Shown: positions 1 through 64,000 of the stretch, piece after piece | Layout of the letters: the number at the start of each line of letters is the position of its first letter | How positions within the stretch are numbered: position 1 is the stretch's first letter | Assembly: GCF_003073045.1 (NCBI RefSeq) | Contig: NC_037603.1 | Span: forward strand, 17,552,192-17,616,191 | Source: Pomacea canaliculata | Lineage: Eukaryota > Mollusca > Gastropoda > Architaenioglossa > Ampullariidae | Reading direction: 5' to 3' | Length of the DNA stretch: 64,000 nucleotides | Made by a program: the position numbers and the translations under genes | Notes under the pieces: generated by a model | The model's database searches: none | Seen by the model: only the letters and a program-made list of their open reading frames with translations | What the model was told of the DNA's origin: nothing

Positions 1-3000
1 ATCACAAGAAATGATGTGATATTCAGAATAAGATCAACTTTATAATCAGACTAAATACTGACTGACTAGTATGATACAACAGTAACACGTACACACACAC
101 ACAAAGAGATATATGAACTATTTTTAATTTGTGTGTCTGACCTTCATGATATTTGTTTCTGTTTTAGCGGTTCAGGAGTCTGAATATGGGCAAAAAAGTA
201 ATTTGATATGTATTATATTTCACTCAAAGATGTTTTGAACAAACTCTTAGACATACAAATATTTTTAAGTCTTCTGAAACCTAATGTAAACATATCGTGG
301 CTTTATAAACACATTTGTAAAATGTCCCTGTCATTAAGTATCATAATTTCCAACTGCGAGACAAAAGGTTGAGTCACGATCCTCAAACAAAATGAGTTCA
401 GTACTTGCTGAACACCAGGACCCGGGTGCCGAATGTTTGGTGTCAGGAAAGGCGTACACCCGTGTTTTAAACCCTTCACACCGCTGGCAGGTCTGCTGGC
501 CGGCCTCACACACCCCTGGCTGGCAGGCCTGCCAAACCACTGAGCCTGTTGGAGGTAATACAAGCAGTCAGCACCTGTTCGTGTCCCAACATGCGACGTG
601 AAGACGAATTATCGCGCCCCGCGCTGTGACGTAGTCAGACGTGATTTTCTATCACTCGTCACGTAGTGCAAAGTCTGATAGACAGAACTCTAGTCGTGTG
701 ATGGTGTGTGATCCCATGTGTGCCAGGCTGCTTGTCTTCGCATGACACTGCGTGAAGATCGCAGTCACAATAAGCCGAGGGTGGGACGGGTACCTACCTC
801 TCCCCTCCATAAACTTTTCGCCCTCATTGAAGTGCTACCCCGAGGACTGGCAGGGAGCGACATACTACCTCCAGGGTTGGCAGGACAGCGAGCGAGAGAG
901 AACAAGACTTCCTGCTCCGCTTTCTCGCCCACAGCCACAAGAGTTAACGAGAGTTGTTATTGTCTACCTTGGGTGCACGCTCGGGTGGGACGCCGTAACT
1001 TAGCGACGGTTGAAATCCAAGAGGTCAACTGTTTGTGGTGTCTCCTTCAAGCACGTCTGTCTTTTTCCGATGGGATATTTGTGTGGACAGTAAACGGAGC
1101 TCCACTGGATAAGGTCTGTCATTTGTCAAGTTTATTACTGTTTATTGCGTTGTCGTGTAGTCACTAGGCGCAGCCATCTCAGGTGTAGTTGTCGCTGTCG
1201 TCAGCAGTTGTTACCTTTGTCCACACTGCCATCCTTCACTACATGGACGTCAGCGTGGTGCTACTACAACTTCTAAAGTCTATGTTTCTTCCACTGCCGC
1301 ATCTCGCAAGTTCTGAAAATATTTGAAATAAGAGTTGAGTGTTGAGATTTGAAGAGAATATTTAGATGCTCCACCCGTGTCGTTTGGGAACCGGGTAGCG
1401 GGGGTGACACAGGTTAGGCCGTGGGGGAGAGGGCGGGACTGATGCCTCGATGTGCAAAGCTGCTTGTCACTACTTTCAGCATGTCATGCCAGCTTGAGCC
1501 TTAGTGTCAGTCGTTAGGACACTTGTGACAAACTGTCCGGCTCAGAATAGTGTAACATGACAGTAACAACAGCACGAAAAACATAACAATCAATAGTTTG
1601 AATGTCTTCAGGGTTCCTGTGCACAATCATTATTAAGAAAAATGAGTTGTGGAACTGTGGAATTATGATGTCTATTGTTCATATTATATACAGTGACTTA
1701 CATTAGCGGCAATTAATTAGAGTCTGCCTTAATCTACAGCATAAAGCAGTTTGTACCATTTTACACAGTATTTGTTTTCTGTACTTTTCTTCCATAATGT
1801 AAAGAGACAGCGAGTGTAGTGTAAGGGACACTTATTACACAGTGTAGAATAGTTTGTTTGTAGTCACCCATGCGTGACACAGGGCAGACATTCCTTTGGG
1901 ATGCTGCGGCTTTGACGATCTGATGGTCAGGTCCCTGCTGGTGTAACTTGATGAAGATTCATGTCACTGGTAGAGAAACTTGACGAAACTTTAGTTGGCT
2001 GCTGGAGTATCTTGAGAGTATCTTGAGAGTTGTAGCAAATGTCTCAGCCTAAAGTGGAAACTTGTACATCTATAGACACGCACGCGAACATTATGCACAG
2101 ACAGACGAAATGACGGACCGACAGACACTTCTTCATTCTCTCTCTCTCTCCTCTGTGTATTTGTGTGTGTGTGTTGATCGCCGAGCACTGTCAGTATTTC
2201 CCAGCTGAATCGAGGGCCCATGCCTGGGGTAGCGACTTTCATTTCCATACAATGAGGACCATATTGATTGACTTGGTACACTAACATACGACTTCACTCT
2301 CCAGAACAAACCCATTAAAAGGCAATGACTGGAACAACAAACAATCCATCTCCATCATAGCTGGCAATGTGGGCGAGTCGGCGACACCCTCACCACTGCT
2401 GCCTCTGCTGCTGACGTGTAAGCTCCTGCATCCAAGCTCCTCGTCAAACTCAATCAGACATGCTTGCTCGTGCATAGGTCATACCTTCAACAACTCTAAA
2501 AATAAAATTTAATGTCAAGAGTTATAGACTCTCCACTACCTGTAGTTATGTGTCTTCAGTGCCTCTAGCTCTGTCATCATTATCTCTTGGCCCGAGTAAA
2601 AGGAGGAGTTTGAAAATCAGGGGAGGTAGTGGTGTAGGAACCAGCAGGGGGGTCCGGGTAAGGGAGGAACCTCCTCCAGAAACATACTAAGAAGGCAAGA
2701 ATGTCGTTCACTGTCAGCATGGAGTTCGTCCCCACCCCTCAATCCCACCAATTTAAACACCTCCCTACCCCCCTGACTCAGTGAGGCAGTACACAACAGT
2801 CACGATCCGTGGCCTCGCTTTGAGTCCAGCCGCAACATGGTGCCATTAGCGGGGATGCTCTGTTCACCAGCCGTGTGCCGAGCAGAAATGACGGGGGATA
2901 GTGTGGACACAGCAACCTCCATTAGACACGTGATCAATCGATTGCTTGGCCCCCTGACTGTACTTAGTGGGATCTGAACGCTGCAGGATTTGGGTCTCAA

Positions 3001-4802
3001 ATGCGCGTAAGGACAGGGGGGTCGAATTGCATAATCAGGGAGGATTAGTGTATACCTCCCACCATACAGTCAATTTGGAATTTAGCGACCCTCCTGTTGC
3101 TTGTGTTGCTGGTGGCATGAGTGAATGGGGGAAGGCAACCCCGTTGGTCACCTTACAAACTTAGTATTGGACTCTGTTTTCTAGTAGGGATGCAGTTCCC
3201 TAGTTTGCCATCAGTCCTGTCCTCGCTTGACTGCAAGATGGTCAACGTGTAGGGATCAGGAGTCGGAAACGATTTGTCGATCTCAGGGAATTGAGTGTCT
3301 CTGTCCGGATGTCGTTCTAGATGCTTAATCACTGCTGCGATGAAAGCAATCGGTCTAGTATTGATTATCTCACTCATTAATTCACCCACTCACCCAGTTA
3401 TCTGTCTGCTTGTCCTGCATGTGTGTCCGTCTTTACCTGTCTGTCCACTCGTACGTTGTGTGTCTAGCTAGTATCTTAACAGAACTAAGGATACAATAAC
3501 TAAACTACAATTAGAGCAAAAGCAATAAATATTGGTTTACATTTCCTGTAACGCCTTTGTTTATTAAAACCAAGGACTGTGATGTAATCTTGTCAGCACC
3601 CACAAGTCATCTGCCAGTTAAACAGCTGTTCTCTAGAGTGGTCATCCTTTAACAGAAGGTGTTGATATACTGATATAAAGAACATAGGTTCTCACATATT
3701 TTAGAGAACTGAATTACTCTAATGACATCCCGATCTACACTTTCAAACTTTCGGTATACATTATGTTAAAACCTCTCTCTCTCTCACACACACGCGCTTC
3801 TTTAAACACAAAATCTGTGAATGAGAGAGAGAAAGAGAGAGGGAAAGAGAAACTGTACACGTGATGTTTAAAACTGTGGAGCGGGTCCCAAAAGACGAAT
3901 ACCACGAGGTTCAGCCTCCTTGTCTTGGCCACCAGCCACTGTATGCATCCTCATCAACAGGACCTGCAGTGTCCGCATCCCAGGCAAATAATCAATGCTA
4001 CTTATACAGCTGGGGGCGACTTAATGGAAATGCTTCTCCTCTCCCATACCTCAAATTCTGGGCCTTGCCAATCCTGATTTTTCTTCATCTGTATAAAGAA
4101 TGTAGCTGAGATATCATTTTACTCAGAAACTCTTCATGTGAAATCGTAAATAACACAGCCTCCAAATTGCTAACAACTGCTCTCTCTCTCTCACACACGC
4201 GCGCACACATACACACACATTCACGCAGCGAAGGAAAGAAAGAAAAAAAAGAAAATGAATCTCCAACAATGCTTCTGTCGCCACACGATGGATGGAGTTC
4301 CTGCAACAGCTTCAGCTAATGACTGCTCCAAGTATGGTTTCTTTGTACATATACCCACGGATAAGAGAGGTTGGTTCAGGGATTTCATGGATCTCCACTA
4401 GCTGTGTGTGTGTACACTACGGGTGGCAGGGTTATTGGTTCGAAGCTTGAGACCCTCAGCATTATTACTAATTCTAAACTCACCTTTGCGTTTACAGACT
4501 GCTGTGATTTTTGTGTCTGTTTTAAATTAAATATCAACATAAGTGATTATGACAATAATCATTAGATCGTTACTTTTTAATCACGATAAGTAAACCTGTT
4601 TTCAGGAACAGATAATTGGACAAAGGACGACCTCTACCCCGCTGTCGCCGAATTAATACAGATCCTCATTGTGTGACTGGCTGCACTCTACACTTCCTCC
4701 CTCGCTATTTGGGGGAAGCAGTGGTCCACCATCACAGTCAGAGCTTCGTGGCAAAAGAGGGGTAGATCCACAACCTGGTGGTAGGAGAGAGGTAGAGGCA
4801 GG
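1..4802. other. 5' intergenic region, no supported gene
   Basis: No reading frame here has both a believable protein and splice context. About 400-1500 is GC-richer and could be a promoter-type island for a gene to the left. It contains a palindrome-rich patch near 480-540 made of repeated CTGGCAGG-like words. Short dinucleotide tracts (AC, CT, AG) occur near 90-105, 2137-2175, 3773-3855 and 4180-4225. The last 200 bases are the likely promoter and 5' UTR of the LRR gene. Confidence 0.6.
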
Positions 4803-7800
4803 ATGAGTGGCAAGGCTCGCGGGAAGAAGAAGGATGAGAAGCCACCACCCGCCACAGGACCAGGCAGTCGCATTGTATCGCTGCCCGAACCGCTTAAAAA
4901 GAAACACATCAAGAGGCTGGAGGATGGCAAGGTGATAGGCGACCTCTGACCTCAGACAAGATGCGGAATGTTGCTAAAACTACTTTGCTTCCTATCTTTC
5001 AGCTCTTTCATTCATCATTTTTTAATTCTTTCTCTCTCGGTAATTGTTCATTTTTTTTAAGTTGTTGCTAAATCCATTTGTCTATTTAGTGTACGTTTAT
5101 TCTTTTATGTTCACTAGTCCTTTGATCAGATAATTTCTGGTGTGATGGCAACTGTCGAGCCTGTGTGTTCAGGTGCACCTTCAGTTCGGAACCGCCAACA
5201 TGAAGTCCCTCCCTATTGAAATCTACGACAACGAGGAGCTGAGTGCTCTAACCGTCCGCTTCAACGCCGAGAACAACCGCTTGAAGAAGCTGCCCAAGTC
5301 GTTGGCCGCCCTGGAGAACCTGGAGTACATCGACGTCAAGAACAACGCCATGTCTTCATTTCCAGCTTCTGTCTCTCGCATGAAGAAGCTCGTCACTCTG
5401 GATGTCACCAACAACTCCATCAAAAAGCTGCCACCGGCCATCCACAAAGCCACCGCCTTGACCACACTGCTGGCCCCTAACAACCGTCTACGTGCCCTTC
5501 CCAAGAACATCGGCAAAGCGGGGTCCCTGGAGTTCCTCGATGTTTCTCATAACCTGCTCAAGAGCTTCAAGAAGGTGAGGTCACTGTCCATTAATATCTA
5601 GGAATGTTGGGTTTACTGTAACGACATCGCCATACCTGCTGGTTTAAGATACCTGGGGATCATTTTTTTTTAACAATGCAAGCTTAAAGATCGAATAGAA
5701 AAAGATTCAGTAAGTACAATAAATGAAACTGCCGTCTAGTCTATGTATTAATCACATGATTACAGGAGAGACAATGGCTTCTCCTCGTGCGGCTTGTTGT
5801 GTGCAGGGTGTGTATGAGATGCCTGGCCACATAGATCTTTCCAGCAACAGGCTGACTGACATGCCGGCAGCCACAGTGAAGAAGCCTCACATCAAGCGCC
5901 TGGACCTGGCCCACAATTCCATCGCCGTCGTCCCGGAGTCCATCGACCGTCTCAAGTGCCTCACCCACCTCGACCTGTCCTACAACTCCTTAGATGAACT
6001 GCCGGCTCAGGTAAAACCGCCTGCCTGACATGGGCTGGCTACCTGTACCTGTGAGTGGCTCATGGAACATTTTTTTGGTCATTTTATTCATGCTGTGGTG
6101 ATGGTAGTAGTAGCAGTAGTAACAGAAACACTTATATTGTATCCTATAACATTTTATTTAATTCAGGCTAACCCTGACGAGAAGAAAAAGAAAATGCTCA
6201 AACTGTCAGGACAAACTTCTTATGTATTTCTCTTAAACGACACACATCGACATTGAGGGTCGTCAAGAAAAATATATTATGTCCAGAAGATATAACAAGA
6301 CAGTCAAAACACAAGAAAGAAAGAACGAAAGACTATAATCGGAAAGGGAGGAAATAAGGAAGAGAAAAGAAAAAAATGTCAGAGGCACATGAAGACTTGA
6401 GAGTGAAGTGGTTTCTGGTTAAACTGTTGCCAGAGAGTGTGGACAGTGTGGTTTCCCGACAGACAAGCACGCGGCTCAGATAGCTCTTGGCTCCCTTGCC
6501 TTTTCTCTTCTTCCTTTGAATGAAGATCTGCACAGGCAAGCATGGCGGCTGACTGTACTCGCCTTGCACCAGTCAAACCAAACATAATTTTTAGCTCATC
6601 CAAGGAAAACTATTTTAGTCGATATGCATCAACACATCTAGAGTTTCGGACACATTGTTCCATGCTATTGACCGAGTGTCTTTCAGGACTTGTACAGGGA
6701 ATATATCATTTTTCTTGGTAGTCTTTGGAACAAAGGTCATCACAACAATCCATGAAGCTCCCACAAAATCGATGTGCTGACAAGGCTACGATCTTTAGGG
6801 TTGATCGATTCTTGGCTAATGGGAGATACAGTTCAGGAAGCTGTGGCAACACAGTTAATGAAGTATTACTGCTTTGCACTTATCGTTAAGGCTCTTTTAG
6901 GTAATTTTTACAATACGGGATAGAGTGAAGAATTCAGCAATCGATGGACTGAAAATATTAGTATCTTGTGACTATGTATTATTGAAGATTGCAAGGATGT
7001 TTTATTGCAGATTGGGATGGTCAAATACCTGCACTATCTCGATATCTCCAACAACACTCTGAAGGCTATCCCAGACGAGATCTGTTGCTTAGGCTATGCT
7101 CTGGACACCCTGAGGCTAGCTAACAATGAGATAGCTAAGCTGCCGGACGACCTGCACAAACTCAAGAAACTGCGAGTCCTGGACCTTGCTCACAACCAGT
7201 TCGAGTACATGCCCACCTCCACCGCCCAGCTGCCAGCCATCAAGACCATCAATGTGTCCGGCAATAAACTCAGGTATACAGGGGTGTAAGCAAGAGTTTT
7301 ATTGGCGAATTAGGATTTTGTACAGACAGCCTTGATCATGTACTTCCAGAACAACAGCGCGTGAGGACGCTTTGTTCTCGTGTAGAAGTTACCCTCGCCT
7401 ACCTGAAAATGTATGGTCAAAAGCTGGATTGTAAGTAAACCATTCATTTCGAATTCAAAATTTTGATCAGAAACGATTCTGTCCTTTAAAAAAAATTTAC
7501 CATCTTATCCTTTTCCTTAAATATGATATATTTTCCAGAAATTTAATGCGTTACTAATATCAACATTTTAGCCAACATTACCACTTTCTTCCAAAATGTT
7601 AAATTATAGCCCTGTTCCTCCTCAGGTCAATGAAATTTGCTGTGACCTTAACAGGCCTGGAGCAGTTGTATGTGGCTGACAACTTAGTGGAGGTGATACC
7701 TGATGAGATTTTCCACATGAAAGCTCTCGTCACTTTGGATGTCTCTGGTAACAGTATCCGTGAGTTGCCAGAGTCCATCGGGAAGTTGCGGGCTCTGAAG

Positions 7801-9618
7801 TCCCTGAATGCTGCCCGGAATAAGATCAGCCAACTGCCGGAAACTCTGGGCCAGGACCAGCTGCTGACTTTCCTCGATGTCTCCAACAACCGCCTGACGG
7901 TCGTGCCCTCAGACCTTCGCAAACTGAGGAATCTGGAATCATTTCTGATCGGACATAACGAGATAGCTGCCATGCCCAAATCTATCGAATTCTTGTACCA
8001 GATTCGAACACTGGATGTCGGTACCAACGGTCTTACCGAGCTAACACTGCCCAAAACTCTGACTCATCTGGTACTGTCTGACAACCCTCTGATTGTCAAT
8101 TCGTCTGACTACCGCTCCACCTTGGTTGTCATGGGCGACAAAGACCACCTCCGCAACCTCACGCACCTGAAGCTGTGCAAGCTCGGCCTGGATGAGGTTC
8201 CGGCCTCTGTCTTCAATCTGCGGCTGCTGAAGCACCTGGACATGTCTCAGAACCACATCAAGACGCTGACGGACAGTGTGTGCAAGCTGCGGGGCCTGGA
8301 GGAGCTGGTGGTCAGCAACAACGAGCTGGAAGGTCTGCCAGCAGGCCTCTACGCTCTCCAGCAACTCCGCCGTCTGGTTCTGCGAGAGAACGGGCTGACA
8401 GAGTTCCTGCCCGCCATCCTCAAGCTCTTCTCCATGGAGGAGCTTGATCTGTCCTATAACAAGTATGTAAACTGTCGTGTGGTCCGTCTCGTAACAAATG
8501 TCTTTTCTACCTTGTAATAGGACTGTGCTCCATAACAAGTGTTATCTATCATATGATTTGTCATATAACGAGGTTTGTTTGTTTGTTTGTTTGTTTGTTT
8601 TGTCGTTAATAGGAGGCTGGTGATTGACTGTACAGTTGCTTCTTCTCCTTTTTTTCTGCACTTGTCAAAATGTGTGTGTGTGAGAGAAAGAGATATTTCA
8701 TTGGTTTTATATGATGCGTTATGTCATATGCAGCTGCTGGGGAAATGCTTCTTAGCTCAACTCTACAACGATGGCTGATTTAAAATATGGGTGAGGATGA
8801 TGGACGACATGCCTATTGATACTTTTAACGATTCTCTCCCTTGTGCTTGAGAATGAATGAAGGGAAAGCGATAGAGACGCTGTAGGGCAAGGGGAAACGC
8901 AAAGGGAGAGAAGATGAAAGTAGGAAGGGAAGTTTTATCCAAGTGAATGTGACTCAATATAAAAAGTGTTGAAGTGAGATTCCATCAGTACTTGTTTTCA
9001 AGTCATTTTTTCATGTCATTTCTCAGTCTACGGCTGCTGCCAGACAACTTCGGCGACTTGAAGAAACTGCAGCGCTTGGACCTGTCCCACAACGACTTGG
9101 TCATGTTTCCCCAGGACCGCGTTGATGTGCTGGCCTCGCTGTACGAGCTGGACGTGTCCCACAACCACATCGACCAGATGCCCATCCACTTTCCCTACCT
9201 CTACCGACTACGCATCCTCCGTGCCAAGAGCAATGACCTGACCTCCCTGCCAGGTGAAATGGAGCGGCTTCAGTCCTTGGAAATATTTGATCTTTCCGAC
9301 AACATCCTGGCGGCGCTACCTGAGACCATCTGCAAGCTGCCGGCCATTCGTGAGTTGGACGTGTCGGACAACAAAATAACCGTCGGCTTCCCTAAGGCCT
9401 GGGAAAACCTGCGGCAGAGGGCGACGGTAGTATGCGGGGAGCAGTCGTCTCATAAAGAGAGACCGCCGCAGGATCGACCACAGAAAGAGGAAGAGGTTAA
9501 GGACAGTCCCAAGGGAAAAAAGAAAGGCGGGAAAAAGAGTCCAAGCAGTGCCAGGAAGAGTCCAAGCAGTGCCAGGAAGAGTGATGTTATAAAGTCCGCC
9601 CCACCAGTAGCCACATAA
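4803..9618 (+). CDS. Large leucine-rich-repeat protein (SHOC2/LRRC40-like LRR class)
   Basis: Six exons: 4803-4931, 5173-5574, 5807-6010, 7011-7273, 7626-8462 and 9027-9618. All have GT/AG borders and they keep one frame, giving 808 residues. The ATG at 4803 is chosen because an in-frame TAG lies at 4782. Residues 1-45 are a lysine-rich leader. Residues from about 50 to 750 are near-continuous 23-residue LRRs of the LxxLxLxxNxLxxLP type (for example LDLSHN, LDVSNN, LDLAHN), which form a curved protein-binding solenoid. The tail is basic and disordered and contains a duplicated KSPSSAR. There is no signal peptide, membrane segment or catalytic domain, so it is probably a cytosolic scaffold. 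LRR proteins of this class (SHOC2, LRRC40) bind signalling partners; the exact orthologue cannot be fixed from repeats alone. Codons are GC-rich compared with the AT-rich introns. Confidence 0.92.
8571..8602 (+). repeat. GTTT microsatellite in LRR gene intron 5
   Basis: About seven tandem GTTT units, just downstream of the fifth exon of the LRR gene. Confidence 0.9.
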
Positions 9619-9742
9619 AGCCAACAGCTGTGATATTTAGGGTCCAAACAGTTTTGTAAATATCTTATTAATGCTCACTCCGTAGCTTCTGATGCACAGG
9701 TGACAGGCTGTCCTGTGCTCAGCTCTCTGTTTACAGGGAGTT

Positions 9743-9804
9743 GACATCTGTTTACAGGGCTGGCTGCCGTTGCTGGCACGGTGTAAAAATCTGCGCCCCC
9801 CTCC
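9743..9804 (+). mobile_element. Degenerate 3' part of a tRNA-type SINE
   Basis: The segment starts with CATCTGTTTACAGGGCTGGC and continues to a GGTGTAAAAAT...CCCCCCTCC end. This matches the 3' half of the intact SINE at 20382-20572 read on its own strand, with about 20 internal bases missing. It lies in the presumed 3' UTR of the LRR gene. Assignment rests only on similarity between the two copies in this window. Confidence 0.6.
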
Positions 9805-10205
9805 AACACACACACACAGGTAATCTGTATTTTGATGCCATGTGAACACAACTCACTAGCTACATGCCATGTGTGTAACACAACTCTCTGGCTAAATGCT
9901 CTTAGATTATCGACAGACCTTGTCCATGGAAGAACATGCAGTTTCAAAAAAACTATCTCCTTCCATGGCAGTAACATGTTGACAATGTTTCTATGATGAA
10001 TACTGCAGCCCCATAATAACCTGTTTTATTACCTTATTTCTGTTAAAAATTAAATTTATCTTTCATTCTTCTAAAATGTTTAAGGAATAATATGAAGGAA
10101 AAGAGACAAAAAAGGATGAAAAAGAAGTGGTAGAGAGTAATTAAAGATTAGGTGGAAAGAAAGAGGAGATGAAACGAAAGAAACACTTTTTCTTTAGAAA
10201 GAAAT

Positions 10206-10211
10206 AATAAA
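10206..10211 (+). terminator. Possible poly(A) signal of the LRR gene
   Basis: AATAAA lies 588 bases after the LRR stop codon. A second AATAAA at 11382-11387 could be an alternative distal site. Neither has transcript support here. Confidence 0.4.
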
Positions 10212-11962
10212 ACAAGTTACTTTTGCTTATCTTTAATTTGCGCTTGGCTCACATGACACATATGTATGTATACAAATTCTCTTACACACACAAACACATG
10301 CAATTCAAGCGCAATATGTAGCCATTCAATATTATAATAATACCCTATGCACACCACCTAAGGAAAAATACAGATTTATTTTAAGCCCTAATAAATATTA
10401 TCAGGAGATCAGGTATGACAGAGTGAAAAATGACACAATCTTTACTTACATCTATCAAACGAAGCACACTTACTATTGAATCAGTTGGGCTGTTAACATC
10501 CAAATATGCAGTTACTCTGATACAAAATATTTATATCAAAACAAATTTACTGTGACCATCTAAAACCCTAAAAATCAATTAGCACTAAATAAGCTGCTAT
10601 AACTCAGATTTCTAAGTTCTCAAAAACTTGAGAATTACTTCCAAGACCAAAAATTAATAGGTTCAATGCTGTATTGGACACGTTAAAGCTAGAAGTGTTA
10701 CTTTCATGTGGTTGCAAAAAAAAAAAGTTATCCTCATTGAAATGATCCTGCAATATCATCTTAAGTAATGCATTTGACAAAAAGAATCACAAATTGCTCA
10801 GACAGAATGATCTGAAGAATGTTTTCTTTCAAAAATGTTACCAACCAGCAGATCAAATTCTCAAGATAGGGTTTTTCAGTGACTTGCATATTATGGCATA
10901 CCTAGATTTCAGACTATTCTATGGAATCTAGGGATAATCTCTAATCCCGTTTATAATACATTTCTGATGGTGGCAGAATTAAGAGCTGAAGATGCCATCC
11001 TAGCAATGTTTGTCATATGATGACCTATCAATCTTATCATCATAGGCTTAGCCATCTGCAAACATGGTCAGTGATCACAAATGCACACTCAAGAAGTCAA
11101 GGTTTGTCAAGACTGTGCTATTTTCAGTTCCTATCAAACATTGACTTATTGGTTGGTTGAAGGGGAACTGGAGGGCTGGTTGAGTTTTAAGTTGTACCAA
11201 CAACTATGGCTCTAGCATAGCAAAGGGACAGGAGGGAACAAGCAGCCAACTGAAAACAGATGGTGATAAGCACCTTCTCGATTTCTTATTTAATTGGCAT
11301 ACCTGTGATACATCTGAATTTGTATTTGTAATTTGTAACATAATTTAAATATCATATTTTATAAATCACTTTGTAATAAGCAATAAAAAAATGTGTATTT
11401 TTGCAAATAGGAGATAAAGGGGTGCTGTGTTTTATAAATATGATCATTTTTCCACACTAAACAGTTGTTGCCCATCCATCTGAATCAATGAAGGATTAAT
11501 AGGAATCCTTGGAAAGTATCACCCTTTCCCATCAGCAAAAGAGATCAATGCAGATGTAAAACTGTTCAACAATGTTCTTCAATGAGCTTTATAAAAGAAT
11601 TATTTCATATAAAACATACACATTTTACTTTTTTTTCCTCTCATTTACTCTTACTTGTGTATGCAAAACATCCATGCACACATTTGTTTCAGGTAAAAAA
11701 CATAAAACATCATGTTAAAATTAGCAGTCATACCACAATACACAGTTATTTTATTTGCATGCAACAATTGTCTTTAGGTATATGCTGTCCCTCCTGAGGA
11801 CTTCATATGGATCAGTGTACATAAACGCAGTCTAGCTTTAGACTGGTGCCCTTTCTTTTAAGTGATTAGAAATCTGCATAACCTATCCTGAGAAACAGAC
11901 ACTGCCTCTGTCTTGTATATGAATATCAACAACTGTTATTCTGATTAGTTCAGTACTATATT

Positions 11963-11999
11963 ACTTTAAGTTATAACTACCATTTTCCTCTGAACTAAA
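11963..11999 (-). repeat. Short copy of AKR coding sequence in its own 3' flank
   Basis: 37 bases match 12580-12616 inside the aldo-keto reductase coding region at 35 positions, in the same orientation. The copied part corresponds to the LVQRKMAVIT segment of the protein. It sits about 425 bases downstream of the stop codon and upstream of the nearest minus-strand AATAAA (11750-11755), so it is probably transcribed as 3' UTR. Confidence 0.85.
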
Positions 12000-12283
12000 C
12001 ACCATTGGGTGTTATAAAGAGATAACAAGTTGTTAGCAGTGTGAGAAAAACAAGGAAAAGCATCGTTTCTGAAGTTATAATGTGGTGTCCAAACCCTGCA
12101 GATGATGTTTTACCCTTGAAGCTGTAGCTATAAAGCAGTAGCAAAAATGCCCTTTGATAAAGAAAAAGGGCCTGGGCATCACATTGCTACTACGAATAAA
12201 AATAAGATGATTTTGAGTTCCCTGTTTTGGCCTGTGGGAAGCAACTTATTCTCCTTTCACAACTATGGCCATAGGAAAGTTTC

Positions 12284-12314
12284 AAAATTATTGGCTTTTA
12301 GAGCCAATAATTTT
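12284..12314. repeat. Perfect 13-bp hairpin in AKR 3' UTR
   Basis: The left arm AAAATTATTGGCT and right arm AGCCAATAATTTT are perfect reverse complements around a 5-base loop. It lies about 110 bases downstream of the AKR stop codon. It could be an RNA stem-loop in the transcript or the footprint of a foldback element. Confidence 0.85.
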
Positions 12315-12423
12315 TAAACAGCTAAAAAAAATCTACTTAACAGTGAAATATACATATTGCAAAAATACTGATTCTACAATACATTGCTTGTTAACATGTT
12401 AAATGTGAAACTTACAAAGAATG

Positions 12424-13377
12424 TTAAAATGGTTCATCGTAAAATTCTGGGTGGCTTACAGCCCATTCAAATCCAAAGAATCGTATATTTTTATCAAGCT
12501 GCTGAATTTTTTTTTTATGCTGTGTTGTAATTGACCAATCAAATACATCAAGATTCTGTTTGATTCTGTCATGATTTCCACTTTTAGTTATAACTGCCAT
12601 TTTCCTCTGAACTAAAAAGTTCAGTAAAATCTGTGCTGGTGATTTTCCACATTCTTTTGCAATCCTACAAACCACAGGATCCTTAAGTGGCTGTTCACTA
12701 CTGGAGCGTTGTGAATTTCCTGGTGCTCCTAGTGGTGCATAAGCACTCATAACAATATGTTTATCAGAACAGTATTTTTCAAGTTCCCATTGCTGTAAAT
12801 AGACATGACATTCCAACTGCAAGTTGGATGGCTTAACAGTTGCACACTTCCATATTCTCTCTATCTGCCTGGCTGTGAAGTTTGAGAGGCCAATGCTGTT
12901 AACAAGCCCTCTGTTGACAAGGCTTTCAAATGCATGCCAGGTCTCCGTTAAATCATAGACTGCAAGTTCGCGTTTACCTTTCGAGTCTGTCGGTCTAAGG
13001 GTTCCGTCTCCCTTGTTTACCAGACCCCATGGCTGATGAATAAGTAACAGGTCCAGATATCTCAGTTTGAGATTTTCCTGTGACATTTTGGCACTGTCGA
13101 TGGCGGCATGATAGGCGAGGTAGACAGGTGGTACCTTGGTTGTGACAAAGAGATCTTTCCTGCTGAGTTTCCCCGATCTAATTCTATCACTGATCACATC
13201 GCCGATGGCTGCTTCGTTTTCGTAACTTAGCGCGGTGTCGATGTGGCGATAACCGATGAATAACGCATAGTCAAGGGCACTTTTCAAAGCATCGCCTTTC
13301 AGCATGTAAGTTCCAAAGCCAAGAACAGGAATTTTGACTCCGCTGTTTAGCGCTAAGTAACGAGCCGCACTTGCCAT
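12424..13377 (-). CDS. Aldo-keto reductase (AKR1-like NADPH-dependent carbonyl reductase), intronless
   Basis: One uninterrupted 317-residue frame, the usual AKR length, covering a complete (alpha/beta)8 barrel. Visible signatures: N-terminal PVLGFGTY; catalytic Asp47 and Tyr52 in HIDTALSYENEAAIG; Lys81 in VTTK; His114 in LLIHQPWG (most AKRs have HWP or HFP, so HQP is a small deviation); GLSNF; the YAPLG strand; and ITKSGNHDRIKQN, equivalent to the IPKS...RIxxN NADPH-phosphate site. The family reduces aldehydes and ketones with NADPH in the cytosol; the substrate cannot be inferred. Many animal AKR genes are multi-exon, so a single-exon copy may be retroposed, though I see no flanking poly(A) tract or target duplication. 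A foldback MITE lies about 345 bp upstream of the start codon. Confidence 0.93.
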   Translation of the reverse strand: MASAARYLALNSGVKIPVLGFGTYMLKGDALKSALDYALFIGYRHIDTALSYENEAAIGDVISDRIRSGKLSRKDLFVTTKVPPVYLAYHAAIDSAKMSQENLKLRYLDLLLIHQPWGLVNKGDGTLRPTDSKGKRELAVYDLTETWHAFESLVNRGLVNSIGLSNFTARQIERIWKCATVKPSNLQLECHVYLQQWELEKYCSDKHIVMSAYAPLGAPGNSQRSSSEQPLKDPVVCRIAKECGKSPAQILLNFLVQRKMAVITKSGNHDRIKQNLDVFDWSITTQHKKKIQQLDKNIRFFGFEWAVSHPEFYDEPF

Positions 13378-13720
13378 TGTTAAAAGCAGACTACCAATGC
13401 TATGGTGGCAATAAAATCATTGTTTTTTGTTACAGCCAGCTGAATGTTTGAGTCTCATTTGCGCTGCTTTCTGCACCTAGTTACGGATAGCGGCAGTTTG
13501 TCTGCTTGGTGTCGATGCGTTACAACACGGAAAGTATGAATGGTCTGTATACTACACTAGCGGCAATCAATTGTTATCACTGGCAACGTTTCTGTTCATT
13601 TAGCAACGCTTTAGGTGATGTTGCTGCTACAGTCTTCTCCGAAATGTGATTGAATTGCACTTCGTCATCTTAGTACATTTTGCGACTTTCCGGTTATCGC
13701 CCTTACGACAATACTGCTAC

Positions 13721-13966
13721 CACGGACGTGTATATAGGTGGATTGCTGTCTGTCTGCCAAGACCAACATTTATCCTCTTGCGACGTGATCCGCTGTTAGT
13801 CTCGGAGAGCCTAAACAAAAGAATGTGATAACCGGAAGCTTTTGTCGTCTAATGCTTCGTTTAGTACTTAGTCTGAATGTGATAATTAGGAAGCTTTGTG
13901 TTTAGTCTCATTGCCTCGTTTTATGCTAGTTAACTATTATGGGAAAAAAAATGTCTGCCAATGTCA
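13721..13966 (+). mobile_element. Foldback MITE-like element, copy 1
   Basis: It begins CACGGACGTGTATATAGGTG and shares several blocks with copies at 45309-45485 and 57514-57692. These blocks are the CTGTCTGTCTGCC start, the AACCGGAAGCTT middle, and an end block with GTTAACT followed by an A-rich run and GTCTGCC. This copy has an internal duplication of the GGAAGCTT module (near 13835 and 13889). No protein is encoded; it is a non-autonomous DNA-transposon-type repeat of unknown superfamily. Confidence 0.7.
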
Positions 13967-15920
13967 GTATACAGTTTTTCGTGCTGATGCTGGATATTAT
14001 TTGTTAATTCGTGCTGATCTGTACGTGGGTTTTCCAGTTGAGACTCGTGGTTTGTTTTTATTTCTTTGGCGAGATCACCTGTCAATTTGACCACAGCCAG
14101 GAGTCGATTACAAAACTTACTATTTAAATGTCTGCGGACACTTCATACATACACTACAAGAAGTAAAGTTCGCGCAGACCATGGGTGTTAATATTATCAC
14201 GAAATGTTCCTCTGAAGTCAGAATCACAAGAGGCGGGCAGACCACCCGAAGTAATGCGTTCTTTACACATAAAGTTCACAACCATGACACAGGTATACTG
14301 CGCTTCATGATATTAAAGAGGATCGATCCTCTTCGATGATATTATCAGACAATTCAGACCTTAAGAAGTGTGTGTGTGTTGTGGGGGAAAGGGGATCAAT
14401 TGTTAAATACAATCTAACAACTTTTAGATGTTCACATAAAAGAGGCACACAAAGTTCAGTTTAAGGAAATTTAAATTGTAAAAAAGTGAATGTATTTTGT
14501 ACCCGCGCACGACAGCTGGGGAGAACAATCATGGCGGGTGGTAGCTTTAAAGATTCACATCATAGATGTCATTTAATTATTTCATCGTGCAATGTTAACA
14601 TATGCCTCTGGATTCTTTCGGATCTTATGTGTTGAGAAAGTCTTAAAAATAAGTGAGCGTATTGAGTTGCATACTAATGGAAGCTATATTTACACATTTT
14701 TTCACAAATTGGAACTGACATCTCCACACACAACACACAAAATTAAGCGATGAAACAGATATTTCCATAAGCACGGGTGTACAAATGATAACACGGGCTT
14801 TATTAAAGATTTATTTCATGGTCAATCCCACTACGTGCGGTAGTTCCATGGGTATGCGATACAGTTTCGTGGGGGTGGGGTGGATTCAACCACGGCACTA
14901 GTCGATTTGACATCGTCTTCCATACGATGTCTGTGTGTGTACTCCCGTTAAAAACAAAAAGATTTTTTGTTGATTTAATGTGTATTGCTTGGCACAATGA
15001 AAGGCATAACAGTTGTGTGGTCACTTAACTAGCCAATGAGATACCTTCCTAAGGGGAAATAATATGTTAGGTCCTAGCAACAGAATACTATACAAATATC
15101 ACAGTGTTTTATGTACATAAATGGTTTTTCGCTATATCAAGGTATCTTATAACAGTTGTGTGTACTATACTTTTATATTACTCTATAATCATTTTACGTC
15201 AATTGACCACATTATGTGTTTTTGCTTAGATCATGAGACCAATGGAAATTTTCAGCACACGAACTCGTTATAATTAATGAGACACCATAATAGATCTGTC
15301 ATTGACCAGAACATCGCTATGTGGTGCACGACCATACAGGCAACACATTTTCAGTCAAATCTATACTGACCAACCAATGAGGCCTTCATAAGTTCAACAT
15401 AAACTAATACATGCATTATGTACATTACTCCACTTTAAAGGCTACAGAAAAACAAAAGGTCTTTTTGAAAACAAGAGATTTTCCTGTTTAAATTTTCTTT
15501 AATTTAAAGCAAAGTGTATGTTATCATCAACACTGTTAAATGCAGCGTGCTTACTCTTTTAACGAATGGGTTTAATTTGAAAAATAATTTTGTCATTGTT
15601 ACTCTTATTATCTTTTCTTTTTCATCTCTTTCCCCATCCTACCCTCTTCAGTCTCTTACACACACACAAAGACAAATTTTCAATAGGACATTGCATGCAT
15701 ACCTTCCTGCGTCACTGGCAATATTGCAACTGAAGTACAAATGCTTAACAAAATTTTCACTACCCTTACAGCTTTTCTGGACAAAATCACAAACTCTGAC
15801 AAACCAAAAATTGCACCAGCCCTACATCAATAGAAAAATTCTTATACAGGAAAAGCAATACATTTTAAAATTGTCTTTCAGCTACATTCCACAAGTTTGT
15901 ATTTGCTTGTTTTGAAATAA
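13967..15920. other. Intergenic region between AKR and TRAPPC1
   Basis: No exon, RNA gene or clear transposon was seen. It is AT-rich with scattered short AC/GT tracts. The right end carries the TRAPPC1 3' UTR. Confidence 0.5.
15893..15916 (-). repeat. 24-base exact copy of TRAPPC1 exon 3 just after the stop codon
   Basis: Identical over 24 bases to 16384-16407 in TRAPPC1 exon 3 (encoding FKTSKYKL), in the same orientation. It begins 5 bases after the TRAPPC1 TGA, so it is the very start of the 3' UTR. Confidence 0.9.
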
Positions 15921-18353
15921 TCATGAAGATTTAGGGGTAAAGAAAGGCAGACCCCGGATATATTCATCTAATTTAGTCCTGAAGAGCTCACTGGTGATGG
16001 GCTCACCTAGTTCCGTGAGTGGGTTTTTCACTACATACTCCACGTAGATCTGAAAATATAGCATAAAAATAAAGGTAAACTGACTGCATAAGATAAAGCC
16101 ATTAGTATTTCACATTAGTTCTGCAAAGTCAATACCAAGGAACTATTTAAAATCAATTGATAATGCATCAGAGGTAATTTCATTAGCTCAAAGTGATAAC
16201 AAAGGAAACACCCAAAATATTGTCAATAATTATGCTTTCAAAAATAAAAGATATGTGTTACCTATAAAACAATACTCTGAAACTCACCGAGCTAAATATC
16301 TGCTGAAGGACATCACGGATGTTGCCAACAGTTAAATCGGTGTTCATAATAAACTTGAGGCCACTGGGCGTTTCATAGAAGTGAAGTTTGTATTTGCTTG
16401 TTTTGAAGTTGAGAAAACCATCATGGCTGTTCCAGTGTCAAGAAGCCTTCATATCTGTATCAAGTGTATCACTAAAATATGTAAAACTTACTCTACAGGC
16501 AAGGGAAGCTAAGATAAACAAAAATGTAAGTTTAGTTAGTTTAGTTTATTCCTTGTTGCTCCTCTGAGGAGCATGATGCCGAACAACGGCCAACAGACCA
16601 GTTTGGCAGCCCCTTCAGTTAGGCATGTGTTCCAATGTCCTTTGCTGCTCTGCTGTCTTTTCAGTCTGCTTTGGTCTCCCAAGCTCTCCTCTTCCCTGAG
16701 GTTCCAGTCAAGTGCCTGCCGTAGGCATTGGTGTAGCACAAGTTTGCAGAGGTGTGTCGTATCCAGCCCCATTTACGCTTTTTGATATCTTGGCAGTGGA
16801 ATTCTGGTTGGGCTCTTTTTCCACAGGCTGCAACTTTGGAGATCTTTCAGGCCATCTTATTTTAGAATATGGCATAGGCATCGAGTTGTGTAATGGTCTG
16901 GATCTTGTTGTTTGATGGATTAGTCACTCTCCAGGTTTCAGAACCATACAACAGGACTGCCTTCACATTGGTGTTGAAGATGCGGGTCTTACTGCTGAAG
17001 GATAATACCTGGGAGTTCCAGATGGGCTGTTGAAAGCATGCCTGGCCTTACTGATGAGGCTTTTGATGTCATCATCCTCTCCACCATTCTTGTTGACAAT
17101 GCTCACCAGATAAGTGAAGCAGTCTGTTTCCAGGATGTTCTCTCCTTTGATTGGATTGGGAGTTCACTGCTTGTCGTGATGATTCTCATCACTTCGCCTT
17201 CTTTCTGTTTGACATTTTAAGCCAGTCTTCTCCTCTTTCTCTGTTAGCTTACTTAGTTTGGTTTGTGCATCTTATTGCCGATGAGATTGAAGACTAATGT
17301 CATCTGCAAAGTCCAGATCCTCTAGCTGTTTGGTGAAGGTCCACTGGATACCGGTGTTGTTGTCTTGGGTTGCGTTGGCAAGACAAGGCAAAGAAAAATG
17401 TGAAATGATCAGTAATGTTTTGAAACGTAAACCCTGCCCCTGCTACAAATAGCTCAGCTAGCAAAAAGAATTTTTAAAAAAAAAAAACACAAATACAATC
17501 TGAACTAGTAGAATATTATTACTATTGTTTATTCTCAACAGTACAGATGTAAGTACAGATGCACTTACAAAGTACTGGAAAAAGGATACACGTCCTTAGG
17601 TGAAATACGATTGATGAAAGATTTTATTGAAAATATCATCCCATACATCAGTTTGAATTCCTGAAGAAAAAAAGAAAGCTCTCATTTGATCTACAACTAA
17701 CAAGGAAATCAAAGAATGATAATAATAATGGGAACTTATAATGCACAGCATCACGACCAAGATAGATCGAACTCTTTGTGCAGACCAATCATGATGAATG
17801 AAAGATAGCCAGTGGACAATGAGGCACATATAGGCACACTGAACTACATAAAGATGAGGTACAAGAGTAGAACACAAAGCAATGGATGTCATATCACGTT
17901 CCATAACAACAGTACAATGTTTGATCACTATTCGGATAAAAAATACAGATAAAACCTCACATTAAGACACTTTTTCCTTACCGACCATAGGTACGTATTT
18001 GTCCTATGCTGTATCTCGAAAACTATGAAGAATATCAGTTTCAAATAAACATTTTTGGAATCCACAGGTCATTTTACCCCTATATATGTCAGAATAACTA
18101 AAATTATATGAGTACAATCCTTACGGTCTTCAAAGAGTTAACAGAAAGTATCCAACAATAGTTTTTTGACATATTTTTAACGTATTTTTTTTAAAGACTA
18201 GATTCCAACACAGCTTGTGTGGGAAATGGAGTTGAAAGCACTAGTAACGTTTACCTCTTCTTTGCTTATTCCTGGCTGCTTACGCCTGTTCCATTCCGAG
18301 TAATATAAACAATTTCCATTTCTATCGAACAAGTAAAAGTCGTACACCGTCAT
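15921..18353 (-). CDS. TRAPPC1: Trafficking protein particle complex subunit 1 (TRAPPC1)
   Basis: Four exons on the minus strand: 18353-18255, 17660-17590, 16426-16288 and 16049-15921. They join in frame to 145 residues, exactly the human TRAPPC1 length. Landmarks: the start MTVYDFYLFDRNGNCLYYSE, then EFKLMYGMIFSIKSF, ISPKDVHDGFLNF, LHFYETPSGLKFIMNTDL and YVEYVVKNP, ending GLPFFTPKSS. This is the Bet5/longin-fold small subunit of the TRAPP core, which acts as exchange factor for Rab1 in ER-to-Golgi tethering. Exon 2 ends GACGT before GTATCC, a choice forced by frame and by the conserved DVHDGF junction. Intron 2 carries a LINE fragment in the same orientation. Orthology is clear from near-continuous similarity. 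Confidence 0.96.
16527..17395 (-). mobile_element. 5'-truncated LINE fragment in TRAPPC1 intron 2
   Basis: Minus-strand translation in shifting frames shows QLEDLDFADDIS (the FADD version of the reverse-transcriptase YADD box, near 17292-17319), then TRIFNTNVKAVLLYGSETW and KWGWI, and a 3' end rich in TAAACTAAACT. These are hallmarks of the C-terminal half of a non-LTR retrotransposon ORF2. The 5' part is missing and the frame is broken several times, so it is an old, dead insertion lying in the same direction as the host gene. The clade (I/Nimb- or Jockey-like) cannot be fixed by eye. Confidence 0.85.
17719..17755 (+). repeat. Degenerate dispersed repeat (AAT-rich leader plus TTATAnnGCnCA core)
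   Basis: AATAATAATGGGAACTTATAATGCACAG resembles segments at 53006-53105, 44100-44180 and 27198-27262. All have an AAT microsatellite leading into a TTATA/GCGCA-like core. Boundaries are uncertain. Confidence 0.4.
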
Positions 18354-20055
18354 TTTGACTCTGTGTACACTTGCTGTAAAGGGAGGCTATTCCATAGGAA
18401 CGATCATGGGGCTGAACGAGGGGAGAAAACCCTCGAGTGTAGGGGGCGGAATCAGCTTTAGATTTGTTTTACTCCTTAGTTCTTATGTTTTTCGTTTGTT
18501 TTTAGCTAGGTAGTACCTGAACTTAGCCACGAAAATTCGAGGGAAGTCACAGCGGTGCTATGTTTTTGTTCATCTGTTATTACACTTACATTTTATTCAT
18601 GATAAGAATGCAGACGTCACAAAATTTAAAACTTATATTTGATTAACTGTAGTGAATTGTAATAATTCTTGTAATTTTTAACGATTTCTGTTGAAACATT
18701 ATTTACCAGTTTAAATACAATATAGTTTGACTGTTTGTGCATTCATTAACGCAATGTTCCTACAAGTCACCATATCATTTCTTTTTGAACAGTACTGCTA
18801 CAAAAAGATGCATAAAAATAATTACTTCACACATAGTAAAATGAACTTCACCATTTACTCGTCATATTAAAAAAAAAAAAAAAAAAACACCAGTAAAAAC
18901 TTTACAAGGACACACTAAATTAACAGAAATTATGTTAAATAAGTGAGTGATAATAGGTAATGGAACTAGCTATCATTAACTAATGCAGTAATTTTTTAAA
19001 AATCTGTATCTGTCCATAAAAGTTACCAGCACAAATGCAAACTCGTTAAAAAAAAAATTATATCAATTTGGAATTATCTACCAAAAGTCCTCATTTGCAA
19101 AAATTTAGTCGATCAGAGCTTTGCAGCCAAACGCTCTAGTTTTGTTGATAATTATAATGGGCAAAAAAAGTGTGAACTGGTTAGAGGTTTTAAAACAAAT
19201 GATGGGATCCTCATTAATTCAAGACAAGATGTTGGTTTTTGAGAAAAATTCATTTGTATGTGCATTGATACAGTGCCATACAGTAATTAATGGGATAATA
19301 CAGGATACAGTAACATTTAAGAAAAAAACTGCAATTTTTTTGCTAGTTGTAGTGGATGAAAAATGGTAATAAAAAAGCCTAGCTTTATTCTTGTAATAAA
19401 ATTGTAGCAGATGCCCACTTGCACCAAGTTTCATAGTAGACTGGCTACATTCTTTTATAAACCATCAGTGGAAAATGTGCTGCTTTCAGTGTGTTTTGTG
19501 ATAAATGATCAATAAAAACTATCTCATTTACATTTTGTAACCCATTAAAATTGTGATGATAGCACACTTTGGCAGTTTCCTTCTTTTTTTTTGTCTAGAC
19601 AACTTATGTGCTGCTCAGCTCTATCACAAATGTATTTTAATATAAATATTGTAAAAATTAGAGAAACAATTAATTATTGATTTTTAGAGTTAACCTTCAC
19701 CTAACACTGATCTAATGATTGATGACACAAAGGTTGTAAGAGTATCAAAATGCAAGTACCTTCGACCTGTTATTGATGTAAACACCAGCTACGTACAATG
19801 CTAATTTACTGTTACCTAGTTCAAAATTTGTCTTTCATAATGTGCAGTTATGCCAGCTTTGTTTGGGGTATGGTACTAAGTACCCAGGTTATTATAACAG
19901 TTCTTTTGTATGTGTGGGCAGGTGGAGGATATTAAAGCTGAAAGGATAGTTTTCATAATATGTGATTGCTCTCTCACTGATCAGAAAACATCAGGTACTT
20001 TCTTAATTTACCCATAAACAAATTAGGTAATTGCAGTATCTTCCTGTCTGTAATA
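18354..20055. other. Intergenic region: TRAPPC1 promoter side and AT-rich DNA
   Basis: The first ~200 bases upstream of the TRAPPC1 ATG are the presumed promoter and are moderately GC-rich. The remainder is AT-rich, with an A18-type tract near 18869-18888. No exon or transposon is recognised. Confidence 0.5.
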
Positions 20056-20725
20056 ACATCTGTCAGCAATTACTTGCACACGTAAGCCTAAACGAAATCC
20101 TTCCACTTTATATCCAAACACAATTTTCAGACACAAAACACCTTTGACAACACAGACAGCATACTCTGTTTATTAAAGCCAAATACTTCAATGCATCAAT
20201 TGTTGAACTGCTTCTATAGAAAAAAAAAAAAACTGAACTGTTTAAAATTGAATGAAAAGCATTCTAAGCATTATGTGCAAATCAAAATTTAGCAACATTA
20301 CTTGCACACATAAACCTAAACAAAATCCGTCCACTTTATATCCAAACATGATTTTCAGACTCAAAACACCTTTGACAACACGGGGGGAGGGGGAGGGAAA
20401 TTGGTGTTTTACGCCGTGTAAGCAACTAAGGCTATATTACGGCAGGCAGCCAGCCCTGTAAACAGATGCCACGTGCAGAGAAAGAACAGCGTGCCCGAGA
20501 CGAGAAATGAACTCAGGGCTGACAACATTCACTGAGTGGTGACAGGCGCTAACCCTTGCGCCACCGGACCGCTTGACAACACAGACAGCATACTCTGTTT
20601 ATTAAAGCCAAATACTTAAATGCATCTATTCTTAAATTGTTTTTATCGTCAAAAAAGACAAACCAAAATGCTTGAAAATGAATGGAAAACATTCTAAGCA
20701 TTGTGTGCAGAGCAAAATAATCTTA
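20056..20725. repeat. Tandem duplication of ~233 bp in the acetyltransferase 3' flank
   Basis: Copy 1 (20056-20289) and copy 2 (20290-20725) share long near-identical runs, such as CCACTTTATATCCAAACA and GACAGCATACTCTGTTTATT. Copy 2 is longer because a SINE is inserted in it. Both copies contain TTTATT, which is AATAAA on the minus strand (20598-20603 in copy 2), so the acetyltransferase 3' UTR or poly(A) region may itself have been duplicated. Confidence 0.85.
20382..20572 (-). mobile_element. tRNA-derived SINE with 10-bp target-site duplication
   Basis: A 191-bp insertion flanked by perfect TTGACAACAC direct repeats (20372-20381 and 20573-20582). The uninterrupted tandem copy shows the empty site. 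Read on the minus strand it starts with a tRNA-like head: GGTGGCGCAAGGGTTAGCGCC fits the pol III A box (20553-20563), and GAGTTCATTTCTC at 20502-20514 is a decayed B box. The tail carries GCCGTAATATAGCC and GGCGTAAAACACC, the kind of conserved tail seen in metazoan SINEs. It ends in a C-rich run. Confidence 0.85.
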
Positions 20726-20839
20726 CTTTCTGTATATTTAGAAGAAAAGATTGAAAATGCAAACATTTTCCAGACTGGTTCTAAGAAAAGGAGCATATGA
20801 TTGTCATGATTGTAAAATGCAAAAAATTACAAGTGGCAT

Positions 20840-23800
20840 CTATTTTATACTTGTATACTTTGCCAAATAATCAACCATTGATTGTTTATGCATTAGAAAG
20901 AAAAGCCAGCCTTCCTTTTCAGACATATTCTGTCCTCCCCATTGTTTATAAACATCAATTGCTGAAGTGTTCCAATCTAAGACTGCCCAACGCAGAAGAA
21001 CACAATCCTTTGCAACAGCAATCTGTAACAGTAATAAGGTAGAATTTAGAAATTCTGTACAAGCAGCTCCTTGCTTGCTGGATGTCCAGATGTTCTTACA
21101 CAAAAAAAAAAATGGTATGCTTTTAGGGTTTCAAGTTATTTCCATGAACAAAAACACCATCACTATGTACTACAGAATAGACAAAAATAACAATAAAATA
21201 ATCAGATCTGCAACTCTAAGTATTCTGGCATCACCTTTGTAACTTCAGTCCACATGGCTCTGCCAATGCCCTTGCCTCGCCATGCTGGTGTAACATAGAC
21301 ATCCTCAATGTAGCAGGCACGGCCTTTAAAAGTGGAATAGATGTAATAGAATAGCACGTAGCCTACAAGAAGTTTCTCTTCTCCGCATTCTCCTGCAAAC
21401 GTCATTTGACAAAAGGTTAGGTATAATATGGTTGTATAAGGTATTTGCAAAAATCACAACCACTGCCTTAAGTGTAAGAATTAAACAATTTATTTTATTC
21501 TCCATTCTAAAATGAAACAGGTATTATAAATATGTTTAATAAACACTGACAAATTAAATAGATGTTATTGAATGCTGCTATTTGGCATACCTTTTCAAGA
21601 AAAAAGATTTCCACACTCTGAATCATTTGAAAAGGTGGCTACATGCATGCAATTGGCACAGAGAGGAATGCTGCTTGTTACCTGGCGAAATGGTTTCTGC
21701 AACAAGACAGTGACAGAACTTTTCTTCTCCAAAGCAATCTCTTTGCAGAGCTGAAGGAGAAAACAAATAGTGGAAGGGTGATATTTAAGGTTCACAAAAT
21801 ATCTTAAAAAGCAGTGTGCATTAAGCATCCATATTGCTGCAGCAGTGTTAACTGCTCTGATATAATAATCATTGCTTATTTTCAAAAATTATTTAGCTTT
21901 TTTTAAAGTTATATGCTTAATATTATGCTTCGGTCTGTATAAAAATAGTTTTGGTCAAATCACTTGTACTTTTGATCCAATGTCATGTCACACTTTAGAC
22001 ATGTTTGCTTATAACTGCACATGCATACATATTTATGTTGCAGGTTTTCTGGGAGGCTTCATTTTGCCACAAATTTAGATTTATTCAATACTTCTCCACA
22101 TTTATCTAGTTTTATGTCTACAATAACCATTAAGCCTCTTGTTAGATGGAACATTCATTTTATCAAAGTATTCCTTAAAATTTAGCTTCTCCAAGCTTAT
22201 CCTGTTAGTTTAAAACACCAGCTGACATTCCTGTTTCTGTATGCTTTATCCACTAATTAGGACAATTAAATTTAGGCAAATGCCAAAAGTGCTGTGAACA
22301 TGAAACAATATTAGCTAACACGAGGAAAACATGTCATTGAAATACAGACTACAAGGGAAGCTGTTGAATGTGAAACAGAGAGGAGTTTTGGACAAACAGC
22401 TTTACTCTCATAACAAAAATTTGAATGTGACATACTCACTTTCTGCATTTAGCTTTACTTGATCAGACAATCGTTCATACTCAGCTAGTTCCTGCCAGGA
22501 AAAAAGATATGCTTTAGTGAGCCAATAAATATTGTACAGCACAAACTTTTTTATGAGTAGGAAGCACAAGTAAGTTTTGATCTTTGACGGTATAACTATT
22601 ATCCTAAAGAATATTTTTGTGTGGCATGTAACACGCCAGTTTTGCATCCTTGCACAATGTTAAAAAAAAATCACTAATAAAATTTCTCCAAGATATGCAA
22701 GCATAGAAATGAAAGAGCTCAAAATGTCATTTGAAAAACAATAGACAAATTCATTCAAAGAAAAAACAAACAAGACAAACTTGTTCTTAAATTTTGCATT
22801 TATTATTATTGTTCACAGTGGTTCTACATTTTGAAGCTTAAGTGGGAAAGACAGTTTAGCCTAAAGTTTACAGGATGACATCATTTTCCAACTTGACCAA
22901 CTTTAGCTTATGTTCAGTAATTACTGTAAACTTTGAAGTTTTAGAGTTCTGTGAATTTCCGTCATATGTACATTGTCCTATGTGTTAACCTTGCAAAAGT
23001 CATCTATAAATAGGGAGAACATACAAAAATAATCCTAACTCCTCTCAAATATGTTTGAAGCTTAAATGGAAAAAGGATTGCAAAAACCACCTGATCCAAA
23101 ACCTTGATGATACAGCTTTAACAGAATCAAGGCAGAGATATTTCATAGTCATTGTTTCATAAACAGCATTTGACAAGATTCATTTTCTTTGTGAAAAATT
23201 GCTTGAAAGTAGATGTTACTGGCAATTTTCTTCGAACCAAGTAAAATATTTGTGGCCCTATGCTCCACTGGGGGCCATTAGGAACAAGAAGAAGAAAAAG
23301 AATGTACAATAGTTGCAGGGAAAAATCTTGTTATAGGATATGCAAACACTATCCTGTCTAATTAACCAATTCACATGGGGTATGGCAAGGGGAAAAACTA
23401 TTGACTTAATTTTTGCTTTGTTTTTAAATTTTAAAGTCCTATTTGAGAACATTGGTAGTTAGTAAAATTTCTGAAGCAGCTGCTTCTGTTGAAGTAGTGT
23501 TTATTATATCTAGGTGTTAAACTTAATTATAACAAAATATGCTGTGGTTCAAAAGAATAGATATGGTTGAGCAAAGAAAGCAGCGTTTTAACTCCTATGT
23601 ATATGCATAGAAAACTTTCACTTCCAGGAGATACACCGGTGGACTTATTTGATGATTCTTTTATTACTGTATGAATGTAAAGTGTGGGGCTTTGGTTCTT
23701 GTGACCTCAAAACTTAAGTACAATCGTGTTATTATAAGTATATTTTTAGACTGAGAATGAAGACACCTAATTTAATGAAGCCTGGTGAGTTTGGTAGGTT

Positions 23801-24698
23801 TCTTCTAGATGTTATAGTAAAACATTAGAATGTTTTGTTTTAGGCATAAGTTGGTTAATCCAAATGTACATAAGCTTTTTATACAGTACTTACTGTATGT
23901 GCAAAATAGAATTAATTCAGACTGTTACTGCAATTAAAGATATATTGACTAGGATTTTCATGGGTCTGTGATCAACAAGATAATTTGAAAATTTCCCCCA
24001 GTTGGTTTAATTTTAGAGGATGTTTATTTAACTAAAATTGGTTCTCTCAATGCATGAAGATATATATTGGAATTTCTGCTCAGTGAGAAAATTTCAAAGC
24101 ATTAATTATTAGCCCATCTTGCATACCCATCATGTCTTCCCTCCCCAACTTTTTCGGGATGTGACTAGTCATAGTAGCAAATACTAAATCTTCAATTGGG
24201 GTTATCTAGTTGAAAGCTAGTCAACTATCACTCAAGACAGTCTGAAAACATTGAAAATCAGTTTGAAAAAATGTAAACCATTTTTTTTTATTCCACACTA
24301 CCTAAATGTGTGCTCTCATGAACTTTGCAAAAGTTTTGCAATAATCTTGCCAGATTCTAAAATAGTTTTTTTTTCTTATTTCCACAGTATGACTGAACTG
24401 AATCAACACCCAACTTTGTTAATTTCCTTTCTTGCTCTAAAACCTGTTTCAGCATTCTGTATTGCAGACAGGGTAAGCCACAGCTGAATTGAAATGCAAC
24501 AGCGTTGATGCCATTAAAAAGTCTAAGTCCAAACAAAAGGACAACTTTTTTACATTTAATCACTTCGAAAACCGAGATGACGTATTCTAACACTTATGTG
24601 GTTGAAAAAAAACCGAATAAATCTGTTACCCTAATCATTTTCATAATCTGATCACAATCGTCCTTCGTGGACTCTCGGATAATGTACTTTTCTGTCAT
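20840..24698 (-). CDS. SAT1/2-like: Diamine/thialysine N-acetyltransferase, SAT1/SAT2-like GNAT
   Basis: Five minus-strand exons: 24698-24630, 22491-22440, 21750-21682, 21392-21235 and 21022-20840. They join in phase to 176 residues (human SAT1 has 171). The protein begins MTEKYIIRESTKDDCDQIMK, followed by RELAEYERL, HCLVAET and VGYVLFYYIYSTFKGR. Next comes YIEDVYVTPAWRGKGIGRAM, which holds the GNAT motif A acetyl-CoA loop (RGKGIG). It ends with LDWNTSAIDVYKQWGG and EKEGW. Members acetylate spermidine/spermine (SAT1) or thialysine (SAT2) with acetyl-CoA in the cytosol; which substrate applies here cannot be told by eye. The start codon lies 297 bases from the ANKRD42 ATG on the other strand. 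The 3' flank is a tandem duplication carrying a SINE. Confidence 0.94.
23253..23301 (+). mobile_element. Very short LINE 3'-end insertion (in acetyltransferase intron 1)
   Basis: GTGGCCCTATGCTCCACTGG, then a short variable piece and an AAG-rich tail. This matches the last bases of the LINE fragment at 47438-47905, which ends with the same CCCTATGCTCCACTGGG. Only the final ~25 bases and the tail were copied, an extreme 5' truncation. It lies antisense to the host gene. Confidence 0.75.
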
Positions 24699-24994
24699 TT
24701 TTAAGCCTACGATTCTTTTGCTGTGTGAGAGTAGTATCCCTTGTGTACATGCAGCAGTAACATTGATATAAAATGAGCAAAACTAATATATTTAACATAA
24801 AATTGTAAAATTCTAGCGATATTTCAAATTCTACAATTTAAATTATGTTTTAAATTCTTTTCATCACATATATATAGACGTAACCAATGATTTAAATGTA
24901 ATTTCCGAGCTCCGTAGTCATTAGTTTCCAAGTAAACATTTTCTCGGAGTGCTGTGGTATTGATCACATTCAACAGAAAAGTGACATTCACAAG
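24699..24994. promoter_or_regulatory. Bidirectional promoter between acetyltransferase (-) and ANKRD42 (+)
   Basis: Only 296 bases separate the two divergent start codons, so both promoters and both 5' UTRs must lie here unless non-coding exons are further away. The interval is AT-rich with no obvious TATA box placed for either gene. Confidence 0.7.
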
Positions 24995-32111
<7,117 letters not shown>

Positions 32112-32580
32112 AGTGCTGCATGCACATGCTTGCTCTTGATTGTACTTACATTTCCACGCGGCATATCTATATTAGTAGTGGTCTTTATCCTTCCTTAATT
32201 GTACGAAAAGTTATTAACCATCATGAAAGATGATTTACAATCTTCAAGTGTGGACAATGAGAAGAATTTAGAACAATGCAGACAATGATAAGTACATGAT
32301 ATATTTGGTGGGCAAAATGCAGTCGCATGCCACACACTCATACAACTGCTACATTCTTAACCCTTCTCCTAGCAATACTTATCAGCGGTGAGCGCGCACA
32401 CACACACGGTACTGTGTGTTTATATTTTTCTCTGCAAACCGCTATGAGCTTGCCTTTGATGGTGATGTAACACGCAATAGAAATTCGCACTGTTATTATT
32501 ATTGTTGTTAGCAAGAACGATCTCAGACAGACTGTTGGACTGTTCTTAGCATAATTACCCTAATGGGCTAGGGTTAGGTA

Positions 32581-32745
32581 CAACACATGGATACACCGTG
32601 GGATGTAATGGAATTACACTGACAGCACAGAAACACCGTGAATTATTATTGTACATTATAACATAGATACACCATGGACTGTAATGGATTACATTTTACA
32701 ACAGATAGACGCACCCTGGATTGTAATTACATTGTAAGTGCATTG
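32581..32745. repeat. Degenerate tandem repeat downstream of ANKRD42
   Basis: Roughly four diverged units of ~37-45 bases, each containing ATACACCGTGGANTGTAAT or a variant followed by an ATTACA-rich half. It lies in the presumed ANKRD42 3' UTR. Confidence 0.6.
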
Positions 32746-32862
32746 TGTTGATGATTTTAGGGTAACCCAAAGTGGAATGCAATACCGTTTGAGGAATGTC
32801 ACAAACTGTATGAAAAATACATGTCATTAGCTTTATTATAGAATTACAATATGTTACAAGAC

Positions 32863-32868
32863 AATAAA
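32863..32868 (+). terminator. Probable ANKRD42 poly(A) signal
   Basis: AATAAA lies about 750 bases after the stop codon in an A-rich context. TTTATT at 32832-32837 (AATAAA on the other strand) could serve the possible minus-strand exon at 33149-33445, making the two transcripts overlap slightly at their ends. Confidence 0.45.
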
Positions 32869-33148
32869 TTTGATCCAGTGATGCATGTGTGTGGGATTTC
32901 GTTGGGGGAAGGGAGACAGGGCTTAACTACTTTGGTCTGTTTCTTTTCCATCTAATCTGCGGCCATTCCATTCTCTTGCTTTCTCTCAGATATTCTCAAT
33001 GCGGACAAACAACCAAAAACTTGTGCGTTTGCGCGCACGCACACACACACACACACAAGCACATGTGCATAGAAGAGGAACGAAACCGAAATCGGAGAAC
33101 GGCAGAGAAAAGATTACGTGGACGTTGAAATAAAATGTCGAGATTGTG

Positions 33149-33445
33149 TTAAATCACAGGCCTCTTTCTGTTCAAAAAGTGTCGGAAAAGGCCTTGTCCA
33201 ATCAAAACGTAACTCTTGCTATCAAGTTTCCTGACTAGTTTTCCCAAACCACCGATTTTTCTCTGTACAGAGACTGTCGTCTGCTTATCGCAGGCCTGTT
33301 GACACAGCCTCCTGCGTCTCTCGCCATGTCTCATCAAATCCACCTTCATTTTCAAGGCTTCGTCGTATCTCGCCAACTCACGCCTAAGTTTGCCGCACGT
33401 GACGCGCAAAACCCCAAAGTTGGAGTGAATCAATGTGCTGGCCAT
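33149..33445 (-). CDS. Possible terminal exon of an unrecognised minus-strand gene
   Basis: A 98-codon open frame ending in TAA at 33149, rich in Arg, Lys, Leu and Glu with helix-like spacing (KLRRELARYDEALKMKVDLM). It could be a coiled-coil segment. An AG preceded by a T tract lies just upstream near 33463, so the frame may start at an acceptor rather than at its internal ATG. I do not recognise the protein, and no neighbouring exon could be joined to it. It could also be a chance frame. Confidence 0.3.
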   Translation of the reverse strand: MASTLIHSNFGVLRVTCGKLRRELARYDEALKMKVDLMRHGERRRRLCQQACDKQTTVSVQRKIGGLGKLVRKLDSKSYVLIGQGLFRHFLNRKRPVI

Positions 33446-34175
33446 GCGAGTTCCTCCAAAACTTCAGTCAGGCTTTTAAAAAAAAGGCAGAGTAGTGGTC
33501 AAATTATCCCAATGAATAGTTTTAATAAAAATAAAAGAAATGGATGAAGAGAAGAAACATCGATGGAAACAGATGCTCTGGCACGGGTTGCTGGTCGCTC
33601 GGGAATGTCGTCAAACTATGAGAGCGCCTCATTTGGTTTGAAATTACATTATCTGAAGTGTTTTTGTTAGAAATGGCATGATCTGGAGTGTTTTCGTCAG
33701 GGGAGAACCGATTCAATTTTCAGTTCGGTTTCCGATGACTTGAAGATCATTTTGCTGTTGTGCACATCGTTGTCATCATCATCATCCAAACCCCATTCCC
33801 AGTTCATCTCACAAAATCATCCCAAACTTGAAGGCTTGTCAATGATTCTCAAGTAATCCCCAAACGATCAAAAGAAATTTCCTTTTTTTTTTTAAATAAT
33901 AAAAACATAAATTTTAACATAAAAATTCCGCTTATGCTGACACGCAACACATTTGCATGTGCTCTACAGAACATACAACAGAGGCAGCTGACAAGACAGA
34001 ATGAGTTAATCCTGAGACAGACCACAAGACACCCTAAAGGAAATAGGATGAATGCGTTCCAATCCTCCCACAACAACACACATCTATATATATATGTGTG
34101 TGTAAAGACGGTATAATATCCAGTATTGTATAGTCAAATGTTAATGGCACAATAATATAGATAGATAATAAAATA

Positions 34176-34315
34176 ATGATCTGGTCCTTTTGTTTCAAAA
34201 TTATACATATCGTAGATGTGTTACGATCGTACTCACGCGCAATGTCCACTACCCTAACACCACACTCATGCTTTTTAATGATCTCGTGTTTTTGTTCCAT
34301 GGAGATCATATACGC
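34176..34315 (-). mobile_element. Tigger/pogo-type DNA transposon remnant (CENP-B-like N-terminus)
   Basis: The minus-strand frame reads MEQKHEIIKKHECGVRVVDI followed by AREYDRNTSTICIILKQKD. This is the psq-type helix-turn-helix at the start of Tigger/CENP-B-family transposases. The rest of the transposase, the DDE catalytic domain and the terminal repeats were not found nearby. It is a short dead fragment. Confidence 0.85.
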
Positions 34316-37300
34316 TTCTCTTCAACACTGTCCTTGGCACTCTGTTAGGTCCCACGATTACACAGTATGTAATTCACAACACAAAACTTGAAAACTAGCT
34401 CGAAAACGACACACACGTAGAGGCTTGGGAGATGCGTGTAACAGACCGAAGGCGTCGGGTGGCGTCGGGTGGCGGGACTGGCATCGCTAGCGAGTGACCA
34501 AGGATTGTCAAGCGCTTTATGCTACAACATATAAACGACACGAGCTCGTATATCAAAGTTCACTTGTAAGTAAGAACAAAATTTCCACGAATATTTGACT
34601 AGTATCTCGATTTACTCGTATATTTTTCACTCTTATGTAGAGGTCTTACTGTTCTTCTGAGCCAAACCACAAGCTAATCAGACCGACCACTCAATAATCG
34701 TGCAGTTCTGAAATAAACCGCATGTCGGTCCCCGAACATTCTGAGCAACATTTAAACAGTCCCTAGATTATTGTAAAACGATGTACAGAACAATCGCACG
34801 GTATTGTGGCAGACGACATGAAGCCCAAGGTACACTTTAATCACCAGTACAGATGTGTGAAACTCCATCTAACTCGCACGACGACGAGGGCGCCGATGAT
34901 ACACTGGACAAACCTGTCTTTTAGTGACTGAGAACTCTGGTACCAAGTCATTTCTCAAGGCGGATGGATATTTATCCTTTATATCTCTAATTGTACTGGT
35001 CCCGCTGATGAATGCATGTCTAGAAAAAACATGTTACATGAAAATGCACCGAAAAATATTTTGATTCATAATTTTGATTTTGATTTTCTAAATTTATAAA
35101 ACTTAAATGTAAGAAACTGTTGAATTCAAATAGTGAATAGGTCTTTTGACTATTAAGAAAGTATATCTTCACAATTTTCATTATGTAGAATTATAAATCA
35201 GCTGTGATTTGAAAACCACTGGCATACCAGGGTATGCATCTTGAAAAGTGCATGTTCGGTGGCGACATGTAATGAGGAGTACTCCTACTGAGAAGGAATT
35301 ATTCGATCAGTGTTTTTTCAGCTGCGTCCTTGGGTTAAGTGCAAAACTCTCGATTATTTTCTTGCCTTCCTTTCTGAGTCTCCTGTGCCTAAAAAAGTCG
35401 GTTTCTATTGCTGTTCCTCGTGCAAAATGGAGTCGAAGTTAATATTGATTCATTAATGTTGACTCGGTGTCAACACTTCAGCCTGATTCTTAGCGAGGCA
35501 AGAACACGACCAACTTTTCTTAACATGCGGTTAGTTCTTTAACTACAGGATGGAAAAGGCCTTCAGTTTGCTAGTTACAAACTATCTACAGCTTAATATA
35601 CATAAGAATGATTTTATTGCCAAGTCATCTTAAAAAATAATTTTCTGTATATGAAACAAAAACTTTCTGCCACATAAAATGTATAAAACCTTTATTCTAT
35701 TGTGGTATGTGCCTAGGCTGTCGGTAAATGATTTTTACATCGAATACATCGCCTTCGTGTACAAAAATGTGTATTTTATACTGAAGTTTAACTTGTTCTT
35801 GATGCATCTGGACTCTGCAAAGAAAAGCATCGTTACTTAAAACACTTTTAAAATTTGATATTTAAAATGATAAATTGCGAGTTAAGAGAAAAACACTCTG
35901 ATACATAGCTTACTTGAAGTCACCATTTACAAAAAACAAGTGGCGCAAGACCTTTTTTTTTTTTTTTGAAAGTTGGTTGTCGCAAGTATTTCGAACAGAA
36001 ATCATTTTTAGACACGCGCTTCTCAAGGGCAAACAAACATAACCGTCAGAACGTGCTCGGTGTGAAAAGACCGAGGTGGGATTTCAGTCGCGGGTACTGC
36101 CGACCAGAGAAGCCTGTAAAAATCCCGCCTATTGAAAACAGAATCAGATATCTGATTTCTTGTAGTCTAGGAGAAAAGTGAAGATCGAGAACTCCTCTTG
36201 CGACAGTCAAGTTGCACAACTTCAATGTGCACAGAGGCTGTGGGGGAGGTCAGAGGACAAGGCAAGAGAACGAGGGATGGTGAGGACAGGCATGGGTAGC
36301 GCAGTAATCTCTCAGATGGCCAGGGGTTGAAGCAACATCTACATAGTCTCTTAGTTGTAACGATGCTTGCTGATACAGACAAAAAAAAAACTCAGGCAGC
36401 TGAGAACAAGAGCATTGGAAACTGCTTCGAATTTCCAACATGGACCTCAAGACCGATTACTATGTGCGAAACACGGTCCCCACCCTGGCGAACTACTAAG
36501 AAACCTGGCGACAGTGACGTGGCACAAGCTGGTTGTCAGGTTATTTAACTGTAAGAGTACCTTGAAACGTGGTTGATACCAAGTGAGACCAATAAAAAAA
36601 AATTACCTGGCTAACAGAAAGAATGTGCTGACCAGAACATGGATGGAGGACTTGCCTACCGGAGCTCGCAATGGGCCTGTGGGGAGCCTCGTCATCCGCT
36701 ACGCGATCCAGCTCCCCCAAACCAGTTCTCCTGGATCAGTATAGCTGATCATTAGTTGGTATTAGTAAAGGAAACATTTCATAAAACATTTGGCCCATTC
36801 TGGAGTCAAATGGATCTTAGAAAATTGCATTTTGTTTGCTGTGTGCTCTGTGTTCTTGCACAAACCAATTTTTTGACGTATTCTTGATTCCTGAACCCAG
36901 CAAGTGTAGAATGAAGAACATACGATTTTTAAGTTCTCTGTGTGCCGAACCTACTTTTTGTCTTCTGGTCTTTTTGTACTTAGTTTTGGTGGTCTTAACA
37001 TGCAATTTTCTCATGACTGACATTCTGGATCATTGAGAAATATTTTAACAGCTTTTTCCTTTGTTTTCTTCTGATCATTGTGGTAAATCTTACTTTTTAA
37101 TGCTTTAATATTCCTTTTTCATCTTCTAACAGGGCTTTTTTTTTGGCATGGCTATACTCTATTGAGAAAAAAGTATTTTTGATAGTAATGACATTTCTAA
37201 GCATCAGATGTAAAATATTTCAAAGGAAATAATCAAAATTTTGAGTACATTTATTTATTACTAATATTACCAGAGTGCATCTAAATTTCTTCACCTGTCA

Positions 37301-37592
37301 CAAAATTGAAAATAAATTTTACCGCTTTTGTTCGACTGACTTCTGACTCACTATCAATAATCTTATTTATGAAAGTTTCATGAACGTTTTATTTTGGCCA
37401 TTAGTCAAACAATTATCGCGGAATAACAGTGTGAACTATAGATTTATTGATTGTATAATGTTGAGTCTACAAACACCATCATGACTAAGAATATCAACTG
37501 TCTTATGTTCTTCCCCATTCGTAACACCTGGTGGAAGGGAGAAGATCCATAGATCGGGTAGGACCGGGGCAGAGCACGTGATAATTTCTCAC
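34316..37592. other. Gene-poor interval
   Basis: No supported exon. It is mostly unique-looking DNA with a T tract near 35951-35968 and purine-rich low-complexity sequence at about 36230-36320. Open frames here lack protein-like composition or splice context. Confidence 0.5.
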
Positions 37593-37653
37593 CCGTCGTC
37601 TGCAGGAAATCGGCAGTAAAACTGAGGCGACAGAGAAGAAAGGTCAGTGCCAT
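37593..37653 (-). CDS. Candidate first coding exon with signal-peptide-like start
   Basis: ATG at 37653 opens MALTFLLCRLSFTADFLQTT plus one base, then a strong GTGAGA donor at 37592. The N-terminus is hydrophobic. A full palindromic CRE (TGACGTCA, 37662-37669) lies 8 bases upstream of the ATG, in a locally GC-rich, promoter-like stretch (about 37540-37740). The phase (1) does not match the exon at 33149-33445, and no downstream exon was found, so this is tentative. Confidence 0.25.
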
Positions 37654-37661
37654 GATAGTCC

Positions 37662-37669
37662 TGACGTCA
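37662..37669. promoter_or_regulatory. Palindromic CRE/ATF site (TGACGTCA)
   Basis: An exact consensus CREB/ATF octamer beside the candidate first exon. Functional status is unknown. Confidence 0.4.
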
Positions 37670-39509
37670 TTAGCGAGGGCTTAACGGTCATTAGCGCCAG
37701 GCACCGCGCGCTTGGTTCAACATCTCCGCATAAATAACTGATTCTGGCCAGTGGCGAGCATCAGTTCTCACCCTCCATGAGCTCTTTTGTCAAGACAACA
37801 TTCAAAACACAAGTTGCTAAGATCTATCCTTGGCTGATGGTTTTTTTTTTTTTTTCTGAAACAGCTACGACAGGACGTTCGTGCGCTCGTACGCATTAAG
37901 TGAAACGTGAACAAGCAAGCATACACTGTAGACTACAGTAGCGTGCGTGTCTATGAATATGTGTGTGTGTGTCTGCAGAATCGAGTGATTATCATGTCTG
38001 ACTGTTTTTAATAACATCTTAAAAGGCCCAGTGTGCTCCTCTGCTTTTTTTATTTGTTTATACTTATTTATATTTATATTTTGCTTTAATACATGTGTAT
38101 AATATTATAAGAAATATTGTTTTAAGACTTGTTATACACATTCATAATATATTGCTTTAAGAAGGTGTATATAAAACACAAAATATACCTACATATTTGT
38201 TCTTTAATTTGAAAATGAGTTCGAAGGAACACTTTGGAGACTTTGGAGTGTTGTGCACAATTGTGGCATGAAAAAAAAAATACTAGCACCCTCACCACTA
38301 CCTCTCTGGTCACGGTAACACAAGCGACATCTCTCTGATTAAATTTTAATTATCTAAGACTGTTCGACTAGTGACAAAAATATTTGTTCCAGCCTGTGAT
38401 ATCCTCATATCAGGGTATGTACAGATGATGGTTTTCCTGTGAACGTCTTCTCTCAACCTTTTATGAAATGTCTTTCTGGTATTTGACGTTGAGAGTGTCA
38501 ACCTATTGACGGCTGTCTTAGTTCTCTGTTGTTTATCATCTTTACATGTCGTCGATCCACACTTCTCAGTCGACCTCTGTCATTTGTGGCTCCGGATAAT
38601 GACAGCTGGAATCGGACTTGTGTGAACAATGTCCTCCTCCCATGCGGCACAAATAGCTCCGGGCTCACCTTTGTTCTTCTGGAGCGAGGAGAGCGGTGTC
38701 AGCTGAGGTGAAAGCAAGTCGTCAGGTACAGTGTAGATAACGGAGACGGGTACCTAGAGTTTATAAAAAGGTCGTGATTGAACCGGACATTGTAGGCGAG
38801 TAATGTGATGATACCTCAATCCTTAATGTAAACAACGCGTCTCTTACCTGCGCAATCGCCTCTCTTACTTATGAGGGAAGGGGTGGAAGACAAAAGGGAG
38901 TTAGAAGAAAGAAAAAAAAAAGAGTTTCACGGGTAAAGAAAAAGATGGACAGAACGGTGTAGCTAATACACTACAGTGCAATTCTCGGGCATGCTTGAAT
39001 GATTACAGACTAGCAGAAAGGAAATGTTTACTCTCAGCCATTTTGATATCAGCGGGTTTTTTAAAGATACTGTAACTTTATAATTCATGCAGAAAGATCC
39101 ATTTCATTTTGGAAACTGGCCAACATGTCCCATGCCTTGGAAAATATACCAGCAGGTAACATCATTGCCCTCTTTGATCACATACAGAAGACATAGCATT
39201 CATTGCTGAGCTACAAAAATAGAGAAGAAAGAGTGAGAATCCACCTGGCAACTCACTGAGAGCAGGGAGCAGCAAAGCAAGGGAGAGTAGAAGAAAAGAC
39301 AGCGACCAGAGAGAGATATATATCGCCATGGAGAAGAATGTTTGAAAAGACAAGATAGCATACACAGTGGTTTTAGCAATACAAGCCCATTTGGCAGTTG
39401 AGAATAGTGATATCAGAACCAGAACAGTATGTAAGATTACTAAGACTCTCACTGCACGTATTCATCAGGTCATATAAGTACAGACCTGACTACTAGCGCC
39501 AGAGTACTG

Positions 39510-40295
39510 GAAAAACATTTCAACAAAGTGTGGAGGAAGAGAAGGTTGAAGAAATGTAATATTGTAAAGGTCCCTAAGAAGGGTGACTTGTTGATGTACA
39601 GAATATGAGGACGAGAGTCAAGCAGGGATGCTTGCCCGTCCTTTTCCTCATTTTTATCGACTGGATGATGAGAGCCATCGGATATAAGCCAAGAGGGATC
39701 GTGTGGGCAACGACAGTCTGGCTGGAGGACTGCGACTTCGCTTTGCTGTCACACACTCAGAAGGATATTCAGGAAAACAAGACCAGGCGGTTGTTGAGCT
39801 CAAGATCCGCAGGGGCTGTAGAATGTGTGGAGGTGAACAAGCTTGCACACAGTTACTAAAGTGAAAATCTTTAAATAAAATATGTCTTAAGTTCTGCTAT
39901 GTGCATCAGAAACCGGAAGAACCAACAAAACGATCGGTAGCCGTCTCAGAGGTTTCGAGGGACGAGGCCTTCGTTGAATTCTCTGGAAACAAAGAGTCCA
40001 AACAAAGAAGTTAGCACAAACAACATCGCGGAAAGGTTTAACAGAGACGATGGAGGGATGGGCCACGTATGGACAAGACCAGGTTCTCACATGCTGCCCT
40101 CAGCTGACACCACCTGGAGGAAGAAAGAGAGGCAGGCCGCTGAGTTCGTGGCAACTGTCGAAGAGAAGATATAAGTGGCTGGCAAGACCTGGAAGAAAGT
40201 CAGCTGCTCGCCAAGACCAATATGGCTGAATAAGATTCCTTGGTGCTATATGCTTCTTTTGGGGCAAAGAGGATTAATTAAGAACTAACTAAACT
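39510..40295 (+). mobile_element. Degenerate LINE fragment with internal deletions
   Basis: Plus-strand pieces read IVKVPKKGDL (near 39565), then RVKQGC...FIDWMMR (near 39615-39670) and LEDCDFALLSHTQKDIQEN (near 39720-39780). After a diverged stretch come PPGGRKRG- and AESW-like residues and a typical LINE 3' end running into AACTAACTAAACTCAAC. Most of the reverse-transcriptase core between KKGDL and VKQGC is missing. This is a different LINE lineage from the fragment in TRAPPC1, judged by the 3' end. Confidence 0.75.
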
Positions 40296-40838
40296 CAACA
40301 GGCAATCTGTTTAACGTGGTCAGTATCAGCACACTTCACCAAACCATCGTCATTATGCTTGTTCTTCTCTCTCTCCCCATGTCCCCTTATCTCCCACCCG
40401 TCTGGTTGTCCGGCCTTCAGTATCGTCACCTCAGTCTACTTGTCAGTGAACACTATAACTTTGCTGTAACAAATGCCAGATAACCTGGAAATCAGGACAA
40501 AGAGAAGGGGGTAAATCTAAGCAACCCTTTAAATCTTTCGCGGGTTTGCATGAAAAAATTGTTAAGAAGACATTTTTAAAGGAAGCTTTTAAGAGGTTTT
40601 ATGTCATACAATATCATTGAATTAATCCATATAAATGAACTAATTTTGTACAGTGAATAAAAGTATATCAGTCATCATCGTATCTTCTTATTTTTCTTCT
40701 TCTTACCTCTTTGTCACGTTCAGGTGTCTGTCTTCCTGCATGACTGAGCACCTTATCAAAGTGTTTATTTTTTATTATTAAAGGAAATTATCTCTGTCCA
40801 TCTGCAGGAGTTATGTTTAACTCACACATTTATTCTTT

Positions 40839-40844
<6 letters not shown>

Positions 40845-40892
<48 letters not shown>
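40845..40892 (+). repeat. TC/AC compound microsatellite
   Basis: About twelve TC units followed directly by about eleven AC units. Confidence 0.95.
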
Positions 40893-41283
40893 TTTCTGTA
40901 CACGCACGCAATAGTCATCGAGCTGGAGAGTCCATAAGTAGTGTGTAACAAGAGATTACAACCCGTTAGGTCTTGCAAACAAAATATTAACTTTATTTTC
41001 CTCAGTAAGGACGACACACTTCACTCTCCGTTCGTATCTTAAACATGCCTTATTGTCACTTACATGGAACTTAAATTATGTATTTGAAAAAAAAAACTTT
41101 TCTTTTTTGTTGTTTCAGAAGTTTGATTTGTCTAGAATAAAATTTGTCGAAGAACCATCCAGATTCCTTTCAGCGCACTTCTGGGAGAAATCATTGTAAT
41201 GACTTACTGTATGGCTGTACAAATACTTGCCACATCACACATTATTCTGACTTATTGTATGAGTGAACATGTAGGTATTTTGT

Positions 41284-41289
41284 TTTATT
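41284..41289 (-). terminator. Possible poly(A) signal for the candidate peptide-precursor gene
   Basis: AATAAA on the minus strand, about 125 bases after the TGA at 41412. Confidence 0.35.
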
Positions 41290-41411
41290 CTAACACCCAA
41301 TGGTAAATTATTGTATGAGTGCATGTGCACTTGTTTCTCCGAATTATTCATGACACTCTACAGTTAGTTCACGTAGACAGGGATTTTGCGCGTCCTGTAG
41401 TGGGTTGGTCC

Positions 41412-42184
41412 TCACCAGCCGGTAGGGTTGAACTCTAAAGGTCGACGTTTGAGTTTCAGCTCCAAGTCGCCCACTCGTCTGGTCAGCCCTTGTTCCTCGC
41501 CGACTCCCACGTTCCTTTTAAAACTCTGCCACTCGGCTGTCTCTGGAACCGGGCGAGGCTAACATCATCGTCGCTGAAAAGCGAAGACAAGCGGTTTCTG
41601 TCGAAGGTGGGAAGGCTGAGGATGCTGGCTGAGCAGACCAATCAGCGTACGGCGAAGCAAGGGCTCCGATGACGTCACATCCCGTTTGCGCCTCCAGCCA
41701 CTGGGATTGAATTTCGGGGCGAGGCGCTTGGCGTCGAAAACGGGGGAAATTTTGGAGAAACTCGCTGTGTCTCCCCGAAGGCAATATCTGGCGAGAACTG
41801 CTGGAGGAGGACACCCTGGACGGTGCAGACCTCTCAGTGGCGGCCCGCCAGTCGAAGCGTTCGTCCTCTGACAGCAGGTTGGCGACTGGAGGCCAGAACT
41901 GCCTCTCTGCATGCAGGGCCACTCAGAACTCGAAAGAATTTCTCAACGAAATCGGAGGAACATTCCTTGTCATTTCTATCGTCTGCATCGTCGTTGTTGT
42001 CTACGACAGCCACTGAGCGCACTGACCTCCGGTGTAGCGAACCCAGCTTGAGTGCCGGCGACGACACAGACAGTGACGTACAGGATGACGTCAGAATGGT
42101 GACAAGCAGCAGGCAGCAGACGCAGCAACTCATCCATCGGCATCCCGACAGCACTTTGAGTAGCATCGTGCACTTGCTGACCAC
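41412..42184 (-). CDS. Candidate secreted peptide precursor with repeated FNP[S/T]GW peptides (reading frame unresolved)
   Basis: The minus-strand frame opening at 42184 (alternative Met at 42166) begins with a signal-peptide-like hydrophobic core (MSCCVCCLLLVTILTSS) after a good acceptor (ATCCTTTCAG) upstream. Further down, one single frame holds KR-LAPKFNPSGW-RRKR (41682-41729) and, ending at the TGA at 41412-41414, KRR-PLEFNPTGW. The two peptides use different synonymous codons, so the similarity is at protein level. In-frame stops separate them; a 108-bp GT/AG intron (41543-41650) would remove these. The signal-peptide frame and a protein-like middle frame (MALHAERQFWPPVANLL) do not join to the peptide frame without an unseen intron or indel. 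AATAAA lies at 41284-41289. I do not recognise the family. It could be a real precursor with sequence errors, a decayed gene or partly chance. Confidence 0.35.
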
Positions 42185-43342
42185 TGTCTGAAAGGATAAT
42201 ATGGCATTGCGATTATTCTGATACTTTATACAAATTGTTTTGTGTGTGTATTTATATTACAAATAAGTCAACGTGGCGATTTGTGCTTGCATGCGCGCGC
42301 ATGTATGTGTATTGAAGAATTTGACTTAACTATCACCAACGTAGAAACCGATCACCATCGCACCTTGTACTGAGACTAACCCATTAACTAACCAAATCAT
42401 TCTATTCTTAAGTCTTGCTGAATAAGTTTTCATCATTGGATAATGTCAGGCTTTTCGTCTACACGTCCTGCAGTTGTTCCGGGCGCATTCTTATGTTTCC
42501 CGAGTGTGCAAAGATATTTTAACTAATTTCAAAATCTTTTCTATAGTTGCATCCGTGTCATTTTTTGTAAACTCTAGCCCTGCTGTGTGCGATTGTGGGA
42601 TCGCAATTTTGGCCACATGAGCTTTTTGAACTGAGGGTGAATATTAACTGCCAGCTATCCCTCCACCCGTTGGGTGTGTCGTCTACGACTACGTCAAGCG
42701 AACGGCTGATGATTGGTCCGTGGAGAACAGGACTTTGCGGGACTCGTGTAACCTGGGAAGGCAGGAGGGGGTAAGCAGAAAAAATAAAAGGAAGAACTAA
42801 TTGGTTGTTTTGACGAAAACATAATTAGGACTTTGAAGGTAATCCGGGTTTTATGTCCTCCATGAGCTGGCTGGGTGTGCGGAGGTATATCCGAGGGGAA
42901 CAAGGAAGATATGCCTGTTAGCGGAAATCACATCAAGCAGGTTAATTAAAGCAGATAAGCTGTCACAGGATGGTAAATGACAGTCTTCAGGGGCTGCACG
43001 ATAACACCAGTCTACAGCAAGAGCACACGCACATGCTCGTGCAAACACACATAACTTCAATTAAAAAAGAAGTGCTTTCTTTCTTCTGACCTTCATTGAA
43101 AACTTAAGATCATTTTTTGAAGTATTAGTATTTTTTAAATTTTTAAGCAGAAAAATATTCTCGTTATCTGTGTTTTCTATCCGTCAACCAATCTATTATT
43201 TGAAATGCTGGAGAAGACGGTGTAAAGTGTAGGAGGGTCTGACAAAATGAAATTCTCTAACTTTTTCAAGAACATTGTTTGAGACATTATACTGTACATC
43301 GAAAATACCGATGAAAAACCAATTATTGCATGAAGTGATGGT

Positions 43343-43424
43343 CGTTTCTTTTTTCTTTCTTTCTTTTTGTTTCTTTTTTTGTTTGTTTGTTTGTTTGTTT
43401 GTTTTTTTTTGTTTTTTTTTTTCT
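43343..43424 (+). repeat. T-rich low-complexity tract with GTTT units
   Basis: CTTT and GTTT repeats merging into poly-T. Confidence 0.9.
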
Positions 43425-44099
43425 GGTTCCACAGTACATTTGATACTGTTAAGTTTATTTAAGTTATTTACATTTGTACTAATATAGTTTTTGAATCAAG
43501 ACCGAGAATTAAAAGCATCTTTTTGTCTGCTGCCCTTACATAATGTCCATATTTTCGAACAGAGAGACAAACTGAAAGAAACGTGTATTTTATTCTAGGC
43601 GTTGCATTCAACACAAAGGAAAGCGCATACTGAAGTGTAATATATATATACAAACTGTCCCTTGTGTATCCTGTTATCAGCTGTCACGATTTTCATCTAC
43701 AACCATTGCTATGAAGCTGGCGTGTGTCTAGGTCTGCCACTGACAAGCGTTATGTCATGACAGGGAGAGAGAATGTGGATACCCGGGTGTCTCCAGTGTT
43801 GGAAGCTGAAGACACTCGTATCATTCAACTCACCGAAGATCGCTCAAAAAGATTCTCTGGTCAGAAGGGCGGAAATCTCGAACATTTTTTGGATTGACCT
43901 TTAGTGTCTGGCAACTTAATGGCAACGTCGGCAATGAGCGCTGTTGTCGGGAGGAAAGGGGGATAATTCTCTAGGTGGCGTCAGCAGACGACTATTACCA
44001 TAGTAACCACTCATTGTTTCACGAGGGCGATAATTTTTGCACACGGTTCAAGTACTCGATGACTGAAAACAAAAACTGGTAATAATAACTAATAATGAG

Positions 44100-44180
44100 T
44101 TATTAATAATGAATTATAACTAATATATCTGTATAGCGCATTTCTCTATTATACAGCAGACTCAATGAGCTGCGCACAAA
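44100..44180 (+). repeat. Degenerate dispersed repeat (AAT leader, TATAGCGCATTTCTC core)
   Basis: AAT/TAA-rich leader followed by CTGTATAGCGCATTTCTCTA and an AGACTCAATGAGCTGCGCAC stretch. It is similar in plan to 27198-27262, 17719-17755 and 53006-53105. Confidence 0.45.
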
Positions 44181-45308
44181 TAAAAACAAGCTGACAATGT
44201 AATAAGAGTTCAAGCACGTACAGATCGCATGTCCACCACTTGCAGTCGAGTGAAATGGTAATATTAATAATGTACACAGACAGAAAAATAAGAACACATA
44301 CAAGGACGCACCCAACATAACATGTAAACGTGATGTCTATGGAATGACAAATGAAACCTACGAAGCCAGTTGTCATTCACAGCTTGTTCAATCCAGTGTA
44401 AAAACTGCAAACGAGGGTTCAAATCCTCCTGTCCACACCACAGTTCTGGTCGTATGACGGACCAAATAGACACGAATCGACCTTCCATTGTCTTCCTTTT
44501 CTCATTACTGGTCAGTGCATAGAGTGCGACCTATCTCTGCTGTTGCAAGTGCATGAATTAAATTAAAATAAGTTAAAGTAAAGTAAAACAGGTTTTTTGT
44601 GATTGCATGGGTGTATTTCTTCTGTCTGGTGACGAAAATCTGGTTTATTTTAAACCGTGCCAGATTTCTGCCTTTTAACAACTCCGTCTAATTTTTACGA
44701 GCTAGTTCTCCTTATTTGAGAAAAGAAAAAAATGAAGGAGACGGAAAACAACAGTGGAAAAAACGGAAAAAGCTTTGTTTTGTTGAAGGTTAATGTGTAA
44801 AGTGTTAGTTCACTGTCGGTGAACACGGAATCGCACTCACTTTAGACATCCATACTATATTCATATCAACGACAGATACCCGAAATTCGACGATTTATAT
44901 ATATATATGACACTTTTTGATTTAACATTCGCCGATCAAATACTTGATACTGAAGCTACAGCAGTAATAGCGCACAGGAAGGAAGGATATTTTACGCAGA
45001 CGTCGACATTTTGTTCTAAAAAAAATAAAAGTATATTTATGTCTTGTGTTTCATGTTTATGATTCAAGAGAATTTTCAGAAAGACGAGGATTTTCGAAGC
45101 TATAACTCCTGATTCGACATTATTATTCTTTATGGCAATAATATTGTGAATAATAATAATTAAAACACACAATAGAACTTTAGGATAAAGAATGATAGTA
45201 CTTTAATTTCGTAAGTTAATTCGGTGAGTTAATGACTTTCTTATTTCTTCCCTTTCTTTCATGTTTTATTCCCTGTACTTTGTAATCACAGCACACGTTT
45301 AGTTGATC

Positions 45309-45485
45309 CACGGACATGTGTAGGTGGACTGCTGTCTGTCTGCCGAGACTAACGTTTAGCCTCTGGCGAAGTTCTCCGTTGTTAGTCTCGGCGAGCATAA
45401 ACAATCAATGTGACTAAACCGGAAGCTTTGTACACACCTGCCTCATTTTAGTAGTTAACTGGAAAAAAATCGTCTGGCAGCAGGA
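45309..45485 (+). mobile_element. Foldback MITE-like element, copy 2
   Basis: About 177 bp, starting CACGGACATGTGTAGGTGGA and ending near CGTCTGGCAGCAGGAC. An internal hairpin pairs GCCGAGACTAAC with GTTAGTCTCGGC. The ends share GGACTGCTG as short terminal inverted repeats, imperfect here and better in copy 3. It has no coding capacity. Confidence 0.75.
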
Positions 45486-46350
45486 CTAAATGCCTTAAGA
45501 AAACTGCTCTTGATGTGCCCGGGCAGGTTTCACGAATAAAACGTGAATTAAGAATTGGCATAAAGAACTTCTATTCCTACTTTCAGAGAAATAACTTCAT
45601 TCTCTATCATTTCAAGTACGAATGTCAGGGTTGCACACAGAAAGAGTACGCTTACGAATGACTTATGAAATGAGAAGGTAAAACACTTTATTATTTTCAT
45701 ATTCATGATATCAACACTTTCATTCACTTCATCCTACATAACCATTTTTTTGTAGAGCTAATGTGCATTACACAGTGCAAAATGTGTGTTTAATTGATGT
45801 TAAAGCCTCGAGCGGTCATTTTTCTTGATTTCCCTCTGATCATCAGAATAACAACTTTCGCCCAAATCGAAAGAAGAAAAGGCGACTATTGTAAAATACT
45901 TCTGTTAGTGGGATATGATATTCCCTTGGCATACACTGCCATTATGAATAAAAAATTTTTAAACGGTTGTTGGAAAGCTTTAACGAGATACTTCCGTGGC
46001 GACTGGATGACCGAGATAAATGTCGTCGATTTAACGGCTAGAAAATCTCTTGTCTGGGTCTTATCCGGCAGAAAAAGTCAAAAATAAACCCAAAATTGGT
46101 AACGATTTTATTTTCCTTCTTCTGCGGTTTTCCATGGACATACTATCTTTCTGTCGCCATTATACTGCATCATTATGAAACCTTGGCAGTGCGTCTCTAA
46201 CACTGGGAACTCGCAAAGTTTGCAGACAGGCTTTTCTAGGGCATTCGACTCCACATCCCACCTGACAACAATTTCCCGACTTTATGAAAGTGGAGAGTTT
46301 TAAAAGTTCAAAGATTGAGTTTTGAGAGCAGAAAAAAAAACTTGAACTAT

Positions 46351-46453
46351 GCATTTTCTTTTCTTTTCTTTTTTTTTTTTTTTGTTTGTTTTTTTTGTTT
46401 TTGTTTTTGTTTTTTGTTTTTTTTGTGTTTTTTTTTTTGCAGTCTCTTTTTTT
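46351..46453 (+). repeat. Long T-rich tract
   Basis: About 100 bases of poly-T broken by G and C. It may be an old reverse-oriented poly(A) tail, but no attached element was recognised. Confidence 0.9.
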
Positions 46454-47437
46454 TAAAAGCAGATTCTCTGTCGCATACTTGGTTGATTAACAGGACTTCA
46501 GCTCTAATGACATTCTGTATTCCAAAACGTTAAGTAAGATAACTTGGACAGTAAAAAGATCCTACATTCCGTGACTTGTTAATTAACACGACTATTATCT
46601 TTTAGCTTTGTGCGAGACAAGCAACTTGAAGACGAGGCTATCTGTGACTAGTGCCTGCACTAGGATGAATGTCCATTGACAGCAAAGGTTCTCGTTTTTG
46701 ACTGATTTTCGGGTTGTTGAGAAGCAGGCTCGATGACTGTCTTGTCATATTTGATCGTGCATACTTCTGTCGCCGACCATCTTCCCCACAATGCTGGATT
46801 TTTTTTGTCTCGGGAAGACTGGTGTACATTCACAAGTGCGAAAAACTGACAAGAATGCAGTTAATTGACGAGAAGATGGCAACATATTTAGGAGAACACT
46901 TTCAGAAGAATGACTAGAACATCCTAAACAATGTTGAGAACTCTAGAAACATTGGCGAAACACAGCAGCTTTTGTTTGGCTTCTGTCCGACTGGTCACAT
47001 GTCTGTTACAACAGAAGGACACGGAGACACACTTTTTGTGGTCAGGGTATTACGGCGAGTCGCAGTTCTGCTGACTTTCTAAGGCATCCTGAACAAACTT
47101 CACCCACCATATCCGTCAGTTTGGCCGACAAAACACGGCTTCAGCACCAGAATTTAACACACACGAAGCCAGGTTTAGCGTCCGCCGGTCAGTGAGGTCC
47201 CGTGTGGTCACGTGTCTTACAAACCCCTTAAAAGTAAGTAAATGATGGTCAACGGCTAGCAGTATTTGAGAAGACCTACATGAGACCGACAGACTGACCT
47301 TTAGAGAATTGATCACAAGGAGGCCATTGTATAATATTTTGACCATAATTCTAAACAGGTTGTATATAGTGACACTGTATATATATAGACACGAATAATG
47401 TGTACAAAACTCAACCCAGGATAAGACATCTTTATCT

Positions 47438-47905
47438 CTACCCACCAAGAGCCGCATCTTCAATGCAAATGTAAAGTCAGTCCTTCAATATGGATCTGAG
47501 ATATGACAAACACCATCACCAGCAAGATTCATACATTCATCAACAAATGTCTGCGCCACATCCTCAACATCAGATGGCCCGAGAAGATCTCCAATACAGA
47601 CCTGTGGGAGAGAACCAACCAAAAACCTGCCAGCCAAGACATCAAGAAACGGAAGTGGGGCTGGATTGGTCACACCTTGCGAAAGCCGGCCAACAATTTA
47701 ACAAGACAAACTCTGAGTTGGAACCCACAGGGTAGGCGCAGACCATGGGAGACCCAGACAGACGTGGAGGAGATCATTCCACAGAGAGGCGGAGACACCT
47801 GGCATGACATGGTCCCAAATGAAGGGTCGCCCAGAACCGGGTCCGATGGCGGGGTGTGGTTGCGGCCCTATGCTCCACTGGGGGCGTAAAGGAATAAGAT
47901 TTTGT
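47438..47905 (+). mobile_element. LINE 3' fragment (5'-truncated)
   Basis: It starts with KSRIFNANVKSVLQYGSE, then a shifted frame reads INKCLRHILNIRWPEKISNT, followed by DLWERTNQKP and KKRKWGWIGHTLRKP. It ends near LRPYAPLGA with GGAATAAGATTTTG. This is the C-terminal end of a non-LTR retrotransposon ORF2 with its 3' UTR. About one frame break and a stop separate the parts, so it is younger than the TRAPPC1 copy but dead. Confidence 0.88.
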
Positions 47906-47999
47906 AATCAACCCTAACATTTAAGCCGTCGTCTTCTAATATGGTGCTTTTCTTAATGACGATACTCTATGAGATAAAGGGTGGGGTTCAGATAAATGT

Positions 48000-50580
48000 T
48001 CGTAACCTTTGTGTAGAAAAGTAGGTTTCTAATTAGTACGATCTGAAAGTTGTTAGAGAACTTTCTTCATTTCTTGCAACTTTAAGGACGTAAATGCCAA
48101 AACACGCCTCTACTGGAGTATTAATTAAAGGCTTTGTGTGGGTCAGGTCTGAAGACGGGAGCGGACAATGGTCCGAATGTCCAGCAATGTTGCCATACAC
48201 GATCCTCAATAGGCGGCGCCGCGGCTTTGTTACGCCCTAGCAGATGGGTGGCTGTCACTTGCAGAGTCGGGTGGATTACTTTCTCTATTCCACTGAGATT
48301 GTTCTGGCATTGTTTTCTGGAAACTGTTTGTCCTGGCCAAGACAAAGTCTGGTAGACAGAGTGATGACTTTACCGACAGACTTGGTCAGCCAGCAACCAC
48401 CACCAGGTACAGACAATGGACGGCCTGCTGAGCTCACGAATGAGCCACTTCAATACACAAGGTGCTTCCTATCTCAGCTGCTGAAAGTATTCTGGGGAAG
48501 CTTTCGTAAAAAGGCATAGAAACTGCGGAGGAACTGGAGAAAGCACTTGGGAATAAGACCGCATACTATTGTTTGTAATATGTTTTGTAAAATATTGTGA
48601 ATTACAAATAATAAAGTGTTTCTCGTTTTAACTTTGTTTTCTTTTCCAACACCACCACCATTGGCTTCCCCTCATATTAAAAAGCCCAGTAACATTTCAG
48701 TGCAGAGCTAGATTTTACTCTTGTCTAATTGTGTTGCCTTTTTAAAATCTCTTTTTAAAAAAAACGTAAACACTTTGTGCATCATAGGCACATAAACAAA
48801 GAGTGTACATTGTTTTACCTTTTCCTTACCTTTTTAAAAGCCATTAGTGTTTTTGTCAGAGAAAGGAAAATAAGTCACAAAATATTCATGATGATTAAAT
48901 GTTTCAAGCACGGGTGGGCATTAAATAGTTATTACTATTAAATACTTCCAAATCCGTCACCATGCCTACATATTAGTTATCATGTTTCCAAGCCGGTTCC
49001 CACAATACATTAAACATTAGGTGAATCGCTGTTTTTATCATCTCCTATGATCTCATCTCGTCATTATCACCAATATCACAACGGTTTTTCACCGCCAGGA
49101 GTTTAAAACTCGTCGGAAACACGACAGGAAAATCATCCAGAGTAACCTTTGAACAAGAGGAACTAAAACACCTGGTCCTGCAAGACAGTCGTACTAGTCA
49201 CTGTAGGACGAAGGTCTAAAGGTTTGAAAAACTTTTTACTTCAGAATTGTTTTTAGTTGAAATTTGATATCTAACTCAGTAATTTATATAATTTCATCCC
49301 CTAAAGCTATGTGGAAACTGGACATAACAGAGCGAATAAAGCGCATAGTCAGCTCGTCTTCTGTGCTTTGATGGCCGAGCCACGGTCCAGAAAGATCGTC
49401 TCTGAAAGTTGGAGATTGCGAGTTTTGGGAAAAAAAGCCAAAAATCATACGGTTAGGGGATGGGGGAATAAGCTGGAGTCTCAATTATTTTTATACAGAG
49501 ATCCTCGGGAAGCTCACCGTCTTTTTGTCAAATCCACTGGAGAAAAATATACTCTTTCAAAAATGTCCGTTTCAATTTTGAACGATGAAATGCACGGAAT
49601 TTTAAAAAGTCCACATTTTCAAAGCATTTTTCTTTGATCTCCTCTCTCCAAACTAGCAAATATAGAAATCGCTTGGACATGCAATTAACATGTTTTGATT
49701 TATTTTACCCTGTATAAAAATTGACAGTATAAAATAATAACTTATTTTGTTTATATGTGCTGTTTGTATATCAGGATAATGTCTGAGCTCTGACACAAGA
49801 CTTTTATACAGATTAAATGTGAGTGAGAATACAACCTACAACAGAACAATAAGCTGTTGTAGGACAAGTACAGTAAGGAGATGGCATATCAATGATAGAC
49901 GATCACCCGTATTATCACCATGGGGATCGTTTCGAAGATACATGCAGAAAAGTTTTTAAAATGGTGTCCTAGTTATTTCTGTGGAAAAGCTAAGAAAATA
50001 TAGTGCTAATTATTCACTGTCCTGGTGATAAGCTCAGTGACAATAGTACAATCATGCACAAATTACCTTAAAGTACCTTAGTCCGTCATGAGACTGAGAT
50101 AAATTAAAATACAAACTGTGTGCAGATGAGGTCTTACACGGTTACAGTCAGGCACTCAATCATTTTATGAAAAAGAATCAAAGACAATATGGACACTAAT
50201 GAGCCTTTGACGACAGAATGTACGAAGACTGCAGAGGACCACAGGTAAAAGCACAAAAGGACGTGGAAAAAATCAGCGAACAACGACTTGTAATGAACGT
50301 GGTCTAAGAAGACTCGAACAACAGTAGTCCTTCAATAACTCTAACTTACCAAGTAGTTACAACTGTAAATATTTTCTCATTCCAAGTAACTCACCTTTTT
50401 TAACGCAGTCAGTGAAGCCTTAGAAGCAAGTTTTCAGGTGTGAACTGTCGAGATAAATAAATTTCGTTCTTTCTGTTACGGACTCGGAGGGACAGTCTGT
50501 ATATATTTGCCTGCACTTTATCTAACTGAATATGAGCGACATACGTTGGCTTGCCCTTCTCCTGGTGACTGTCCGGTTGT
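48000..50580. other. Gene-poor interval
   Basis: No supported exon. A 108-codon frame at 49311-49637 (+) has no recognisable motif or splice support. The rest is AT-rich. Confidence 0.5.
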
Positions 50581-50866
50581 CCGGAGCTATGGGCAGTGCG
50601 CACGTGCTGGGTGAAGTGCCCGTTTTTTTCTGATCTTTTAATAGGAAAGGCTTTAAAGGGGAGCAAACGGCATAAATTAGCAAAGTGGAGACTTAGGGGA
50701 GGAGGGGCACTGCGTTCCTGGGCCGAGGCAGGCACGTGCAACGATGCGACCAGCGCGAGCGGTTATTCCGGGTCGCGTGTTGACTCGCCTCGTGCGCAAG
50801 AAGGAGGAATAATAGGACAGCGACGTCCATCTTGTCCCCCTTCCCCTCTCGGCCACCCCCGACATC
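50580..50866 (+). promoter_or_regulatory. GC-rich promoter-like island
   Basis: Markedly GC- and CpG-rich relative to its flanks. It ends in a pyrimidine-rich stretch (CCCCCTTCCCCTCTCGGCCA) directly before the ATG at 50867. No TATA box is seen. Confidence 0.35.
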
Positions 50867-50998
50867 ATGCAGGGACAAGAAGACACCAGTTCTCCGTCAG
50901 ATGGTGTAGGAGATAAGCCTGCGGTTCATAAACATAGACTGTATACCTCAAACTTGGAGCCACATGAGCACTGGTCAGCGCTGCCAGTTAAGAACTGA
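50867..50998 (+). CDS. Short reading frame after the GC-rich island, possible first exon
   Basis: ATG at 50867 opens 43 codons starting MQGQEDTSSPSDGVGDKP and ending at TGA 50996. Composition is protein-like, and the frame sits directly after the island. It could be a first coding exon that splices out within the frame, or a small standalone frame. No downstream exon was identified. Confidence 0.25.
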   Translation: MQGQEDTSSPSDGVGDKPAVHKHRLYTSNLEPHEHWSALPVKN

Positions 50999-53005
50999 AT
51001 TTAAATTAACAAGTTCTGATTCCCTCATTTGTTAAGAATTAAAAGTAAACAGCATTTAATTTTTTTGAATAGTGTTATACACTTAGAAACACAGGGGTTA
51101 GCAATAACTATTGCTTAGATTTTTATAACTGTTATTTTCGTTTTCATGTAAGAAGAACATTTTGTTTAAGTGGGTTTCCTGTATTCTCCTTTGTCGCGTC
51201 CTGACGACATACTGTTACTGTTGAAACCAGGAGGCCAAGACACAGACTGTCTCGTCTTATGTTTATTCCCAACACGTGAGTGGTCAAATGGGCCAACCTG
51301 CCTGACTTGCTTACTATCAAAGCGATTCTGCTAGCGACCATCTCTCACCCTGGACTGGATGGTTAAAGAAGGGGAAGGAAATCGGAGTACCTGGAGAGAA
51401 AAAAACCTGACGACCATCCCCATATCAAGTTAACCTGGACAGAGGGCCTTGCACTTCTTTCAGAAATGGGAGCATTTACTACGATCCTTACTGAAATGGT
51501 GACACACTTTAGTAGTGCGATGCCTGAGTACATCTATCTTTGCATGTCTGCCCAGCTTTGCTTTGAACAGTCGACAAAGCCATTGCACTAAAGGGTGGAC
51601 TAAACTTTCTGAATCGTATCCATAAAATAAAATCGAACGTTTGGCTTTCTTTGGGTAGTACTCCTTGTGTATCTTAAGCCAGTATGTGTGCGCGTGCACA
51701 TGAAGTTGTGATTTGTGAAATATGTATTTTATTAACGCATATAGGAGCACAGGGCAAAGACTTACAATACGCAATATTTACAAGTTGAAAATAGTCGTCG
51801 TAATTAATGTTAATACTTTTAAATTACTTTTAATTAACTGTTTTAAAATTAGTCCCTTTGATTTTTTTTTATACGGTGGACATTATGGGCATTTCATGTT
51901 CCACCTTTTCACTTTGAGAAATGAGTGCCTCGATATTTACCAAACTCCAGCGTCTTTCATACACCTTACGCTCAACATGTACCGAACCCTGTTTCTAAAT
52001 TCAAAAGAGTCATATCATTCCCGTTTTACTCTTTGAAAACGAAATGACAGCTATCCATGATTCTGTCCTTATCAGAGCTTTCGTCGATGGAAGTCAAGTG
52101 GATTTTGTGCCACCCAAAGGAAGGATCGTGTCAACTCTCATTTCACACGGCGCTGTAGTGGCCATGCTAGCCACCTCTCTTCCTGTTTGACATCTGTCGC
52201 CACATCTGAATGCCTGCACGTGACTCTCGCCAGCATGCTGTTGCAGCACGATGTGTCCATTTTTCCTGTCCATCCTGCTGTTTGATTTCGTCATCCATGA
52301 CCCTTTTCAGGAAAGGTCGTTTTGAATGCGACTAAAGATTGAATATTTGTATGCGTGCGTGTTGGCGGATGGGTGCATGTGTATTTCGATCTCCCATCAG
52401 TTGACTGAGAAAGATAAGGTGGTTCTTAGTCTAACGATCACTTTGAAGCTGAGCCTAGACATGCCCCTTAAACTCCAGATTCGCCTCTGGAATAGTTGCA
52501 TTTGAAACTGGCGAGAACGAGAAAGTAAAACAAGTCATGAAAATCTCATCACAACCTCCACGCTCTCGTGTGTGTGTGTGTGTGTGTTCTTTTGTGGTAT
52601 ATTTCCTGAAAATAAATGGGTTCATATCACGTTGAGCTTACACTGTTAGCTGTGATATCTGTTTTTAATGTTCTATAATCACAACCCTGACATTTGTGTT
52701 GTAGCCACCAAAGACATAAAAATGTCATCTTCATTTTCGCACATTTCACGCAATTAGAACACGCCCTACAGTTTACAGATAATAAAAATATGGTAATGCT
52801 GTTTCGCAGATTAATAAATGTCAATTATTTAAACAAAAAGTTTTTCCCATATTATTCTCACTACATATGCAACTCTCTCAACACTCACAGTAATGGCCTA
52901 CAGGTTCTCGACGAAAAACATTCCAAGAGCTTCGACATAGTCTGTTCACGTGACTGTGGGTGGCTGTTGGTGCATCAGCATTTCTGTTAAGCTGCATCGA
53001 AATGT

Positions 53006-53008
53006 ATC

Positions 53009-53046
<38 letters not shown>

Positions 53047-53105
53047 GCTGGAATTTATAATAATATTAAAAAGTGGGAATTTATACAGCACAATATCTCA
53101 GCCAA
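53006..53105 (+). repeat. ATA microsatellite plus dispersed-repeat core
   Basis: About twelve ATA units, then GGAATTTATA occurring twice and CAGCACAATATCTCAGCC. It is similar in plan to the copies at 17719 and 44100. Confidence 0.6.
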
Positions 53106-54539
53106 AGGGGACTGCGCTGAAAAAACCCTTCCCATGATGCTAGTCCTTTTTTCCCACCCTTCCTTTCGCAATGTCATGTTACTCTCAGCTCTTGTTCTTG
53201 TTATTTGGCTCCTCTTTGTGTTTTCTGTATTTGATTTTATTCTTCATTATTACTGTTGTTTATTCTTGTATAGTTCATATGTTATTTGTTTGTTTTCCTG
53301 TCCCTCGATTGCTGCCCATGTTTCGTTCTTGTTCTTAGGCGCCAAGAGCTTGCTCCTTAGGAGTGTGAGTATGCGCTTTGCACAAATTTGTAAATATTGT
53401 TATTATTTTTAAAAATTCAAACAATATTAACAAAGATATCGAAAGAAGAACAACGCGAGGACTCGTTGCAGTCCGACAGTAAAGGGTGATAACTGTAGAT
53501 CTAACGGTAAAGACTCCAGAGAATAAAGTTAGTGACATCAGCAGAATACTGGAAGATATTGAGTAATCTTTAGAATATAAAGAAATGTAATCATTGAAAA
53601 CTGCAAAAGAGTGATCACCACTTTAGTTTACTTAATGCTGCTCAAGGTCGCTGCCGAAGCGAGTGAAGCAGACGGAATGAAATCCAGAAAATAGATCCAA
53701 ACAGTTCGCACTTTAAATAACTACATTATCTACATTAGGTACGTTATGTACATTACATACCTTCCTGTTAGGAACCAGAAGAGGAAAAAATGCAGCATAA
53801 GCACATGAAAACATAAAGGTCCAACACTTTAATCCAAATCGAAGCACGAAAACAAAACAAACAAAATCAAGGAGAGACAACCCTCTCACCCTGTTAGGCG
53901 AAGGGACAGAACTCTCACCAAAATTTCTCTTGCGTTGTGTGCGACTATCTGACGAGTGGGGTGGCTGGTGTACCCGGGTCTGCAGCTGTGGGGTAGACAC
54001 AGCCTTGGTCAGTATTTAACAAGAGTAAAACGAAAAGCCCCACGGGGAAAAATAATTAAAACTAGACTTCAAAAAAAGAACACTACAAAATGTAGGCTTC
54101 AGCACTACTTCCTCTAATTGTACCCAAATGTGTAATGACTATGACATCACAAGGCAATAAACTTTGTATTGTCTTTAATCTTCGTTTCTGTAGTCGAGTT
54201 TTTCACGTCCTCTGGTGACATTTTCCTCCAGAAGGGGTGTGACTTGTGCGACTTCGACTTTTTACTTTTTTCCCCTCATTTACTGACCACTGACGTGTAC
54301 ACAGCTCTAAAATGTTCACTTCATGCAGTGTTGTAACAGAGAGCGTATATATATATAGTTGTGTACACTTTCCTTATGTTTGCTGTCTATATTAAGTTAC
54401 TAAACGAAATGTAAATATTGCCAGCTGAGTTATAACTTGTAAGCGTAATGTTATATACTTGAAAAATGATAAACGACTAGAATTGATCATTAATGTGAAG
54501 GGCTCGTAAAGGTCGTCTGTCCCGGGGACCATGCTGGCT

Positions 54540-54765
54540 TTCTACTGCCCTGTATCTGACGACTCTTGCTGTATTGTAAAAGAAATTCTGACGGCTCTTT
54601 TTGTGTTGAGTCAGAATGTCTGACGTCTCTTGCGCTGTGTTGTATTAGAATGACGACTGCTCTGTTGTATCAGAGGTCTAATATCTCATGTTTATAACAA
54701 CTCTGATGACTGTTGTTGTGTCAGAATGTCTGACGATTCCTGTTGTATTGTTGCCGAATGACAAT
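54540..54765 (+). repeat. Diverged minisatellite (TCTGACGnCTCTTG units)
   Basis: Six to seven units of roughly 30-40 bases built from TCTGACGACTCTTGCTGT and TTGTATCAGAATG words, with variable spacing. Confidence 0.75.
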
Positions 54766-55494
54766 ACTTCATTGCAATGGCGCTTGAGTCCTTCACGCTT
54801 CACTGCGGCAGAGACAGCACGAGCAGCACCATCTGGATCGGTCCTGAAAGTCCGCCATAACAGCTTCACGCTCGAGTTCTTTCTGGATCTTGAGAAAGGC
54901 TGAGAACACAGGCCTCTGGTGACGACTCTCGGCTCACAAATTCTCTCAGCTTTGGTGCTCACCAGAATCATTTTTATAGTCCCTTTGCTCCTCCAGTTTT
55001 ATCTTTCGGAAAGATGCCGAGGCGATTTTCTAAACGAGCTTTTGTTTTGCTTTGTTTTTTCCGTGGTGACGCTCCTGCCTGTTTTTCGCTTGAGTTCTTA
55101 CAGCCAACAGCGTCAGGTGCAGTGCCAGAGAAACTGTCACACACTTGTCGTCTGCAAAGAGTTTGCGTGAATCAGCTGGAACAGAAAATACAAAACTTTT
55201 TAAAATATAACCGAGTAAGGGTGAAACAGACAGGAGAACATCTATCGAGAGCTTTGTGTAGCAATCTCCAAAGTGTACATAAGTTTTGTTCAAGGTCCAG
55301 CGGTGATGTCAATGATAATGCAGCCTCTGAACTACTTTCTGAGATTATGAACCGGATCAGAAAACCAGATTAAAACGGCATCATTTAAAAACTCTAAAGA
55401 ATCGTCAAATAATATAATACAAAAATAATCCTCTTATAATCAATGATCTCGCATTCTCTCACCCACTTTCAAGGGGAAATAACGGGCACAGCCA

Positions 55495-55712
55495 TTAGTC
55501 AAATTTTCCTAAAAGCAAGTGAGTAATGCCATCATTGTTCCTGTTGTCCGCTTTTAGTTTAAGAAATATCTGTTGTGGTTGCAAACGAGTTTCCCTGTCC
55601 TCCCTTAAAAACATTCCTGATTCCATTTTCAGCAGAAATCGAACAACGTCCACCGGCTTCAAGTGTACGTCTTCATACCCCGTGTTCAGCGCCACCTCGC
55701 GGCTAAAGATTC
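55495..55712 (-). CDS. Probable terminal exon of an unrecognised minus-strand gene
   Basis: After a good acceptor (GTTGCTGTTTCAG) the frame runs 71 codons to TAA at 55495: IFSREVALNTGYEDVHLKPV, then DVVRFLLKMESGMFLREDRE and on to HLLLGKFD. Composition is strongly protein-like, and it needs one base from the preceding exon. The eight-exon gene at 57848-63425 on the same strand ends in phase 2, so if this is its last exon, at least one exon between them is unseen. No domain is recognised. Confidence 0.4.
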
Positions 55713-56718
55713 CTGAAACAGCAACGTCGTCCGCAAACAGCGAGTGGAGAAGACAGTAAACCCCGGCCGAGGTGCGGCTTTCTGCTTGTTGACTTTATGT
55801 TTCAATTTGAATCGATTGCGGACAGTTGCACGCGCTGGGCAAATGGCGGGAATCCAGGCGGATATGCGAGTCTTCGACTCTCGTCAGTTCTCATTGTTCC
55901 TGACGTTGACGTCACAATCGCGAACCAACATGGCGTGAACAGCCTTTCGGGCTTCCTGACGGCAAGCTGCTTACCGCCACACCGGCAAGAACTTTTTAAA
56001 AGCGCGTGGTGCAAATGAGAGTAAACGGATGACTGGCGACAAGGGTGGGATCCACTGTCTTTCCCAGCTTCTTAGCAGGAGACAATGTACCCTTGTGACA
56101 CCAGACCAGAGAACTCACTGTGTCAAGACCTTATCCTTTCTGTGTGCGTCACACGTACACCAAGTATGTAGGACTGATGGTAGCCTAGGTACCGTATATG
56201 GGTCAATAGATGGTGTGTTCTACAGACCGAGATACGTTAGCCAGCATCTCATCCCCTACGACTGTAAGGTCACGGGACTATATTTTTTTCACGACACAGT
56301 TGTATTTTTATCTTTGTTGGTGATGAGGCTATCTCGAAGCTAAACACGGTAACACACCTCAAGTCTGAATTTTGTTCTGTAGATGTATTACAGATCGATA
56401 TTTTCACGTCCTTTTCTTTCAGTGATGATGGCAGGTGCAGCAAAGTCTTAAAGATGGCGGCTACAAGCATTCTTGTCCAGCACTACATTGTCTCCTTCGA
56501 ATCGCTGTCACAGTCATAAATTGCCTTCTCAACTTTCTGGACATCTTCAATAACCGTCACCAGAAATACAAAAAGATCGTTTGGATTTCGACATTTAAAT
56601 CATAATGAGGCAGACCAAACGCCTTTCGTCACATATTGAAGCTTGAAACAGCTTTCACCTTTTCTTTGAAAACTGATTGCATGTTCAGGAGTTTAGAAGG
56701 TATAGAATACTAGTTCGC

Positions 56719-56810
56719 AATTGTAATGTGTATAAGTGTTTGTTATTGTAATATGTGTAATTGTAATGTTATACGTGTTTGTAATTGTAATGATATACGT
56801 GTATATGTAT
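56719..56810. repeat. Short AT-rich tandem repeat
   Basis: Three to four diverged units of ~25 bases containing TTGTAATGTTATACGTGTTT or close variants. Confidence 0.7.
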
Positions 56811-57436
56811 AAGTGCTGTTAAGCACTCGGAGAACGATTCAAGATGGAACACCCCACGGTGACTGGTAGAATACGGAAACAGTAAGATACATCTCGAAAC
56901 GAACACAATGTGAACACTTAAAACCATCATGGCTTGAAATATTATGCTGGAAGTCGAGGCTGGGCTGATATTTACTAACATGTACAGCGAACAGAACAGC
57001 CAAAGCAACGACTTGCTAGAAAGTCTTTCTATGTTAGTATTTTGTATCCTGCGACGAAAAGTTTGTAAAAATGATCAAATACAATCGTTATAATACAACC
57101 CAGACAATGATACATAATGTTGCTGTTGATCCTGGGAGTAGAGCACATGTTTGAAACCAGACGAAGCCAGCGAGGGGAAGTTTTATCTGGGAAGACAGTA
57201 CCTTTGAGCTGATCCTTTATTTACATTATTAAGTTAACCCTCTAAGTGGTAATCTTATGTCACTACTTCCGTCGTTTTGCCGTGTTCATCGGACTGATGA
57301 CCGCATTTCCACCATAATGAAGAGACGAATAGCGCACTGCTGACATCGGAGGAAACTAATTAGCGTCTGGCCGCAAGTCTTACCTGAAACAAATAAATCA
57401 TCTAGGTCAGTAGAGCTGTTAGGGTGTGCGTACATG

Positions 57437-57462
57437 CGTGTGTGTGTGTGTGTGTGTGTGTT
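57437..57462 (+). repeat. GT microsatellite
   Basis: About eleven GT units. Confidence 0.9.
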
Positions 57463-57513
57463 CGTGTGCTATATTACTTTTAAATATTATTTCATATAAA
57501 CATAAACTTGTAT

Positions 57514-57692
57514 CGCTGGACTGCTGGCAGACGATTTTTCCAGTTAACTACTAAAACGAGGCTGGTGTAGACAAAGCTTCCGGTTAATCACATTGATTGT
57601 TTAGGCTCGCCAAAACTAACAGCGGAGAACTTCACTAGAGGCTAAGCGTTGGTCTCGGCAGACAGACAGCAGTCCACCTACACACGTCCGTG
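57514..57692 (-). mobile_element. Foldback MITE-like element, copy 3 (best terminal repeats)
   Basis: Reverse-complement copy of the element at 45309-45485, about 179 bp. On its own strand it runs from CACGGACGTGTGTAGGTGGA to GTCTGCCAGCAGTCCAGCG. The outer GGACTGCTG is inverted at the two ends, and the internal CCGAGAC/GTTAGT hairpin arms are partly decayed. It lies just beyond the last recognised exon of the gene at 57848-63425. Confidence 0.78.
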
Positions 57693-57847
57693 ATATAAAG
57701 AGCAGAGAATGTATTGTGGGTGCAGCTCTATAATTGTTCTTCTTCTGTGCACAAACAACAGACAGGCAGTCACCGTTGCTGAGGCTGGGGCTTAGGGCAT
57801 ACAGCTGGTTCACGTGACACTTGACACGTGTGACGTCACTAGCCTAC

Positions 57848-58856
57848 CTGCAGGATTTGATGCTGGAGCTGGTTGTAAAGCTGCCAGACACTGTCGTCCC
57901 GACATCGCGACCTCGTCTCGTGAGGACAGGGATGAGTAAACTGTACAGGCCCTTGCCATAGCCGCCCAAAATGTCGAGGATGTCGTTGAAGTCCAGACCA
58001 GGGATGAAAATGCCGTTTGGCAAGATGACATTGCCGTGTGATGATCGTCCTAACCTAACGCGTGTACCGCCATCTGCAAATGTAGATTTTTCCAAAAGAG
58101 ATGTCAGAGTCGATTCTTTCACAGTCCGTTCTCGTGCTCCACTTCCTCTTTCTCATAAATACTCCCTATCAATGTAGTCATCGACATCATCAAATTATCA
58201 TCATTGTCTTCATTTTCGTCATCATTATTATGATCACAGCAACGACCATAAAGATACACCAACAGTACTACACTTCCATTTGCTGAGAGTGGCATAGAAA
58301 TTATTTTCCCATCGCTTTGGTCGCGCGTGTCGTTGGTTGGTTGTGTGGTTATGTCTTTGTGTGTCACTTGTGTACGCTCGCACGCGCGTGTCTACTTATG
58401 TTTTTCTATCTTTAAGTACGTACTATCTGTGTGTGTGTGTGGAGTGAGAGAGAATGTGTTTGCTCTGTGCTGAAATTAAAAGAATAGTTTCATCAATGAC
58501 TTGCAGGTGTTTCAGTGTTGTCTCAGTGAACGCGCTTCATCTTTGTCGGAAATATTTCCGTACAGCTGGCTGAATCTTTAATGGCGATGCCAACACAATA
58601 TCCATACGGTCTCTACGCCCTCAACTTGTGTCTTTACCTGACTCACCACCTAATTCTGCTCCTAATGCCTTCAAGTTAGCGATTAGCTGCTCGACAAATC
58701 TCTTCCACTGTGTTTCAACGAGGGGATCAAACTGGAAGAGAAATAGAAGCCTTTCAGAATATAAATAACAAAGCTCTTTAAAAAATGTAACAAATCCATT
58801 CAGAAGGTTTAACAAGTCCTTTTTCAGAGACGCTTAATTCTTTGTGTGAAAACGTT

Positions 58857-58900
<44 letters not shown>

Positions 58901-61900
58901 GCTTCTGTACTTATTCTGTTTTGTCTTATCTTCATATTTCTCTCTCTCTCTGACACACACACAGGAATGTGACATTACATAGCTGATACATACACTTTTC
59001 GTTGTGGCTGAAGTCTTGGTCTGGAAGAAAAAAGCAACACAACATCAAGCACTAGCTAACATTGCTGCAGTCAGACTCAAATGTCATATATACATATACA
59101 GTTTCTGCACTTAGGTCTCTCTTGTATTTACTTTCACTTGGAGCAGTCAGACTTCAATGCTACTACCATTGTGTACATACTACTGGTGTCGGTCGGTCGG
59201 TCGGTCGGTCCAGCCGTCGATTGTTCTAGTCCTTTTACTGACACCAGCATCATATTTTTCAATAATCAGTCTTCATTTTACAGCTTTACATAGCCAAAAT
59301 CCTAGAATATGTCATGGTGAAAAATGCTCAGAACAGCCCAGGGGTAGCAACCCGCTTGTTGAGGTGTTGATGAGGCTACCTAGAGCATTGTGTTAGCAGC
59401 AAGTCTTCTCATTAGCAATGCAGCATTAGACAGGTACAAATGATGATGGACCTGAGCACGCACCTAGAAGCATCTGGCTGATCAGTCGCCCTCCATCCTC
59501 CTCTGCCCGGGCTAGCAAGTCTGCAGCCTTCATTAGCAGCTCCTCGTGGTGCATCCGCCCGTACCCCCGGGGTAAGGCAGAGGTGGAGGTCGCGATAATC
59601 CACAACAAAAGGTAGATACAATCTTCATTGTGCTGTGATTATAAAATTACAATTCACGTGAATCAACACACGAACACAAACACACTCGCACCACACACAG
59701 GATGGTATCCTCTACCTTCACCACACTAGTAAGATCACACAGAGAGAGGTAAAATATAAATCATCCTCGTCAACTAGTTATTATAAGCTTTGTCTTTGAG
59801 GTTGCAAATAAACAGTCAGTGCACAGAGGTAAACAGATGTTCTTGTCGTTCGTGTAAATTGACCTCCGTGGTTGCTGTGACCTCAGTGTTTATACTCAGA
59901 AAGCTTTGGCAAAGGCTGAGAGCCAATATACGCATTAATTTATTTACATCTAGACGACTCAGGTACACCTGGAGATAAGAGAAAGGAATCCATGGTTTGT
60001 TTTTTGTACAAACGGACACAGCTTACAGAGTTATATCTCAGACATGTGTACGTTGTCGTTCTATTTTAACCCCTTTCCTCGCGTGATAACGAAGATGACT
60101 GGACATAAAACACCAACCGACGAATTTCAGTCTCGTCAGTCTTCCTCCACCCCCACCCTCCGACTTTGGCGTTTCTCTTCATAAAAGTGTGAAAAGTTAT
60201 TAGTTTATCCTAACTGTATGATTCGTTTACTTTTCTAATATGCACATTTATAGATATATATTTGCGTTCTAATAGTCAGTGCGATACTGTCTTCAGTAAG
60301 ATGGAAGTTTATATTTATCTTTTATTCAAATGCATCTACAATAGTGTGTGCGAGTGCCTTTAAACACTATGTCTGCATCGTTTGGCAGAAAAGAAGGATT
60401 CTTGTTTATATATCAGCTTCTCAAGTCAAAGCTTTCATTTGTCTTCTCTTACTTTAGTCGTCTATTCGTTGTACTAAATGGTATTACAACCGGCTAGGTA
60501 ATTAAATGGTAAATACACGCATGTAGGTATAAACAGGGAGTAAAATATAATGATAATTAAGAGTCAAATAAGTGCAACATATTAGCATATAAAGGAAATT
60601 ATCTCTAAATGAAACCAGCATCCTGCCACTCATTTCCAATCTCGAGCAACAGCAATGATAAATAACAATGTAGTATTTCAATACTACGTAAGTCCTTTAA
60701 ATAATATAAAGAATGTAAGAGATGTCGTATGTCCTGATTAACTACGATATTTGAAATAAAAAAGAAGATTCGAATACAGACAGACAAAGGAAGGCGACAA
60801 ACAGACAGAGAAGGGAAGGAAGGAGATAAATGATGGGTCTGTGGTAAGCTCTCCCGAGGTCAGGTTATTTCTTTGATTTCATTGTTGATTTTGGTAGTTG
60901 TGTTGTAAATAAATTGTTGCAATCCGATTTTGTTTACAAATCATTGTCGTCGCCGTGTTTAGTAATTGAAAAATTAAGATCACGGCTTGACTTATCTCTC
61001 TCGTCTATCCTTCATTTAACGGCGACGTGTATCCAGCCTCGGGGTGTACTCGTACCATAAGCAGACCCTTGAGGGTACCTCCCCCCAACACACACACAAT
61101 TACCCAGAAGTTACCTATGTGCACTTACCTCAAGAAACGGTCAACTTACTGCAGCCTTTCGATGTAAACTTTGGGCTTTTGTCAAAGTCTTATTGTCTTA
61201 TAGTCCCGCAGACAGGAAAGACTGTTTTTTTTTTCTCCCGCAGATATCACATGTGACCGAAATATTTTAGGCCTCAAAAGATAAATCGTCAGCGACAGAT
61301 CTGGCTACCTGTCGAGTTCAAGATCACCTACGTCTTCTACCTACCCTGAAGTCACGACAGACATTGTTGCCGGAACAAGAGAAACCTTTGACCTCTGTAT
61401 ACCACCTTTCAGGCCTTACTGCCCTCCGTTCATTCTTAGCTCACTTACGCACATTTATCCATTCTTAAGACCAAACAAAATTCAATAAAATTACTTTTAT
61501 ATATCTTACTGCCAAAGTGGAGTATCCAATGTCCAGACTTACAGATCATAGAAGTCTGTGATCGAATGTTTTTCGTACAAATAAACTGGCTACCTTGGAT
61601 TGTTTATATCTTTACTTTCGAAGACAAGACTTGATGATCTACTTTATTTATATACTGTGGCGGGCATTTAATGATCTGATCCTCACAAAACTTTGTTTCT
61701 ATTGAATGTTGATAATCTGATCCTCACAAGATGCTGTTATTGCACGATTGTGGACTGTTTATGATTTGATCTTTCAAGACGCAGTTTGTCGTGCATCACG
61801 TTCTGTGACTGATTGACACAGCACCTGGTGCTTTCCCTGCCCTGCCCTGCCAACCCCAGGTAGAGATACTGTACATGTTAACCTCTGTGCATGTTAGTGC

Positions 61901-63425
61901 GTATGTATGCGTGCACAAGCTCGTTTGTACCCAGTTTCATCCCGTTCATGAAGATAGTAAAACTTTCTGTAGTATTGTAAACATGACCTGCTCTAACAGA
62001 CCCAGAATGTTCCCCAAGTCAATGGAGCCACGCCATTGACACTCAGTGTACACCTGTCCGACATGCGCTCAGCGACTGTTTCACCTTTCTGAAGTGGAAC
62101 ACCACGTGTCGCTGTATCTCTGAAACTGGTTGCATCAGTTCTGGTCGCTTAAAGTCAATGGGTGGGGTGGGAACCAACAACACTCTCCGAGAAAAACCCG
62201 CTCCTTCCACTATCTTGGAATCTCGACCTGTTGCCCGATGGGGCCACAGCCATGAAGCGGAGGTAACTTTACCTCATAGGTACCTAATAGGGAGTTACTG
62301 CAATAGAAAACACAGGCGTGATCTCGATGTCCCCGTCTTGTGTACTGTTCACAAACATGACTTCAGAGATCTTGCTAAGTCTTTTCTTAGCCGGATAAAT
62401 ATGGATGAATGTCTGAGCCAGTTTTGTCTTTAACAGTTGAGTAAACACGATTTATTTAGTCAACGTCGTGTAAACATGGCTGTATGTAGTCAACGGAGGT
62501 AGTGCAAGCTCCGGGTTTGGGTGTACCTGTAGTTCAACACTATACCCTCATCTGTTGGGGAGAATTACTACTGACAGCCCGTGTCAGCCTCAGACCAGAC
62601 ATTTGTTGCTCCATCAAGCAGCGCCTTCTCCAAAGATGCTACTGGTTGCAATTTATTTTTATTGTGACGCGACGGTTGAGAAAAATGAAGGAGAAAGAAG
62701 AGACTGAACACTGCGAATGAGCTTTTCAGTTTGGGGCACGCCATAAACCTAACGTCTGATCGACAGAAAAAAAACCACCGAACCAACATCCGCCAACACG
62801 CTGTCACCTGCTCCGTGAGATTAGATGTGCAGTCAACAAGAGACTTGCACTGACCTCCCAACAACGACACTGTCATCATTTTGTCGTCTATCATCTAATC
62901 CTTTCAGCATTGTGGAGCAGGTCATATTTCAAGACAACAGACGGAGCGATGGTTGAAATAAGAGCAAAGGATAAAGATGGATATGGGAAAGGACAGGCTG
63001 AAAAGAAAGCTGAAGATCAATAAACTTGTGTTTTTCAGCGGTTATGTTCAACAAACGACGAGGAGAGGGCAGGGTGGATGTTGTATGTGATCACCATGTG
63101 TTTTTTTAGCTGGTGTAGTAATGGAAGACGGGAGTCTAGCCCTTAAAGAGGCAAAATGAGGGACCTCAGATTAAACAAGGTAGCTGATCGCCCCTGTAGA
63201 TGGTAGATGGTAGATGGATTATAGTAGTTACCGCCTCTTTCATGATTCAGCTTGTGCAGATGGGGGTAGTACAGAGCATCTCCAAGACAGCAGAGCAACT
63301 CCTGATATGCATTTAAAGGCGGAAAGCCAGCTTTGGACGACAGTAGAAAGCTTGAGTATGCAAAGAATTCTATGATGACCAATAGGTGGTCTATACCATC
63401 ACTACCCTTCACCCACTCACACCCG
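57848..63425 (-). CDS. Unrecognised multi-exon protein, partial at both ends
   Basis: Eight exons read on the minus strand in order: 63425-63232, 62887-62808, 62427-62299, 59968-59882, 59632-59460, 59020-58996, 58731-58647 and 58073-57848. All have GT/AG borders and compatible phases, giving about 332 residues without a stop, which is hard to get by chance. The chain is mostly helical: GIDHLLVIIEFFAYSSFLLS, LNAYQELLCCLGDALYYPHL, YLSRLDVNKLMRILALSLC, YLLLWIIATSTSALPRGYGR, HHEELLMKAADLLARAEEDG and QWKRFVEQLIANLKALGAEL. This suggests a HEAT/ARM-like or other alpha-helical fold. The last exon is Gly/Ile-rich (LPNGIFIPGLDFNDILDILG). The fifth exon's donor (GC before GTGCTC, 59460) is chosen by phase; a better-looking GTGCGT four bases upstream breaks the downstream frame. 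I cannot name the family. The 5' end lies beyond 63425 or in unseen exons. Confidence 0.65.
58858..58902 (+). repeat. AAC trinucleotide microsatellite (intronic)
   Basis: About fifteen CAA/AAC units between exons 6 and 7 of the minus-strand gene. Confidence 0.95.
59188..59212 (+). repeat. GGTC tetranucleotide repeat (intronic)
   Basis: About six GGTC/CGGT units between exons 5 and 6 of the minus-strand gene. Confidence 0.9.
61640..61800 (+). repeat. Three-unit diverged tandem repeat
   Basis: Units of ~60 bases built around GATAATCTGATCCTCACAAG and TTTGTTTCTATTG-like halves. It lies inside the long intron 3 of the minus-strand gene. Confidence 0.55.
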
Positions 63426-64000
63426 CTGAAACACACACACACGCACGCACGCACCAACATAACAACTTTTCTAACGTACCGATGAGCTTAGCTTTTTATA
63501 ATCAGGACAGCAATGCATTATCCACAATTCCAATAACAGCCAGTTTAATTACAAAACATTGTAGATGAGGCACAGTTTCATGTTCACAGAAGTTCACTAG
63601 ATTAACCTGCTCTGGCCTTATTTGTGGATGAACTGGTGGATAATTCAACGATGAATGTTTCTTTTGATTCTGTATGTCATCTCAGGCAACAAGAATAATA
63701 CAATCGAAAAAACTTCAGGTGACAAGTTTGCAAAAATGACAAAATAAATTACATGGTTATGTAATAAATTGCTAGGTAATATAACCAACAATTGCTACAT
63801 CTTCCATTAAAGCCAACTTCTAGGAGACAGTTTCTCCCCAGGAGAAATTGAAATCCATGTGACATACATCCTCATTTCTACTGAGCCCATCAATTCCTGT
63901 TGCTGTTCAGAACATTTCCAAGTTGTTATCACAACATGATATTGCAGTTTATTCTCTAAGAAATTTATTCTTTCCAAGGTTTTCATTTTCTCCCAGATCA

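Follow-up and report, generated by a model that had tools for sequence, protein, structure and literature searches.

A possible frame-disrupted precursor of two FCAP-like peptides in an apple snail genome

A GC-rich block on the minus strand of the 64 kb of DNA analysed here (the window, on contig C14 of a genome of 440,159,624 bases in 24 contigs) combines a signal-like N-terminus, dibasic sites and two similar peptides, the last of which ends at a stop codon. This arrangement is probably more than chance, and our tentative reading is that the locus is a frame-disrupted precursor of FCAP-like peptides, probably a decayed gene. The FCAPs (feeding circuit-activating peptides) are a family of gastropod peptides without amidation that has been tied to feeding in Aplysia. 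An earlier note on this DNA had recognized the layout of a secreted precursor and suggested a peptide gene; at the scale of the window the layout does go beyond chance, a working gene does not follow. Among the neighbour genes in the window we identified those of an LRR protein, an aldo/keto reductase and an ankyrin protein, which bear no evident relation to the candidate. The features of the locus, numbered by window position, are the following:

41388..42190, minus strand, GC-rich block with the candidate coding exon (GC 0.57 versus 0.37 outside)
42187..42189, minus strand, predicted splice acceptor ahead of the signal-like ORF (weight-matrix score 8.2; the AG occupies 42189-42188 and the exon begins at 42187)
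41837..42166, minus strand, signal-peptide-like ORF of 110 aa by a hydropathy criterion, beginning MLLKVLSGCRWMSCCVCCLLLVTILTSS
42025..42026, minus strand, predicted donor CGGAG/GTCAGT inside the signal-like ORF (score 7.5)
41694..41723, minus strand, candidate peptide LAPKFNPSGW, after KR (41729-41724) and followed by RRKR (41693-41682)
41565..41567, minus strand, in-frame TGA between the peptides
41559..41561, minus strand, in-frame TAG between the peptides
41415..41444, minus strand, candidate peptide RPLEFNPTGW (or PLEFNPTGW), after KR (41450-41445) and followed by the stop
41412..41414, minus strand, TGA closing the peptide frame, overlapping a donor-like site GGCTG/GTGAGG (9.2)
41284..41289, minus strand, AATAAA about 120 nt past the stop, weak evidence because the strand carries five AATAAA within 40000-42400

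The two motifs, FNPSGW at 41711-41694 and FNPTGW at 41432-41415, share one frame, and the coordinates and flanks first reported for both peptides were correct. Their distance, previously put at 94 codons, is 279 nt or 93 codons. The second peptide does end directly before the stop, and its reading as PLEFNPTGW after KRR has an equal in RPLEFNPTGW after KR, which gives a register common to both units: KR-LAPKFNPSGW-RRKR and KR-RPLEFNPTGW-TGA, with exactly four codons from KR to FNP. Similar peptides between dibasic sites, as in a peptide precursor, are therefore present. Seven residues are identical between the units (K, R, F, N, P, G and W). The codons for F, G and W are the same and those for K, R, N and P each differ by one silent third base, so the synonymous differences described before hold for four of the seven identical residues. 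At the S/T position two bases of the codon differ, and each of the four spacer codons has two or three differences. A wide FNPxGW pattern had 14 matches in the genome versus 10 for a reversed control, and dibasic flanks were found only at the two candidate peptides: none of 11 others, read in context by eye, had dibasic sites on both sides, and the twelfth (C5:16762228), judged by its letters alone, has a TAG inside the motif. FNPTGW, FNPSGW, longer forms and near variants had no match in open-access texts, which is weak evidence of absence because sequences in figures and supplements lie outside their scope. Three related coding-like FNPPGW copies, followed by ...PLKIPFTCP..., lie on contig C11 near 6.02, 6.25 and 6.27 Mb (L034, L035 and L036); they show no dibasic sites on both sides and form a small unnamed gene family or repeat.

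The GC-rich block was located by a best-block fit on 40400-43400, with a log-likelihood gain of 46.5 and edges within 2 lnL at 41349-41400 and 42148-42211. Its upper edge coincides with the predicted acceptor, 21 nt ahead of the ATG; at the other end the block extends 24 nt beyond the stop at 41412. The signal-like frame reported upstream of the peptides was recovered: its ATG is at 42166, 21 nt after the acceptor and 443 nt before the first peptide. The N-terminus is signal-like by hydropathy, and its frame differs from that of the peptides. Two further GC-rich stretches in the window correspond to LRR exons, and three others (GC 0.54-0.56; window 401-1000, 2601-3000 and 50601-51000) have no identified gene.

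The pair was set against chance by comparing dibasic-bounded peptides with BLOSUM62 over their last seven residues. It scored 38, whereas 400 window shuffles reached no more than 26 within one frame and 30 across frames and 2255 further ones no more than 29 either way, so that the best among all 2655 shuffles was 30; in a natural control of 20 stretches of 10 kb from the same genome (200 kb) the pair maximum was 24. A Gumbel fit gave about 1e-4 per 64 kb, a figure too generous 4- to 6-fold because the fit predicted 12.3 and 21.9 shuffles scoring at least 28 and only 2 and 5 were seen. Between about 0.1 and 0.8 pairs this good are expected per 440 Mb (some 6900 windows), and the pair alone is therefore not significant genome-wide. 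By the hydropathy criterion the signal-like ORF was the sole match in the window, with three matches in the 200 kb control; local shuffles held such an ORF in 9 of 3000 cases, in none of them equally hydrophobic. The pair and a nearby signal-like ORF in combination are unlikely by chance. Since all criteria were set once the finding was known, these figures are guides and not exact probabilities.

Coincidence would mean that two similar peptide strings and a hydrophobic ORF have come together by accident in a GC-rich, stop-poor stretch, with no gene or with a gene in another frame, for example one in which the signal exon (42166-42027) is joined to the sequence from 41797 on and the frame closes at VAEF-stop. 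The post hoc criteria and the number of pairs expected per genome speak for this explanation, as do the reading frames of the block: all three minus frames and the antisense frame (172 aa, 41673-42188, plus strand) are long and open, and the 200 kb control is rich in ORFs of 140-190 aa. What it has to account for is that one place combines the pair and its shared KR register with a rare signal-like ORF and with a GC-rich block whose edges fall at the predicted acceptor and close to the stop, and we consider it unlikely, although with a real share of the probability. The antisense frame, of 172 codons, is in register with the FNP frame and had no match in Pfam or NCBIfam.

The in-frame stops reported between the peptides are there (TGA at 41567-41565 and TAG at 41561-41559), and no single open frame runs through the signal and the peptides, given these two stops, the differing frames and the lack of convincing introns. 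Splice sites were scored with a generic weight matrix, with the neighbouring exons as a yardstick. The claim that no visible splicing joins the signal to the peptide frame is not borne out, because GT-AG joins of middling score do so, 42081-41797 (sum 11.1) and 42026-41787 (sum 10.3), and both give an open frame through KR-LAPKFNPSGW-RRKR. The best single join from the signal frame scores 14.7 and leads to a frame with neither peptide, which again fits coincidence; the best partner of the donor at 42025..42026 is the acceptor with first exon base 41797, and the frame entered there holds neither peptide. An intron that would remove the stops between the peptides scores at most 6.6, versus 12.8-20.4 for the best joins of five neighbouring exon pairs. 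A working precursor with both peptides, as first supposed, thus lacks an acceptable intron over the stops, and at best the gene would be broken, wrongly assembled or built in a way that our models did not capture. The putative intron sequence has a GC content of 0.56-0.58, exon-like and the same as the rest of the block. At lenient thresholds 655 spliced models were obtained, so such enumeration proves little. Among the donor-like sites listed in this region, GGCTG/GTGAGG at the last peptide has the highest score. For an exon past it there are 172 acceptors scoring at least 6; the continuations listed, limited to acceptors that lead into 25 open codons or into a W-basic start, included none that was compelling by eye.

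Codon usage gave mixed results. The frame with the best codon score shifts along the block, and phase-specific GC agrees with these changes only partly. Over the first 150 nt or so the codon score is better in the FNP frame than in the signal frame, a point against the reading of a broken precursor. The composition-corrected codon score, trained on a small set of 1219 codons from the window, reached 6.4 in its best stretch; 95% of local shuffles were below 3.7 (maximum 6.9), and in a natural control of 1.7-kb pieces 95% were below 7.7, with a maximum of 21.3. Codon paths forced from the ATG to the last peptide scored 1.3 at best and down to -26. The path with the fewest shifts (two) retains the signal and FNPTGW and omits FNPSGW, and the scored paths with both peptides need six or seven shifts, two of these leaving the signal-peptide frame. 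Judged by hand from the open frames, keeping the signal and both peptides would take at least three shifts, or a single shift if the two stops are read through. The weakness of this codon evidence is a further point for coincidence.

The breaks could also lie in the assembly rather than in the animal. A working precursor gene would then have an intact frame obscured by assembly indels, or introns poorly scored by simple matrices, and both peptides or at least LAPKFNPSGW would be made. The two joins from the signal to the FNPSGW frame suit such a gene, and local errors are possible in the published contigs, described in the relevant part of PMC6129957 as a long-read assembly of a highly heterozygous genome, which we infer to be the assembly analysed here. 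The same source states that the contigs were Illumina-corrected, and this argues against a working gene, as do the poor scores of any intron between the peptides relative to neighbouring exons, the exon-like GC of the putative introns, and the intact state of the FCAP exon and of most listed GPCR matches. Among the latter, by hand count, 17 of about 150 listed (151 in all) have an internal stop, some of which may be true pseudogenes or introns, and the rest had none. We regard a working gene as doubtful, about as unlikely as coincidence. Dense arrays of rhodopsin-type GPCR matches were seen at 10.60-10.99 Mb on C11, mostly as single open frames of about 680-715 codons, and at 4.18-4.99 Mb on C14, with 312-751 codons; they look like lineage-specific expansions. 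Other coding exons of the assembly, including the highly repetitive FCAP exon, are intact, and for that reason we take true decay, as a unitary pseudogene or a null allele, to be a likelier source of the break in the candidate than sequencing error.

The FCAP gene of this genome was found by pattern (L040, C2:4254900-4257200, positions 810-1946, plus strand). Its exon is intact and stays open for 379 codons. It codes for 18 peptides bounded by KR sites, GFDDLGGMNVHGW among them, and lies in a GC block of 0.51-0.58 with flanks of 0.33-0.46, similar to the block of the candidate. FCAPs are free acids ending in VHGW or VHGGW. Three of them were matched by mass in Hermissenda neurons (PMC8735849); the masses given there for peptides such as GLDSLGGFNVHGGW, which we recomputed, fit the free acid and not the amide. 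The L040 peptides have GGM where the Hermissenda peptides listed there have GGF. The earlier note knew of no family with a free-acid GW C-terminus. FCAP is such a family, by the masses listed and by the FCAP gene of this very genome, which encodes GFDDLGGMNVHGW before KR.

Like FCAP, the candidate would give free-acid peptides with a GW ending (in FCAP N-x-x-G-W or HGGW ahead of KR) from a GC-rich coding exon, and both lie in the same genome. Its first peptide has the GW end before a dibasic site (RRKR); in the second the stop takes the place of that site. Among the 1141 peptides of the window with dibasic bounds, the two candidates came closest to FCAP (scores 18 and 17), and none of 3769 control peptides reached 17, the best scoring 12 or 15 depending on the FCAP reference; both peptides had already been singled out beforehand, and the resemblance consists of N-x-x-G-W only. 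The differences are considerable. Molluscan FCAP precursors carry 6 to 28 copies, usually of 13 residues, in the account of them in PMC6425005, whereas the candidate has two copies of 10 residues and falls short of this tandem repetition. It has neither LGG nor VH and does not match the LGG..VHGW-type consensus, sharing only N-x-x-G-W with GGMNVHGW, and the genome has its FCAP in L040, a separate intact gene. Alignment of the candidate with FCAP showed nothing beyond the motif (best E 1.2). Because of the mismatch in copy number, length and LGG..VH core, we do not file the candidate as FCAP. A rather unlikely possibility is that apple snails possess another family of free-acid GW peptides, distinct from FCAP (KR-x4-FNP[S/T]GW), with a short two-copy precursor whose gene is intact in most animals and broken in the reference individual or its assembly.

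Other peptides ending in GW are less similar. Amidation requires a glycine after the tryptophan. AKH/RPCH-type peptides have an F-x-P-x-G-W-like ending, are amidated, begin with pyroglutamate and directly follow the signal peptide; no amidation, N-terminal pyroglutamate or post-signal position was seen in the candidate. APGWamide and RGWamide, short spiralian peptides ending in GW according to the passages of PMC8557429 concerned, are amidated, whereas the W of the candidate stands directly before RRKR or the stop.

No paralogue was found in the genome by a DNA search (very common words skipped) or by a search with the signal ORF (next best E 0.12). The candidate locus had no match in Pfam, none in NCBIfam, a prokaryote library, and none in PDB for two of the frames. 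A reading as an RNA family was dropped, with nothing in Rfam. The tail of LINE reverse transcriptases has a WNPxG-KRKR motif slightly like FNPSGWRRKR, and a fragment at window 47500-47886 (plus strand; WIGHTLRKP...SWNPQGRRRP) is presumably such a tail, itself without a Pfam match. That the candidate is a relic of this kind is nevertheless highly improbable: a tblastn comparison of the fragment with the locus gave a best E of 0.03 away from the peptides and 0.96 where it aligned over the first peptide, blastn of the locus within the window returned nothing but short matches apart from the locus itself (the best 25 nt long, E 0.015), and the DNA search of the genome yielded no other copy of the locus.

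Under the reading of a decayed FCAP-like precursor, the block from 42187 to 41412 would be a present or recent single coding exon for a secreted precursor of about 250 residues. The signal peptide would route it into the secretory pathway, prohormone convertases would cleave at KR and RRKR and a carboxypeptidase would trim the basic residues, so that the products would be two free-acid decapeptides, LAPKFNPSGW and RPLEFNPTGW, with calculated MH+ values of 1116.584 and 1216.611; for PLEFNPTGW the value is 1060.510. These might act as FCAP does, as free acids ending in N-x-x-G-W, presumably via a G-protein-coupled receptor. The frame of such a gene would now be broken, with signal and peptide frames joined only by a shift and two stops separating the peptides.

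Should the locus prove a relic or a coincidence, it would illustrate that peptide strings picked out by eye need to be checked for frame and transcript. Confirmation would place a small family of free-acid GW peptides next to FCAP and would point to the possible loss of a signalling gene in one lineage of snails.
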